Of a stretch of 64,000 nucleotides of DNA, positions 1 to 64,000 are shown piece after piece. Every line of letters begins with the position of its first letter. Positions within the stretch are counted from its first letter, which is position 1. The position numbers and the translations under genes were made by a program. The notes below the pieces were generated by a model. The model saw only the letters and a program-made list of their open reading frames with translations, did no database searches and was not told where the DNA came from. This stretch comes from Siderastrea siderea (taxonomy: Eukaryota; Cnidaria; Anthozoa; Scleractinia; Rhizangiidae): assembly GCA_964030785.1 (NCBI GenBank), contig OZ034968.1:48321230-48385229 (forward strand), read 5' to 3'.

Positions 1-829
1 ATACTCAGTCACGTCCGATCTACAGAAACATTTATTACTGTAGTCAGTTTGATATTCACTCACATTCAGTTCCACATAACCATAAGAATTCTGTTATTTT
101 TCCCTATGAACTCACTGGATCGTCCATAGTCACATTATTCTGATATGAGGTATGAATAAAAACTTTCCGCGTGGTCTCGCTTCTCGGTTGAGAGCTGTGC
201 GAAACATCGAGTGTCTGAATGTCGCTTTTGTGACCCGAAGAATAAAACATTTTTTAAATCAACACTGCTCCAATAGTTCCCTGATAAATTTCATAGCTCC
301 ATAAGAAAATCTCTATCCATTCTACGGAAGGATGACTTGGATGAAGGCAGATTTCCACAGCCTTCAAATGCCGACGCAAAACTTTGGGCTTTCGTGGTCC
401 ACGAAACCTCCGTTTAGGCGCGCGTTGCATTGTGGTCGACAGAGAGTCTTAAAAAAAAAAAAACGCTGTCGCTGCGACCAAATCATGTCCCCGCGACCTG
501 ACGCACGAATTCAAACCTGCTTGAATTCGTGTGTCAGGCCGCGGGTACAAAATGACACAAGTTTTCAATGTCGCCTCGTGTGCACTGTTCAAGTGACTTG
601 TCCACACGATAAAATAAGAGTAAGCCAAGGGGTTTGTTTATATTTACGTCATCAAAGGCGTATTTTCCTTCTGTATTGAAGGACCGATTACCTTTCTTAT
701 GAGAACGTTGAACCTGGCATTTTCCAAAATGTTAAGAGCAGTCTAAGAACCGTGCCAAGGCTGAGATTCACTTAGATTAAAACACCTTCGCTGCGAAAGG
801 CGAACTTTGTCGACATTTAGAGGAGTAGA
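1..829. other. No gene recognised
   Basis: AT-rich sequence without a supported gene. The open frames here are short, start anywhere and have no recognisable domain. A poly-A run lies near 452-463. Sequence resembling the TTAA-flanked repeat family starts at about 830. Confidence 0.5.
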
Positions 830-1359
830 CATTGAACCACTTGTGACGTCATCACCAGATTGTTTTGATAAGCAGCTAACACAGCAAGGACAGATCCATC
901 CACACGTGTGTCCATTTTCAACATCAACCAAATTCTGGCAGAGCTCTTCGAGAAAAACGTGTCCAATGTTGGGTGCAAAATTGGTGGTAAAATAGGTCAA
1001 GTCACCTATAAATTAATGCTCCACTTCCAAGCTTTTTGAAGGGCTGAGGCCAAACCTTTTCCAGTGGATAGGAAGGGGATAAAAGGTAGAAGATAAAGAG
1101 AAAAGAAAGGGAGAGAAAAAGGGAAAGAAAAGAAGCAAGAAAAAAATTGGGAATGAATCAGCCAAAAAAAACTTCGGCTTATGCGCATGCGTGAAAGCAA
1201 AATATTGTACAATTTACAACAAAAATTGGTTCAAAATCTAGCTTAATTGTAAAGAACTGTTTTTGTAGCAAAGTTAAGAGGCATTTGGCAACCTAGCACT
1301 CAAAAAACCGCTTTAACGGTGAAAAATGCGGTTTTTTAAGTAAGCAGTTAAAGGGTTAA
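830..1359. repeat. Decayed copy of the TTAA-flanked MITE family
   Basis: The block is similar to the MITE at 21000-21498 in the same orientation. Shared parts include the stretch beginning CATTGAACCACTTGTGACGT, the purine-rich GAGAAAAGAAAGGGAGAGAA zone, the GCTTATGCGCATGCGTGAAA zone and the end AAGGGTTAAG. The right TTAA (1356-1359) is present. The left terminus has diverged, and about 130 bp after position 870 does not match, so this copy is older or carries an insertion. Non-coding. Confidence 0.6.
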
Positions 1360-1364
1360 GCCGG

Positions 1365-1760
1365 CACCGCCCCCGATTAAGCGCCGCATGTGAGAGCAAA
1401 AATATTAAAGAGCGCCACATTCATTCACAACACTGCGGCGCTTGATCGAGGCATCATCAGACTGAATTGTTGGAGGAGCCAAACTAAAAAAAACAAAAAA
1501 AAAACAAACAACAACAACAAGTACGATACAACTCAAACTAAACCAGCCTCGGAAATTTGTTCCCCTGTATTGCAAAGTTTTTCAGTTTGAAGTGGGTATA
1601 TTTTGTTATTTTTTTTGTTAACATTTGCTTGTTATTGTTAACAAATGTTATGATTTTTTAAAGAGCACCTCCCTCAAATAAACGCCGCCCCCGAATAAGC
1701 GCCCCATCGGAAACACTTAAGATTTAAAGAGCGCCGCGGCGCTTAATCGAGTAAATACAA
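1365..1760. repeat. Pair of related AAGCGCC/GGCGCTT repeats
   Basis: Two similar blocks, about 1372-1450 and 1680-1755, both run from CCCCCGA(T/A)TAAGCGCC through AAAGAGCGCC to GCGGCGCTT(G/A)ATCGAG. Each can fold on itself because the AAGCGCC and GGCGCTT ends are complementary. They look like short non-autonomous elements or a duplicated element end. No coding content. Confidence 0.4.
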
Positions 1761-1814
1761 GAACTTTTAGTTTTTTTTATTTAAGAAAAAAATTAGAGTT
1801 CATTTTTTTTGTAG

Positions 1815-2347
1815 ACTATGCTGATGATGAAACTGGCGGAAGCACGATGAAGCAGTTCACAGTCACAAAAGCCCCGCACAACCCAAAGGCACAAGCAGAT
1901 AAAGAAATACTGGTGGAGGAAGTTCCTTTGGCTGCTCTCATTGGTGTACCAGTCGCCGTTGTAATACTTTTGATAGGAACAATTGTGTGGTGTTATTTTA
2001 TGACAAGAAAACATCGCTCGCAACAAGATTGGAAAGATGAAGACAAAGAAGCTCTACCTCAAAAGGAAAAGAATAACTCATCGTCAATATCGTACGTCCC
2101 CAGAGGCAAGGAGGAAACTAGAAATGTTAGCTTCAACGTTTATGTTGACTGTCCAAATGACAGAGTCCAACTACCACGCATGCACGAGAAGTATGCTCCT
2201 GGATTACAACAAGCTCCGCCATTAGATGGGTTACTTGTCCTCAAAGAGCCTTCGTGGACTCATTCAAAGAGAACAGACCATCGCAAATGCCATGAAAGAG
2301 AAGAGCATGAATTCAGTGAATCCGAAATTAAATGTTCTGGTGTATAA
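1815..2347 (+). CDS. Terminal exon of a single-pass membrane protein
   Basis: The open frame is entered from a splice acceptor: a pyrimidine/T-rich tract ending in GTAG at 1811-1814. From 1817 the frame is open without needing the internal ATG at 1847, so this is best read as a last exon and not as a whole gene. It encodes an extracellular stub, a hydrophobic segment of about 22 residues (VPLAALIGVPVAVVILLIG and following) and the stop-transfer residues TRKHR. A cytoplasmic tail of about 110 residues follows, rich in charged residues and Ser, ending in TAA at 2345-2347. This is type I membrane topology. The earlier exons, which would name the protein, lie outside the window or were not found. 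It is the only convincing host coding exon in the window. Confidence 0.6.
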
Positions 2348-2378
2348 TAGCCTCAAAGGCTCTAATTTGTACGTAAGT

Positions 2379-2384
2379 AATAAA
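2379..2384 (+). terminator. Polyadenylation signal
   Basis: AATAAA lies 32 bp after the stop codon of the membrane-protein exon, as expected for a eukaryotic 3' end. Confidence 0.55.
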
Positions 2385-2873
2385 AAACACTCATGAAAGA
2401 TCAAACATCTCACGGTGACATGTTCTGTACGAAGCGGCTCGTATAATTTCGCAGTCCTCTTCCGTGTTCGATGTCCTAACTGCGTGACAGCTGAAAATTT
2501 GCAAGAATATGCCGATATATTACGATAGGTAATGATAGTAAATGGCTAAAAGTCATTGATGGCGAGTTTCAAAGAACGGTTTGTTTTAAAAATCTAGCCG
2601 GAACGGTTGTCTACAAGGTCAGTATTCAAATTGGTAATCAGTGCGACCGCCGTCATTAAACCAATCACAGCTCCAAATACTGACGAAAACGTTCAGAATA
2701 TGTCATCGTATAGAATGAATGTTTGCGATATGGAAAGATTTGCGATTTTCCGATCGGTTTTTAAGAGCTCAGTTTTCGAAAAACAACTCCACTTGAAAGT
2801 TCAAAACTGTGTACTAAAAATCAATTGTGCGGAATAACATTACAATTTAACTGATCCAAGCGGCAGACAGGTT

Positions 2874-3035
2874 AAAGCCGGTTTCCATACGATCGCTACG
2901 AACGCAGCGATCGCTGGACAAAACGTTCAGCAATCACGACAACGATCGCTGAGATAGCCTTCAGCTCTATCGTTTACCAGATGTTTTTTCCAGCGATCGG
3001 AGCGATCATAGCGATCATAAGGAAACCCAGCCTTT
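2874..3035. repeat. MITE with about 45-bp terminal inverted repeats
   Basis: The left end (AAAGCCGGTTTCCATACGAT, then GATCGC-rich sequence to GCGATCGCTGG) and the right end (CCAGCGATCGGAGCGATCAT to GGAAACCCAGCCTTT) are inverted copies of about 45 bp around a centre of about 75 bp. No coding capacity. The target duplication could not be fixed with confidence. Confidence 0.65.
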
Positions 3036-3939
3036 ACTTTAGTTTGTTTATCGCCAAAGTCTGGAACTGGTGACATTTTAATCTGTGCGGATCTATTTTC
3101 TCGGATGGTAAAAAAAATTCCAAAAATTTCATTCCAGTCAAGATGAGATGTTTTCGAAACTTAAACGAAACCTGTAAAATAAAAGTATTGTGTGCCCACC
3201 ACAACTGTCAATCATCTGACAAAGTATGTTTCACTGATCAAATCAGTTTTATCTCCTGTTTCTTCCTTTATTTAGATATCCACATTAAGCGACATTTAGA
3301 CCCTGTTCCTTTGTTTTGTGATATGGTAGAATTCCGATATTTAAGACGCTAAGCAGCGGTTACACAATGCAACGGGAATGCAACACTCAAGCACTGTAGT
3401 ATTGCTTTCAGAAAAGCTCCTTTTCGACGCTCTTAAACTTTGCGAGAAATTGTTTCATTATGACTAGCATCATTCTTCTGAACATGGCCAGAATGAGCTG
3501 ATAATGATTGCCGTGAGCCATGCAACTCTCTCGAAATCCATTGGTCATTGACAACTTGGCGTAAAGAAGGAACCTAGGAATTACGAGTGATTCTGAAGTG
3601 TCCTTTGTTGATTATGATAGATACCGACTGATACAGTGTTTATATAACAAGAGCAACGTTGGCATTTCGTTTCGTCAACACATAGACAATGGGGCATGTA
3701 CCGTTACATTAACTCAGTGTAAATAGCTAAGTAATGGTTTTGCTTCACTCGCACCCACTGATATGTTCAAACGCTGTAATACTGTCATTTACAGCCTCTA
3801 CAGATAATATACATACAAGATCTTTAACACTTTTACTTAACCGACGGTACGATTCGTTCCTTTTAAACAATAAATACTTTCTTGTTTTAAGATTTTGTCC
3901 TTGCGTTGTTTTCCTGTCCTGTTTTTACGTAGAACACAC
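3036..3939. other. No gene recognised
   Basis: Only short open frames without recognisable domains. No repeat structure was identified. Confidence 0.4.
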
Positions 3940-4225
3940 GGTGGAATGGTGTAGAGCGAAAGCTTATAATCCTGGAGAGTAGCTTCTACAAGATTCCCTG
4001 CGAATGTGGCAATATTGGAGAGACAGGAAGATCGATGCATGAACGGATTAAGGATCATGACAGAGATATACAGCTCGCACGAACTCAGACCTCAGCTGTC
4101 TTAGAACATTCTGTTACCCCCTGAAGGAGAAGAGGAGGTCACACACATCACATGCATTTGTTTTTGACTTAGAAGTGTTCTCCACAACACACGGTGGAAG
4201 CAAAAGCTTATAATCCCGGAGAGTG
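3940..4225 (+). pseudogene. Fragment of a Penelope-like or similar GIY-YIG endonuclease
   Basis: Around 3982-4110 the plus strand reads in one frame as FYKIPCECGNIGETGRSMHE followed by RIKDHDRDIQLARTQTSAVL. This is the pattern of the GIY-YIG endonuclease domain (family knowledge: a Y-IG core, then a conserved Arg helix in GETGRSxxxRxxxH) found at the 3' end of Penelope-like retroelements. The tyrosine-glycine core has lost residues (GNIGE). A direct repeat of about 40 bp, AACACACGGTGGA... to ATAATCC(T/C)GGAGAGT, occurs at about 3943 and 4188 and flanks the fragment. Dead remnant. Confidence 0.55.
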
Positions 4226-5413
4226 TTAGCGATATATTAAATCAAGAGATCATCCTCTATTGTTTATAGAAGACGTATTCTGCTACTTAGTTAGCGGACT
4301 GCTGAGAAAACGTCCGCTTTCCTTGTTCCTGTTTCAGGCTCCGAGATAGCGGATGGGGAAAGCGCGAATTGAGAAAACGAGCGCGTTCCCTTTCTAACAT
4401 TCGTGCCACCCCTACTTTCGGAGAGCCTGGAAAGCTCTGGAACAGGCTAATGTTCCTGTTAAATGCGGGATGCTTACAAACGGAGGGAACAGATAGGGCC
4501 AAAAGAAAAATGCGCTACAATTACGCTTTTCGATTAACGCAGTTTCATTTGATTTTTCGCGTGTTAGTCAGTTAGTTTGTTTGTTTGTTTGTTTTATCTT
4601 AGTTGACGTCCTGTTCCACGTGTATAAGACAAGCAGCACGACAACGCGAAAGCTGTTGAGCCGTCACACAGAAGTCTGTGAAAAGTATAACTATTTATTC
4701 CCAGATAATAAAGACAATATTTGCAGACGTTTGACTTATTTTTAACTCATAAACATCGAATAAAAAGTATGTTTTCAACAAGCGTGAAACTTCGATCACT
4801 TATCCCTTCAGCCGATCAGTTTCTTGAAATTGTGTAACGTATTCCCCTCGTCCGCCACTTTCCTGACCGAAGAAATTTCTCTTCGACTGAAAATAGCTGC
4901 AAATGTGCCCAGTTTTTGGAAAGAAAATCTAGGATTTCGTGGCCTCAAAATAACACAAGAAAATTGAAGCCGATACGAAGAAGTTTGTATCATTTATCGC
5001 TAAGACGAGGAGGAACTGTGAAATCAGAAATCGGAAACTTTTATCCCTGAACGACCGGCTCTTTTTAAACCACTTCGTTTTGGAAAACATTGTAAACGTG
5101 AACTAGATTGTTCCAAGTAGGAGCTGGACACTTTCACAACATACAATAGCAAGCAGATTCCTTTAAGAGCCAGCCATTTAACTACTGGCGTTCCATCTTA
5201 ATGAACCAATGCGACAGTAAAACGATTTGAATTCACTGCTTGTTACGGATGGTTGAGTGTTGTAAATTTTTGTTATTGTTAGATTAGATAACGAGGATTT
5301 ATTTTTTAAGGCATCGGTCAAATGGATTCAACATCATCCATCATTGGAAAACACATTTTTGTTGTACGAAAGTTTGTTGGCAATCAAAGTTTCATCACCA
5401 ACACAATTAGTTG
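4226..5413. other. No gene recognised
   Basis: No supported coding sequence. Open frames at 4287-4575 overlap on both strands and show no domain. Confidence 0.4.
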
Positions 5414-5592
5414 GGTACAGCTACGAGTAAAGTACCAGTCTTAAATTCGGCCCAAAAGGAAGATGCTGATGGCAACCTGCGTATAAGGGCTAATAAGTGT
5501 CACAAACGTTGTGGCACTTATTCGTAAGCTGCCCATTAGCATCTTCCTTTTGGGCCGAATTTCAAGACTGGTAATCTACTTGTAGCCGTACC
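5414..5592. repeat. Foldback element
   Basis: A near-perfect inverted repeat of about 65 bp. The left arm runs from GGTACAGCTACGAGTAAAGT through AATTCGGCCCAAAAGGAAGA. The right arm is its reverse complement and ends ACTTGTAGCCGTACC. The arms surround about 55 bp. It would form a long hairpin as RNA or single-stranded DNA. Typical of a MITE or foldback element; no coding capacity. Confidence 0.7.
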
Positions 5593-6337
5593 TCACTATT
5601 TTCATCTCGTGGTTTCAACATTGTAGTGGAGTTGCACATTCCTGTGGTTATTTTCGTGAGCTCTCGTGAAGATTCGCTGACGTTCGCGAGCTCTTCGGTA
5701 TACCCAAGAGAGGAACGTCGCTGTATCATCGACCTATGTCGAAGACACTTTCGTTATTTTAGGCGCTGATATATCAGATAACTAGGATGTCTGGGAATCC
5801 TGCCCTTCAGAGTGAAATCATGTTTAAGGGAAATAGCGTTAGATGACAGTGAACAGCGGTGTGTTCTTAGAATAGGTTTTTGTCAGGAACGTACATATCG
5901 TGATTATACTTGTGTTGATTGTGAAGCACAGTACAGAAGTAGCAAGGCAGGCCCCTTCATCAAAGCCAGCCTCGTTTTGATACGAGAGTTCTGATTGGCT
6001 GAGAACCAACCACGTGACTTGGGGAAGGGTTGTGATTGGTGGAGACGGGGAGTGACGTCATACCGGAAGTGAAAAAAACGGAAATGGCGTAATCAAAACA
6101 TCCCATAATAAAGCAGATCAAAAATCACCATGATGTCTGGAAAAAATAACAGATTTTTAATGGCGCAAAAAAACTTAGTTACAAGCGGGAGCGTGTGCCT
6201 GGACCCGAGTGGTCAGTGGTGTCCCATTTTTGACAAAACAAAGAAGAGTCCAAAGTCCAAACAACATGTCAACAAAGACTATTTTACATAGGGGGAGCGT
6301 GTGTCTGGACCCGAGTGTCACAGACGTCCCATACTGT

Positions 6338-6637
6338 TCAGTTTTTCCATAAGTCTGTTTCTGCATCCAATAACCCACTGTGGTCACAGATGAGATCGAA
6401 TTCGGGTACTTTTTGGATGGCTTGACGAATGGCAGGAATGTCTCTGTATTGCAAGGCTAAGATGAAATCTTCCACGTCTTCTTTGATGTCTTGAAAGCAT
6501 TCAAGAAATAATTTGTGGACTTGTCGGATAGTTTCTTCATAAATGTTTGTTTCCATCATGTTTAGTTCATTTCTTTCTTGGCTGGTTAACTGATCTTGAG
6601 GTGTATTGGCTAGACGAATTAAGTGGAACGTTGGCAT
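6338..6637 (-). CDS. Small helical Polinton protein, unknown function
   Basis: An intact 99-codon frame, starting at an ATG that directly follows the degenerate end of the polymerase B stub on the same strand. The product is mostly alpha-helical and acidic, with a Gln/Leu-rich N-terminal third (NTPQDQLTSQERNELNMMET) and no recognised domain. The right arm holds a truncated copy (about 14575-14699) that keeps only the last third. The intact Polinton at 32.6-54.8 kb has no equivalent gene downstream of its polymerase, so this was an accessory of a different lineage. Intact in length, but expression is unsupported. Confidence 0.45.
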   Translation of the reverse strand: MPTFHLIRLANTPQDQLTSQERNELNMMETNIYEETIRQVHKLFLECFQDIKEDVEDFILALQYRDIPAIRQAIQKVPEFDLICDHSGLLDAETDLWKN

Positions 6638-6776
6638 GTTGCTTGGTATCCGTAAGGGTAGGTTTGAAAGGTACTGGGATCGATGACTCTCTTGTCGAAC
6701 ACGCTTGTAGTCGCTTGTAGTCTGGAAAGGTGTTTTGGCGTCTCTGACGATCTGGTGAGTTTTGATGACTTGAATT
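6634..6776 (-). pseudogene. C-terminal stub of Polinton DNA polymerase B (left arm)
   Basis: The minus strand encodes a degraded version of the last 45 or so residues of the polymerase: IKTHQIVRDA, then, after a small deletion and frame change, DKRVIDP and TFQTYPYGYQ. The intact element's polymerase ends IKTHQIVRDPKHYQLYTFPE to FQTYPYGYQ. All catalytic motifs are missing. It shows that this element derives from a Polinton whose polymerase gene ran towards the terminus. Confidence 0.7.
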
Positions 6777-7009
6777 TGGCGCGGTTCCTTCGCTTACATG
6801 ACGTACCGGAATGGCCCCCTGGCTGGGGTGGGACACAACTGACCAGTCAAGGGAAAGGATCGCAGGCTCAGAAGCCAAGCTCACGGGGTGAACAGTGCAA
6901 TAAAAAATCACCATGACAACAGTGGATTCAAGAAAAATGAATTTTTTAATCAAAGCAAAAATCCTAGCAGTAGTATCATAGCCAATAGACAACGTACGGG
7001 GATTGGCCT

Positions 7010-9095
7010 TGCATACGGCAACTGCGCCCGCGGTACGAGCGGCAGTCAAAACCGTGGTGTCCTGTTGGTGTTCTGCGAAATGCACTGGGTTCTCGTATTC
7101 CAGTTCCAGTATTTTGCGGTTTTTAAGCAAAAGCAAGAGTTTATAGCGAATGAAGCGTAGATTGAGTTGACTTTGCCAAGAAAAGGGTTTTTTTTCCTGT
7201 TGTTCCACTCATACATTTCAGCGTTAAGGAGTTTTGTGCGCTTGCAAGAAAGGTAAAAAATTAGTACGAAGACCGAAGCTGCTAGCGTTTGCTTTGTTTG
7301 GCTTGTGTTGGATTAAAAGTGTGCATTGCTTAAAGGGTATGAAGAGCGACAAGACGATGGCTAAAACCGTCTTAAACCATAATATTACACCACAATTTAT
7401 TCCTTATATCAGAAGAGTTGACTTGAGCTGCTCTACTTCCAGCAGGCCCCACTGGGATCAAGTTTAGAGAAACAACAACGCCATCATGAGAGCAGAAGTT
7501 GAAGTGACATTAGCATCGTTACATGTTGAATGGCGTTACAAGTGCTTGTTGAGAAAGAAAAAATTATCGCACTCCTATTTTCTGATTTAAGTTGCCCAAG
7601 TTTCGAAAGGCACGTTTACATAGCTTAATGCAACTACCACCCAAGAGATAAGCTTATTCTAAACAGCCGCATCGTAAATTTGTTAACTGGTTTCTGAAGA
7701 ACAACTTCATCTCTTAGAGTCGCCTGTTATTATCGGTTCTTCCTTTTTGCAACGAATCCTACGTAACGCAAAGTTTTATATTTCCAAATCTCTTTCGGTA
7801 CTGCCGACCGATGCAGGACCGCTGTGATCTGCACTTTGCTCTGTTAAAATTACTTTCACTTCTCCATTTTGAATAAACTCCTCCTGTCTAAATCCTAGAG
7901 TAGTTCTCAAATTTGTTCCTTTTAATTGTAACAATTTAAATCTTGAAATTTCGCGAGAAATTACACATTTTCCTCTCTTTGCTCTCTGTCTGTAAAAGTC
8001 GACTGATTGCAAGTATTAAAGGACACCTTATCTGGCGCGCAAATTGAAGCGAGAAAAAATAGACATATCAATATTTGACTAAATAAACTTTGTTCCTGCA
8101 ATCACCGTTCCAATCCAAGTTAGTCAAGTTAATTATACCCTGAGAAAGACGGGCTAGGTAATAATTATTGTTACTTTCCGTGGTGAATAAAGCAAGCGAA
8201 AGTGTCGTTTCATCGGCAGTCCGCATGCTGTTTTCGCTTGGCCTGAATTTCAGGTGAGTTTTGACTTTTGAGAAGAAAAGTAAATTTTCTGCGGCTTTTG
8301 ACTGCCAGCTTTTTGCTGTTACGATGACATAAGGAAGCTCCAAATTCCCAAAAAACCTTTTTGTTCGTCTCCTGGTATGTGGAAAATTGTACAAACTTGC
8401 CTATTTTCAATATGAAGCATCAGCTGTGTAGCGCAACCGTACAACGACCGTGGATCAAATTTGTCACACATTCATGATGTATCTCTGATCAGATGAACAG
8501 AACATTTTTCCCTAACCGATGAGACCAATCTCGTTGAGATGCAACGATAATTTTGACAGCAGGCAATCACGGCTGCAGGCACAGCTGGAAGTTGGTGTAA
8601 AAACAAGTATGAAGTGACCGCAGATCTTTACAAGGACAGAAGACGGATTGTACCGGACGCGACTCAGAGCTGCTCAGCTGGCGGACATCCATGTGATATA
8701 CGAGGCCAAGGAGAGTGAAAGGAACGTGAAGTTTCTTGTGAAAAATGATATTCAGTAGGAGAGTACAAGAGGAAAACCTTTAAAACCTCCTTCGCATTTA
8801 AGTCCAGTTAGCGAAGTCTCCCGCCGCATAAAAACGTTTTGAATCGATTCTGGTTGCTCATCCAGTCCATATAATTGCAAACAGTTGTGACTTTTAATAA
8901 AGTGAAGTAAGGCAAGCGGTAAATTTGAAGAAATCGCTGAAATAAAACGGCATGTCCACATTATAAACTTCGCTGATCACGCAGAAATTGAAGAGAAGAG
9001 CATAAAATCTGCATGACGCCGATGACGCCAGGACACCACAGTTTTTCCTTGCAACTAAATGCTGATTGGTTAATTCAAATTTCACCGTAGGCAAG
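7010..9095. other. Unrelated 2.1-kb insert in the left arm
   Basis: At 7005-7015 the left arm leaves the alignment with the right arm and returns at about 9095; the right arm runs straight through at about 14108. The insert therefore arrived after the arms were duplicated, or was lost from the right arm. A minus-strand open frame reaching 7208 enters it, but part of that frame is arm sequence. No domain was recognised. Its part 7960-8370 is a dispersed repeat shared with 60040-60420. Confidence 0.45.
7960..8370. repeat. Dispersed repeat shared with 60040-60420
   Basis: Same-strand similarity to 60040-60420. Shared blocks include TCTCTTTGCTCTCTGTCT, CCAATCCAAGTTAG-CAAGTT and AGTGTCGTTTC followed by GTCCGCATG-TGTTTTCGCTT and TTTCAGGTGAGTTTT. 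Divergence and small indels suggest an old duplication. The shared CAGGTGAGT would fit a splice donor, so it could be a duplicated 5' exon region; no coding frame is conserved. Confidence 0.5.
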
Positions 9096-9331
9096 GGGGG
9101 TAAAGGGAAAATGATCTACAAGGATTTAAAGGGATTGGTAAGCCGTGATTTCCAATTGAGGAATAAAGTAGGCTCGATTGAAAGATACCCAATCATCAGT
9201 TTGGAAAAATTAATTTTTTAATGACCAGAAAAACTCCCATAATCCACTTCCTTCCACTGTGCGTCAATTCTATCTCCATGAGAACAATTTTTAATAAAGG
9301 GAGAAGAGGGTTGGTGGACCTCAGCAGTTTT

Positions 9332-9813
9332 ATGAACGTGTGTGGTTATGCTGCCGTAGCACAGGACATGCCAAAAGAAACGACCCAGTTGGGGAGGACA
9401 GACTGGTGGACGAGGCGTGCCAGGCAGCGGACGTTCTCTTGTTCCGAAGACATCACAAACTACAACTGGACCAAGAGGGCGCCCGCCTCTTTGTGAGATT
9501 TGACCGGTCCGTCATGGACAGGGAGGAGAATGCCTATCGCCAGAGACGACAAAAGAAGATTCTGGCGAAGATGTTGGTGAAGGGGATTATCCCGTACATT
9601 TATAAGCACCACGTCGAGTGTCCCCTGCGCAGCCGACCGTACCGTCCAGGTCACCAGGCCATCCGTCCCCGCACGCATGCACGCACTGCCTCCCAGGCCA
9701 GAACCCAAACCAACACTCTACTCTCTGACAGCCCTATGCCGCCATCTTGGATCTTTTCTCTCCTCATCCCTCCTCGCCGCCATGACCTGAAGCCTCCCCC
9801 CGAAATGTCATAG
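9332..9813 (+). pseudogene. Basic Polinton protein, left copy, frameshifted
   Basis: Downstream of an ATG at 9332 the first codons lie in one frame (NVCGYAAVAQDM), but the longer conserved frame, open to 9813, is shifted by one base and has no ATG at its start. It contains RLVDEACQAADVLLFRRHHK and FDRSVMDREENAYRQRRQKK, a basic helical region. The inverted copy at 13390-13868 has the same arrangement and differs by an in-frame 3-base indel. The DREE-RQRRQ stretch vaguely resembles the C-terminal half of the 34209-34751 product of the intact Polinton; this is an inference without alignment statistics. Confidence 0.4.
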
Positions 9814-10066
9814 GAGATGGGGTGAAGGGGTATCCTCTCCTTCGTCATAGGGCAAACAGTTATCTTGGTGGAGATGAGAGGTGTCACGCACCCTATCCCC
9901 ATGAGTCGAACGACTTTCACACGACGTCTGTCACGTCATGCCTTTAATGTGGGCGAGGCCTGTCACGTGGAAACAAATGAAGGAATACCTCTCCCTTCTT
10001 GTCTTTGCCCAGGATTATTATTGCTAGGGTGAGTACAAAGGGAAACGATTTCCCTGGAGGCTCAAT

Positions 10067-10082
10067 ACTACTACTACTACTG

Positions 10083-10136
<54 letters not shown>

Positions 10137-10163
10137 ATAATAATAATAATAATAATAATAATA
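10067..10163. repeat. CTA/TAA microsatellite
   Basis: About 97 bp of (CTA)n passing into (TAA)n. The matching inner right arm has a (TAT)n tract at 13078-13143, so the tract sits inside the duplicated arms and has since diverged in composition. Confidence 0.9.
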
Positions 10164-10872
10164 GATTACATGACCCTGCTGACCTGTAGGGAATGTAGGT
10201 TCACATATTTTATTGAGCATTTTTTCAAATTTTGAGAAGCTCCAGTGTGGTGGGAATGACCCTATGCTGACCGGTAGGGATTACAGGCTCACATTTCAGG
10301 GAAAAGCGACGTCCATTTAGGTTGCCGGGTCCGATCTGAAAGAAAAAACTGTCGACTGATAGAGATTACAGGCTCAGGTCTTAGGATATGACCGTTGACT
10401 AGGATCAGGTCAGTAAAAAGACTGCTAACCAGCAGGCTAGGCTCTCAGGAGAATTGGGATCGTGGGCTCCGACCCAATGGGGAGTACTGCTAGCCAGCTC
10501 AATTAGAGAAGACCGCCGCCTAGTAGGGCTTTTGTGGGCTGAGACTTCAGTGGAAGACTACTGACCAGTCAGTGAATAACACGATTCTTGGCGTTAGTTG
10601 CAATGCCCTTGCAGTATACCGAACCTCCTCCAACCCTCCCCCACCTCCCTAGGGTGCCCTTATTTGGACGGAAACTAGACCAAGAGAGGTACCCCACCTC
10701 AGGTCTTTGTTGATCCCATACCTCTCTCTGTCAAAGCTCTGTAGCTACAGACAGCTCAGAGTAGCTCCGAGTAACGCAAACATGAACATTTCTCAAGACA
10801 ATAATTGTAGCAAAAGCAACCTTGGAGAGTTCACGTGACAATCACTTTGTTTGCGTTCGTTACAATACATTT

Positions 10873-11469
10873 TCATCTGTCCAACTCCGTCCACTGCACA
10901 GTCTCATGGCCAACTTTCTTTGTCCTCTTCGTCGTCTTCCCCTCCTCCCCCTCCTCCTCCTCCTCTTCTTCTTCTTCGTTCTTAGGGACTGGCTGCGGTC
11001 GAAAAATTCTGTTTAATAAAAATTTTCGCCTATCCACGGCTGCGTCTGTTGCCTCTTCATAATCCATACCTTCTTTTTCGTCCATGAAACGACGTAGGGT
11101 TTTCATGACCTCTTTGTGTACGGGATCACGTTTGAGACGACGGAACCACTTGAGATAGTGCAAGTACAACCTCCGTAACTTTCTTCTGAAAACTGGTAAT
11201 AGAGCATTGAAAGCTTTGGCTTCAGCAACCGCTTCCCCCTTTTCCAGTAACCGCTCCACCTGTTTTCCGAAGCGTGAACTAAAGGACTCTTTAACTTTTG
11301 CATGGAGATCTTCCTATGGATGACTGCTGTCATACTCACTGTCGTCTTCGTCCTCGGAATCAATTTCCATGTTTTCATCGTCATTTTCTTTATCCTCTGA
11401 ATCCTCGTTTATGCTTCCTTCGTTTGATCCGACTTCAGACACCACGTCCTCTGGGGAGACGGTAGCCAT
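10873..11469 (-). pseudogene. Unique central gene of the derivative, one in-frame stop
   Basis: From an ATG at 11469 the minus strand stays in one frame for 198 codons to 10873, except for a single TAG at codon 52 (11316-11314). Codons 1-51 are acidic and Ser-rich (VSPEDVVSEVG, SEDEDDSEYDSSH). Codons 53-198 form a basic helical domain (FNALLPVFRRKLRRLYLHYL, DAAVDRRKFLLNRIF), then an acidic Glu run (11 residues) and a basic patch. I do not assign a function; the layout (acidic end, helical basic core) suggests a nucleic-acid-associated regulatory protein. A TATA-like element lies upstream. Either a recent nonsense mutation or a split gene. Confidence 0.5.
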
Positions 11470-11648
11470 GGTTGTACTTTCCCCTTGTTGTTTTTCTAAA
11501 CATTTCCAACAGCCCCGCTTCTCGTGACGGTCTCTCTATTGTAGCTTCGACTGAACGGTTTTTGACAATACTGGCAAAGATGTGCTATACACTAACTCAT
11601 GTGGACTCGGCGCTCTTTTACTCAAAATGAGCACCATGTTCTTGGCGC

Positions 11649-11659
11649 CTATTTATATA
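11649..11659 (-). promoter_or_regulatory. TATA-like element for the central gene
   Basis: On the minus strand this reads TATATAAATAG, 180 bp before the ATG at 11469. The 84-bp tandem array starts about 40 bp further upstream. Confidence 0.4.
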
Positions 11660-11695
11660 TGTTCACAGCGGAACTCAATTTGAGTGAGTGACTCA

Positions 11696-12045
11696 AACTC
11701 ATAATGAGCAACACATTTTGAGCGCAAGTAACTCGGTTACTCGATGAGTTGCTCCCCGATATACTCATAGTGTACGAGTAACTCATAATGAGCAACGCAT
11801 TTTGAGCGGGAGTAACTCAGTTAGTCGATGAGTTGCTCACCGATATACTCACAGTGTATGAGTAACTCATAATGAGCAACGCATTTTGAGCGGGAGTAAC
11901 CCAGTTACTCGATGAGTTGCTCACCCATATACTCATAGCGCATGAGTAACTCATAATGAGCGATGCAGTTTGAGCGGGAGTAACTCAGTTACTCGATGAG
12001 TTGCTCACCCATATACTCAAAGTGTATGAGTAACTCATAATGAGT
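11696..12045. repeat. 84-bp tandem repeat array
   Basis: Units begin with AACTCATAATGAG at 11696, 11780, 11864, 11948 and 12032, an exact 84-bp period, giving four full units plus the start of a fifth. Each unit contains the palindromic pieces GAGTNACTC, CTCATAATGAG and GATGAGTTGCTC. Degenerate copies of the same words (CTCAAAATGAG, GAGTTACTC, CTGAGCTACTCTG) continue to about 12660. No coding frame fits. Position just upstream of the central gene suggests an iteron-like or enhancer role. Confidence 0.85.
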
Positions 12046-12668
12046 TTTGCATGCGTGCGCTACACCGTTCCTTGGAGTTGCACGTGCTCATACTCATACT
12101 TCAAACAGCTCTCTAAGCTCCAGTGAGTTACTCTGAGCTGCTGGCAGAGATTACTCATACTTAGTACATGGATACCTTGTAATGAGTTTCTTAAACTTAT
12201 AATGATTTATGCACATTCATAATGAACCATGCGCGCCCCGAGTAGCTTCGAGCAGGTCCAAGTAGCTCCAAGCTGCTTTCCGAATTATTCCGATGCACTC
12301 CGAGTTGCTCTTGGAGCTCCTCTGAGGTACTCTGAGCTACTCTCTGCCCTACTCTGAGCTGCTACTCTCTGACCTACTCCGAGCTGATCTCCGAGTTACT
12401 ATGAGTTACTCTCAGTTACTCTGAACTGCTCTGAGCTGCCCTGAACTACTCTGAGCTGCTTAGTGAACTATTTGAAGATATTTGCTCATTGTAAGCATGA
12501 GTGGCTCATGCTCAAAATGAGCAACGAATTTTGAGCGTGAGTAACTCACTCAAAATGAGCAACGGCAGTTTGATGCCTATTCACAGCGCAACTCAATTTG
12601 AGTGAGTTACTCAGGCTCAAAATGCGTTGCACATTTTGAGTGAGTTACTCACGCTCAAAATGCGTTTC

Positions 12669-13077
12669 TGACTTGTCAGTAGTCTTCCACTGAAGTCTCA
12701 GCCCACAAAAGCCCTACTGGGCGGGGGTCTTTTCTAATTGAGCTGGCTAGCAGTACTCCCCATTGGGACGGAGCCCACGATCCCAATTCTCCTGAGAGCC
12801 TAGCCTGCTGGTTAGCAGTCTTTTTACTGACCTGATCCTAGTCAACGGTCATATCCTAAGACCTGAGCCTGCAATCTCTATCAGTCGACAGTTTTTTTCT
12901 TTCAGACCGGACCCGGCAACCTAAATGGACGTCGCTTTTCCCTGAAATGTGAGCCTGCAATCCCTACCGGTCAGCATAGGGTCATTCCCACCACACTGGA
13001 GCTTCTCAAAATTTAAAAAAAAGCTAAAAAAAATATGCGAACCTACATTCCCTACAGGTCAGCAGGGTCACGTAATC

Positions 13078-13120
<43 letters not shown>

Positions 13121-14108
13121 GTTATTGTTATTGTTATTATTATTCGCATTATTGAGCCTCCAGGGAAATCGTTTTCCTTTGTACTCACCCTGGCAATAAC
13201 AATCCTGGGCAAAGACAAGAAGGGAGGGGGTACCCTTTCATTTGTTTCCACGTGACAGGCCTCGCCCACATTAAAGGCATGACGTGACAGACGTCGTGTG
13301 ATAGGGATAGGTTGCGCGACACCTCTCATCTCCACCAAGATAACTGTTTGCCCTATGACGAAGGAGAGGATACCCCTTCACCTTATCTCCTATGACATTT
13401 CGGGGGGAGGCTTCGGGTCATGGCGGCGAGGAGGGATGAGGAGGGAAAAGATCCAAGATGGCGGCAAAGGACTGTCAGAGAGTAGAGTGTTGGTTTGGGT
13501 TCTGGCCTGGGAGGCAGTGCGTGCATGCGTGCGGGGACAGATGGCCTGGTGACCTAGACGGTACGGTCGGCTGCGGAGGGGACACTCGACGTGGTGCTTA
13601 TAAATGTACGGGATAATCCCCTTCACCAACATCTTCGCCAGAATCTTCTTTTGTCGTCTCTGGCGACAGGCATTCTCCTCCCTGTCCATGACGGACCGGT
13701 CAAATCTCACAAAGAGGCGGGCGCCCTCTTGGTCCAGTTGTAGTTTGTGATGTCTTCGGAACAAGAGAACGTCCGCCTGGCACGCATTGTCCACCAGTCT
13801 GTCCTCCCCAACTGGGTCGTTTCTTCTAGCATGTCCTGTGCCACGGCCGCATACCCACACACGTTCATAAAACTGCTGAGGTCCACCAACCCTCTTCTCC
13901 CTTTATTAAAAATTGTTCTCATGGAGATAGAATTGACGCACAGTGGAAGGAAGTGGATTATGGGAGTTTTTCTGATCATTAAAAAATTATTTTTTCCAAA
14001 CTGATGATTGGGTATCTTTCATTCATCAATTCATCTACTTCATTCATCAATTGGAAATCACGGCTTACTAATCCCTTTAAATCCCTGTAGATCATTTTTC
14101 CCTTTACC
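12669..14108 (-). repeat. Right inner arm of the palindromic Polinton derivative
   Basis: Inverted copy of 9095-10573, several per cent diverged, with a (TAT)n tract at 13078-13143 in place of CTA/TAA. It carries the inverted copy of the open frame (13390-13868). Confidence 0.7.
13390..13868 (-). pseudogene. Basic Polinton protein, right copy, frameshifted
   Basis: Inverted duplicate of the frame at 9332-9813. The long frame is open for about 156 codons without a convincing start codon. Relative to the left copy it lacks one Ala in CQA(A)DVLLF, an in-frame 3-base difference, and has few other changes. As in the left copy, the codons around the plausible ATG lie one frame away, so the frame change predates the duplication or marks a spliced or recoded junction. 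Function unknown. Confidence 0.4.
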
Positions 14109-15102
14109 CCAATCTCCGTACGTTGTCTATTTGCTATGATACTACTGCTAGGATTTTTGCTTTGATTAAAAAATTCATTTTTCTTGAATCCACTGTTGTC
14201 ATGGTGATTTTTTATTGCACTGCTCACCCCTTGAGCTTGGCTTCTGAGCCTCCGAACCTTTCCCTTGACTGGTCAGCGGTGTCCCACCCCAGCCAGGGGG
14301 GGGGGGGGTATTCCCGGTACGTCATGTAAGCGTCACGAAGTGTCTCCACTTTTCCGATCGTCTGAGCCACTTTTCACCTACTGGTCAGCGGTGTCCCACC
14401 CTAACCAGAGGGCCATTCTGGTATGTCATGTAAGCGAAGGAACCGCGCCAAACTCAAGTCATCAAAACTCACCAGACCGTCAGAGACGCCAAAACCTACG
14501 ATCTCTACACCTTTCCAGACTACAAGCGTTACCAACTGGTGTACGACAAGAGATCATCGATCCCAGTACCTTTCATGCCAGCCTTTCAACACAGAGGCAT
14601 TCCTGCCATTCGTCAAGCCATCCAAAAAGTACCCGAATTCGATCTCATCTGTGACCACAGTGGCTTATTGGATGCAGAACCAGACTTATGGAAAAACTGA
14701 ACAGTATGGGACGTCTGTGACACTCGGGTCCAGACACACGCTCCCCCTATGTAAAATAGTCTTTGTTGACATGTTGTTTGGACTTTGGACTCTTCTTTGT
14801 TTTGTCAAAAATGGGACACCACTGACCACTCGGGTCCAGGCACACGCTCCCGCTTGTAACTAAGTTTTTTCCGCCATTAAAAATCTGTTATTTTTTCCTG
14901 ACATCATGGTGATTTTTGATCTGCTTTATTATGGGATGTTTTGATTACGTCATTTCCGGTTTTTCTCTTCCGGTATGACGTCACTCCCCGTCTCCACCAA
15001 TCACAACCCTTCCCCCAAGTCACGTGGCTGGCTTCTCAGCCAATCAGAACCCTCGCATCAAAACGAAGCTGGCTTTGATGAAGGGGCCTGCCTTACTATT
15101 TA
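14108..15102 (-). repeat. Right outer arm of the palindromic Polinton derivative
   Basis: Inverted copy of 5933-7010. It contains two copies of the word CTGGTCAGCGGTGTCCCACC (14270 and 14382 areas), the terminal CRE (14976-14983) with its neighbouring ETS-like site, and an E-box (15021-15026). Next to it the left arm has lost or gained small segments. Confidence 0.7.
14456..14580 (+). pseudogene. C-terminal stub of Polinton DNA polymerase B (right arm)
   Basis: The plus strand encodes VIKTHQTVRDAKTYDLYTFP and DYKRYQLVYDKRSS, better preserved than the left stub and clearly related to the end of the polymerase at 49742-53875. The frame fails just before the terminal FQTYPYGYQ that the left stub keeps. 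The small downstream gene is internally deleted here (remnant 14575-14699, containing AIRQAIQKVPEFDLICDHSG). Confidence 0.7.
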
Positions 15103-15764
15103 CACAGTCGATGAGAACAGTCCATTTCCCGTTTTGATTACATAATAAACTTGTATGGTGCGATGTTTGATTTTGCTGATGTGACTGAAAATGGCATTCT
15201 GCGTTGGAACAATCAATTCATGTTTTGCGTCTTCTGTCCATTAGCGATTGTTATTAAATAGATAAATAGAAAGGATTGTTTTGACAAGAGATAACAGGAA
15301 ACAGGAATAAAATAATTTGTTCTTTTAAGAAGAGAAGAAGAGGTCTTAACCGTCGAACTGGGCAATTTTTTATGGTCATGGATAAATAATAAATAATGGC
15401 GGTTTTTTAACTCGTGTTCGATCTTTTCGATCGTCTTATATAGGGAAGAATCAAGGTATACTCTACTGGATTTCAGAAATTGTATGTATTTTAAATAAAA
15501 TACATTAATGTCATGAAAGATGTTATTCATCGTGGTTTGAAATGATAGCTTCAATTAATCGTTTAACTGACGTTTTAGTCACTTTCATTTGGATCGCGAC
15601 GTTTCGGCCGCTATACTGCTGGTCTTCATCAGGCGATAGAGTCGACTGCCTGTGTTTCAGTATAAGTGGCACCTTGGTTGTTTGTGATTGGTGCATTTCG
15701 ATCCTCATTGTTCTGATTGGACGCTGTTTCCTAAGAGGTCTGCTGTGGTATTGATCGGCTGTTG

Positions 15765-16730
15765 TGTTGTTTGACTTCGTTTCTGCTTTACCGTCAAGTA
15801 AAACTGAGCTTCTGGCTTTGTCATCTCCTCTGGCCCTCTGGCCTATGTTTCTCGAAAGTTTTGTTCAAATTCAGTGGGCATTTGCCATCACTGGTTGCGA
15901 AGAGTTTCGGATAGAAAGGTCTTTTGTGGCCAGATTCAGTGCTCCCTTGTCGTGTTTTTGATCCTCTGTCCTTCCGACAAACGAGGAGTTCACGGCCTGT
16001 TTCGGGATCCTTCCCCAGCACTACAACCCCCCAGCACAGCTTTCTGGACTTGTCTCGGGCTCAAAAGCCAAAATCTAATGAAAGACACCACCGTAGGGTT
16101 CTTTGGAGGACCAGCGGGTCGTGGTCACCGAACTGCCCGGTTTCAAAGAGCTTCTGCTGTTCCTCTTTTGTTAGTTCCCGTGTAGCGTTTGGCTTGTTAC
16201 CAAACCACTCTGAACAAGGCTCCTTCTTTTTTTGGCACGGACCTGACGGCAATAGAAAACTCTTCATCTTCAAATATGTTGAACGGTAACTTCTTCTCAG
16301 AAAAGAACTCGGTTCGTACTTATCGCCATTTTCTTTTCTGGCATCTTTATAAAATTTTAAAAAGTAGATTGTCAAGTTCCGCTGCAGTCAGAGTTTTTGG
16401 TTCTCTCGTTTCGTTAAATGTGGCACAAAAACGCTTAAGAGTTCTCATGTCGGACTTTGTTTTCTTGACAGTATAGCTTGACTTCTGTGCAGAAATAAAA
16501 TCCTCCAGCTCTTGGCTGTCATTGTTGACCTCGTGTTCAGTTCCACTGTTATCATCTAGATTGCTTGTCTCGCTCGTACTTGGCGTTTCAGTCGCTGCAG
16601 CTTCTCCATCATCGTTTGTCGTGTCTTTGAGAATTTCAAGTTCTAAACAAAAACAGCGCCTCTCAATGTCAGCCATCCATTCCAGAGTTTTACAGGGAAT
16701 TCTTCGGAAGATATTGTCCTCGTTCGCCAT
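15765..16730 (-). pseudogene. Crypton-type tyrosine recombinase-like protein, broken
   Basis: Reading from an ATG at 16730 on the minus strand: an acidic N-terminus (about 60-110: EILKDTTNDDGEAAATETPS) is followed by SYTVKKTKSDMRTLKRFC and EPKTLTAAELDNLLFKIL. After a frame change comes ENGDKYEPSSFLRRSYRSTY, then FGNKPNATRELTKEEQQKLF and RRTLRWCLSLDFGF-like sequence. An in-frame TGA near 16065 precedes ARDKSRKLCWG and LGKDPETGRELLVCRKDRGS; later frames hold KPEAQFYLTVKQKRS-type sequence. This order is that of the Crypton-derived family (DUF3504-like domains of KCTD1/ZMYM2/QRICH1-type proteins; family knowledge). At least two frame changes and one stop make it a pseudogene, probably a dead Crypton. 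Confidence 0.65.
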
Positions 16731-18049
16731 CTTGATTTCAAGTTTAAGGACACAAAAGTTGCACAGGTCGCGGGGGATCATTCGGGACAATAGCCGGTCC
16801 GATTCTTAGAAAATATTGGACCGGCAGCAGAGCAATCTGATTGGTTAATTTTAGTTATTGGCCCTCTGACTAGCTTAATGGTGTAATAATGCTCTTTATC
16901 CTGTTAACATTCGTCTTAATTGAGGTAAAGTATCCTTCTCAAACTCATTAATAATTCATAAGGAGAAAACAAGAGAAATCACTACCGTGACGGTGGTTTG
17001 GATACCGGATCTTAATTAGCACAAAATTTTGCTAACTTTTGCTTTGAATTTCTCTAAGACTTATGACTGGTTTGAGAAGCCATATCAAAACCTCGAAAGA
17101 GTGTCTCATCTGGTATCCACCCTCCTCGAAGTCGGTTAAAAAACCTCGGCTGCGCCTCGTTTTTTCAACCACTTCCCACTTCTCGGTGTTTAGATATCCT
17201 GATGAAACACTCTTTCTCGTGTTAGATATATTACACGAAAGTACACCCTGTTTGCTTGAAGCCTCAAAAATAAATTTAAAGCGTTATTAGCTGTTAGTGC
17301 GAGGGTAGTTCACCATTTTTACAAGTTTGTGCAGTATGTCAACGCGTGAGTATTAAAGGAGACTTTCGACGTCTAACATGACGCATGGTGCGACGGACGT
17401 CGTACGGTCATGACCATCAAAATTGACTCGCGCGGATATATATTCTATGAATGTGCTGCTCCCCTACTGAATAAAGAGCAAAAGTTCCAATTTACGAGAC
17501 GTAACAAATCGATGAAATCATTGACATCAATGAGTAATCGATGGGTAAGCGATGGGTAATCAGTTGATTAGTCATTGACTATTGCCTATAATCAATGAGT
17601 ATTCGGTAGGTCACAAAATTGTTATTCATTGACGTCGACTGCATTGCTTACTCATCAACATCATCACGCGTAGCTGCAACTTACATTATTTTACCTAGTA
17701 TGATGATCGAATATGAAAAACACATAGCAAAATGAACATTACATGAAGTATTTAACTTTATTGGTTCAGTTCAGGAGAACAACATCATTATTGGCATTGT
17801 CCCCTGCAAAACAAATTCTTTGAGGTGACTAGGAGGTCTGGAGGCACTACCCCTGCGGGTAACCTGAACAGCAACTGGTTTCTGGGCTGAAAACTGTTCT
17901 AGCACTGTAACATCCTGGGGACCACTCTAAGTTGGTGGTTGCATTGGATGTCCGGGCCTTTGTTGTTAAACGACGGAAGGGTTTAGGATGCTAGACCTCT
18001 CCACAGGACTTTTTTCTTGACTGACAGTAGGATTGGGAGTGTTAGGAGT
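16731..18049. other. No gene recognised
   Basis: A short hairpin-forming repeat near 17130-17175 (GGTTAAAAAACCTCGGCTGC to GTTTTTTCAACC) and a run of related ATCGATGAG/TGGGTAAT words at 17500-17600. Probably includes the 3' non-coding part of the Ty3/gypsy element whose integrase starts the next region; no terminal repeat was identified. Confidence 0.35.
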
Positions 18050-19215
18050 CTACACAGGTGTTGCATTATCCCGCATGGTCTCAGTGCCAGTGGGCTTAAG
18101 GTACTTCCGGATGGGTACCGGTTCAAGGCTGTTCCTGAGGTGTCTTCGATTCCTCCTGAAGATCTTTCCGTCTTTGGTTCTGTCTTCGGACGACGTCATA
18201 TCAACTTGCTGCTCCAATGGGGCCTTTGACCATCGGTTGGATCTATCCTTGGGCTTAAGGCGCACAATTTGTCCCTTTCTTAGAAGAGGAAGATCCTTAG
18301 TGTAGATTTTCAAGGACTTTGCCTGCGATACCTTTCTCATCGAGGATTTTTCTTGCATTTCTTCTATTATCTTTAGTTTGCGCAGCTCTCTGGTAGTGGG
18401 GACAACGGTTCTGGTAAGGCGACTAACAGGCGCTGTGCTGCGGAACTTTCTGAGCCTTCCAAGGGCGTGTTTCTCCAGTCTAGAAGGGCCAAATGTACGT
18501 ATCATCCCACTGCCTTAGATTCTTAAGTAGGCTCTTTGCTGTCTTATTCGCATTTTCCATTTTGCAGTCACTCTGAGGGTTATTCGGAGAGCTGGTTACA
18601 TGGTCGATGTCATAGCTCTGGACAGTTTTTAGAATTAAGAAGAGATGTAGAGTGGACCATTGTCATTGACTAGTTTGTTGGGAATTCAACGTGTGGCAAA
18701 GTGTCACTTTAGGGCTTGAAAAACATCGCTGGCGGTCTTGTCCTTTAAACAATCAATTTCAAAGCAGCTTGTAAATAATCAACAGTGCAACTGTAATCCC
18801 AGGTGCAGAATGTCGCACCCAACTGTCTCCCAAGGGCGGTCTGGGATCTTGTGAGACATGAGTGGTTCTTTCTGTTGGTGTTTCCGCAAGTATAACACAC
18901 TTCACGTCTACTAATGTAGTCCCGAATGTTGGCATTTAAACTAGGCCATTAGACAGTTCCTCAGGCACGTCGTATGCAACTTTCAATTCCCCTGTGGGCA
19001 CCATGTAAGCGATCACAAATTGTGGGTCTCAGGCTGGCTGGGATAATGCATCTCAGGCCCTTAAAGAGGATCCCATCCTGTGCTGCAAGTTCGTCTCGCA
19101 CCGTGTAGCAGGGGTGTAGTTCAGAGGTAGAGCTTCTTTCTGGTCTGGCAAACCTATACGGTATCACTTGTTTGAGGGTTTGAAGTGTTGATTCTGCTGC
19201 AGTTTCATGTTAAAT
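18050..19215 (-). pseudogene. Ty3/gypsy integrase fragment
   Basis: From 19215 downwards on the minus strand: a linker (ESTLQTLKQVIPYRF), then the zinc-binding region in YTVRDELAAQDGILFKG and IPASLRPTICDRLHGAHRGI. The core follows with stops (DRPWETVGCDI, FEIDCLKDKT, KLVNDNGPLY), showing D and NDNGP catalytic-site neighbourhoods. A C-terminal region from 18505 to 18050 contains RTVVPTTRELRKLK, KDLPLLRKGQIVRLKP and FRRNRRHLRNS, the usual end of gypsy polyproteins. Multiple disruptions. Confidence 0.7.
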
Positions 19216-19243
19216 TGTAAGATTGAACGAGACCTACCTGTAA

Positions 19244-19474
19244 GTTGAAGTTTGTTCGAGATTCTGTCACATGAACAAGGAGGTAGGAGATCACATGAGA
19301 TAGCACAGCGCATGCACGACTCATTCTTTTAAGCATGTGGATGTGTCAGAGTAATGTCATGATAAAACAGGTTAGTGCACTAACCATGGATGTCATCAGT
19401 GAGGGGTGGGTATGGGTTGGCAAGTGATTTCCTGCCTCCTTGGTCATGTGATAGAATCTCGATCAATCTTCAAC
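19244..19474. repeat. Inverted repeat pair in the DIRS 3' region
   Basis: GTTGAAGTTTGTTCGAGATT at 19244 and its inverted partner ending ATCTCGATCAATCTTCAAC near 19474 form arms of about 44 bp, about 80 per cent matched, around a 143-bp spacer. DIRS-like elements have inverted or split terminal repeats, which fits this position. Confidence 0.6.
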
Positions 19475-19799
19475 AGCAACATCAACCAGAATATAATCAT
19501 ACATGTAGACCATGATTATTCAAAAAACTTTATTCAGCCTAATAAATCAGTCTAATTATTGCATCCATGGTATTCATGTACTCACTACTGGTCAATAAAA
19601 TACTCTGGCAGTAGTAGTGCCAAACGTAATGTTTTCTATCAACAGTAACATGAACAACGATGTCTAAAATATTGAAATCTTGAGGCTTTATGTGTGAATA
19701 ACTTCAGTATTATTCAAGCCCCTGCTACCGGGTTAATCTGGTGTATAATATAAAAACAAATTTAGTTACAATTGAAAAACTTTTCCAGCTAAAGTTGGT

Positions 19800-20999
19800 T
19801 GTTGAATGATTGGCTTATGGTAAAATTTGTGAAAAGTAGATGCTGATGCCAATCCAGCAGTGGCTAGGATCACATCCAGCGGGGTATCCCTCTCTTTTGC
19901 TTTGGATGATGTGGCTGCTCTGGTGCTGTGGGCTGTAAATTGACTTGTATCAATCCGTGCTGATTAAAGTTCGCTCTTAGCCCATCGAGATATGTTGTCC
20001 CTAGAAACTCCTTTATGTGGCTGTATAAAGCTAACAAAAAGCTCTCTCTGTGCCTCTTAGGGGCACTGTTCTCTTAAGGTACTCTTCCAGTGTAAGTTAA
20101 GGGCAGAAGGTAGTATCGGCCTGATAACTGCGTATATCAATACAATTTTCGCTCTTACTGGGTTTGCTGGTCTTGATGTGTTCTAAGAGTTCAAACCTGC
20201 ATGACTGTGATAACATGTTCATGCCATCCAAGCTCAACAGATGAATGGATTGTCCTCGTTGCCTTGTAGCTAACAAAAGCAGCATAAGAAGCTTCAATGT
20301 TAAGTCCTTTAAGGAGAGCTGTTCCAATGGCTGTAGCGTCTTGTTTAAGTACTATAGCAATATCCCAAATGGTTTTGTATTTAGGTTGTGGTTTGCGTGT
20401 CTCATATATACCCTTTCAGAACCGGGACACAGCGGATGGGAGCCAAAGGGGTTGGGACCTTCAATAATGAGGATCAATGACGATGCAGATCTTGCAGTGT
20501 TTATCCTGGAATAACTTAATCCCTGATTGTATAAACCCATTAGAAATTGAAGAGTTTCACCTAATTTTGGGGAACTGTGATTGATTTTCCTTTCACTACA
20601 AAATGCCAGCCATCTTTCCACATAAGTTTTGTACTGATTTTGAGTTCCTTTCCTCCATGAGGCCATGAGTATGTTGGTAATATCTGGAGAAAGGTCTTGT
20701 TGTGCAACAGTGTTCCTGATAAAGGACAGACTCTTGTGTAGAGGGTGTGGTTCCTTGAAGTGGGCATGATGTAGCAGGTGTGGTGATGGTTTGAAAATCC
20801 ACGGTTGGCTGTACAGTAGTTGAAGAGCAAGCGGAAACCAAGTCTGTGTTAGCCACACAGGGATCAGTAATATTCCCTGTGCCTTGTCTTGTATTGTTTT
20901 TTGAACACATCTTGGGATCAGACTGAAAGGTGGAAATGCAAAAAAGCTAAACTTACTCCAATCTATGGTTTCCATGAACAGTAAACATCTAATTGGTTA
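19800..20999 (-). pseudogene. DIRS tyrosine recombinase (YR)
   Basis: After the MITE boundary the frame gives IDWSKFSFFAFPPFSLI, typical of the RNase H-YR linker of DIRS elements. It continues with MASWRKGTQNQYKTYVERWL (the N-terminal SAM-like part) and NTARSASSLILIIEG. Shifted frames hold HLLSLDGMNMLS. Near 19930-19860 the catalytic end reads HSTRAATSSKAKERDTPLDV and LASASTFHKFYHKPI, with the HxxR box and the nucleophile Tyr context. The region is open for 207 codons at 20975-20352 and is broken after that. Confidence 0.7.
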
Positions 21000-21498
21000 T
21001 TAACTCTTTCCCGTCAAGACTAGTATTTTCCCGACGTTAACGTCGGAAACCATTGAACCACTTGTGACGTCATCATTTTTGACGTCACCAAATTGTTGAT
21101 CAATGTCGATCAATGTTGATCAATGTTCCATTTCCAGGTTTTTTGAAGGACTGAGGCCAAAACTTTTCCAGTGAATAGAAAGGGGATAAAGTGTAGAAGA
21201 TAAAGAGAAAAGAAAGGGAGAGAAAAAGGAAAGCAAAAGAAGCGAGAAAAAAATTGGAAATGAATCCGCAAAAAAAAAAAAACAAAAAAAACGAAGTCCA
21301 AATTTTGGCTTATGCGCATGCGTGAAATCAAAATATTGTACAATTTACAACAGAAGCTGGCCCAAAATCTAGCTTAATTGTAAGAAAACGCTTTTGTAGC
21401 AAAGTTTAGTGGCATTTGGCAACATAGCACTCAAAAAACCGCTTTGATGGTAAAAAATGCGTTTTTTTAAGGCAAAAAATCGGACGGGAAAGGGTTAA
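21000..21498. mobile_element. TTAA-flanked MITE (piggyBac-like)
   Basis: The element is flanked by TTAA at 21000-21003 and 21495-21498. Inside are inverted termini CTCTTTCCCGTC and GACGGGAAAGGG (one mismatch). TTAA target use and C(C/T)CTTT-type ends are the signature of piggyBac-class elements. The 491-bp interior is non-coding with purine-rich and T-rich tracts. It interrupts the DIRS frame exactly between DIDLFASRLN and the following NQLDVYCSW-type sequence. A decayed relative lies at 830-1359. Confidence 0.85.
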
Positions 21499-21499
21499 G

Positions 21500-22760
21500 C
21501 CTACTGGCAAACAGGTCAATGTCTTGCTCAGGAAATCCTGAGATTATCTTTTGAAAATACTCTTTGTTCAGTGACCACTCATGTTTGTCTGAAAAGTTAC
21601 GTGACTGATTGTCAGCACTTGTATTAAGCTTTCCAGCTATGTGTACTCCCGACACCCAAATATTCTTAACTTTACACCAATTCCAGATTTCTTTAGTTAA
21701 GGTGTTCAGCTGGGGTAACTTGCTACCACCCATGTTGGTAATGTATGCAAAGCCGTTGTGTTGTCAATCTGTAATTGTACATGAGTGTTGCTAGTGTTGT
21801 TGCAAAAAATGCAGCCTGTAGTTCTAGGATGTTAATGCGCTTTGTGACCTCAGCGTCTGCCCACCTTCCACCTATCTCCTGATTACCAAGAGCTGCCCCC
21901 CACCCCTTTTTTGAAGCATTTGTTTGTATAACCATGCTGGAATTGGGGCGTACAATATCTCGTCGGCATATTTCCAATCCACCATTCCAGCTCAGCTATG
22001 GAGCTACCTGTTAGTTGCATATGCGCTTTGTAGTTGTCTTTGTTTATTTTCAGTGCTTGGGTTTTTTCAAACTCTAGGGAACGAATATGGGGTGGCCCAC
22101 ACTGGGCTCCAGGAAAATTGGATACTAGAAGCTCTATCACTTCTGCAACGTCTGCTATTGTAGGGCTGCATTTAGTTAATAAACCTTGACAGGCTGTAAC
22201 TAGTTTCTGAATTTTGCTTTCAGTAGGAGTTACTGTCATATCAGTGGAGTAAAGGATAAACCCCAAAAATACAAGTCACTGAGTAGGGATTATAACGGAC
22301 TTAGTAGGATGTAAATGAAACCCTAGTTTCTGAAATAGTGACGCCGTGACTTTAACATTCTCAAGGCACTCAGATGAGGTGTCACCTTGTAAGTAGGAAT
22401 CATCAATGTAGCCCAAGCTCAGATACCCTAGGTTGTGCAGCGTTTCGTAAACTGGTTTAAGGAGCTTAGTAAAACCTCGTGGTGCACAGATGAGTCCATT
22501 TGCTATGCATGTATACTGGTAAAGTGTACCATGAAATATAAAGTTCAGGTATTTCTGGTGGGCGTGCGAAATGGGTACCGTGTAGTATGCATCTTTTAGG
22601 TCAATTGAGGCCATGAAACATCCAGGCTCCATCATCTTTACTGCCGTTTCTAATGTGGCCATTTTGAAATGATGGTACTCAGCAAAGTCATTGAAAGCCC
22701 GCAAAGTAAGCGTCATCCGGTAAGTGCCATCAGGCTTAGGTCGGAGAAAAGATATGGGGA
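21500..22760 (-). pseudogene. DIRS reverse transcriptase and RNase H
   Basis: The RT part (22716-22276) contains FMASIDLKDAYYTVPIS (motif A), ANGLICAPRGFTKLLKPV (motif B) and LGYIDDSYLQGD (catalytic YIDD). It is followed by VTPTESKIQKL and then RNase H-like sequence (MVIQTNASKKGWGAALG, NILELQAAFFATTL) and NIWVSGVHIAGKLNTSADNQ. The end DIDLFASRLN is interrupted by the MITE. Frame shifts occur near 22270 and 21980-21730. Confidence 0.75.
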
Positions 22761-23316
22761 AATAAACTCTCCTGGCTCATGACTAGAATGTTTAATTACT
22801 CCCTTATTGACAAGGGTTTCAATTTCCTTAGCCACAACAGACTCACAGTAGCATGTTGTGTACGATTAAATACGCTTGACCGCACACAGTCTTGTTCTGG
22901 CCTTAACCCAGAAGAGAAATCCATTTTCACTCCCTTAACAAATTCTAATATTGTGGGGTCTGAAGTTATGGTACGCCATTCAGACAAGGCGTTGACAATT
23001 TGGCAAGCTCGAAAGCTTGTCTGAGTGTGGAATAAAGCGTGTAGCTCATTATTAATACCATCAGCAATTGTTTGTTTTGTACATACCTTTGTTTTGGGAG
23101 TAATCGGAATTAATTTTGTTTCGCCCCCCCCCCCCCTCCTTCTTGAATTTTGATCTTGGGGGACGGCCTTTGGATAAAAAATCATTTCGTGGCCGCTGGT
23201 ATGGTTGGAATCGCCGATTGCCTAGATGCCCCTGACTGCGCTGGGAACTTAAGTTGTATTTCCTGTTAGTCACTCGCGCTTGTTGTGGCCTGACTTTCTG
23301 TGCCAGTTTGTTTGCA

Positions 23317-24050
23317 TCAGAAATATCTTTGGTTAGTTTGGATTATCCCCAAACAAGTATTCGGAAGTAGGAGGGACTGTGGTAGAATTACAGAGGGCCG
23401 AGTAGTCGCGACGTTCATTGCTTGGCTCCTCGACGAATTCATATCATGGAAGCACTGCATGGCCAATGTTATGGCAACTGTCAATGTTGACACAACTTCT
23501 TTGTCCTTCGCTTTGGTGTCTTCATTTTCGTGTTCGAGCACCAAATTGGTCGCTTTTATCATAGCCACAATGGAGGCAACAAGTGCGTTCTGTGACTTTT
23601 GCGATTTCGAGTCGCTTGTGCGAACTTGTGCGGGAATTTGGTTCCAGATGAGTGGGTTCACTCGCGGTGTGCGTAACCCCTCGACATTCCCGGGACGTGG
23701 ATATTTCTCAATTCTGGTTTGGACTTTGTCCTCCTGTAGTTTATCCTTGAGGAGTCCATTCATGAGCTTTACAAGCCCTTCATCCACATTACCGCTAGGT
23801 TTTTCCTCGATGGCTAGCTCCTGAACTATTTCAGCGAGCAGTGTGGTGCCTGAGGCTTTTACCGCTAGGCATTTGTTGGTTTTATCAGCCTTCGGTTCTT
23901 TCCCGCCTACAGCAGTTACCTCGTCACTCTCCTCGGCAATATCGTCCTGTTCGTCATCGTCAACGGGTTTCATGAGAGTAACGACTGTTTGTTTCAGGTC
24001 TTTCAACTTGCTCATCACTTCCTCAGCTGGAGAACGAACAGTTGTCGGCA
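23317..24050 (-). CDS. DIRS gag-like protein
   Basis: An open frame of about 245 codons with an acidic stretch (PVDDDEQDDIAEESDEVTAV) and helical segments (EKPSGNVDEGLVKLMNGLLK, IVAMIKATNLVLEHENEDTK). It is located upstream of the RT in the position of a DIRS gag. Its apparent first codons, DMYLS, belong to the RNase H end of the interrupted gypsy element, so the true start lies downstream of about 24050. Low sequence conservation is normal for gag; the call rests on position and composition. Confidence 0.45.
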
Positions 24051-24059
24051 GGTTCCCTG

Positions 24060-26110
24060 ATAAATACATGTCAGGACTAGGTTTGTAGTGAATTTCAACA
24101 TCCTAATCGCAGGATCGACCTCTGAAAGCGTTTTGAACGTGAAGCTAAGGGTTTCTTTCAGATAGATTCCATGGGTTTATGATCCGACCACAGCACAATT
24201 CTCCTCCCATAAAAATACTGGTGATTTCGCTCGAGGCTGAAGACTTGTGCTAGCAGCTCTTTCTCAGTTTGAAAATAGTTCCTTTTACTGGCTGTTAGAG
24301 CTCCACTCGAATACTGACTTACTATCTGCATTAGTACAAATCCTATACCACTGGGAGATGCATCTTCTTGGCCTTCAACTAATTCATTGGAATTGAAATA
24401 CCATAGAAACTGCCGCTGAAGTGACAGCTTGTTTCACGCTTTCCAAGGCCGCCTCTTTTCTCGCCGGCCATGTCCAACACAGTGGCTCACACGGCTCTGA
24501 AAGTTTGCCTTAGGAACTTTGACTGGTAATTCATTAAGCCCACCAGCCTCCAGACTGCAGCCGTATCAGTAGGTCTCTCCATTTTCAGAATGGCTTTGAC
24601 TTTGTTGGTGTCAGGTTTCACTCCACGTCAATGTGCATTTCAAATTCTCTAGGCACCTTTCCAACAAATTAAGTAAATTGGCATCGTGATCCTTTGTAGC
24701 TTCTTTTATGATTCACATCACGGCCTGTAATGAGGATGTCGTTTGCAACTTTGGAAAATCCTTTCAGGCGTTCGAGGTTCTAATCCAACTTCTGCTGAAA
24801 ATATTCTGGGGCTGCAGATCTTCCGAAGGGCATCCTCAGGCATCGATACCGGCCCCAAGGCAACTGGTATGTAGGCAACTTGCTTGATTCCTCGTCAAGC
24901 TTGATCTGCAGGACTGCATCCTTGAGATCTGCTTTATAAAACACCTTTACCTCAGTTAACTCCGGGAGTATGCCATCCATAATTGGAAACGGATAGTGGC
25001 TTCTTTTAAGGGCTTGGTTCACGTCCTAAGGTTCAATGCACACCCTTAATTTGCCGTTGGGTTTCTCCGTTACAACTTGGCTGGACACCCAGTCGGCTGG
25101 TTTCTCTTCTCACTGTATCACATTGGCTTTCTCTAAGCGGCCAAGTTCCTCCTTCAATCTTCCTTTGAGAGCGAGAGACACTCGGGGCGGCATAACTGCC
25201 GGGGTCACATTTTCGCCGACATCATGATAGGACTCATCGATTTTCTCCATGGTAAGGCCGCGATAATTTTCCTCAACCACAGCGTCGTTTACTCGCAAAA
25301 TGTTCTGCTGTTGGACAGTTATTAGTCTCATTTGCTGTGTCGCTGAGGAACCAAGAAGAGGAGTGTAGTTTTCTTGGACAACTGCAAATTCCGCTCAGTA
25401 TTTTTTCTTGTTCTTTTTTTACCTTCTCTTTTCCTTTTTCTTGATTTCGCAAGGTGATCTTTGCCAACTCAAGTACGATCAAATTCGTCCTGGAGTAGGC
25501 AGTTAACTTTAGGTTGGTTTTGAGAATGACAGTTCTTTCGTGGAGACGTTTCCGAGGCAACACATTGCACGAGACACCCGAATTGATTTGCATCTTCACT
25601 ATTTCATCTCCTACCACCATGCGGTACGAAGGGCTAGTTTTTGTACTTTGACACGTCAACAGTGTTAGCGTCGACAGAATGTCCATTCAAAAAGGAGCGG
25701 ACTTTGAGGACTTTTACTGCTTTCTTTGGCTGCCGGTGTCTTTCGTTTTTTTTTCCTTCTTCGGTAGGTTTACTTTTCTCTCAGAGGTTTGGCTTGGTGC
25801 CATGTCTTTCAATTGCTCTGCAGTAGCATCGATCACCCGACACATGTCAACACACTTTGCTAGCGCTAAATCAGATTCTTGCCGTAATTTTCGTCGCACC
25901 GCGGCGTTATCCTGGACACGACAAACAATTCGGTCGAGGTCGAGGTTACCTTTAAGCTTCCAAATTCCCTAGTTTCAGCGAGTGCCCTGAGTGAGGTCAC
26001 ATGCACATCTATCGATTCTGTTGATCCCTGTGGATGATTGTTAAATTTGTATCTCTTGTAAATGATATTTCTTTTCCTGACGTAGCGTCAAACAGTGGTT
26101 CTGCCATAAA
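24060..26110 (-). pseudogene. Ty3/gypsy gag-protease-RT-RNase H fragment
   Basis: Gag: NIIYKRYKFNNHPQGSTESI, then LDLDRIVCRVQDNAAVRRKL and LAKCVDMCRVIDATAEQLKD. Protease: MVVGDEIVKMQINSGVSCNV, where the usual catalytic Asp of D-S/T-G is Asn. RT: RSHYPFPIMDGILPELTEVK, KADLKDAVLQIKLDEES and RCLRMPFGRSAAPEYFQQ, after which the frame fails. RNase H: YFQTEKELLAQVFSLER and RRIVLWSDHKPMESI, then EIHYKPSPDMYLS at the break point. The missing protease Asp and several stops make it inactive. Confidence 0.75.
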
Positions 26111-28389
26111 TGTAGGAGTTTATGTCAGCTTTCTCGCCTTCGTCTTGAAACGGGGGTCCGTTGTGGATCTCTAGAGCTTCTTTTCCGACGCATGGACGTA
26201 GTAAATGTAGCTACATGAAGGGGACTAGGTTTGCTTTGTAGGTTCGGTTCCTCTTCGTAAGCATTCCAAATCTGCCTCTACTGTTTACACACTTTAGAAA
26301 AAGTCCCACTGATCTCGAGTTTAGGCGGTAAAGACACTCAAACAACGAGCAAAATCTTCATCTTCACGTCTGCTCTAACTCAGCCGTTGATTTATTCCTC
26401 AATAGTCTTCCACTGGCAAATAACTTAATCGCAGCACGCCACCACAGGCATAGTAATAATCTTTTATTAGGAAGTTTTCTCACATACGTGGTTTTCAGAA
26501 AGGTCCTAAATAAAGATTATAAAAGTAAAATGTAAAAAATAATAAAACAAGATGCAATAAGTAGGAAAAAACTATGTTTTTCATGCTTATGCAGCACTGC
26601 ATAAGCATGAACAGGAAAAGATGCAAGCAGGTTATAACTGAATCGTTTTATTGCTGTCGGTGGCGGTTTTGGATGGCCGTTGTGCTCCGACCAAATTGTG
26701 TACATGGCACACACAAACTCCAAACGTAGTTCAAAAGCAATTTTCTTTTGAGAATCAGAATTTTTTGTGTGAGCGGATCGGGCAAATACATTTTCTTTCG
26801 GCGAAATGTTCGACCAAGTAGGGTAATTGGGTCTCTAAGTTACATGCATTGTCCTCCTCTTTTTGTACTTTTTGAGCAAGTCGGATTGTTTTTTTTTTTA
26901 TATATGGCTTTCGTGAGCTTCAAATCGCCACTAAGGGTAAACAAAAAAACAACAACAACACCACCACCAACAACAACAACAACAAAACAAACGAAAAAGC
27001 CAGGCAGTAATTTTCACACTCAACAATTTCTAAAGCCCGAAACTTCTTCTTCAGTTTTGGTAAACTTTTTACTAGTTTTGAGAAACCGATACATCCATCA
27101 AAAATGCACAACGCACCACATAAACAGAGGATGGTAAGGCTGTGGTTTCAGGTAATTTTGGTATACAATGTCGTCCAGATTCAACTCAAAGATTATGATT
27201 GCCTAATCGCAATTTGCCTGCAGCCTGTTTCCTGTGTGTTTCGGATTACTGATCCGGTCATAAATATTCAGATTTGCTTACAACAGTTTCAGAATTGAAT
27301 AGAAGCTTTTCTTCTTATTAGATTTTTTACGGTCTACGATGTTTGATACTCTTCTGTTTAGGTGGAGATAATATTTGTAAAATTGTGTGTTGTCTTTCCA
27401 CTGGATTCTTGATGCCATCACACACACCCAGATTTCTGAGCTGTATGATAATAATAAAAGAAGAAGAAAATTATCAAATAGTTTATTGCTCAAAGCGATA
27501 GGACGTTTATGGAAGTCAAGATAACGTTTGGATTCAGTTGTCTTTGCTCTTTTGCATGCATTGGAAATTTCTCGTCTTTGCTGATAAACCTTTCACTGAA
27601 ACGAAGCCACCATTCACTTAGCTTATCACATTTTGATAACTGTAATTTTTGTTTTTAGATTTAACTCTCTCCTTTCTTACACTAAAGTAAATAAAGATCT
27701 TAGCAGTAGCAGTTTATCAATGCACATATTAAGTTCTTTTAAAAACTTAAGCTTCCTTCAAGCAAACTTTGGCTGGCAAAACGTACGAGGCAAAGACAGA
27801 ATTTGTAAAAACAAATAGCTGTTAAAACATCCTTTCCGAACTTCTACCCGACACAATATAAGTTAACAAGAAAAAATAATTTACACATTGATAGTTCAAC
27901 AAAAGCATACCAGTCTTCTACACTCTCTTGAAGAACATAGTAGAAATTAAACTTTCGGGAGGAAAATCTGTTCAGTTAAATACCAAAATTTTCTACTTTT
28001 AACTTGGGCTCAGAATAACTACTAACTCCAATGTCACGCAAAAAAAAATCCCACTTTGAATATTAGGCGTAGCTGTAGAAGATTAAGCTTTGTATTCTCG
28101 GGTCCATTTTCGCTCCTAGTGTAAACTGTATTTACGAGACTTATAACAAGTCTGCCACTCTTGGTCTAAGTAATGACATTTATTTAAAACAAATTGACAA
28201 GTAAACTGGCCACAAGTCGACTTCTTAAGCCATAACCTGCGATCAGGCCGAATTTTAGCAGCGGTCCTATATTCTCTTGGTTCCAAGGTTGTTATGCTAA
28301 GGGGTGATACTGGGGACAAGCTCTCAGTATATATAAAGTGCTCCTTAGGTGTCGTCACAAATAGCTTCAGTCTGACAAGCAAGTCCAGC
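26111..28389. other. No gene recognised
   Basis: Possible 5' non-coding remains of the gypsy element up to about 26500. A 13-bp inverted repeat TTCATGCTTATGC/GCATAAGCATGAA sits around 26579-26611, and an ACAACAACA-type simple repeat at 26940-26990. No coding sequence supported. Confidence 0.4.
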
Positions 28390-28739
28390 TCCTGGCCTTC
28401 CCGTGTGGCTTAACCTCTAAGCCCGGCGGAACTTTTTCTACTGACAAGAAAAGAGGCAAGGGCGAGTTTTCTGGCGCCTTAAAACCAGTGGATTTGGGTA
28501 GATGGGCCATGGCAGGCAATCAGTCTAGGGGAAGGAGCCTCTGACTACAAACCCACCTCTCCTCGAGGTAAATAGGGGTTGACATAGGCCTAACTACCCT
28601 ACGCGGAAAAACTAACAGTTACTGAAACGTCAGCGGGGATATCACAGATGGGAAGAGCAGGTAGTCACAAAGGACTAGTATGAAGCGTGGCAGCCAAATG
28701 CAACAGGAAGCAACCATGCGGATGCCCCTACTCACACCC

Positions 28740-29745
28740 AGACATAACACACAGTTTGGAACATGGAACGTGAGAACTATGTTTGAAGCTGGTAAAACTG
28801 CTCAAATCTCCTCAGAAATGCGTCAGTAACATCTTTCAGTGGTTGGGCTCTGCGCGACTAGCTGGACCCAAGCAGGACAACTTCACCTCGCGACTGGTGA
28901 GACTCTACTGCACTCCGGTCATGATGATGATACCAACTCCTTCAGTGTGTGGCTGCCCCCTACTGCTGTCAGAGGTAGCCTCAAAAGCACTAATGGAATA
29001 GAAAGCAGTATCATAAAGAATCATAACAGCAAGATTCTATACAAAAGTAAGGAAAGTGCTATTCATCCAATGTTATGCACCAACTAATCATACATACATA
29101 CATACATACATACATACATCAGTGATCAATTCATTAAAAAAATATGTACAATACTGATACCTAATCGAATAACATAAACTATACAAACGGCATGGTTAGT
29201 TAAAAATTACAATAAATATTACTATTACGATTGATGTACAAATCATACAGAATCATACAGAAGAGCAGAATAAAATGGATTTCTAGTAACAGTTACAGGA
29301 TGTGGTCAACTCAAAAGCAAAGAAAGACATATTGACCCTAATGGGCGACTTCAATGCAAAACGTAGACAGTGTAAACACAGGGAAAGAACTTGTGATGGA
29401 AAAAGAAGGTCTTGGAACAATTAAGGAAAATGGAGATATTTTTCTGACTTCTGTGCCTTCAACAGCCTAGTCATTGGAGGGAGTATATTCCAACACAAGA
29501 AGATCCATAACGTAACCTGGATATCACCTGATCACCATACAGAGAACCAGATAGATCATATATGCATCAGCAGCACATTCAGGAGGTCTCTGTTGGATGT
29601 GAGAGCTAAAAGAGAGGCAGACTTGGGCTCAGACCCCCATCTAGTCGTTGGAAAGGTCAGACTCAAGCTAGGAAACTATAACAACAAGAACCTGAAAGTA
29701 GGGTGCACGTTTAACACAGAACTACTTAAAGACCCAGGAAACTAA
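28740..29745 (+). pseudogene. LINE endonuclease domain, interrupted
   Basis: It starts with QFGTWNVRTMFEAGKTAQIS (APE endonuclease N-terminal strand, TWNVRT). After an insertion or decay of about 450 bp it resumes with DILTLMGDFNAK (the GDFNA motif), WISPDHHTENQIDHICISS and DLGSDPHLVVGKVRLKL (the SDHxLV motif, here SDPHLV). Stops and frame shifts lie between the pieces. Confidence 0.65.
29084..29118. repeat. (CATA)n microsatellite
   Basis: About 8 to 9 copies of CATA inside the decayed LINE endonuclease region. Confidence 0.9.
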
Positions 29746-30104
29746 GCAAAAATTCCATGTTGAACTTTCCAACCGCGTCCAGGCACTTCTAGACATAACT
29801 GAAGAAGATGCATCCATGGAACAGTGCTGGGAACAAACCAGGGATGCCAAAGGAGACATGCGAGACTGTCTTAGGAAGGAGGAAAAAACAACACAAGGAG
29901 CGGATATCTGTGGGCAAATTATCTAAGATTAAAGAAAGAAAGGAATGCAAGACAGCCTTAAATAGCAGCAAGACAAGAGCTGCAAAAGCAGAGGCGCAAC
30001 AGCGATACAACAAAAAAACAAAGAAGTAAGGAAAGAGATGTGTAAAGACAGATAGTAGAAACTTTGTCGAGGACCTATGCAAGCAGGCGGAGGAAGCCGC
30101 AGGA

Positions 30105-31795
30105 ATGAAGAACATAAAGGAAGTTTCTATCATCACAAGAAAGTTAGCTGGAAACAGACGGGTGGCAGAACAACCATTCAAGAACAAAAAAGGTTGTCTC
30201 CTAACTAACACAAAAGCACAGCTAGAGAGATGGAAAGAACGCTTCCAGGAGCTTCTCAACCGCCCAGTTCCATCAGAATCACCAGACATACCAGCAATGA
30301 AAGCTCCTCTAGACATCAACACAAGTAGGCCAAGCAAAGCAGAAAATAAAACAGCAATAAAGCACCTCAGGAATGGAAAAGCAGCAGAGTCTATTACTTC
30401 AGACATCCAAACATCAGTGGAAATGTTGTACAACCTGTTTAGGAAGACCTGGGAGACAGAGAATGTACCATCTGAATGGAAGCATATAACAGAGTTGCCT
30501 AAAAAGGGGGATTTCAAGGATTGTAAAAACTGCAGAGGGATCACTCTTCTATCAGTGCCCAGCAAAGTCTTCAACAAAATGCTATTGAAGAGAATGAAAA
30601 CTGAAGTAGATGGGCGCCTCCGTGATGAACAGGCGGGCCTTAGAACTGACAGATCTTGCACGGTCCATATTGCCACTCTACGCATAATCATTGAACAATC
30701 AATATAGTAGAACTCCTCCCTGTACATGTGCTTTGTTGACCTTGAGAAGGCCTTTAACAGTGTGGATAGGGAGACACTTTGGAATCCCTTACAACATCAC
30801 GGGATTCCAGAGAAGATCCTCACGCTTATAAGATCAGCAAACGAACCATTCACCTGTCAAGTAATCCATAACAACATGCTAACAGAGCCTTTCAACATCT
30901 TTACTGGAGTTAGGCAAGGGTACCGTCTCTCACCATTCCTGTTTTTGCTGACGGTAGACTGGGTGATGTCAACGACAACATCAAGACATGCCAGAGGGAT
31001 CCAGTGGACTCTTCTCAAACACCTAGAAGACCTGGATCTCGCTGATGACATTGCTCTCCTATCCCATAGACATAAGGATATGGAAGAGAAAACAGCAATA
31101 TTAGAACAACAGAGTGGAGAAGTAGGTTTGAGGATAAACCACGCAAAGACAAAAACTTTGAGAATTAACAGTACATATACGGAAAAAATTGACATGAGAG
31201 GAGTGGAGCTGGAAGATGTGGACCAACTCACATACTTGGGCAGCACTGTCAGCAAGTAGAATGGCACACATCAAGATATCAAATCAAGGATTGGAAAGGC
31301 AACAGCTGTATTTAAGACCTTACGGCCTATTTGGACAGAATCTGCCACTTCTACAAAAACAAAAATCAAGATCTTTAATTCCAATGTAAAATCTGTGCTG
31401 CTATATGCCTGCGAGACCTGGCGAACAACCAAAGCAGCAACACACAGACTTCAGACATTCATCAGCAGATGCCTGCGAAACATTTTGAAGAGGAACTATG
31501 AAGGAGAGCTGGTCAACAGCCTGTGGAGACACAAGTTATAAGAAGAAAGTGGAGATGGTTGGGCCACAACCTGAGAAAAACACCAACGAGAACAGTCCGT
31601 CAAGCTCTTAGGTGGAACCCACAAGGCCAACGCAAGAGAGGCAGACCGAAGACCACACGGAGGAGGACAGTTGAGGCAGAGGGAAACAACTGGGAAAAAC
31701 ATGGGGGCAGCTGGAAACACTAGCCCGGGACAGGAGGAAATGAAGAGCCCTGGTTGATGACCTATGCTCAGCAAGGAGTACAAGGGTTTAATTCA
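30105..31795 (+). pseudogene. LINE reverse transcriptase and C-terminal region
   Basis: First open part (30105-30707): KERFQELLNRP, ELPKKGDFKDCKNCRGITLL and RLRDEQAGLRTDRSCTVHIA. A TAG pair interrupts it at about 30705. Second part (30726-31259): MCFVDLEKAFNSVDRETLW (motif A), FTGVRQGYRLSPFLF (motif B) and LDLADDIALLSH (motif C with ADD), then VDQLTYLGSTVSK and a stop. The rest continues in broken frames with SRIGKATAVFKTLRPIW, VLLYACETWRTT, RRKWRWLGHNLRKTP and RWNPQGQRKRGRPKT, the usual end of this LINE type. Inactive. Confidence 0.75.
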
Positions 31796-32580
31796 AGTAA
31801 GTCGTCTTATATTGTTTTACGTGGGGCGCTCGCTATCGTTTCACGTTTCCCGCGGGAATGATTTACCAAGCGAAACGAAGATAGAGCCCATGAGCGACAA
31901 AGCAGCAAGACTCGCCACGCGATAAACTGGACAATGTCTGTGACAAAGTTAATTGACGACTAGTCGAATACCGGTATCTCTTGAGTTTTGACAGCCGAAA
32001 GTCGCGCTGCTTTTGTTGTTGTTTTCTGAATTTTGGGTGTGTAAGTTCATGTTCGTCTAGAGACCGACGGCGTCTCTCGCACCATGCTTCATGTAAAATG
32101 AAATATTCGCGCGTTTACATGCTGTCGAATACTGATGAAAATGGCAGAAGTTACTCTCGAACTTAAGCGCTAACCACCTTTTTGAGGCTTCAAGTAAAGT
32201 AAAAAGTATGAACGTTTATGAACATATTACTACATTAGGGTCGGAGCAATAACCCTTTACTAACAATGACAAGAAAGAATTCGAATCACCTGTTATCACA
32301 GGAGAAATTTGATTTGACGTCAACAATATGGCCGCTGGTTCCTCGTACGCTCGATTTTCATTACGGTACAGTATGTTGCCCAGTTTTCGTACACTTTCAA
32401 TTGCAATCGCTATATCTTTTCGTCTGTAAGATGAAAATTTCTGAGGTTTCTTTTAGAGATTGTCCATTTACTTACCTTTAATATGTACAAAGATTTGCCG
32501 CTTGATCGACGTTTCTTCAAAATTGTGCCATTTCCCCCAAAACTCCTCAGTTGCCCAGTCTACGTTCACCTGGCCCAGTT
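31796..32580. other. Flank left of the Polinton, no gene recognised
   Basis: Non-coding. It contains TACAGTATGTTGCCCAGTTT continuing to TCGTAC (32367-32392), a 26-bp sequence found perfectly inverted at 55962-55987 beyond the Polinton. A related GCCCAGTTTTCGTA lies exactly at the insertion point. Confidence 0.4.
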
Positions 32581-32586
32581 TTCGTA
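32581..32586. repeat. Target-site duplication, left
   Basis: TTCGTA immediately before the element; an identical TTCGTA follows it at 54797-54802. Six-bp duplications are characteristic of Polintons. Confidence 0.9.
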
Positions 32587-32970
32587 AGTAGTAATGTGCG
32601 CCCGTATGGAGAAAATGGAGGCTTCTGATTGGTCGGTGACGTCATGACCGGAACCGGAAGTCACGTGTTTTGATGTAAGGATGACGTCATAACCGGAACC
32701 GGAAGTCACGTGTTTTTAAGAGGGGAACCCCGCTGACCAGTTGGAAAAAGGGATCGCAGGCTCATGCAACCGGAAGTCATGTGATTTGGAAGGGGAAACC
32801 GCTGAGGAGTAGGAAAAATGGATCGTGGGCTCAAGGGGAAGTAAAACCGCTGAGAAAACGTGGGCTCAAAGTCCAAAGTCCAATTTGGGGAACGGGGGTA
32901 ACCCAGATTTGATAGGGGTTTGATATGGCACATCAAGCAAAATGGGAAAGAAAATATTTTAATGCGGCTT
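32587..32970 (+). repeat. Left terminal inverted repeat
   Basis: 384 bp, inverted copy of 54446-54796. It differs mainly by a 44-bp tandem duplication (32637-32680 and 32681-32724) of the unit with CRE TGACGTCA, ETS CCGGAAGT and E-box CACGTG; the right TIR has one unit. Further in are three degenerate copies of a word with GGATCG(C/T)(A/G)GGCTCA (about 32750, 32820 and 32860). The homology ends near GAAAATATTTTAATGCGGCT. Confidence 0.9.
32637..32712. promoter_or_regulatory. CRE-ETS-E-box clusters in the TIR
   Basis: Two clusters: TGACGTCA at 32637-32644 and 32682-32689, CCGGAAGT at 32654-32661 and 32699-32706, and CACGTG at 32662-32667 and 32707-32712. These are the consensus sites of ATF/CREB, ETS and bHLH-ZIP/USF factors. 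Adenovirus ITRs carry host-factor sites in a comparable position; a role here in replication or transcription is inference. Confidence 0.5.
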
Positions 32971-32974
32971 TGAT

Positions 32975-33050
32975 GAGTGTTCCTTTGAGTTCCTTTTGAT
33001 AATATGAGTATTCCTTTGAGTTCCTTTTGAGAATAAATATCACAACAACT
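32975..33050. repeat. Subterminal degenerate repeats, left
   Basis: Two to three copies of a word like GAGT(G/A)TTCCTTTGAGTTCC with TTTTGATAATAT. The right end (53898-54135) has about eight degenerate copies in the opposite sense (AAAGGAACTCAAAGGAATAC). The mirror arrangement extends the similarity of the two ends beyond the TIR. Confidence 0.7.
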
Positions 33051-33067
33051 AAGTGTCATGCAACATC

Positions 33068-33073
33068 TTTTAT
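33068..33073 (-). terminator. Polyadenylation signal of the left minus-strand genes
   Basis: AATAAA on the minus strand, 47 bp after the stop codon of the RING-like gene. Confidence 0.5.
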
Positions 33074-33119
33074 TGATCCTTGGTATTGACAACAAGTAGG
33101 AAAAAAAAAATTCAAACAT

Positions 33120-33509
33120 TTACGAGAAGCTGATACAGGTTTTCATGCGTCCAATGGCTAGGCTTTTGGTGTGACCCAGAAAGTAGAGGGTTTTGCGGTG
33201 AGGCTCATAGGGATCTGGGAGTTCTCCCCAGAATCCTTGGAGGGCGTGGTCGTTCTCATAGCAAATGCCATACCAGATAGGATTGTTTTTCCAATCGTCC
33301 TTGACATGCTGGACAAACTCCGGGTCTTCTTTCCAGTCTTCATGGAGAACTTCCTGGACGACAAGAGGAACGTGGCAGGTAGAGCATAGGCGGGGCTGAC
33401 CATTCTGTTGCTTGGCACAGGCGACATGACAAGGACTACCACAGCACCTCAACGTGGTATAATTGGCGAGAGGTATCAAACAAATCACACATGGTGGGGG
33501 TTGAGCCAT
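33120..33509 (-). CDS. RING-like zinc-finger protein
   Basis: 129 residues. Residues 7-45 hold a cysteine/histidine cluster C-x2-C-x12-C-x4-H-x2-C-x10-C-x2-C (CVIC at 7-10, C23, C27-H28, C31, C42-STC45), with extra Cys at 22 and 27. This is close to a C3HC4 RING, which would make it a candidate E3 ubiquitin ligase. The C-terminal half has Trp-rich sequence (WKNNPIWYGICYENDHALQG) and no known domain. Its ATG overlaps the stop of the preceding gene in TGATG. Last gene of a three-gene minus-strand unit running towards the left TIR. An accessory, possibly host-modulating role is inferred; ligase activity is unproven. Confidence 0.7.
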   Translation of the reverse strand: MAQPPPCVICLIPLANYTTLRCCGSPCHVACAKQQNGQPRLCSTCHVPLVVQEVLHEDWKEDPEFVQHVKDDWKNNPIWYGICYENDHALQGFWGELPDPYEPHRKTLYFLGHTKSLAIGRMKTCISFS

Positions 33510-33757
33510 CAGGCGAAAGGATCGGTGAAAGGATCAAAGAGTGGATTGGTCAAGAGTTGAAACTCGACGGTGGTGATGATCCCTTCTTTTCGGAGTTGGC
33601 ACAGTTCTTGAAAAGTGATCTTGTAACGTAAAGGTTGAACCAGGTGATTGATTTGTTTTCGGATCTCTCCCAAACGTTCAATGATTTGCAGGGCTTGAGG
33701 GCTGACCTTGCCAGGACTGATCTTGTGAGGAGGGATCTTGTCGGGTTTGTCACCCAT
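33509..33757 (-). CDS. Small helical protein, paralogue of the 33758-33955 product
   Basis: 82 residues. The core VSPQALQIIERLGEIRKQIN, then LRYKITFQELCQLRKEG and VEFQLLTNPLF, repeats the plan of its upstream neighbour (LSPEAQQVIDRLRALLSRLE, IRFKASYFELLRLHSQKH, NELALLTL), so the two arose by tandem duplication. All-helical, no recognised family. The start codon follows the neighbour's TGA without a gap and its own stop overlaps the RING start, suggesting one polycistronic mRNA translated by termination-reinitiation. Confidence 0.65.
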   Translation of the reverse strand: MGDKPDKIPPHKISPGKVSPQALQIIERLGEIRKQINHLVQPLRYKITFQELCQLRKEGIITTVEFQLLTNPLFDPFTDPFA

Positions 33758-33955
33758 TCACCACCGGTAGAAGTTTTTCAAAGTTAATAAAGCCAATTCG
33801 TTCCGACTGAGATGTTTTTGACTATGAAGTCGGAGCAGTTCAAAATAAGAAGCTTTGAAGCGGATCTGTTCCAAGTCTTTTTCGAGTCGAGATAACAAGG
33901 CTCGTAGACGATCAATCACTTGTTGGGCTTCTGGACTGAGGACTGGATCATCCAT
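33758..33955 (-). CDS. Small helical protein (65 residues)
   Basis: The ATG at 33955 is preferred over the upstream non-ATG extension because the TATA-like element at 33986-33994 lies only about 30-40 bp away. The protein is helical and charged with LSPEAQQVIDRLRALLSRLE near the N-terminus, and is paralogous to the next gene. First gene of the left minus-strand unit. Function unknown; position beside the divergent promoter suggests early expression. Confidence 0.6.
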   Translation of the reverse strand: MDDPVLSPEAQQVIDRLRALLSRLEKDLEQIRFKASYFELLRLHSQKHLSRNELALLTLKNFYRW

Positions 33956-33960
33956 TGAGT

Positions 33961-34140
33961 GTGAAAGATGGAATGGGGCAGTGGGTTTTTTATAGAGAAA
34001 CCAAAGGGTCACGTGGGAGGGAAGGAGCCAATGAGAGAAAGACCCATCATGCTTTGAGAGGGGAAGAGGTGGGGGGACCCCCCTCCCCCCTCCTTAGATA
34101 GACCATGGTGCATTGCGCGAAGCAGGGTATATAAGTCAAG
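33961..34140. promoter_or_regulatory. Left divergent promoter
   Basis: Between the minus-strand trio and the plus-strand gene at 34209. The minus TATA (TATAAAAAA) is at 33986-33994 and the plus TATA (TATATAA) at 34128-34134. Between them are an E-box (CACGTG, about 34011), an inverted CCAAT box (about 34029), a GC-rich run GGTGGGGGGACCCCCCTCCC and CCATGGTGCAT. The same features occur in reverse order in the promoter at 49506-49741. Confidence 0.65.
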
Positions 34141-34208
34141 GGAGGCCACAGGACGTCACTCTTAGCTTTGAGCCGGTCCTGAGCGACTTATGTTTGTTGA
34201 GCCAAGAA

Positions 34209-34751
34209 ATGTCTGAAACAAGAAAGCCCTTGGGCTCTTTAGCCAGTACTGTGAACGTGGGAGGTGAAGAGGTGTTGCGAAGGAGGGTATCAGCAGAGAG
34301 AACAGGAGTGGAGCGGCAGACAAGGCGTATGCGGGAGAGACGGCAGGAAACCTGGCGCCCCTTGACCAGACAGCGCGTGGTTGCGTTTTTCGAACTTTTT
34401 TTGCAGTGTTTGGTGTGGACTGAGAATGGCGAGCGGGAGGGCAGACCACATCCCGAGATCACAGAAGCGTTGCTGGGAGCCCTGGTCAACAAGATCATAC
34501 CTTGGGTGGACCAGCACCGCATTCGGTCGAATTTTGAACGTCGCTGGCCCATGACCTTAGAACAGTTCCATGAAATTGATAATGAACTGGAACTTTATTT
34601 GTCTAGGATACATAGGGCCCCCGCATGGCAACGAATTCGCGTTTATTTTGGAGACATGGAGCGGGAGCGGGAGGAGCGGCGGCGGGAGGAGTGGGAGAGG
34701 AGGCAGAGGGAAGTGAGACTCAACCAAGTGCGACGTATTTTATTTCCTTGA
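34209..34751 (+). CDS. Unknown charged protein (180 residues), left-end gene
   Basis: The first in-frame ATG after the TATA box is at 34209; the frame is open further 5' but only through promoter sequence. Arg-rich N-terminus (residues 20-55), then a helical segment (TRQRVVAFFELFLQCLVWTE) and EALLGALVNKIIPWVDQHRI. It ends in a strongly charged Arg/Glu helix (MEREREERRREEWERRQREV). No known domain. The charged helix could be a coiled coil or nucleic-acid binding. It resembles in a limited way the duplicated frame of the Polinton derivative at 9332-9813. Transcribed divergently from the RING unit, hence probably early. Confidence 0.6.
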   Translation: MSETRKPLGSLASTVNVGGEEVLRRRVSAERTGVERQTRRMRERRQETWRPLTRQRVVAFFELFLQCLVWTENGEREGRPHPEITEALLGALVNKIIPWVDQHRIRSNFERRWPMTLEQFHEIDNELELYLSRIHRAPAWQRIRVYFGDMEREREERRREEWERRQREVRLNQVRRILFP

Positions 34752-35034
34752 ACATTTTTTTTTTTTTATTCCTGTTGAGATTATTGTGAGTCAAGGCTAC
34801 TGTGCGTCAAGAGACATTTATTTATGATCCACGTGCAAAACCAGTGATGTCAGTTTTTTATTTTAATTAAAAAAGAGTTGATGTTTTCTACAATGGGTGG
34901 TCTGTGTTCTTTGCCACGCGGGTGGGGCGTTCCTATGTACAATTGGAAAAAGCTATCTACAATTTGAAAAAATAAAAAGTAAAAAAAATTAAAAAAGAAA
35001 GCTATGTACAATTCCAAAAGTAAAAACTAAGAAA
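34752..35034. terminator. Convergent 3' region
   Basis: Two genes end here face to face. AATAAA on the plus strand at 34971-34976 and on the minus strand at 34857-34862 overlap the opposite transcription unit. Three imperfect repeats of CTATGTACAATT(G/C)(G/C)AAAA occur at 34930-35025. Confidence 0.5.
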
Positions 35035-35727
35035 TTACAAATGAAAGTCTTCCAGTTCCATACGTAATTGATCAATGTTCTCGGGTAGACAGAAGGTGCG
35101 GTTGAATAAGGCTTGAATTTCGGTTCGGGTTTTCTCGTCCACATCCCGGGATCCCACAATAGCACTGCTTTGATGTAGGGTGGGCTTTTTGGGTCCCCAA
35201 GGGACAAATTGACTGCCAGTGACCAGGGTGGCGGCATTCTCATTGACTTGGTAGTAATGGTCCGAGCGGTACCATGATTGACTGGGTATATCAAACAGGT
35301 AGACGGGTTTGCCTTGATCCATAGCCAATTGCACAGTCCAACCAGTGCCTCCTTTCACGCGTTTATGATCCGGTTCCAAGATGCCAAAGGCATAGATGGT
35401 ATGGGCTTTTTTGGCCAATTGATAATTACGTTGCAGCAATTGCAGGGTGTAAAAATGACTGGGCATTTGTTTGCCTAGTTTCTCCGCTGCCTGGTGAAGA
35501 TGGGGGTTGGCCAGCATCAGGACTTCCACCGTAGAAGGGGTGATGAAAGTGGATCGAGGATGGTTCGGGGGGACGAGGACTTCTAGTTGCATCCCAAAGT
35601 GTTTGGCCTGTTCTTCCACGAGGGCATCCGTACCTTTGGCTCCCCCGGTGTAGACCACATGGCCATGACCCACTTGCAGTTCCAAGGCACCGAGATCTTG
35701 TTCTCCGATCATGATGTCTGGGGGCAT
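35035..35727 (-). CDS. SLOG-superfamily (Rossmann-like) protein
   Basis: 230 residues from the first ATG at 35727. Residues 24-34 read VVYTGGAKGTD, the nucleotide-binding loop signature (GG-A-x-G-x-D) of the SLOG superfamily (DprA/YspA/LOG-like Rossmann folds). Then come a helix (ALVEEQAKHFGMQLEVLVPP), a hydrophobic strand (AHTIYAFGIL) and a second glycine loop (VKGGTGWTVQLAMDQGKPVY, LFD), giving the alternating strand-helix order of the fold. The C-terminal 60 residues have no assignment. It is transcribed away from the GRF gene. SLOG domains bind nucleotides or nucleotide-derived ligands in bacterial conflict systems; the ligand here is unknown. I am confident of the fold, not of the role. 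Confidence 0.75.
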   Translation of the reverse strand: MPPDIMIGEQDLGALELQVGHGHVVYTGGAKGTDALVEEQAKHFGMQLEVLVPPNHPRSTFITPSTVEVLMLANPHLHQAAEKLGKQMPSHFYTLQLLQRNYQLAKKAHTIYAFGILEPDHKRVKGGTGWTVQLAMDQGKPVYLFDIPSQSWYRSDHYYQVNENAATLVTGSQFVPWGPKKPTLHQSSAIVGSRDVDEKTRTEIQALFNRTFCLPENIDQLRMELEDFHL

Positions 35728-35942
35728 GGCTTTTGAGAATGAAGATCTAGAGACCAAGGGACCGTCTTAAATAGGGACAACGGACCAATGGGAAGACAAG
35801 AGGTCCTTATTTGGATTGAACAAGCTGACCAATGGGAAGATAACAAGTCCTTATATGGGTAGGATAAGCTGACCAATGACAGTCAAGGGTCTAAGGTATA
35901 AAAAGGCATGGTCGGTAGGGGTGACATCAACCTTTGAGTACG
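35728..35942. promoter_or_regulatory. Divergent promoter with three CCAAT boxes
   Basis: Separates the SLOG gene (minus) from the late cluster (plus). Direct repeats GACCAATGGGAAGA(C/T)AA-AG-GTCCTTAT occur twice, and GACCAATGAC occurs a third time, spaced about 44 bp. The plus TATA (TATAAAAA) is at 35897-35904, 46 bp before the ATG at 35943. A TATTTAAG on the minus strand near 35766-35773 could serve the SLOG gene. Confidence 0.6.
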
Positions 35943-36800
35943 ATGTCTGTCGATCGGAAGAGAAAATCAACCCATCCCCCAGAGGGGAAGAAGAAGAAGA
36001 AGAGCATTCAACATATGACGCCCGTGGACTGTGATCCTGTGGTGTGCGACGTGGTGGAAGACACCCGAGCTGCTGTGGAAGATATGATGAAAGAATTGAA
36101 TGACATGGTGGAGCAATCACCCCCATCACCTCAATTCACCTTGACGACCGTGTATGATCCTCCCAGTTCAGTGGACACTATGGTATGTCCTTACCATGAG
36201 GTGCGTTTGGAGGCCCGAGAATCTCAAAAGGGATGGAAGTATGTGAAATGTCCCATGCAACCGTGTTTGCTGTTTTGTGGTCAAGATCAAGTTCTGGAGT
36301 ATATGAAAGCCGTGTATAGTCAACCTCATGTAGAAGTGTTGGACATGTGGGGTGGTTTACAATGCTTTTGCCGTGAACCCGCTACGCTTCAACAGAGTCA
36401 TTCGACCCAGAACCCCGATCGGTTGTTTCTGACTTGTTCCAAGAAAACGTGTGGCTTCTTCCGATGGGCTGATCAACCCTTGGGTCCCAAGTACTGGAGT
36501 TGGTTTCATGACAACCCTCCCAAAAAAGCCGACCAACAAGCTGAACCACCCACCCGTGATGCTCAAGGATATCCCAAGAGGGGCTATGACATCCCTGGCC
36601 CTCCAGTCAGAAGGAAAGAGGACGTGGATCGGCCCCTGACAGACTATGAGAAACAATTGTTACGAGAAATTCAAGAGCTCAAGAACCGTCAAGAAATGAT
36701 GGTAGCCCCGGCACCACCACCCCCCAAGTACAGTGACAGTGTGGAGAACTGGCAGAAAGGTCTAGAGACCATCAGTTGCGGCCGTCTAGGTCTCTTTTAA
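35943..36800 (+). CDS. GRF zinc-finger protein
   Basis: About 285 residues, starting at the first ATG after the TATA box. A Lys-rich nuclear-localisation-like N-terminus (KRKSTHPPEGKKKKK) is followed by an acidic linker. Residues about 77-120 hold a degenerate first finger (MVCPYHEVRLEARESQKGWK, CPMQPCLLFC), and residues about 138-185 a GRF-type finger: CFCREP, NPDRLFLTCSKKTCGFFRWA. GRF fingers (C-x-C, then NxxRxFxxC, C-x-FFxW) bind single-stranded nucleic acid in host topoisomerases and nucleases. A predicted coiled coil (DYEKQLLREIQELKNRQEMM) ends the protein. GRF fingers are known in Polintons; a replication or integration role is inferred. Confidence 0.75.
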   Translation: MSVDRKRKSTHPPEGKKKKKSIQHMTPVDCDPVVCDVVEDTRAAVEDMMKELNDMVEQSPPSPQFTLTTVYDPPSSVDTMVCPYHEVRLEARESQKGWKYVKCPMQPCLLFCGQDQVLEYMKAVYSQPHVEVLDMWGGLQCFCREPATLQQSHSTQNPDRLFLTCSKKTCGFFRWADQPLGPKYWSWFHDNPPKKADQQAEPPTRDAQGYPKRGYDIPGPPVRRKEDVDRPLTDYEKQLLREIQELKNRQEMMVAPAPPPPKYSDSVENWQKGLETISCGRLGLF

Positions 36801-36801
36801 A

Positions 36802-37200
36802 ATGAGAGAACGAATAAAATTTTTTATCAATGTCACCATGGAGTCTGTGTGTGATGCGTGGGAGTCTATCTTGTCCCTGGGGCAATGGCAATGTCATCAA
36901 ACCCTTTGTCAAGTCTTATATGATCATCAACCCGGCACCCAAATCCCCATACCCCCTTGTCCCGAGGACACGCATCCTCTCCACCTCTTTGAAGAAACCC
37001 ATGTGGACCGCAACCTATATCGATGGGTGGTGTTTGTCTTATGGTTAAAAGCTCACCCAGAGGCATGGCGATGGTATCGAATCATTCAAAAGGCGCATCC
37101 CCACACGGTCCCCACCATATCGACCTTATGGGATGAATGCCAAAAAGTATGGCCCCTCGAAAGAGAACCCAACGCTGGAGTTCGTCGTCCTCATGGTTGA
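36802..37200 (+). CDS. Unknown protein overlapping the integrase start
   Basis: 132 residues, ATG one base after the GRF gene's stop (an alternative ATG 36 bp later also fits). Rich in Trp, His and Cys (HVDRNLYRWVVFVLWLKAHP, EAWRWYRIIQKAHPHT), predicted helical, no recognised family. Its last 50-65 bases overlap the start of the integrase in another frame. The tight packing suggests a bicistronic message with the integrase. Confidence 0.55.
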   Translation: MRERIKFFINVTMESVCDAWESILSLGQWQCHQTLCQVLYDHQPGTQIPIPPCPEDTHPLHLFEETHVDRNLYRWVVFVLWLKAHPEAWRWYRIIQKAHPHTVPTISTLWDECQKVWPLEREPNAGVRRPHG

Positions 37201-38309
37201 AGAAGAAAACCAAGGTTTCGTCAACGAAGAAGAAGACCAATGTCTCGCAACAATGGTTGAAGCGTTACCATGATCCTCGTACCCCGGGGAGTTTAGGTGG
37301 GGTGCAACGATTTGCTAAAGCCCAGGGTCTCCCTTTGAAAAAAGCCCAACAGGTGTTGGAACAGGATGTGGGTTACACCTTGCATAAACCTCGACGTCGT
37401 CGTTTTGCTACCTTACCCGTGATCGTAGGGGGGTTGGATGATCAATGGGCCGCGGATTTAGTGGAAGTGCAACGTTTGGCCAAACATAATCGGGGTATAC
37501 GCTACTTGTTGACCGTCGTGGATGTGTTGTCCAAGTACGCGTGGGTCGAACCGTTGAAAACCAAAACCGGGGTGGCCCTCGTGAAAGCCTTTGAGAAGAT
37601 TGTGAGACAAGGAGGACGTCACCCGAATCGATTGCAAACGGATCGAGGGAAAGAATTTTATAATCGGACCTTTCAACGATGGGTCGACGAGCAAAACATC
37701 CATCATTTTTCGACCGAAGGGGATGCCAAAGCCAGTGTCGTGGAACGATTTAACCGCACCTTGAAAGAACGGTTGTACCGTTATTTGACCGCGGCCAACA
37801 CGTTGAAATTTGACGATGTCTTACCCGAGTTGGTGCAGGGGTATAATGCCACCCGTCATCGAAGTATTGGTATGCCCCCCGAAAACGTGACGTGGGACAA
37901 CGAAGAAGCCGTGTGGAAACGATTGTATGCCAAACGATTGAAAGGCTACAAAAAACCCCAATTGAAGGTGGGGGATCATGTCCGTCTCAATACGATTCAT
38001 CGTACCTTTGAAAAAGGGTATTTACCCGGTTGGACCGAAGAAGTGTTTGTGGTGCATCGTGTGATCCCTGGCCCTGTCCCCACGTATAAGATTCGCGAAT
38101 GGGATGAGACCCCCGTCAAAGGTACGTTTTATGAAGAGGATTTACAAAAAGTCCATGTGTCCGAGGTGTTTCGGATCGAGAAGGTACTTAAGCGACAAAA
38201 AGGTCGTTGGTTGGTCAAGTGGAAAGGGTGGCCCGACAAGTACAATAGTTGGATTGCTCGTGGAGACGTGACATCCCTTCGACCCCGCAAACGACGACGA
38301 CGCCGCTAA
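37137..38309 (+). CDS. INT: Retroviral-type integrase with chromodomain
   Basis: About 390 residues; the ATG at 37149 is an alternative start. Residues about 100-265 form the RNase H-like rve core with a DD35E triad: D near 107 (WAADLVEVQ), D near 168 (LQTDRGKEFYNRTF) and E near 203 (SVVERFNRTLKERL), all present. An SH3-like segment follows (LKVGDHVRLNTIHRTFEKGY). Residues about 342-375 form a chromodomain (FRIEKVLKRQKGRWLVKWKG, W), which in related elements reads histone marks and directs insertion. An Arg-rich tail ends the protein. It would cut and join the TIR ends, producing the 6-bp duplication seen. Fully open, so plausibly active. Confidence 0.95.
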   Translation: MPKSMAPRKRTQRWSSSSSWLKKKTKVSSTKKKTNVSQQWLKRYHDPRTPGSLGGVQRFAKAQGLPLKKAQQVLEQDVGYTLHKPRRRRFATLPVIVGGLDDQWAADLVEVQRLAKHNRGIRYLLTVVDVLSKYAWVEPLKTKTGVALVKAFEKIVRQGGRHPNRLQTDRGKEFYNRTFQRWVDEQNIHHFSTEGDAKASVVERFNRTLKERLYRYLTAANTLKFDDVLPELVQGYNATRHRSIGMPPENVTWDNEEAVWKRLYAKRLKGYKKPQLKVGDHVRLNTIHRTFEKGYLPGWTEEVFVVHRVIPGPVPTYKIREWDETPVKGTFYEEDLQKVHVSEVFRIEKVLKRQKGRWLVKWKGWPDKYNSWIARGDVTSLRPRKRRRRR

Positions 38310-38313
38310 AACA

Positions 38314-39354
38314 ATGACATTGGTGCCCAACTCTTCGTTTTACGTGACGTTGATGAGTCATGCGAGTACCAAAGAGTTTCCTGGGAACAAGAGTCATCAT
38401 TTCAGAAACCGATTGCCTAAACCCATCCGATTTGTGGGACGAGGATGGATGGTGGGTATGGTGAGTTTATCCTTACCCACCATTCCGGTGGTAGCGGAAG
38501 AAGGAGGCGTGGGTGATTCCCATCCTCTGTTGTACGTACGATGGCACGAACGGGTGTATGCCCAAGACGATCAAGGCAACGATCGATGGTGGCATCAACG
38601 TCGCGAACTCACTGTCTACGGGCGAGATATGAGAAAGGAATTGGCCTCGTCGACGGGATCGCACTTTTTTCATCAACTGGTGTACCGTTACGAGCAAAGC
38701 CGTGCCAAACAAACCGAACCCAAAAACAAATGGGCCGAGGACAATGACGTCAAATTATACCCGACGTTTGAATGGACCTCCGAAGGGGATTTGGTGTTGA
38801 ATACGACCAATGTGGATTACACACGACAAGTAGCGCACGTGTCATGGGGCAGATCCTTGGCCCTGAGAATGGGATGGATTGAACAAGCGTCCCCCGGCCA
38901 GTATCGATTGGGTCCGAATCTCTTGCAAGAATTTCATTTGGACTCCATTCCCACCCCGACGGATATCCGCGATGCCGCCAACAACCCCATCTTTTGGAAA
39001 GTGGAGGGGGATTATCTGAAATTGAGTCTATCGTGTAATTGGCGGTTTGTGAATGTGAACCAGACCTTTCGTCCCTCGTTGGAATTTCCCTCCACGCGTC
39101 CTTTGCATGTGTATTGTGATGTAGGTACCAGCAGCATGGTAGGGGGTCGTATCACCGATCTCTTACGAGAAATCAAGTACCAGCCTCAAAACACCACCCA
39201 CTTTGAACCTCGACATATTCAATATATCCCAGTACGCAACGAAGTGGTGGAAATCGTCGAAACCCAGATGGCCGAAACCAATGGGGATCTGGTGAAATTT
39301 GGTGAAGGCCATGCCCTCCTGACCCTCCACTTTAAAAGGGAAGTGGTGGTGTGA
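38314..39354 (+). CDS. Penton-like minor capsid candidate, copy 1
   Basis: 346 residues, starting 4 bp after the integrase stop. The N-terminus SSFYVTLMSHASTKEFPGNK and GRGWMVGMVSLSLPTIPV, and the end RITDLLREIKYQPQN with VRNEVVEIVE and LVKFGEGHALLTLHFKR, match the next gene closely in order. Mostly predicted beta structure. This FYVTL protein family recurs in invertebrate Polintons next to the capsid genes (family knowledge). I propose the minor capsid/penton or a vertex attachment role, but no structure confirms it. Confidence 0.6.
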   Translation: MTLVPNSSFYVTLMSHASTKEFPGNKSHHFRNRLPKPIRFVGRGWMVGMVSLSLPTIPVVAEEGGVGDSHPLLYVRWHERVYAQDDQGNDRWWHQRRELTVYGRDMRKELASSTGSHFFHQLVYRYEQSRAKQTEPKNKWAEDNDVKLYPTFEWTSEGDLVLNTTNVDYTRQVAHVSWGRSLALRMGWIEQASPGQYRLGPNLLQEFHLDSIPTPTDIRDAANNPIFWKVEGDYLKLSLSCNWRFVNVNQTFRPSLEFPSTRPLHVYCDVGTSSMVGGRITDLLREIKYQPQNTTHFEPRHIQYIPVRNEVVEIVETQMAETNGDLVKFGEGHALLTLHFKREVVV

Positions 39355-39368
39355 AGAACAAAGACAAC

Positions 39369-40403
39369 ATGTCGTTCTACGTGACGTTACCGAGTCATGC
39401 CAACCGACGTGAATTTCCCAACAACCAAGCCAATTCCTTCAAGATTCGTTTACCTCAACCGTTACAGCTCACAGGGGGTGGATGGCAAGTGGGGTTGAGT
39501 GCCATTTCCTTACCGGATGCGCGCGTCAATTTGTATCAGTTGGTGATGAAAGGACAACACGTCTTAGGTATCAAATGGCACCTGAAAGCACCCAGTAAAA
39601 GCGGAGGTACCTATAACAAATATGGAGCGGCCGTGACCAAAATTGATGATATTAAAGACTGGGATTGGGTGGTGGACGGGGTGAGTTTTATGAAAGCCGC
39701 CATTACTCATGTGGAACAGAAACGACGGGAATCGGTTATCCAAGGGGGTACGTTTTTGGACGATCAAGGCAAACACACGTACGTCAAGTTTCGTTGGGAA
39801 GGGGAGGATCTGCTGATTGACAACACGAACGTCTCTCATGATGGTTCCGTTCGCACGCCCTCCTTTGCCGTTCATACCAAGTTAGCTGCCAAGATGGGAT
39901 GGTTACGTAAAATCAGCAGCGGATGGATTTTGGGGCCGAACTTACAGCAAGACTTCATGGGGGATCAAGTCCCCGACATCACCAACAACAGCGATTGGAA
40001 GGATATCACCGATAAGGAGGGGAACCCAGTGTTTTGGACCACCAGTCGAGTGGAAGACTATATGGAATTGAGTATGAGTTGTGGTTGGCGTTTCACCAAC
40101 TTGAATGTAGCGTTTCGTGCCGTGGTGGGGGAACCCACACGATCGTTGCACGTGTACTCTGACGTGGCAGGCAGTATGATGGTGGGCAATCGCGTGACTG
40201 ATTTGTTACGTGAAATCCAGTACAAGCGAGAAGCACGTGGCACCCTGTATTTTGAACCGTTGCACATTCATTACATGTCTCTTCGTAACGAGGTGGTGGA
40301 AATGATTCACGTTCAAGTGGCTGAAACGATTGGTGCCGGAGGAGACTTGGTCAAGTTTGGTGAAGGTCATACCATTGTCACGTTACACTTCAAAAAGACA
40401 TAA
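39369..40403 (+). CDS. Penton-like minor capsid candidate, copy 2
   Basis: 344 residues from the ATG at 39369; the frame is open a few codons further 5' but without ATG. MSFYVTLPSHANRREFPNNQ, GGGWQVGLSAISLPD, SLHVYSDVAGSMMVGNRVTD and LVKFGEGHTIVTLHFKK show that it is a tandem paralogue of the preceding gene, diverged to well under half identity in the middle. Retaining both copies suggests distinct roles, for example two vertex proteins or an attachment variant. Confidence 0.6.
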   Translation: MSFYVTLPSHANRREFPNNQANSFKIRLPQPLQLTGGGWQVGLSAISLPDARVNLYQLVMKGQHVLGIKWHLKAPSKSGGTYNKYGAAVTKIDDIKDWDWVVDGVSFMKAAITHVEQKRRESVIQGGTFLDDQGKHTYVKFRWEGEDLLIDNTNVSHDGSVRTPSFAVHTKLAAKMGWLRKISSGWILGPNLQQDFMGDQVPDITNNSDWKDITDKEGNPVFWTTSRVEDYMELSMSCGWRFTNLNVAFRAVVGEPTRSLHVYSDVAGSMMVGNRVTDLLREIQYKREARGTLYFEPLHIHYMSLRNEVVEMIHVQVAETIGAGGDLVKFGEGHTIVTLHFKKT

Positions 40404-40436
40404 AAAAGAGAGACGAGAAGGGAACCCAAATCAATC

Positions 40437-40673
40437 ATGCCTCCGAAACGACGACGACGACGACGACGACGCCGACCACAGCGTCCACAAGCGGGGGAAG
40501 GGGTCAACGCGGTGATTGCCGGGATTCCTAAGGCCGCTTGGTCCATCACCAAAGGGGTAGAAAAGTTAGCCAAAAAGAATTACCTAAGATCAACGAAGAA
40601 ACGTATGGAAGAAATGCGAAGTGGGAAACGCAAACGGTGGGCGGGGGAATCGTTTACGTGCAACGTCATGTGA
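40437..40673 (+). CDS. Small arginine-rich core-like protein 1
   Basis: 78 residues beginning MPPKRRRRRRRRRPQRPQ, then a short hydrophobic/amphipathic helix (VNAVIAGIPKAAWSITKGVE) and a basic C-terminus. The composition matches DNA-condensing core proteins of adenovirus type. A PQAGEG-V site after the Arg run might be a protease site. Its TGA is followed at once by the TATA box of the next gene. Confidence 0.6.
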   Translation: MPPKRRRRRRRRRPQRPQAGEGVNAVIAGIPKAAWSITKGVEKLAKKNYLRSTKKRMEEMRSGKRKRWAGESFTCNVM

Positions 40674-40674
40674 G

Positions 40675-40682
40675 TATAAAAA
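40675..40682 (+). promoter_or_regulatory. TATA box
   Basis: TATAAAAA, 37 bp before the ATG at 40712, starting 2 bp after the previous stop codon. Confidence 0.55.
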
Positions 40683-40711
40683 GAAAACAAGAGTTGTGAA
40701 AACAAACAAAG

Positions 40712-40903
40712 ATGCCCAAGACAAGAGTGCGTCGAAGGAGACGAAGAAGGCAACGAGGGGGTCTCTTGCCCCTGGCGGCCCTCATTCCAGCCTTGATCGC
40801 TGGAGGAAAAGCTGTGGCGTTGGGTGCCGCAAGTGGTGCCGCGAGTTACGGGGCTAAAAAAGGGTTGGAAGCCGCTTTTCGGAAAAAACGACGACGACGA
40901 TGA
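40712..40903 (+). CDS. Small arginine-rich protein 2 with QRGG site and hydrophobic helix
   Basis: 63 residues: MPKTRVRRRRRRRQRGG, then a long hydrophobic segment rich in Leu, Ala and Gly (LLPLAALIPALIAGGKAVAL and onward) and a basic tail. Predicted cleavage after QRGG by the element's protease would free the hydrophobic part from the Arg run. Adenovirus mu and pVI are comparable small basic or membrane-active particle proteins with protease sites; homology is not claimed. Confidence 0.6.
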   Translation: MPKTRVRRRRRRRQRGGLLPLAALIPALIAGGKAVALGAASGAASYGAKKGLEAAFRKKRRRR

Positions 40904-40909
40904 TGACGG

Positions 40910-40917
40910 TATAAAAA
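40910..40917 (+). promoter_or_regulatory. TATA box
   Basis: TATAAAAA, 61 bp before the ATG at 40971. Confidence 0.55.
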
Positions 40918-40970
40918 GGGGAGTCCCATAAAGCCTAAACAAAACGTTTATCCCTGGTGAAGAAGACACC

Positions 40971-41297
40971 ATGCGTGGGGGAAGTTTGACACGATTTCGA
41001 ACCGACGAGTGGTATGATCAACAAGGCAAAGGAGTGATGACGGATCTGATGCGTGGGGGGTTGCAAGGTCTTATAAGGACGCGAAATCCTTTAAAATTGC
41101 CTAGTAATATCAAGAGAGGCTTGGAAACGGGTTTGACACGAGGTATCAAACGCAAAGCCGAAGACGTCCTTAAAAAGGAAATCACCAAACAAGCCAAGAA
41201 AGCGTTGAGTCATAAGAACGTGAAAGACGCCGTGCGTGTAGCCACTGCCTTATTTCCCAAACAAACCAAACGTGCACGTGATATTTTGGGAGTCTAA
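40971..41297 (+). CDS. Basic particle protein with MRGG sites
   Basis: 108 residues beginning MRGGSLTRF. A second DLMRGG-L motif lies near residue 30 and fits the adenain-type consensus (M/L/I)xGG-x. The remainder is basic and helical (KRKAEDVLKKEITKQAKKAL). Probably a minor virion or core protein. The stop overlaps the next ATG by one base (TAATG). Confidence 0.6.
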   Translation: MRGGSLTRFRTDEWYDQQGKGVMTDLMRGGLQGLIRTRNPLKLPSNIKRGLETGLTRGIKRKAEDVLKKEITKQAKKALSHKNVKDAVRVATALFPKQTKRARDILGV

Positions 41298-41527
41298 TGG
41301 AACCCGTGCATTCACGACCTCGACGGATTCGTAGTAATCGAGGGTTGTCTCAATGGGGTGGACTGTATCCGTTTTGGAAACTCATGCCACGACGACGACA
41401 ACGTGGTGGATGGTTAAGTCCCGAGGTCATGAGAGTCCCCGGGTTTGATTTGAGACAACGTTTAGCACGACGACGACGCTATAAAAACCCCTCACGACGA
41501 CGACGGGGTACCACTCGACGACGTTAA
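41297..41527 (+). CDS. Basic particle protein with QWGG and QRGG sites
   Basis: 76 residues. Two candidate protease sites, LSQWGG-L (near residue 22) and RRRQRGG-W (near residue 37), separate an Arg-rich leader from VMRVPGFDLRQRL and an Arg/Ser tail (RRRRYKNPSRRRRGTTRRR). The composition is that of a DNA-binding core peptide. The TATA box for the capsid gene (41480-41487) lies inside its 3' end. Confidence 0.6.
   Translation: MEPVHSRPRRIRSNRGLSQWGGLYPFWKLMPRRRQRGGWLSPEVMRVPGFDLRQRLARRRRYKNPSRRRRGTTRRR
41480..41487 (+). promoter_or_regulatory. TATA box of the capsid gene
   Basis: TATAAAAA, 50 bp before the major capsid ATG at 41530, within the preceding coding sequence (codons for R-Y-K-N). 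Confidence 0.5.
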
Positions 41528-41529
41528 AC

Positions 41530-42942
41530 ATGCCTGACGTGAGTACACAAACCGCCCCGGCTCACGAGCGTTCCGAAGCGACCGTCAACCCAGCGTTACG
41601 GATTTTCAAGGTGCCACCGACCGACATTAGCATCAATGCCTATCGCATGGTCACCATTCAACCCACCACCACGGGTATCAATCCTATGGAATTCATCATT
41701 CCAGGGTTGGACGATTTTGTGGATTTGGGACGCAGTTACTTTACCATGGAATTGAGTTTGAAAAAGGAGGATGCCGGGAACTTGGTGGCCAATCAGAAAT
41801 TGTGGCCCGTCAATAATTTGGCCCATTCCATCATCAAACAAATTGACTTGCAGTTGAATGGCACGTTGATCAGTCCTCAATCCGACACGTATCATTACAA
41901 AGCTTACCTGGAAACCTTGTTGAATTATGACCGAGAAGATGGCAAGACCGTGTTAGGACCCCAAGGATGGTTCAATGAAGTGGATTCCCCACCCGAATGG
42001 ACTGCCACCAACACCAACACCACAGCGAATGCTAATGCCGGACATGTAGACTACCAGAATCTCCCTGCCAATCACAAAGGGGCCTTGGGCGCCATGAAAG
42101 CTGAAGTGGCCAAGTATGCTGGAGGTGTCACCCACAGTCTAGTGTTTACCCCGCACTTGGAAGTCTTTCACACTGGCAAACTGTTGGTGCCAGGCATCGA
42201 AATCAAGATGAAATTTCATTTCAATGGCCCCAACTTGTTTTTGAATGGAGTGGCTCTAGCTGGCCGATTGATGGAAGGGGATGTGAAACTACGGTTTCAT
42301 CTCTGTCAACTGCGTTTGAATGACGCCATCTACCAGAGTATATCTAGCAAAAGACACAATGAAGGCCAAGTGGCGGCTTACCCGACCGTCCGCAGTGAAA
42401 TTCGGACCTTCAGCATGCAAAACAACCTGGTCCGCTTTGATATCCCCAACCTGTTTCAAAACAGAATACCTGACCGAATGATTGTGGGGTTACTGGACAG
42501 CCGTGCCTTCAATGGAGATGTGACCCGAGATCCGTTCTGTTTCCAGAAATTTGGTCTGACCTCCATTCGACAGATTGTCAAAGGAGAAGAGTACCCTTAT
42601 GAAACCCTCCAGTTAGTGCACAACAATGGCACCCGAGATAATCTAGGCTACTTCCGTTTTCTGCAAGCCAGTGGTGCCTGGTGTAAAAAGAAAGGCAACA
42701 TGGTAGAACTGCTGGATTGGGGCCAAGATAAAAATTGTACCTTGTACATGTTTGACAATGTGGCCAATGGATGTGCTGACAGTCAAAACCTCAACCCCAA
42801 GCAAACGGGAGATTTACAACTGGTGTTGGAATTTGGAGCCGCCCCCGGTAACAATATAACCGTACTCGTGTATGGAGAATTTGAGAATTTGCTGGAGATT
42901 GACAGGAACGGAGCCGTGTTGTATAACATTTACCAGCACTAA
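41530..42942 (+). CDS. MCP: Major capsid protein (double jelly-roll candidate)
   Basis: 470 residues, the length of Polinton major capsid proteins (PY). Beta-strand-rich, with a first-domain strand pair (SYFTMELSLKKEDAGNLV) and HSIIKQIDLQLNGTLISPQS followed by YKAYLETLLNYDREDGKTVL. This pattern is conserved across invertebrate Polinton capsids and related uncharacterised invertebrate proteins. The C-terminal part has TGDLQLVLEFGAAPGNNITV and LVYGEFENLLEID. Located between basic core proteins and the protease, as in related elements. Fold assignment follows published structure-based work on Polinton capsids and has not been modelled here. Confidence 0.85.
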   Translation: MPDVSTQTAPAHERSEATVNPALRIFKVPPTDISINAYRMVTIQPTTTGINPMEFIIPGLDDFVDLGRSYFTMELSLKKEDAGNLVANQKLWPVNNLAHSIIKQIDLQLNGTLISPQSDTYHYKAYLETLLNYDREDGKTVLGPQGWFNEVDSPPEWTATNTNTTANANAGHVDYQNLPANHKGALGAMKAEVAKYAGGVTHSLVFTPHLEVFHTGKLLVPGIEIKMKFHFNGPNLFLNGVALAGRLMEGDVKLRFHLCQLRLNDAIYQSISSKRHNEGQVAAYPTVRSEIRTFSMQNNLVRFDIPNLFQNRIPDRMIVGLLDSRAFNGDVTRDPFCFQKFGLTSIRQIVKGEEYPYETLQLVHNNGTRDNLGYFRFLQASGAWCKKKGNMVELLDWGQDKNCTLYMFDNVANGCADSQNLNPKQTGDLQLVLEFGAAPGNNITVLVYGEFENLLEIDRNGAVLYNIYQH

Positions 42943-42944
42943 AG

Positions 42945-43484
42945 ATGGAACATGTGGCCTTGAATAATGTGCAATTGGATTATTTAGCCCGAGACGACCC
43001 CCAATTGAACCCTGTCTTTTACGGGACGGTGGCCTGTGATCGTTTACCCAAGAGTCCTGTCAAGACCCAACCCCAAGGGTACATTGTGAATACCGACCCA
43101 CACGATCAACCGGGACAACATTGGTTAGCGGTGTGGACCGATGGAAAGGTGTGTGAAGTCCTCGATAGTTATGCTTTGCCATTGGACACGTACGTGCAAG
43201 CTACCCCGTTACGAGATTGGATCGTCCAACATTGGAAGTATGTAGTGACCAATGGCAAGTCCCTCCAAGCCATTTCAAGCAAGAGTTGTGGTGATTACGC
43301 CTTGTTGTACTTGAAAGCCAAAGCCCGTGGACGGACCTTGCAAGCGTTTTTAAATGAGTTTTCGGATCATGATTATGTTAGTAATGACCATCAAGCCGGT
43401 CAACGCCTTCAACAATTGATTGTAGGCCAAGAAGCCAGATGGTATCAACTGTGTTGTCATCCGTATCATCAATGTAATGGTTAA
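42945..43484 (+). CDS. PRO: Adenain-like maturation cysteine protease
   Basis: 179 residues, two bases after the capsid stop. The catalytic set of the adenain/Ulp1 clan is complete: His59 (GQHWLAVW), Asp74 (EVLDSYA), the oxyanion Gln108 (LQAISS) and Cys115 (SKSCGDYALLYLKAKA). Family members cut after G-G or G-x-G sites in capsid and core precursors; several neighbours carry such sites (QRGG, MRGG). Expected to act inside assembling particles. Confidence 0.9.
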   Translation: MEHVALNNVQLDYLARDDPQLNPVFYGTVACDRLPKSPVKTQPQGYIVNTDPHDQPGQHWLAVWTDGKVCEVLDSYALPLDTYVQATPLRDWIVQHWKYVVTNGKSLQAISSKSCGDYALLYLKAKARGRTLQAFLNEFSDHDYVSNDHQAGQRLQQLIVGQEARWYQLCCHPYHQCNG

Positions 43485-43513
43485 ATAAAATTTGTTGGAA
43501 AAAAAGTGGTGTC

Positions 43514-43600
43514 GGAGTCGTAGCTCAGTGGGTAGAGCCTTTGGATCCCCCCTCGAATACATGAGGAGGGTCGTGCGTGGGTTCGAGTCCCACCGATTCC
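43514..43600 (+). tRNA. tRNA-like RNA polymerase III gene, enlarged central arm
   Basis: 87 bp. The acceptor stem GGAGTCG (43514-43520) pairs with CGATTCC (43594-43600) over 7 bp with one G-U. The D arm GCTC/GAGC is inside the A box (TAGCTCAGTGG). The T arm GTGGG-TTCGAGT-CCCAC contains the B box (GGTTCGAGTCC). Between them, where a 17-nt anticodon arm belongs, is a 29-nt hairpin: GATCC pairs with GGGTC, extended through CC-TC/GAG-GG to an 8-nt loop GAATACAT. A standard anticodon cannot be assigned: a 5-bp/7-nt reading gives CCC with a mismatched stem. A T-run terminator follows at 43615-43624. Could be a functional tRNA with an intron, a decayed tRNA, or a non-decoding Pol III RNA. Confidence 0.75.
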
Positions 43601-43614
43601 AATAAAAAGGTGCC

Positions 43615-43624
43615 TTTTTTTTTT
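43615..43624 (+). terminator. RNA polymerase III terminator
   Basis: A run of ten T on the plus strand, 15 bp after the tRNA-like gene and 22 bp before the ATPase start codon. Confidence 0.65.
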
Positions 43625-43646
43625 AACTGGGTAGTTCGTCATCATC

Positions 43647-44300
43647 ATGCAAACGGGGAAACCGTTTCGTTTTCATACTCCTTCCTCTATCTTGGTGGTG
43701 GGTCCTTCGGGATGTGGGAAAACCGCGTTTACGGAAAAACTCTTGGTAGACAACCCGGATTTGTTTGAAACCCCACTGACCCAAATGCATTATTGTTATG
43801 GGGCCTGGCAAGATCGATTTCAAGGCATGCAAGATCAAGGGGTGGTGTTTCACGAAGGGATTCCCGATCATGAGGCCTTAGTGCAATGGTTTCCTGAAGG
43901 ACAGGGGGTCCTCGTTTTGGATGATTTAATGGATGAAGGCAGTCACGATAAACGCGTGTTGGATTTATTCACCAAACATTCGCATCATCAAGGGGTGACT
44001 GTGCTCTACTTGTGCCAAGACATGTTTCCCGTGGGTCGCTATGCGAAAAGTATATCCCGCAATGCCCATTACATCGTGGCGTTCAAGAACCCCCGAGATC
44101 AATTAGGGGTACGCAATGTCATGCTTCAATCGTTTCCGACCACGTGGAAAGACACGTTGGAGACGTTTCATCAAGCCACGACACGACCGTATGGGTATTT
44201 GGTCTTGGATTTACATCCGGCCTCGTCCGATCAACAACGTGTGTTGAGTCACCTGTTAAAAGACGAAGGATGGACTCGCACCTATCAAAAACGACTATAA
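43647..44300 (+). CDS. ATP: Genome-packaging ATPase (FtsK/HerA, A32-like)
   Basis: 217 residues. Walker A GPSGCGKT at 19-26 and Walker B VLVLDD at 88-93, followed by LMDEGSHDKRVLDLFTKHSH. The sensor-like strand VTVLYLCQDMFP and the arginine in ISRNAHYIVAFKNPRDQ are as expected for the A32 group. It powers DNA entry into the capsid. Its last codons contain TATAAAGG, the likely promoter of the next gene. Confidence 0.92.
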   Translation: MQTGKPFRFHTPSSILVVGPSGCGKTAFTEKLLVDNPDLFETPLTQMHYCYGAWQDRFQGMQDQGVVFHEGIPDHEALVQWFPEGQGVLVLDDLMDEGSHDKRVLDLFTKHSHHQGVTVLYLCQDMFPVGRYAKSISRNAHYIVAFKNPRDQLGVRNVMLQSFPTTWKDTLETFHQATTRPYGYLVLDLHPASSDQQRVLSHLLKDEGWTRTYQKRL

Positions 44301-44303
44301 AGG
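44296..44303 (+). promoter_or_regulatory. TATA-like box
   Basis: TATAAAGG, 43 bp before the ATG at 44339, overlapping the ATPase stop codon. Confidence 0.5.
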
Positions 44304-44338
44304 CACCCCCTTGGAACAGGTAAAAAGAGAAAGCGACC

Positions 44339-45268
44339 ATGGCCGATGATGACCGTCAACCTCCGCAATCGTACGATACCGTGTCCCCTGCGGGGGTGGG
44401 AGCGGCCAGCGGTAATCAAATGTCCCCAAGGGCCTGGCAAGATTTGTATATCTCTGGAGACCAAGGCCTTCTCGACGCGGCCATGGAGGAAATGCACCCC
44501 GATCCCCTCTATGAGTTTATGCAATCCATCCCCCCTGCCGACGTCATCGCGAGCTGGCCCGATCTGGATGGTGCGCCCGCTGCACAGGCTTCTTCCCCAG
44601 CAGGGGTAGGAAGCCAAGGAAGTCAATCATTCCGTAGCATACAGACCACCCCGGAGTCTTCTGGTGCTCTAACTCCTGCGACTCCTCCTAGCGTACCCTT
44701 GGCAGCGGGTGCTCGAACAGCAGCGGGTGCTCGAACAGCAGCGGGTGCAGGGGGAAGTGGAAATGGACGTGGGGGAAGTGGAAATGGACGTGGGGGACGT
44801 CGTGGTCCTAGGACTAGAGGTGGCGGACGTGGTGGTGCTGGTGGTGGTGCTGGTGGTGGTGGTGGTGGTGCTGGTGGTGCTGGTGGTGCTGGTGGTGGTG
44901 CTGGTGGTGGTGGTGCTGGTGGTGCTGGTGGTGGTGGTGGTGGAGGAGGTGGTGGAGGTGGTGGTGGAGGTGGTGGTGGTGGTGGACGACGTGGTGGCCG
45001 ACGCGGACGACGACGACGACTTTTTCCCGGTTCACCTAGGACACCTTCCTCCAGTCCCTCCACTCCTCGAGGATCTCGGACTCCACCCCCTCGTACCTTG
45101 CGTCAAGCAGATTTACAACGACGTTTACGTATGCTGTTACAAGATCAAGAACAGTTGGCCCAAGGACGTGAAATTGCTAATGTCACCATGACCAATAGCA
45201 TTGTGACCAGTTATAAACAAGGAGGAGCACCGAGCGTACAAACGTCTTCGTCCCGTGTTTCGCCGTAA
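44339..45268 (+). CDS. Gly-rich RGG protein with conserved C-terminus
   Basis: 309 residues. Acidic/Pro-Ser-rich N-terminal third (EEMHPDPLYEFMQSIPPADV), a central run of about 100 residues almost wholly Gly with Ala and RGG pieces, then RRGRRRRLFPGSPRTP and a C-terminal helix (ADLQRRLRMLLQDQEQLAQG) ending IVTSYKQGGAPSVQTSSSRV. The GGT-repeat DNA (44830-44990) keeps long frames open on both strands; those are shadows. RGG/Gly-rich regions bind RNA and promote condensates, so a nucleic-acid-binding or assembly-compartment role is possible but unproven. Confidence 0.7.
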   Translation: MADDDRQPPQSYDTVSPAGVGAASGNQMSPRAWQDLYISGDQGLLDAAMEEMHPDPLYEFMQSIPPADVIASWPDLDGAPAAQASSPAGVGSQGSQSFRSIQTTPESSGALTPATPPSVPLAAGARTAAGARTAAGAGGSGNGRGGSGNGRGGRRGPRTRGGGRGGAGGGAGGGGGGAGGAGGAGGGAGGGGAGGAGGGGGGGGGGGGGGGGGGGGRRGGRRGRRRRLFPGSPRTPSSSPSTPRGSRTPPPRTLRQADLQRRLRMLLQDQEQLAQGREIANVTMTNSIVTSYKQGGAPSVQTSSSRVSP

Positions 45269-45270
45269 AG

Positions 45271-45936
45271 ATGAAAACCGTCGTGTCGTTATTGAATGGA
45301 TCCAAACAGCATGGTCTTCCCTTCCCCCCGGAATTATTACAACGGATGGATTCCTTGTATGCCTTTTATCATCAACAATGGTGGTGTTATCGAAAAATGT
45401 TGAATCATTACAGGTGTGTCAATGCCTTGTTCAATGGGTTGGCCTTACTCCTGATGGCCGCGGGTATGATTGCCGGGCCGCTATTGGAAAACAGTACGTT
45501 GGTAGCGTGTTTGGCGGCGGTGGGCACCGTGGTCAAAGGATGGAATGATTTTAAACAATACCGATTTAAAGTGACCATGAGTCGATTTGCGTTTACCACC
45601 TATGCCAAAGCCTTGACCGAATTGAAAACCCATGTGCGGGGTATTCCCTTGGAGGATCTGGAACGATTTTTAATCAAGATGCAAACCTTGGATGATACCA
45701 TTGTGGATTTCACCCCTCCGTTACCCAAACGATGTGTCCAAGATTACCATGGTCATTTTGTGTACCAACCCTTGGAAGGCCTGTGCTATGTAGACGGATG
45801 TCCTCGTCCCTTGAGACCCAAAGACTATTGGATCCATAAAAAGCCGCTCCCTCCTAGTCCCACACTCTTAGAACCATGGCCGTCCAACCACGACGACGAC
45901 GACGCAGAAAAAGGAAACAACGAGGAGGGGCTTTAA
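45271..45936 (+). CDS. Two-TM protein, SLATT-like
   Basis: 221 residues, 2 bp after the previous stop; a TATAAAC lies 59 bp upstream. An N-terminal helix (YAFYHQQWWCYRKMLNHYRC) leads into two adjacent hydrophobic segments, about 50-70 (NALFNGLALLLMAAGMIAGP) and 76-90 (TLVACLAAVGTVVKG). They are separated by a short LENS turn and followed by a long cytosolic helix (FKVTMSRFAFTTYAKALTEL). Helix-TM-TM-helix is the layout of SLATT domains, predicted pore-forming effectors in nucleotide-signalling conflict systems. The C-terminal tail has C and Pro residues and an acidic end. The family call is from layout only. Confidence 0.55.
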   Translation: MKTVVSLLNGSKQHGLPFPPELLQRMDSLYAFYHQQWWCYRKMLNHYRCVNALFNGLALLLMAAGMIAGPLLENSTLVACLAAVGTVVKGWNDFKQYRFKVTMSRFAFTTYAKALTELKTHVRGIPLEDLERFLIKMQTLDDTIVDFTPPLPKRCVQDYHGHFVYQPLEGLCYVDGCPRPLRPKDYWIHKKPLPPSPTLLEPWPSNHDDDDAEKGNNEEGL

Positions 45937-46208
45937 TGCGTCGCAAACCCCGTTTGGTGGATAAAATTGCCCATGGCATGAGTATGTTTCTATCAGGTCC
46001 CGCCCCTGGGTTTGGACTGGCTTTAGGCAAATTAGGCGGACAAGCCTTGAAAGGCATTACCGATAATGTACAACATTACCGACGACAACGAGGTGGGGGT
46101 TGGTGGCAAGATTTCAAACGCAATACCCGTCAAGGCTATAAAGAGACGCAAGACCTCATCAAACAAGACAAAGCCCTTCAACGTCTATTGACGGGTCGAC
46201 CATGGTGA
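45876..46208 (+). CDS. Basic particle protein with several GG sites
   Basis: 110 residues, overlapping the end of the 2-TM gene by 61 bp in another frame. RRRRRRKRKQRGG-AL near residue 18, LGKLGG-Q near 53 and RRQRGG-GW near 73 are candidate cleavage sites. In between is an amphipathic/hydrophobic helix (IAHGMSMFLSGPAPGFGLAL). Similar in plan to adenovirus pVI-type internal proteins; no homology claim. CATAAAAAG, 41 bp upstream, may be its promoter. Confidence 0.6.
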   Translation: MAVQPRRRRRRKRKQRGGALMRRKPRLVDKIAHGMSMFLSGPAPGFGLALGKLGGQALKGITDNVQHYRRQRGGGWWQDFKRNTRQGYKETQDLIKQDKALQRLLTGRPW

Positions 46209-46366
46209 GGAGGAGAAGACGACGCCGTCGTCAACGAGGCGGTTTTTTAAATCTATTGGTCCCCGCCATGGTAGGATTGGGGAAAGCCGCGGCCTTGGAA
46301 ACGGATAAACGTATAAAACGCACGATTCAAAAAGCCAATCAACGGTATCGTCGTCGTCACCGATAA
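46202..46366 (+). CDS. 54-residue arginine-rich protein with QRGG site
   Basis: The ATG at 46202 overlaps the previous stop (ATGGTGA). The product is an Arg run of 8 followed by QRGG-FLNLLVPAMVGLGKAAAL and a basic tail (QKANQRYRRRHR), then TAA. It has the same plan as the 40712-40903 product (Arg run, QRGG, hydrophobic helix, basic end), so the two are probable paralogues. Below the usual size cut-off for gene calling. Confidence 0.6.
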   Translation: MVRRRRRRRRQRGGFLNLLVPAMVGLGKAAALETDKRIKRTIQKANQRYRRRHR

Positions 46367-46369
46367 AGG

Positions 46370-46687
46370 ATGCAACGTCTTCGACGTCAATTCCCGTTTT
46401 TACGGTCCATGTTACAAGAAGCCAATGGTTCCAAACGTCAAGAGTTGTTACAACATGCCAATGCCGATCAAATCAATGCTGTGAGTGAACTGGTCTTGAA
46501 CTTTTTAAAAAACAAGATTCCCGTCACCCCACCCATGCTGGCTAAACTTCAACCCTATAAAAAGGTACTCCGTGATTTGGGACGTCGTCGACATTCCGTC
46601 AAAAAACGTCGTCAGTGGTTAGTCCAACAAAAAGGAAGCGGATTGTTTCAAGGACTTCACGAGGTGTTATGTCAATGTGTTCGTTAA
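46370..46687 (+). CDS. Basic helical particle protein with GSG site
   Basis: 105 residues, 3 bp after the previous stop. Helical N-terminal two thirds (QFPFLRSMLQEANGSKRQEL, SELVLNFLKNKIPVTPPMLA), then RRRHSVKKRRQWLVQQKGSG and LFQGLHEVLCQCVR. QQKGS-G matches the second adenain site type (xxGx-G), placed after a basic stretch as in the QRGG proteins. TATAAAAC at 46312-46319 lies 58 bp before its ATG. Confidence 0.55.
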   Translation: MQRLRRQFPFLRSMLQEANGSKRQELLQHANADQINAVSELVLNFLKNKIPVTPPMLAKLQPYKKVLRDLGRRRHSVKKRRQWLVQQKGSGLFQGLHEVLCQCVR

Positions 46688-46899
46688 CCCTCCCTACGTG
46701 GATGACTCTATTACAAGAGGCCAATCGGGCCACCGACAAGTGGAAAGACGAGTGTCATTATTGGAAGCATAAATATCACCTGTTGTATCGAGAGTACCAA
46801 CACATCTTGAGGGCCCGTCTTTGTAAGAGTTGCCGTGACCAGGAAGACGGGGAACTTTGCTCCGACTGTAGTCAACAAACATGGACGAAGTGTACATGA
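46669..46899 (+). CDS. Small protein with Cys4 zinc-ribbon-like motif
   Basis: 76 residues from an ATG that overlaps the end of the previous gene. A helical coil (WKDECHYWKHKYHLLYREYQ) precedes CKSCRDQEDGELCSDC, a C-x2-C-x8-C-x2-C arrangement that could bind one zinc. No family recognised. Its 3' end overlaps the next start by 19 bp. Confidence 0.5.
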   Translation: MSMCSLTLPTWMTLLQEANRATDKWKDECHYWKHKYHLLYREYQHILRARLCKSCRDQEDGELCSDCSQQTWTKCT

Positions 46900-47549
46900 T
46901 TCCCCAAAAGGACTTGGAACAACTCGTTCAATATTACAAAGGAGAACTCACCGAAAATGCCTTGTTGAACAAAGCCGCAACGCTCGCCGCCAAAAAACAT
47001 GTGTTATTAGCCAATCCCCAATTACCTCCCGCCCCGGTTAATGCTCAAACCAAACCGTTGAGTCAAGAATTAATCAAGTTAACCAAACGCATTCGCCAAT
47101 TTCCTGGCGGGGTAGGGGTTGGTGCCCCGGGTGCCCCGGGTGGTCCACCGGGTGAAGAAGAAGAAGAAGCCGGGGATTTGGTGACGGGACCCGTCGAACA
47201 ATGGTTGAAGCGCATGATAAAAGGAGGTCCGTCGGCTCCCAAACCCACCATTACCCCTGCTACCAGGGAAGGCGCGAGAGAACCGAGACCTTCTACCAGT
47301 CGAGCAGAAGAGAGACCTTCCACCAGTCGAGGGGATATCCGATCGCGTTTAGAAGCCGTGCGAGAACGACGCAAGGCCTGGGAAAAGCATTTAACCGAAA
47401 GTGGTGCCGCGAAAGGCAAAGGCAAAGGCAAAGGCAAAGGCAAAGGAGTCTCCCGGGAAGTGCAACGATTGAAACCCTTACCCGGTTGGGAAGATTGGAC
47501 CAAAACCAAACAACCCCGACGGAGACGTTTGCAGTACGACAGTGAATAA
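46881..47549 (+). CDS. Unknown structural-type protein with Gly/Pro and KGKG repeats
   Basis: 222 residues. An N-terminal helical domain (MIPQKDLEQLVQYYKGELTE, NKAATLAAKKHVLL) recurs in invertebrate Polintons (family memory, moderate). Then RQFPGG-V and MIKGG-P candidate cleavage sites, a Gly/Pro stretch, duplicated RPSTSRAEE/RPSTSRGD, and a GKGKGKGKGK run near residues 185-196. The C-terminus is KPLPGWEDWTKTKQPRRRRL. Role unknown; position among virion genes suggests a minor capsid or internal protein. Confidence 0.55.
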   Translation: MDEVYMIPQKDLEQLVQYYKGELTENALLNKAATLAAKKHVLLANPQLPPAPVNAQTKPLSQELIKLTKRIRQFPGGVGVGAPGAPGGPPGEEEEEAGDLVTGPVEQWLKRMIKGGPSAPKPTITPATREGAREPRPSTSRAEERPSTSRGDIRSRLEAVRERRKAWEKHLTESGAAKGKGKGKGKGKGVSREVQRLKPLPGWEDWTKTKQPRRRRLQYDSE

Positions 47550-47551
47550 AC

Positions 47552-47911
47552 ATGCCCACCCAGAGGAGGAGAAGGGGTATCAAACGGAAACGCACCCAAC
47601 GAGGAGGGGCCTTGGATGTCCAAAAATGGATTGCGAAAACGGGGAAGGAATTTCATTGGCCCGGTTATCAGTACATGGGCCCTGGCACCCATTTGGCTAA
47701 ACGTCTGAAACGGGGGGATCCCGGGATCAATCGCTTGGACCAAATTGCTAAGCAACACGACATTGATTACAGCCGTGCTAAGAATTTGCAAGATAAATGG
47801 AAAGCCGATACCAAGATGATCCAAGCCATTGATCGATTACCCGGCAAGAAAAACAAGACGGAACGGGTGGTCAAGAAAATCATGCAAGCCAAGAAACGTT
47901 TAAAATTGTAA
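47552..47911 (+). CDS. Parvovirus-like phospholipase A2
   Basis: 119 residues. A basic leader ends in TQRGG (residues 15-19). The PLA2 core follows: WPGYQYMGPGT (calcium loop YxGPG at 41-45), NRLDQIAKQHDIDY (catalytic His69-Asp70, Tyr73) and a later Asp in KADTKMI (Asp86). These are the conserved positions of the PLA2 in parvovirus VP1, also known in adintoviruses. It would act on endosomal membranes during entry, possibly after protease release at QRGG. Last gene of the plus-strand late cluster. Confidence 0.85.
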   Translation: MPTQRRRRGIKRKRTQRGGALDVQKWIAKTGKEFHWPGYQYMGPGTHLAKRLKRGDPGINRLDQIAKQHDIDYSRAKNLQDKWKADTKMIQAIDRLPGKKNKTERVVKKIMQAKKRLKL

Positions 47912-48160
47912 ACATTTAATGACATGTTGAGTCAAAAAATGAAAATGTCACATTGTTATTCTGCAGTTCGGTAGTCTTCTGTAGTTCGTGTTGAGTCTCA
48001 AGCAGGATTGGCGAGACAAAACCCATTGTGATGTAGACAATCCAGATAAAATAAAAACAATGTCACTTGTGTCATTTTGATTGATTGATGAGTTGTCAAG
48101 TTCATTTGTTCTCTCACAAATACTGACACGGATGTTCTGCCAAAATACGGACACGAGGGG
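47912..48160. terminator. Convergent 3' intergenic region
   Basis: Separates the PLA2 gene (plus) and the repeat protein gene (minus). AATAAA-type signals lie near 48046-48056 on the plus strand. No gene seen. Confidence 0.45.
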
Positions 48161-49177
48161 TTAAGACATTAAATCAAACAATAAATCCACGCCCTCGTCG
48201 GATGACATGTCATGAACGAGGTCTTCAGGGGGCAACAATGCCTCCACATCAAAATCCTCGACATCGTTCATGACCTGCTGCCAATCATCGGGTGACATGT
48301 CTTTCAATAACTCCTGCAAATACGAAACATTCTCCCAATCAGGGGAGTCCGCAACTTGCACGCCCCCCGAATCCAAATCAAACACAGTATGAGAGTCCGT
48401 GGGCGGTCCGTTTGTATCCACAGATTCCTGTGTCACAGGAATGGATTTCAAATAATCCGTCAGGGGGATGGTTAATGTCAAAGGTCCTAAAGCCTCCATT
48501 TTCTCTCGAGTTCTCTTTTTCTCCAGCAGGTGGGCTCGACGACACCTCTCTTTCTCCCTCAACACCTCTCGATGGGTCTCCCGATATTGTTGCTCATACC
48601 CCAGGCGCTGTTCCAGATTCTTTTCCCGGTAGCGCCTTTGGGCCTCCGCCAGCTTGGCTCCATTCCTTTCCCGGTAGCGCCTTTGGGCCTCCGCCAGCTT
48701 GGCTCGATTCCTTTCCCGGTAACGCTTATCACACTCAGCCACGCGCTCTGGATACCTTGCCTTGTAGCGCCTGCGGGCCGCCGCCACCTGTTTACGACGT
48801 TTTTCCCGGTAACACTGGCTGGACACCGCGATGAACTCTCGATTGTTTTCTCGGTACTTTTTTTTGTAGGCGGCCACTTTCTCTGGGTGTTCGGCCCGAT
48901 ACCGTTTACATTTGGCCCTCATGCTCTGACATTTCGCCAGAAACCGTTGTTGAGTGGCGGCTACTCGGTCGGGATGCCTGGCCCGGTACCTCGCTTGAGC
49001 GGTCAGTTGCTGCAGTTGTTTTCTCTCAAGGTTGGGCAGTTCGTAGTCGTCGTCGTCGTCGTCGTCGTGGGGGTCATAGTCGATGTCGTTGGTGGAGTCA
49101 TCGTCGTCGTCGTCGCTTTGATGGTAGCTGACTGGGGGTCTGTGACGGCGGCTGCGGGACTGTCTTACGCGGGACAT
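48161..49177 (-). CDS. Repeat-rich basic protein with acidic tail
   Basis: 338 residues from MSRVRQSR at 49177; the frame stays open to 49276. Two Asp runs near the N-terminus are followed by about nine tandem repeats of roughly 15-18 residues with the core RYRERNRAKLAEAQR (Tyr, Arg, Glu/His and Ala at fixed spacing). Two of them are 45-bp near-identical at DNA level (about 48622-48711). The repeat resembles STPR-type or similar basic helical arrays that bind DNA. The C-terminus is acidic with bulky residues (MSPDDWQQVMNDVEDFDVEA), like an activation domain. A DNA-binding transcription activator is a fair guess, not shown. Confidence 0.6.
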   Translation of the reverse strand: MSRVRQSRSRRHRPPVSYHQSDDDDDDSTNDIDYDPHDDDDDDDYELPNLERKQLQQLTAQARYRARHPDRVAATQQRFLAKCQSMRAKCKRYRAEHPEKVAAYKKKYRENNREFIAVSSQCYREKRRKQVAAARRRYKARYPERVAECDKRYRERNRAKLAEAQRRYRERNGAKLAEAQRRYREKNLEQRLGYEQQYRETHREVLREKERCRRAHLLEKKRTREKMEALGPLTLTIPLTDYLKSIPVTQESVDTNGPPTDSHTVFDLDSGGVQVADSPDWENVSYLQELLKDMSPDDWQQVMNDVEDFDVEALLPPEDLVHDMSSDEGVDLLFDLMS

Positions 49178-49505
49178 CGGGCGAGGGTGGCGGTGCTCGG
49201 GGAGGTGTGGCTGGCCGCTTAAATTTGTGGTGCCAGTTGGTCCAGCAATAATCCAGCCCCTCGATGTACCAGTCACAGGTCATGTGAGGGTAACAATATT
49301 CCTCCAAACGAACGGCCTCTTCTGCTCGGCGTTTCTGCGCCTCGACTTTCTCCGGTTCCAGTTGTTTCAAACGTTCAGCAAACTCAGCAAAGGTTTCCTC
49401 CTCCTCCTCCAACTCCCTCTTCACTTTCTCCAAGATCTCTTCGACTTCCAAATCTACTTCAAACTCCTCAAAGGCTTCTAATAGCTTCTCATGACCAGCG
49501 TCCAT
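49098..49505 (-). CDS. Acidic coiled-coil protein, right minus-strand unit
   Basis: 135 residues from the ATG at 49505, 32-38 bp after a TATA box on the same strand (49537-49543). The N-terminal half is a Glu-rich coiled coil (VDLEVEEILEKVKRELEEEE, FAEFAERLKQLEPEKVEAQK); then MTCDWYIEGLDYCWTNWHH and a Pro-rich tail ending KRRRRR. Its last 80 or so bases overlap the start of the next minus-strand gene in another frame. Function unknown; its position in the promoter-proximal right unit suggests early expression. Confidence 0.55.
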   Translation of the reverse strand: MDAGHEKLLEAFEEFEVDLEVEEILEKVKRELEEEEETFAEFAERLKQLEPEKVEAQKRRAEEAVRLEEYCYPHMTCDWYIEGLDYCWTNWHHKFKRPATPPRAPPPSPDVPRKTVPQPPSQTPSQLPSKRRRRR

Positions 49506-49741
49506 TTTGAGATGACTCACCTCGAGGGTCGATCTGTTTTATAGTCTCTCATTCGTTCCCGTCATGCACCATGGACCCTAACTAGAGAGGGGGGAGGGGG
49601 GTCCCCCCACCTCGTCCCACCCTCCCTAGGGCACCCCCTCTCAGGGGGTACCCTGTTTAGTGATTGGCTCCTTCCCCTCCCACGTGACCTTTTGGTTCTC
49701 TATAAAAACAGAGCCCCGATCTCCAGTAAGTTCATCTGATC
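49506..49741. promoter_or_regulatory. Right divergent promoter, mirror copy of the left one
   Basis: Minus TATA TATAAAA at 49537-49543; plus TATA TATAAAAA at 49701-49708, 41 bp before the polymerase ATG. In between are CCATGG near 49570, GGGGGAGGGGGGTCCCCCCA, an inverted CCAAT neighbourhood (TGATTGGCTCC) and CACGTGACC. Reverse-complementing 49560-49705 gives the same order of words as 33985-34115 with high similarity. Confidence 0.7.
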
Positions 49742-52700
49742 ATGTCCTCTCGCCAAGACGAAGCGGGGCCTAGTGGCCTCGCTAGAGGCGACGTCATGTC
49801 CTTGCTTGGACTAGAGATGTCCGATTCAGAGCCAGAAGAAGACGAGACGACAACAACTTCCTGTGTGGGACCTATGTTATGTACCGAAGACATGCCGGAC
49901 AGTGATGAGATTTGTGAAGAGGCCTTGGATCGCTTCGAACGCCAACGTGCGTTTCAAACCCATCTTCTTCAACAAACTGGGGGAGGTTTGGATACCTCGA
50001 TCGGAGCAGGAACGTTTGACTTTGAACTCCAACCCTATGTCGATCGTTTGAGCAACCGTCTGGGAGTGCGTGAACGTCATTTCAAGACCCAGTTACGTCA
50101 AAGGGGGAATTTCATTCCCAATCAGAGCATGACTCGAGCTCTAGAAGAGGGGTTACGTCGCGCGGTGAATCAAGTGTTGACCACCACCACACCTCCCCTC
50201 CACGATCAAGATCGCCTGTACTTTACCATCGCCTCCAACAGACTCCATAATAATTTTCAGGGCTGGGGATTACGTGCAGGAGAATGGCGCCAAGGCGGCG
50301 ACCGTGTCGAGGCTTTATTCCAACGTTTAGCCCAAGCCCTCAACAGCAACGAACAATTTGAAATGGACGACTCCTTTCAAGTCTCCATTACTCAAGTCCA
50401 TCATGCCCCTCAAGGAACCGGCAAACCACGCCGGACCAAACCCGGACATCAACCTCTACGAAATTTAATACCCAAGAAACGTTCCATTATCCATATTCAA
50501 AACAGGGATGAACTCTGTTGTGCCAGAGCCCTCGTCACTGCCAAAGCCAAAGTGGACCAACACCCGAAATGGCATTCAATTCGCAAAGGAAGGCCCCTGC
50601 AGAGAACCCTAGCTCTGGAGCTCCAGAATGAAGCCCAGGTACCCTTCGGTCCTTGTGGCTACCATGCCTTGACCCAATTCAGTACCACTCCTTCCCTGAC
50701 CGGTTACCAGATCCTGTTGGTGGATGCCGACCGTTCTTATCACATCACCACCTTTGGTCCCCTTCAAGACAAACAATTGATCCTGTTGCACGAGAAAGGT
50801 CATTATGATGTCATTACCAAGTTGCCAGGCTTTTTCGGATCCAGTTACGTCTGTGCCCATTGTTGGAAACCCTATGAGCATGAGGGAAAGCATCGATGCA
50901 ACAACAACAAACGTCATTGCAGGGCCTGTTGCCAAAAAGAGTGTCCTGATTTCCTGGAGGCGTACCCTCGAGGCCAGAAAGCCACTCAACGTTGTCAACA
51001 ATGTCATCGGGACTTTTTTGGAGACACCTGTTTCCAAATGCATCTCGTCAAGGACCACGCCGGCAAACCCGTGACCAACCTAGACTCCTCCGTCTGCTTT
51101 CGGCGCCGTCGCTGTGCTAAATGTCTAATCCTAGTTCCTGCTTGCCACATTGACAAGCATCAATGTGGCTACATTGATTGTCCCTGCTGTCATGAGTACG
51201 TGGACGGTGCAACTCATCGTTGTTTTATTCAAATAGCCACTCAAGACAAGAAAAGAAAGAGGAAACGACAACGAGGGCCCCGCGCCAAACGTAGGGTGGG
51301 TGTGGATGCCACACCCGAGGAGGAGGAAGACGAGGAGGAGGACAGCATACCACCCCTTCATGTCTTCTTTGATATTGAAGCCATGCAACCCCAAGAACAA
51401 CACATCGCTAATCTCGTCGTGGCCGAAACCGAAGACGACGACCAACCCATGTGTTTCCCTGGCAACCATTGCGTCCGAGATTTCCTGGAATGGTTGGATA
51501 CCTTGACACTCCACGATACCCGTCAAGTTAATGTGTTGGCCCATAACTTCCAAGGGTACGATGGTTACTTTATCATTCATCAATATTATGGCGACAACAG
51601 GATCGTCGAGCAGCTCCGGAACGGGTGTAAACTCTTGCAAGTCCAACACGATCGTATCCGCTTCATCGACTCTTTGAGTTTCTTCCAGATGCCTCTATCG
51701 GCGTTTCCCAAAACCTTTGGATTGACAGAACTCTGTAAAGGGTACTTCCCCCACAAGTTCAATCATCCAGATCATCAAAACTACGTAGGACCCATCCCGG
51801 CCCTTGATTACTACATGCCTGAAACCATGTCCCCCGAAGGCAAGCAAGCCTTGGAAACCTGGCATCAAGACCAACGCGACAAGGTCTTTGACTTCCGCAA
51901 AGAACTGGTTAAGTACTGCAAATCGGATGTACGTCTCTTGAAAGAAGGTTGTTTGACATTCAAACGGTTGTTTGAAACGCTGACGGGCTTCAACCCCTTC
52001 GACCACATCACCATTGCCTCTGCTTGTAACCGCGATTTACGCATGAATCGCATGATCCCCAACAGTATTGCCAGTGAACCCGTCCGAGGATGGCGCAATC
52101 GCATCAACTACTCCAACGTGGCCCTGGAATGGTTAACCTGGTGTGCCCAACAACAACAACAGACCATTCAACATGCCCGTAATGCCGGCGAGTATTGCAT
52201 CCCTGGCACTAACTTCCATGTCGACGGTTTCGATGCCAGTACCAACACCATCTACGAATTTCACGGGTGTTTCTGGCATGGGTGTCGTCGCTGTTTCCCC
52301 ATTCGTCACGAAAGCCATCTACGTCACTATGATCGAACCATGCAAGATGTCTACGAGACCACCCAGCAAAGGATCCAACAATTTAAAGAGCTCGGATACC
52401 ATGTCATAGAAATGTGGGAATGTGATTGGACCCGTCTCAAAGACACCTCCTTGGACATCCGAACGTACCTGGGGACCCTTGACTTCACAGAACCTCTCAA
52501 CCCCCGTGACGCTTTCTGCGGGGGTCGTACCAATGCTGTGAAACTGTACCATCGCGTGACACCCAGTCAACAAATACATTACATTGATGTGACCTCCTTG
52601 TACCCCTGGGTGAACAAGACCTGTGTGTACCCCAAAGGCCATCCTCGTTTCATCTTCAATCCGGGACACACCGACATCCGTCAGTACTTTGGCCTCGTCC

Positions 52701-53875
52701 AATGCAAAGTCCTGCCGCCACGTCATCTCTACCATCCTGTCCTCCCTTACCGTCATGACTCCAAACTCCTTTTTCCTCTCTGTGCTGCCTGTGTGGAACA
52801 AGAGATGCCCAAACGACCCTTAGACAGATGCGCAGAATGTGTGCACACCGACGAACAGCGAGCCCTGACTGGAACATGGTGTAGCCCCGAATTATCTAAA
52901 GCGGTGGACTTGGGGTACGACATCCTGTACATCTATGAGGTCTGGCATTTTGACGAGACGTGTGAAGGCCTCTTCAAGGACTACGTCAACACCTGGTTGA
53001 AAATCAAGCAAGAAGCCAGCGGGTGGCCATCCTGGGTCGGTGAAGACGAAACCAAACGTCAGCAATACCTTCGAGAGTACTACGAGCATGAAGGCATCCA
53101 ATTGGAGTACCACAACATCAAAAAGAACCCGGGCTTGCGTACCCTCGCTAAAATGATGCTCAATTCCATGTGGGGCAAGTTTGGACAACGTCTGAATAAG
53201 ACCCAAGTCGAAACATTTGATGACCCTCAAGCCTTCCACCGTTTTCTAGATACCAGTACTTTGGAGGTACGTCACGTATCCGTTATCAATGACAACTTAG
53301 TGGAGGTACATTACCAGTACCAAGACGAAGACATCCCCGTGTCACCTAACCTCAATATCTTCGTGGCGTGTTTCACTACCTGTTGGGCCCGGCTCCGCCT
53401 GTATACAGCCCTGGAACAGCTAGGGGAACGTGTCCTCTACTACGACACGGACTCCGTCATCTATTGGACAGACGAGAATCAATCCATCCCGGTCTTGGGC
53501 GATTACCTCGGCGAGTTTACGAGTGAATTGGACCCTGACGATTTCATTGTGGAATTTGTCTCAGGGGGTCCCAAGAACTATGGGTATCAAACCCAGAAGG
53601 GTCACGTTGAGTGCAAGGTGCGAGGTTTCCGCCTTAACAGCGAAGGCAAAACCCAATTGAATTACAACATCATGCGTCAGAATGTCCTGGATGAAATCCA
53701 GAAGCCACTTCTACGTCCACGCCAAACCCAGGTCATCAAGACCCACCAAATTGTGCGCGATCCCAAACACTACCAACTGTACACCTTCCCCGAATACAAA
53801 CGATACCAGCTCGTGTACGATAAAAGAGTCGTGGATCCTGTCACCTTCCAGACCTACCCTTATGGATACCAGTGA
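49742..53875 (+). CDS. POLB: Protein-primed family B DNA polymerase
   Basis: 1377 residues, typical of Polinton polymerases. N-terminal 350 residues with Gln-rich and charged parts (the terminal-protein-like region of such enzymes is expected here). Zinc-binding clusters lie at about 370-497 (CAHCWKPYEHEGKHRC, CRACCQKEC, CQQCHRDFFG, CPCCHEY). Exonuclease: ExoI FFDIEA (near 543), ExoII AHNFQGYDGYF (near 600), ExoIII YCKSDVRLL (near 725). A Vsr-like insert FHGCFWHGCRRC lies near 840-852. Polymerase: motif A DVTSLYP (near 948), motif B KMMLNSMWGKFG (near 1140), motif C YYDTDSVI (near 1233). All catalytic residues are present. It replicates the linear genome from protein-linked ends. Confidence 0.97.
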   Translation: MSSRQDEAGPSGLARGDVMSLLGLEMSDSEPEEDETTTTSCVGPMLCTEDMPDSDEICEEALDRFERQRAFQTHLLQQTGGGLDTSIGAGTFDFELQPYVDRLSNRLGVRERHFKTQLRQRGNFIPNQSMTRALEEGLRRAVNQVLTTTTPPLHDQDRLYFTIASNRLHNNFQGWGLRAGEWRQGGDRVEALFQRLAQALNSNEQFEMDDSFQVSITQVHHAPQGTGKPRRTKPGHQPLRNLIPKKRSIIHIQNRDELCCARALVTAKAKVDQHPKWHSIRKGRPLQRTLALELQNEAQVPFGPCGYHALTQFSTTPSLTGYQILLVDADRSYHITTFGPLQDKQLILLHEKGHYDVITKLPGFFGSSYVCAHCWKPYEHEGKHRCNNNKRHCRACCQKECPDFLEAYPRGQKATQRCQQCHRDFFGDTCFQMHLVKDHAGKPVTNLDSSVCFRRRRCAKCLILVPACHIDKHQCGYIDCPCCHEYVDGATHRCFIQIATQDKKRKRKRQRGPRAKRRVGVDATPEEEEDEEEDSIPPLHVFFDIEAMQPQEQHIANLVVAETEDDDQPMCFPGNHCVRDFLEWLDTLTLHDTRQVNVLAHNFQGYDGYFIIHQYYGDNRIVEQLRNGCKLLQVQHDRIRFIDSLSFFQMPLSAFPKTFGLTELCKGYFPHKFNHPDHQNYVGPIPALDYYMPETMSPEGKQALETWHQDQRDKVFDFRKELVKYCKSDVRLLKEGCLTFKRLFETLTGFNPFDHITIASACNRDLRMNRMIPNSIASEPVRGWRNRINYSNVALEWLTWCAQQQQQTIQHARNAGEYCIPGTNFHVDGFDASTNTIYEFHGCFWHGCRRCFPIRHESHLRHYDRTMQDVYETTQQRIQQFKELGYHVIEMWECDWTRLKDTSLDIRTYLGTLDFTEPLNPRDAFCGGRTNAVKLYHRVTPSQQIHYIDVTSLYPWVNKTCVYPKGHPRFIFNPGHTDIRQYFGLVQCKVLPPRHLYHPVLPYRHDSKLLFPLCAACVEQEMPKRPLDRCAECVHTDEQRALTGTWCSPELSKAVDLGYDILYIYEVWHFDETCEGLFKDYVNTWLKIKQEASGWPSWVGEDETKRQQYLREYYEHEGIQLEYHNIKKNPGLRTLAKMMLNSMWGKFGQRLNKTQVETFDDPQAFHRFLDTSTLEVRHVSVINDNLVEVHYQYQDEDIPVSPNLNIFVACFTTCWARLRLYTALEQLGERVLYYDTDSVIYWTDENQSIPVLGDYLGEFTSELDPDDFIVEFVSGGPKNYGYQTQKGHVECKVRGFRLNSEGKTQLNYNIMRQNVLDEIQKPLLRPRQTQVIKTHQIVRDPKHYQLYTFPEYKRYQLVYDKRVVDPVTFQTYPYGYQ

Positions 53876-53897
53876 GACACCTACACCAGTTTGTAAC

Positions 53898-54135
53898 ACT
53901 CGTATTATCAAAAGGAACACTCATCTCAACTCATCTTATCAAATGGAACACTCAGCCCATATCAAAAGGAATACTCATCATGGAATACTCATATTATTAA
54001 AAGGAACTCAAAGGAATACTCATATTATTTAAAAGGAACTCAAAGGAATACTCCTCATTAAATAGCAACACTCATCTTATCAAAAGGAACTTTAAGGAAT
54101 ACTCATCAAGCCATTACGTGAAATGGAACACTCAT
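53898..54135. repeat. Subterminal degenerate repeats, right
   Basis: About eight imperfect copies of AAAAGGAACTCAAAGGAATA / CTCATATTAT words, inverted with respect to those at 32975-33050. Non-coding. They lie between the polymerase stop and the 18-bp array. Confidence 0.75.
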
Positions 54136-54146
54136 ATTATGATCTC

Positions 54147-54326
54147 ACGTCTAGCGAAGCCACTGCGTCTAGCGAAGCCGCTGCGTCTAGCGAAGCTGCT
54201 GCGTCTAGCGAAGCCACTGCGTCTAGCCAAGCCACTGCGTCTAGCGAAGCCACTGCGTCTAGCGAAGCCGCTGCGTCTAGCGAAGCCGCTGCGTCTAGCG
54301 AAGCCACTGCGTCTAGCGAAGCCACT
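54147..54326. repeat. 18-bp tandem array, ten units
   Basis: Ten units of GCGTCTAGCGAAGCC(A/G)CT, exactly 180 bp, with four variable positions. Because the unit is 6 codons long, all frames on both strands can stay open, so the overlapping open frames here are not evidence of genes. The left end of the element lacks the array. Confidence 0.95.
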
Positions 54327-54445
54327 GGTGGTTGCCTCCATTTACTCCTCCTCCTCCTGCGATTGGACTGATTGATGTTGTTTCTCTCCAACCATGGGGC
54401 GCCACGCTTCTGCTTCCCTTGTGACATGGAACTCTCATCCTCTGC

Positions 54446-54796
54446 AAGCCGCATTAAAATATTTTCTTTCCCAAATGCCTTTTGCTTGATGTGCCATATC
54501 AAACCCATATCAAATCCATATCTGGGTTACCCCCGTTCCCCAAATTGGACTTTGGACTTTGAGCCCACGTTTTCTCAGCGGTTTTACTTCCCCTTGAGCC
54601 CACGATCCATTTTTCCTACTCCTCAGCGGTTTCCCCTTCCAAATCACATGACTTCCGGTTGCATGAGCCTGCGATCCCTTTTTCCAACTGGTCAGCGGGG
54701 TTCCCCTCTTAAAAACACGTGACTTCCGGTTCCGGTCATGACGTCACCGACCAATCAGAAGCCTCCATTTTCTCCATACGGGCGCACATTACTACT
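54446..54796 (-). repeat. Right terminal inverted repeat
   Basis: 351 bp, inverted copy of the left TIR, containing a single CRE-ETS-E-box unit (CACGTGACTTCCGGTTCCGG then TGACGTCA, about 54717-54746) and the GCCTGCGATCC / GCCCACGATCC words. Ends ...GCACATTACTACT. Nearly identical to the left TIR outside the 44-bp duplication. Confidence 0.9.
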
Positions 54797-54802
54797 TTCG
54801 TA
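54797..54802. repeat. Target-site duplication, right
   Basis: TTCGTA, identical to 32581-32586. Confidence 0.9.
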
Positions 54803-57474
54803 CATCCACAAAACAAGATTTTTCCACGAAAACGCTCGACGCAAACTGATGTGTCAGCGACTCTGCTGCATGCTTATCATGTTTTCTTTTCGATTTGTGG
54901 ATAGAAATCGGCTTAGCGACCAATGTTTGGTGTACAAAGCGAATGGTTGATCGGGGGTGGATGTTCAATCTATCCTGCAGTTTTGATTTTTGTAGTCCCC
55001 CACTTTTGAGCGGATTTTCTTACGCTCAATCCACCGTCGCGTACGTCATTCACTGCCTTTACAAAGGTAGTTGACCGATTACTGTTCTGCATATTACAGA
55101 TGTCAAGAAAAGGCCTGCAAAAGATTCGACGTTTTACTTCGTTTCCGCTTTCTCCTTTAAAATAGCAAACGTTTTACTTTCGTTTCCGCTTACGCTTGCT
55201 TTTTGTAGCTGCTTTTGTCATGTTTATTAAAATCGCAACAAAGTGAAAAAGACTGGCAAAGTAACGACATTTCAAGGTGTATGTCAACATTCTATGCATA
55301 CACATCTACTTTAGTTCATTACATTCACGTTTTAGATTGTTTGCGTGAGATCAAGTCTAGCAAATATTCTTGACCTTTGCATGACCTGGATATAAAGCGT
55401 CGCTGTAATTTTGTTGTTACCGCAACAGATACATATTGTATCGTAATTTGCAAGGGTTGTTGTGTTACCTTTGCTACACTGGCAGCTTACTAGTTTTCAA
55501 ACAGTAAAGTTTGAAATTCAGTTCTTTAACTTATTTAAAAATAGGTTTTGAGAAAGGCGCCGCTAAATGTACGAAAACTGGCACAGTCGGTTGAAATGTA
55601 TGCTAAGATTTTCACCGCTAAAATTCAGGAGCAGTTAAATTTAAGCTGGCGTTGAAATTTCTTCTATTCACTTTCATCTTTTATCTATCATCTCTCCAAA
55701 AATCATGAAGCTCCTTACAAAACTACCTACAAAACGGGCTATTTGTTTATCTACGGTACCTTTACTGTGCAGTGAAAAGTGCAAATATCAGCCGCTAAAC
55801 TTAATTGACCTCGAAAGAAATTGTCCGCACTGACCTGCTTCTTCGTCAAAAAGCCCACCAAAACCGGCAATTTATAGCTGAAATGTTCCCATTATTTTTG
55901 GAATTCTTCGGTGAACGAAGATTTGAACGACCGATGAAAAAAAGCAAATAAAGGTTTTTTTGTACGAAAACTGGGCAACATACTGTAATTGGAATGAAGA
56001 CATTCCTTTTAATACAGTCGTCGAGAAAAGGAAAGACCTGAAGGATAGCTTGGAACTCGACGGCGCATATAGAAGAAATAGGAGAGCTTGAAGGGAAGAA
56101 ATCCTCGTTCAAGGACATACTTGTTTTTTCAGAACGAGGGGATCTGTAATGCGACCATCTGGAAAGGACCACTCGAGCAGTACTCTTTCGTTTAGATTTT
56201 CAAGTACTTCTTTCACTTCAACGGTAAAATAAATTACATATTTGATTGTGAATTTAAGTTGTAAGAATTGTAAAATTGAGCCAGTTTACATGTTTACGAT
56301 AATTTTCTTGACATCGTGGTTTGAAAAATTTGTAAACATTTGGTCAAAATAGCCGTGAAATTAATTCCCGCCTCGAGCTGAATTGCTGGCGGGTAACTTT
56401 TCTCCAGGCGAAAATAAAAGGCTGTTTGCTTTCCCGGGTGCTGATCAAAATAAATGTTTTTTTTTTCGTTTCTGAAGGTTTGCTGCCCGTTTCTCTGTAT
56501 TTAATATATAGATTTAGCCAAGCCTAAAAGCGGAACCGCGAAGGAATAAACTGGTGTTCGTTTCTCAAAAACGGTCCTCAAACGTTTCGGTCTCAAATAT
56601 ATTTCGGGGCTTTTTTTGGCTCGTTCGCTTTCGAAAAGTGTTTGTCAAAAAGCCTGAAAGTGTTCCGAATTGTCCTCCAATATTTTGGGGATCTGTTCTG
56701 TAAAACCAAGCTCGAAAGGTAGTTCTAGCGGCTGAGCACAGCTTGATTATTTTACTCACGAGCCGTCTAGCTTGGTGTTTGCAATGTTTCCATATCCTGT
56801 CATTAACTGTCAAGGCTTGTCAAATCTCCTTGGTTTATTGGCTGTTCGCTTGAATGAACTTGAAACGGCGCTCATTTACAAAAACAAAATAAAAATTATT
56901 CGACTGTTTAAATGGGTTATCTTCATCGCGTTCGGATGTTAACAAATAACATGAACTGCCACTAAATAAAAATATTAATCTGGTCAAAAATTTATGCTGA
57001 CATTTCGCCGGCATTTTACGGGGAGCTTCGAAGCACTTGTAATAAACTTATCGAAGAAATGTCGCGTAGGTTTTACTGAGCAGCCGCGAAAAAATTCAAG
57101 CACTTTGAGGAACACACATTACTTACCGGATAAAATAGCTTTAAACTCAAAACTGCTTCGCTTATAGTTACTTAAGTAACCCTTATATTTCGTTCTCTAA
57201 CTTGAGACCATCGAGATTGAAAACAAACGAACAAACACCGTCCAAACATTCTTAACTCTGTTGCATAAGTTTTGCGACTGCAAATTGTCTGAAATTCGAG
57301 CGCTTTAAAAAATGCACCGAACTGTTTTTGGAAGCTTTTCGGGCATAATAGGTTTAAACCGACAACTGCTTCGCTTATAGTTTCTCAAATAACTGTTATA
57401 TTTCGTTCTCTAACTACAGACCATCAAGATTCAAAACAAAGAAACGCCAAACACGCTTTTATTAAATTGTTATT
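54803..57474. other. Flank right of the Polinton, no gene recognised
   Basis: AT-rich, no supported coding sequence. It contains the perfect inverted partner (55962-55987) of the 26-bp sequence at 32367-32392, and a shorter relative GTACGAAAACTG at 55569-55580. Confidence 0.4.
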
Positions 57475-57614
57475 ATGCGCCGATCAATTCGAAACTTCAA
57501 CATCCCCCCCCCCCCGGGCACACCCCGGGCATTTGAACAAGCCAATCTTCAAAAGTTCAAATGCCCGGGGCGTTGCCCGGGGGGGATGTTGAACTTTCGA
57601 ATTGATCGGCGCAT
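57475..57614. repeat. Foldback element with C/G-rich stem
   Basis: ATGCGCCGATCAATTCGAAA at the left and its inverted copy TTTCGAATTGATCGGCGCAT at the right. The pairing continues through a poly-C/poly-G tract and CCCGGGCATTTGAAC/GTTCAAATGCCCGGG to a loop of about 16 bp. A hairpin of about 60 bp per arm. Non-coding MITE-like. Confidence 0.8.
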
Positions 57615-60039
57615 TATGCCGGCATAAGTTTTGCGGATGGGAAGTAAGCCTATATAAAGTTAGGCGCTTTGAGGAACGCACAAAACTGTTTTCGGAAGAT
57701 TTTGGGATAAAATAGCTTTAAACCGATAACTGCTTCGCTTAAAAGATTATTACTATTGAAAACTTCTAGGACAAGAAAATCGACAGTTGCACAAAGAGAT
57801 GGACCGGACAGTCAAAATTGAAAGCAAAGCTTGTGCAGTTGTCTTGCGGCTGTGCTTAGACCTACTGTTATGAATAAACAAACACAAACTAATAGACAGA
57901 GAAATCATTTTTAAAAAAAACGTTTATTCGAAAACCCGTAAGTTTATACTTAAATGCAATTTGCGTTACACTTCCAAAATCGTAGGTCGGTCCACGCGAG
58001 TGAAATCGGCTGAGCATGGCAAAATATTCAAGAATCTGTCACAAATCTGAGCGCGTTTTCTAATAATTTTTTAAAGTCAAAAGTAAATAACACATTTCTA
58101 ATGGCATAAATCAAATTTCCATTTCAAAACGTAATTTCTTTCATCGTAATACTCGAAATCATGTACCTTAGACCCTTTAAAAACTTCACTTACTCGGTTG
58201 TGTTTCAGAACAGGGCAAACTCTCCGCCGTGAAGAAAACAAAGCGACGAAGTCCTTTGAATGCAGCTTTCGTAACTTGAACTTTTCGCCTTCTACCAGTA
58301 TTCTTTTGAACTTTTTCTTTCCGTTTATAGATATTAGATGTTTTTTTGTCAAGTATAAAACTTCAGTACTCTCGAGCAATCGTTAAATGCTAAAGAAGCT
58401 TAAGCTTTTAAAGAAACCTCTTTTTCAAAACGCCGGTTGTCCCTAAAGCATCGCGCGATTTCCCGCCAAGAATAAATGGCATTCTCTACCCCCGTCGGGT
58501 TGTCTTGGGACTCCCCTCCCCCTCCCACAGAGTCTGCGCGGACGGACGGACGTACGGATGTACGGATGTACGGAGGTACGGACGTACAGACGGACGGTCA
58601 CGTGACTATTACGTCACAACCAAAATTTCTCGGATGGATAGGTTACCATATTTCCTTAGCAATGGAGCTCCGCTGGCGGGCTTTGCCCGCAGGCTCCGCT
58701 AAAAATATTAATTCAACGAATTTCGTTAGTGAGTCTTCTTGTGTTTTTAGTTTGTGTTTAAGCAATCCTCATTTTGCAACTGCCGTATTTTAGCCGAAAT
58801 TAGTGTTACTAAGAATTCTACTCTCAGTTAGTGTTGTTTTCTCAAGTCAATTTTTGTTCTTCGACACTATTGTATTGCGGATTGGGTTCTTTAGTGATGG
58901 CTAATGTATTGAACAACCGAAAAATCGCTCGGTCGCCGACAGTACTGTTAGCGTTAAGCTCTAAACACATTACAATTAACGGACACCATGAAGTTTAGCG
59001 TATGCAGCCGTACGATTGTGTTCTCAGTGGCCTGTAGGAAAATCATGAACTATGAAAGACAGTACATCTCAATCAAAAATGCCCTTGTTTTATTTCTAAA
59101 CGTTTAGAACAAGATAATAATTCCCGGATCTGAACGTGAGTGAAAGAAACTCTTAGCGGTCAGCTTGGCCGCTTGCAGTAGGTGAGATATTAATAAAGAA
59201 ACGACTAAGGAAACAGCATTTAGAGCAACTGGATTTGTCCTCATGGTATATACGTAGACCCTAAACAAAATACCGTCAAATTACTCTTATTTCAATGTGT
59301 TCTTTATAAATACAAACGTGAAGACAGTGCGTAAAAACAAAGCATAAACAAAATGCGGACCAACATGGTTCATTTTCTAAAACATATGACTTTTCATCAC
59401 GATTTTCAACAATAACATCGGTAGTTTTTCTTTCGTCGCTGGGTGGCATTCTTTGAGCATTTATGATCCTAGAGCTTCTCTATTCAACCGCTGTTTCAAC
59501 TGCAAAGTACGGAGTTTCTTTACGCGAGGTCTCTAGAAACTCTGCTGATCTTGTCTGCAAGAAATCTCGGATTACGCTTTCCTCTAAAACTTTCAAAACA
59601 CATGCAAGTTTCTGTCTTTGTTTAATAATTACTCAACTTGAAGTCTAATAAGCTTCACTTAAATTCTAAAAGAGAAAAAGTCTAAAAACGCCCGGTGTCA
59701 AGACTCAACGAAAGTTATTTTTGTCACCATTTGAATGGAAAGCCCGTCATTCCTCCCCCCCAGTCCCAAAACCAAAAACCACACTGAACACAATATTGAG
59801 AAGGGCATTGAAATTAACTTAAAAGAAGCGGGGAAATGATCTGCTCAAGAGACCTATACCGCGTGGCGTAATACAACCATGTCCACGAGTACGATGGCAA
59901 AGCAAACTGTTAAAACTAAGGTATGTACATATATGTACATTTACATGTATGTAAAGTTTTTCATTTTAAATATACCCCTTCCGTTCGAATTCTAGAGAGG
60001 GCCTCCCCTTTATTTATGTACAAATAAGCTTCTTGAAAT
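57615..60039. other. No gene recognised; simple repeat at 58536-58600
   Basis: A GGACGGACGTACGGATGTACG-type degenerate tetra/octanucleotide repeat lies at about 58536-58600. The sequence AGCTCCGCTGGCGGGCTTTG to CCGCAGGCTCCGCT at 58666-58700 can form a short hairpin. No coding sequence is supported. Confidence 0.4.
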
Positions 60040-60420
60040 GACAAAATTTTCTCTCTTTGCTCTCTGTCTATAAAATGTCGATTGATTATAAGTTTGAGTC
60101 GTGATTATCGACACCCTGCATAGAAATTTAGCCTAAGCAAAAAGAAGACTTACCAAGATTTCCCTAAAGGCCTTAGTTTCAGAATTTTATTCCTGCACTG
60201 AGCTACGATGCCAATCCAAGTTAGACAAGTTAATTAAACCCTTAAAAGAACGGAAAAGAAAAAATAAATTTTATACTTCGTGACAAAAAAAGCGAGCAAA
60301 GTGTCGTTTCCTCCGCCGTCCGCATGTTGTTTTCGCTTTATAGCCCGCGTTTCAGGTGAGTTTTTCTGTGGCTTATTAATTTTGACTACCAGCTTTTGCA
60401 ATCATCTTTCCGTTACAGAC
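60040..60420. repeat. Dispersed repeat shared with 7960-8370
   Basis: Same orientation and block order as 7960-8370 (TTTGCTCTCTGTCT, CCAATCCAAGTTAGACAAGT, AAGTGTCGTTTC, GTTTTCGCTT, TTTCAGGTGAGTTTT). An old duplicate; see the entry at 7960. Confidence 0.5.
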
Positions 60421-63400
60421 GGACTTATCCCAAGTTTTAACCTTCAAACAACAGATTTTTTGGCCAGGTTATTTACCTTTGGAAAGGCGAAAGCTGCAAG
60501 TAGCACAGCTACGACAAAAATATGAGGTCATCGGGTGACACAATGTCTTACATACGAGCGCTTGGCTTCGAGCGAATTGCCATGTTTGCTAATAAAGATA
60601 TGAGAAAGAAGAATGTCTTCAGGAACTGTCTTCAAGGCAAAAACCTTATCTGCTGACGACCTTGTCTCTGCGAAATGAAAACTTATACCAGGAAATTTTA
60701 TTGCCGCCATCTTTCTCCGAGTGGTTTTTCTTGAATCCGGGTCCTTCCGCTGAGTCCGCTCGCGCCCACCCTCGAAGATGGCGCGAACGAGCCAGCGCAC
60801 GCAGTTTGTATACGTTTGCTTTTCACGAATATCCACGCGGAAAGGGATACCTCACTTTAAGGTGTCTGAACACAGTTTGCGCGCGAATTAGCGCGCGCAC
60901 AAAGCTGAAAGCTTTAAGAAAAACAAACATGGCGCCTGTACAACGATCATTTCATTTTGTTCAGTGAAGAATTTGTAAGCGTTTTTTTCTTTTCCGTCTT
61001 AACAAGCACACAGTTTGTTATGTGTGAAAACGTTTGTTTTTCAATGTATTATAAGGTAGTGCTATTGGAAAACACCCTGCCTTTCTGGGATTGTTTGTAT
61101 GGATCGAGAAAGGTCGAGAGAACCCTCTCAAACGCAACGCATGCGCAGTCAACCAGAAAATTGTGACCGCATGGTTTAGTGGAAATGCACTGATTTCTAC
61201 GGAATTGCTCGTTAGAATTTAATGAAATTCGGTAGAATAATGGTTCAGAACACGCGTAACTTGCCTGCAAACAGAAATTGAAATATCTGACAGAGGACAT
61301 GTTCAGAAAACTTTAAAATGCAAAACACAGAATTACAGAAGATCTCTCTGTCAAAATTTCACGAGACCAGTGTCAATAGGCCAGTATTGCTCTGAGTTTT
61401 CTAGAGACAAATGATGGAAAAAATCTAACGACTGGATTTTCTGAAAATAAATCAAACCCATTATTTAATGCCGGTTTATGTACCAGCTGCGTTGTCATGG
61501 CAACGGCACTCTGTCCAATAAAACATATCAAAATATAATCTTTTTTAGTTGAACTTGCATCTTGCCAATTTTGGCTGCCCAACTGCCAGTGGTTTGAGAA
61601 TAACGCAAAGGTACAAGAAAACCGTGTTCGGCCACCTTCATTTAAATGCGACAAAACTTGAACACCTGACTCTATCTCTGCATTTCCACCTCAATTTGAG
61701 CTGTAAATAGGAAGATTAGGCTCGAATTAGCCATGTCACTGACTGAACTGAAATTTGTTGGCGACCACTTGGGTATTACTTGATCGAGGACTTTATTCAG
61801 AGACTACATATCAAGTTACAAAACACTGATAAAGGATTCCTTATAGCAGGCTTTTGATGAGCTCCGCTGTTTGGCTAGTCTACTATACATATTAATTAAT
61901 CCCAAATTGAAGTCCTGCCGAGGCGAAAATAAATCCCTTTAAGCTTGGGAGAGGGCACAAAGTGCCCGCGCTGACTTTGAACGTTTTTTACTTCTTAATA
62001 TGCAAGCAAAAGGTACCAAACTTTGTTACTTTCCTAAAGTTTATCTGGGAGCAACTTGTTATACACTTTTTTGCGGAAATTTTTAATTTTTGGAACATCG
62101 AACTGTTCTTTTGTTGGTTTTAATTACTTTTTGGGCAGTTTTGGTGGTTTTCGAAGCCCGAGGTTTTGCCGGAAAGTCAAAAAAATCCATGATGGCGGAT
62201 CCATGACAGTCGCCGTTTGAAAGTCATGTCATGACACATTGCACGTCATGTGACGTCATCAGCACAGAAAACACCAGGAAAGGTGTTTCGAAGTGCTATG
62301 TACCCTCAAAGTCTCGTTGTCATAACTTGAATACTCTCGAAGTTAAGGGGGGATTATTTTATTCCCTCCCTTATGCATTTTCTTTCTCTAGTTTGCAAGA
62401 TAATTCTTTCGCTCGCCTGTTGCTGTCTCTTAGGACCGGCAAAGGCGATTTTTTAAACATTCCTAGACGTGCAAAAATACATTAAACAGTATCCATTTTT
62501 GTACGAATTAAACATAATGGTTTTCAGTCACTGATTTGCAACTATTACGTTTCTGTTTAGGTTTCGGTACAACTTTCTCTTGTGCTTTTCGTTTTAGGAA
62601 ACTGGACGTCTTGTGCAGGAATCGCATGTGTGTCAAAAGCTTGTCAAGCTTGTCGGCTAGCGAGTGCTGAACGGAAAAGAAATACTAAGCTAAATTCTTA
62701 CATACGTCCTTTTCACTGTCAAACGAAACAGTTTACTTCACAATTCACTGATTCACTGGTTATTCTCTGATTCTTTCAATTCTACTGGTACACTGATTTT
62801 CTCGAAATTTTCGAAAAACTCAAAAATAAACTTGCTGTTCAAAAACAAATCACCGTTCGCTCAACAGTTCAGTGAAATAGCAAAACCTTGATCACTTTTT
62901 CACAAATTTCGCTTGCATTTTGCCTCCAAATAGCAACTCGGATAATCTCAATAGCACTGATTTTTTGAGTTCACCCTAACTTCTGTCAAATTACACCTGA
63001 TCGGCCAAGCAAATTACACCGAGTGTCCGTGTCATAGCAAAATAATGAAGTTCTTGTGAAGTGCAGACCGATTAAAGCGTTTTCTATCCTTTTAAAATGA
63101 AAATTATCACTATTTTGGACAATTAATCGAAAGCGGTGAAATTAACTGAGTGTTGTCGAACGTTGGAAGAACGCGGGCTCGTTATTGGTATCGACTATAA
63201 TAAAAAAAATGTCGTTACAATATGTAGTAAAACGTTATAGTTAGAGATGTCATACACGTGTTTGGAATTAAAAAATTTAAACAAGCCAACGGGACGAAAT
63301 GCAATAAACAAGATAAGCGGACTGAGACTGAGGCGAATGATTGTTTTAGTATAATTTTGAGATGTGGACATCAACAGGCAAAAAAGGGAGCCAAAACTTA

Positions 63401-63541
63401 ACAAACAACTTACGAAACAAGGTAATTTAGCTGATTTAGCCGCGCCTTGAAATGTTATATTCACCGGGTAGCGCGGTGAACACAGCATTAAAATTATACT
63501 AAAATGGGATAATAAAAATAGAAGAAGTGTAAAAACAAGTA
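60421..63541. other. No gene recognised
   Basis: Several GC-richer patches at 60740-60930 (GAAGATGGCGCGAACGAG, ACATGGCGCCTGTAC) could be a promoter or 5' exon of a host gene, but no splice structure or domain supports it. The rest is AT-rich with short frames only. Confidence 0.35.
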
Positions 63542-64000
63542 AAACTCATCTTCTCTGTTTATACCGTGTGGATGCATGGAAAATGATTCACGAGCTCTAC
63601 GTATGGATTCTCTTTTACAATTGACGAATTCGAGTGGTAGAGGTTCTACGTCTGTGAGTTTGTTTCCCTTCTGATTAAAGTGGTGAGGTACTGCGTCGGT
63701 GATCTTGTTTTCTATGGCGCTACTGTGCTCTCCAAATCTTTCACGCAATGCGCGTTTTGTCTGTCCGACGTGTATTGCTAAAGCATTTGAAGTGTTTATG
63801 CATTTGCGGCATTGGATCATGTAGATGAGGATTTTCGACGCACATGTGATTGTGTGCTTGATACGATGAATTTGGTCTGTGTTTTTAAATATACATGGTG
63901 GTGGTCGACAAATTCTGATAGTCTTTCGGTAGGATGATCGTTGGCAAAAACAATTGGTCGTCCAGGGTTTCCCCGCTTGTGGATTTTTGGGTTGGTGTAG
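63542..64000 (-). pseudogene. Penelope-like element remnant, RT piece joined to GIY-YIG piece
   Basis: The minus strand from the window edge encodes [20 protein letters not shown] and [12 protein letters not shown], the RT fingers/palm sequence of Penelope-like elements. It passes directly into [20 protein letters not shown] and [14 protein letters not shown], then VGQTKRALRERFGEHSSAIE and FVNCKRESIRRARESF, the GIY-YIG endonuclease, where the YIG core reads HVG. Most of the RT between the two is missing, so the copy is internally deleted and inactive. Its 5' part lies outside the window. Confidence 0.75.

Follow-up and report, generated by a model that had tools for sequence, protein, structure and literature searches.

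Polintons are generally regarded as endogenous viruses with adenoviruses among their relatives. The window, that is, the whole 64,000-nucleotide stretch of Siderastrea siderea DNA analysed here, carries a Polinton/Maverick element at positions 32587-54796 (+ strand), as delimited by inverted repeats and end sequences. The terminal inverted repeats show a complementarity of about 99%, and the element is flanked by a 6-bp target-site duplication, TTCGTA. Both sets of features expected of a Polinton were found: an rve integrase together with a family B DNA polymerase, and inverted repeats together with a 6-bp duplication (Table 1). For the genes read as capsid, protease and ATPase, the domain matches all fall below the cut-offs; gene order and relatives fit a Polinton. 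Because the matches of the protease and capsid genes are weak (E 0.0015 and 0.11), both names rest also on position. Several relatives of the ATPase carry PF04665, the poxvirus A32-type ATPase. The gene read as capsid has 555 relatives, and among those listed none bears a capsid name; the named relatives of the capsid and ATPase genes, again among those listed, come only from the coral Oculina patagonica, with 59-66% identity. Neither the ATPase nor the capsid protein, nor alignments A1 and A4 nor one RNA pattern, found a relative in IMG/VR, and a scan of bacterial and archaeal genomes with alignment A1 was equally empty.

Other genes of the element include one for a GRF zinc finger protein (35943-36800, +; E 5.8e-6, above the cut-off), one for a DprA/SLOG-like protein (35035-35727, -) and one for a SLATT-like protein (45271-45936, +). 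The DprA/SLOG match (E 0.0016 at best) and the SLATT match (E 5e-5) both fall below the cut-off. DprA/SLOG and SLATT proteins are types known in bacterial conflict systems. Just to the left of the element lie reverse-transcriptase-like reading frames (30105-31259, +), which by eye are RTE-like.

Table 1. Features of the Polinton and of its tRNA-like gene, in positions of the window
Feature	Position	Strand	Basis
Target-site duplication TTCGTA, left	32581-32586		end sequence
Retrovirus-like integrase gene	37137-38309	+	rve E 4.6e-13, above Pfam cut-off; Chromo E 6.4e-5, below cut-off
Gene read as major capsid protein	41530-42942	+	Capsid_N very weak, E 0.11; position
Gene read as adenovirus-type cysteine protease, upstream neighbour	42945-43484	+	Peptidase_C5 E 0.0015, below cut-off; position
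Spacer/leader, AATAAA directly after protease stop	43485-43513	+	sequence
tRNA-like gene, 88 nt	43514-43601	+	ARAGORN; Rfam RF00005; model R1, 99.3 bits
Acceptor stem, 5' strand	43514-43520	+	pairs with 43594-43600, 7/7, one G-U
A box TAGCTCAGTGGG	43521-43532	+	sequence against consensus
D arm	43523-43538	+	sequence, copy alignment
5' linker CTTTG	43539-43543	+	sequence, copy alignment
Central hairpin, 29 nt, 8-nt loop, replacing a 17-nt anticodon arm	43544-43572	+	sequence, copy comparison
3' linker GTGC	43573-43576	+	sequence, copy alignment
T arm	43577-43593	+	sequence; B box GGTTCGAGTCC at 43580-43590, by consensus
Acceptor stem, 3' strand (43594-43600), and discriminator A (43601)	43594-43601	+	sequence
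T10, likely Pol III terminator, AATAAAAAGGTGCC directly before	43615-43624	+	sequence
Gene read as packaging ATPase, downstream neighbour	43647-44300	+	AAA_16 E 0.00025, below cut-off
Family B DNA polymerase gene	49742-53875	+	DNA_pol_B_2 E 5.5e-45, above Pfam cut-off
Target-site duplication TTCGTA, right	54797-54802		end sequence

A gap of 162 nt, between two genes on the same strand, runs from the protease stop to the ATPase start codon ATG, and a tRNA-like gene lies inside it, which bears out the placement between these two genes given in an initial annotation of this DNA. ARAGORN, run over the 64-kb window, called this single gene, as 'tRNA-???', and the Rfam tRNA model RF00005 matched the same 88 nt at 46.1 bits (cut-off 29). 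Our own model, R1, built from 13 copies with the window copy among them, scored it at 99.3 bits. The 7-bp acceptor stem, the D and T arms, the A and B boxes, the T10 run and the 29-nt hairpin with its 8-nt loop, all of which had been proposed before, were seen again in the sequence, and the T run ends at the same position, 43624. The A and B boxes were assigned by comparison with their consensus sequences. A small inverted repeat, AAAAAGGTGCCTTTTT, occupies 43604-43624, between the tRNA-like gene and the ATPase, and is found in most of the copies printed; it could function on either strand.

The minimum-energy fold of the whole RNA retained the acceptor stem, not the cloverleaf (z -3.64). When folded alone, the central segment was only moderately better than its dinucleotide shuffles (z -1.45; 14 of 200 were as good), and the folding z-scores of five centres ranged from -0.52 to -3.64. 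Since there is no cloverleaf in the minimum-energy fold and the z-score of the centre is only -1.45, single-sequence folding is not decisive. The case for the tRNA-like gene is carried by comparative evidence.

The genome searched comprises 831 Mb in 402 contigs. A pattern consisting of the D arm, 20-50 free bases and the T arm had 944 exact matches (447 + 497) in the 831 Mb, and the reversed pattern had none in the same sequence. Twenty diverse copies, picked from 100 listed of the 944 matches, all lay between a protease and an ATPase gene. A query formed by the last 26 bases of a stretch at the protease end gave 1151 matches with up to 3 mismatches. Thirty loci found in this way, with the RNA ignored, all had the tRNA-like gene ahead of the ATPase start; these were exact query matches only, all on contig C1, and are therefore close to the subfamily of the window. 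Fourteen more loci, reached through ATPase matches and picked for unlike frames or lengths, also had the gene in the same gap, without exception. The gene was thus between protease and ATPase in 64 of 64 loci (20 + 30 + 14), with overlaps between the samples (L029, for example, is L079). It was also present in all of the 20 nearest DNA matches that we fetched, as expected from how they were found. Absence from close relatives, which the initial annotation had held would speak against the gene, was accordingly not seen at any locus read within this genome, and the confinement of 64 of 64 loci to one gap is not the dispersed insertion at unrelated sites that marks a SINE. One locus (L042) carries a recent tandem duplication (1495-1581 and 1911-1997; 391 of 393 bases identical), the duplicated unit comprising the protease end, the tRNA-like gene and the ATPase start.

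Pairwise differences were averaged over the 30 protease-end loci, with fourfold-degenerate sites taken from both neighbouring genes. The acceptor stem differed by 0.035, the D arm by 0.038 and the T arm, which contains the B box and is the most conserved part, by 0.008, as compared with 0.149 at fourfold-degenerate sites. That the arms differ less than the fourfold sites indicates purifying selection on the acceptor, D and T arms. The corresponding values were 0.033 and 0.063 for the protease and ATPase coding sequences, and 0.152 and 0.040 for the 5' and 3' spacers. As estimated from these sequences, the constraint on the arms is equal to that on protein-coding sequence, and the 5' spacer is unconstrained in the 30-copy sample; in an earlier sample of 28 copies, compared by pairwise alignment, the 5' spacer differed by 0.064 against 0.232 at fourfold sites. 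The promoter boxes, whose breakage in relatives had likewise been named as evidence against the gene, are as a rule unbroken: the A box TAGCTCAGTNGG was intact in 29 of the 30 copies, and the B box was exact in 28 and read GGTTCAAGTCC in the other two. A run of at least eight T followed the gene in 28 of 30 copies, the remaining two having runs of 6 and 2. The acceptor was fully paired (7/7) in 19 of 21 copies (the 20 diverse copies and the window), one of them through a double change from C-G to G-C (L031); most acceptor sites lie outside the search pattern. Acceptors with 6 of 7 pairs (L041) and with a single mismatch, by eye (L113), were also found.

A few copies depart further from this plan. 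The hairpin is missing from L099 (1 of the 30) and from L112 and L117 (2 of the 14), in which, by eye, about 11 nt separate the D stem from the T stem and the other arms are kept. By eye these three copies have different flanks, so the hairpinless class has spread. The 5' acceptor strand is gone from L045, L109, L110 and L111, with the hairpin, T arm and T run still in place; L109 also has an altered A box. ARAGORN called no tRNA in L045 and L046 (2 of the 20), nor in L109-L112 and L117 (5 of the 14). As each of these losses is shared by two or more copies, neither the hairpin nor the 5' acceptor strand can be a strict requirement for propagation, at least when other copies help.

The central hairpin behaves differently from the arms. 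It falls into classes of mutually unrelated sequence, namely GAUCCCCCCUC...GAGGAGGGUC, GAUCCCCC...GGGGGAUC, GACUUGAUC...GAUUGGGUC and GACCU..GAUUC...GGAUCGGGUC. When hairpin bodies were aligned pairwise they differed by 0.167 in mismatches and by 0.348 with gaps included, whereas 39 nearby control windows of 30 nt had, with gaps, a median difference of 0.040 and never exceeded 0.123. A value of 0.427 obtained in a model-fitted alignment dropped to these figures on pairwise alignment. Faster-than-neutral evolution of the hairpin became a weaker claim, its mismatches being close to the fourfold value (0.167 and 0.149) and, in the 28-copy sample, below it (0.170 against 0.232). Its excess variability, as read from the alignments, is one of insertions, deletions and class differences.

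The sequence varies and the pairing is largely kept. Among the 100 listed copies there are 55 distinct centres, and the expected single hairpin, starting 4-6 nt past the D stem and ending next to the T stem or 4-5 nt before it, was the predicted fold in 43 of them (81 of the 100 copies). Nine of the other 12 centres formed one hairpin elsewhere, several with merely a shifted end, and three formed two hairpins. In the set of 13 copies, from which the tested structure was itself drawn, double changes were found in 6 of 9 hairpin pairs and in 7 pairs of the whole structure; 94.1% of cells were paired, against 90.3 in shuffles (0 of 500 reached this), and 14 cells of the whole structure were double-changed, against 5.5 (0 of 500). 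Shifting the partner by one column lowered pairing to below 60%. An alignment of 30 copies fitted to the model (26 distinct rows) gave a mixed picture. Paired cells (0 of 500), double-changed cells (20 of 500) and the covariation score (1 of 500) stood above shuffles, whereas 272 of 500 shuffles had at least as many pairs with double changes as the five observed, and further pair types were fewer than in shuffles, 499 of 500 of which reached the same number.

Two further comparisons bear on the pairing. When 49 hairpin bodies were each cut in the middle, the two halves of one hairpin bound each other with a mean of -10.6 kcal/mol, against -8.8 for halves of different hairpins, and the summed stability of own pairing exceeded that of 5000 of 5000 re-pairings; on average 29% of foreign 3' halves, mostly of the G-rich class, bound better than the own half. 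Between copies one substitution apart (14 pairs), pairing was kept in 8 of 11 directed stem comparisons, where 20% was expected. A role of the hairpin as a guide RNA was also considered and set aside, as near-matches to its apex within the window were no commoner than chance.

At this one site we also compared the hairpin classes with their flanks in 31 sequences (the 30 loci and the window). Copies of the same class and of different classes differed to a like extent in the protease (0.036 and 0.037), the 5' spacer (0.131 and 0.151), the 3' spacer (0.047 and 0.045) and the first and second parts of the ATPase (0.058 and 0.054; 0.091 and 0.064). Judging by these values, hairpin class is unlinked to flank similarity, because of recombination among copies; this may be general recombination between copies, with nothing peculiar to the hairpin.

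The gene has the acceptor, D and T arms of a tRNA in their usual arrangement, from which the unconstrained minimum-energy fold differs, and it lacks an anticodon arm of 5 bp with a 7-nt loop and the same anticodon in orthologues. Over the 20 copies, ARAGORN returned Gln, Lys, Glu, Arg, Gly, Ser, a stop anticodon, no isotype or no gene, with disagreement on the anticodon found among copies whose ATPase is more than 80% identical to that of the window. Because the predicted anticodons are inconsistent, the gene is very probably not a decoding tRNA. By eye, 18 nt of the D-arm region are identical between a host tRNA-Lys(UUU) gene and the C variant; over the full length the best host score was that of tRNA-Thr(CGU), 26 against 17 for Lys, among the Lys, Thr and Pro genes compared. 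Polinton copies scored 60-105 bits with model R1 (its 13 building copies included), and host tRNAs at most 51.

Some public predicted ATPases start upstream and so translate the tRNA-like region. Six of 246 proteins, most of which have no upstream extension, are codon-compatible with the same D and T arms and with different centres (P0125, P0126, P0128, P0242, P0243 and P0246); three of the six were among 14 hits, P0126 itself counted, that its upstream part gave as a query. P0180, an ATPase relative at 69% identity, extends upstream in a way that would allow a B box at the same place, and its anticodon arm, as read by hand from the sequence, suggests an ordinary tRNA-Asp. By eye, the extensions of P0138, P0146, P0150 and P0173 run from the protease end to the ATPase start with seemingly no room for the gene, so that it may occur in only part of the Polinton tree.

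A fixed position, selection on the arms, largely maintained hairpin pairing and the lack of a consistent anticodon are what an RNA-level reading of these sequences is built on. Conserved outer parts around a hairpin that is rewritten and mostly refolds suggest a working viral RNA, one that would not read codons. Our preferred interpretation, which we hold to be probable by a modest measure, is that this Polinton gene yields a non-coding RNA made by Pol III, a trans-acting tRNA mimic with a stem-loop. The promoter boxes and the T run point to transcription by Pol III, and the conserved pairing of the acceptor suggests that the RNA takes the fold of a tRNA body. The acceptor, D and T arms would supply promoter, fold and stability and probably the RNase P and RNase Z ends, the anticodon arm having been swapped for a longer stem-loop. 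Inside the infected cell the RNA would serve in trans as a decoy or scaffold resembling a tRNA, and its target may be a factor of the host or of a rival virus that recognises a tRNA body plus one stem-loop. With pairing largely kept and sequence free, the stem-loop would be recognised by shape, its sequence being free or driven to diversify.

What stands of the initial proposal of a viral tRNA-like non-coding RNA is the conserved gene itself, with its presence at 64 of 64 loci, arms less divergent than fourfold sites and double changes in the pairs. Its more specific suggestions fare less well. PKR and Dicer substrates have length requirements longer than a hairpin of about 9 bp, so that a role as either is doubtful. 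A replication primer found no support in this analysis, and a captured tRNA with an intron is at odds with the roughly 9 nt left when the hairpin is removed, too short for an anticodon arm, and with predicted anticodons that vary between copies.

The main rivals to a trans-acting RNA are mRNA punctuation and a DNA boundary. According to the first, the tRNA fold would lie inside a Pol II message and be excised by RNase P and RNase Z; the cut would yield the 3' end of the protease message and the 5' end of the ATPase message, the acceptor, D and T arms alone would count, and the anticodon arm would need only to fold away. The position between two same-strand genes, the conserved arms, the free and mostly paired hairpin sequence and the conserved 3' spacer (0.040) all agree with this, and copies that lack a hairpin are easily accommodated. 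Punctuation does not, however, require conserved A and B boxes or a T run, the AATAAA at the protease stop already supplies a 3' end, and L045 and L109-L111 have no 5' acceptor strand. We regard both the excision and these consequences of it as unlikely. Alternatively, the A and B boxes could bind TFIIIC and Pol III as DNA and so separate transcription of the protease from that of the ATPase, as a boundary or terminator, with any RNA inert. The conservation of the T arm with its B box, the highest of any part (0.008), and the persistence of copies without hairpin or acceptor strand would follow. Yet DNA binding has no need of acceptor and hairpin pairing, which are kept through double changes and, for the hairpin, beat re-pairing, and we think this a rather slim possibility.

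Less probable still, in our view, is a passenger: either a host tRNA gene once captured or a SINE of tRNA origin, which would be decaying inside an old Polinton and multiply only because the element does. The likeness to host tRNA genes (Lys in the D arm, Thr over the full length) and the occurrence of ordinary tRNA genes in related viruses, as reported in PMC12220804 and PMC6905037, would fit this origin; the arms, however, diverge about 4 to 19 times less than fourfold sites, hairpin pairing is largely maintained and, unlike a SINE, the copies read share one Polinton site. That the gene encodes a functional tRNA, intron-containing or not, for decoding Polinton messages is very improbable in spite of the isotypes that ARAGORN names for some copies (Gln, Lys, Glu, Arg, Gly, Ser), given that the anticodons conflict, one is a stop and many are absent, that L045 and L046 are uncalled, and that some 9 nt remain once the hairpin is removed.

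Within the preferred reading of a Pol III tRNA mimic, it is conceivable, if rather a long shot, that the hairpin is a typing tag and the gene a superinfection-immunity or counter-defence locus. Recombining Polintons would then maintain a number of widely divergent hairpin classes, each unlinked from its flanks and all mounted on the same tRNA-like chassis, and the RNA would mediate recognition between elements, or act against a host factor in a way that favours rare types. A conserved, high-copy tRNA mimic would be a non-coding gene for the Polinton group, and its centre variants, at least 55 of them on a single chassis, would amount to a natural library. It would also become testable whether the use of Pol III RNAs, as in adenoviruses and herpesviruses, goes back further or extends more widely than has been supposed.

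We saw no description of a gene of this kind in the literature covered on Polintons together with tRNA, tRNA-like, RNA polymerase III or VA RNA, which was largely that outside subscription, and two papers on related animal viruses (PMC11071296 and PMC11071308) nowhere mention tRNA or the other RNA terms looked for. Polinton-like viruses and virophages, small relatives of Polintons, can carry ordinary tRNA genes, as the Polinton here carries a tRNA-like one (PMC12220804; PMC6905037). In the parts of these sources seen, such genes are described with their isotype (a stop anticodon in one case) and are present in a minority of genomes, with one isotype sometimes prevailing within a clade; a variable hairpin in place of the anticodon arm, as found in the Polinton, is not mentioned there.

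Adenoviruses belong to the same wider lineage as Polintons. Their VA RNAs, made by Pol III, have intragenic A and B boxes, as the Polinton gene does. According to PMC7589676, VA RNA sequence varies between types with the boxes conserved, and a tRNA gene has been proposed as its ancestor. The VA RNA is, in contrast, a hairpin rod of about 160 nt with a GGGU-ACCC central domain and with the boxes in its terminal and apical stems, whereas the Polinton gene is an 88-nt tRNA body without such a rod and without ACCC. The parallel that had been drawn with VA RNAs holds only as functional likeness, with no sequence or domain link found. The TMERs of MHV68 are also viral, made by Pol III, as the Polinton RNA would be, and composed of a tRNA-like part with one or more stem-loops. 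They differ in having two hairpins after the tRNA-like part and 200-250 nt in all, whereas the Polinton gene has one internal hairpin in 88 nt, and the 13 nt from its discriminator to the T run hold no pre-miRNA hairpins. As described in PMC4838037, TMER4 requires its tRNA-like part and one stem-loop of non-specific sequence. TMER4 is the closest tested parallel that we found.
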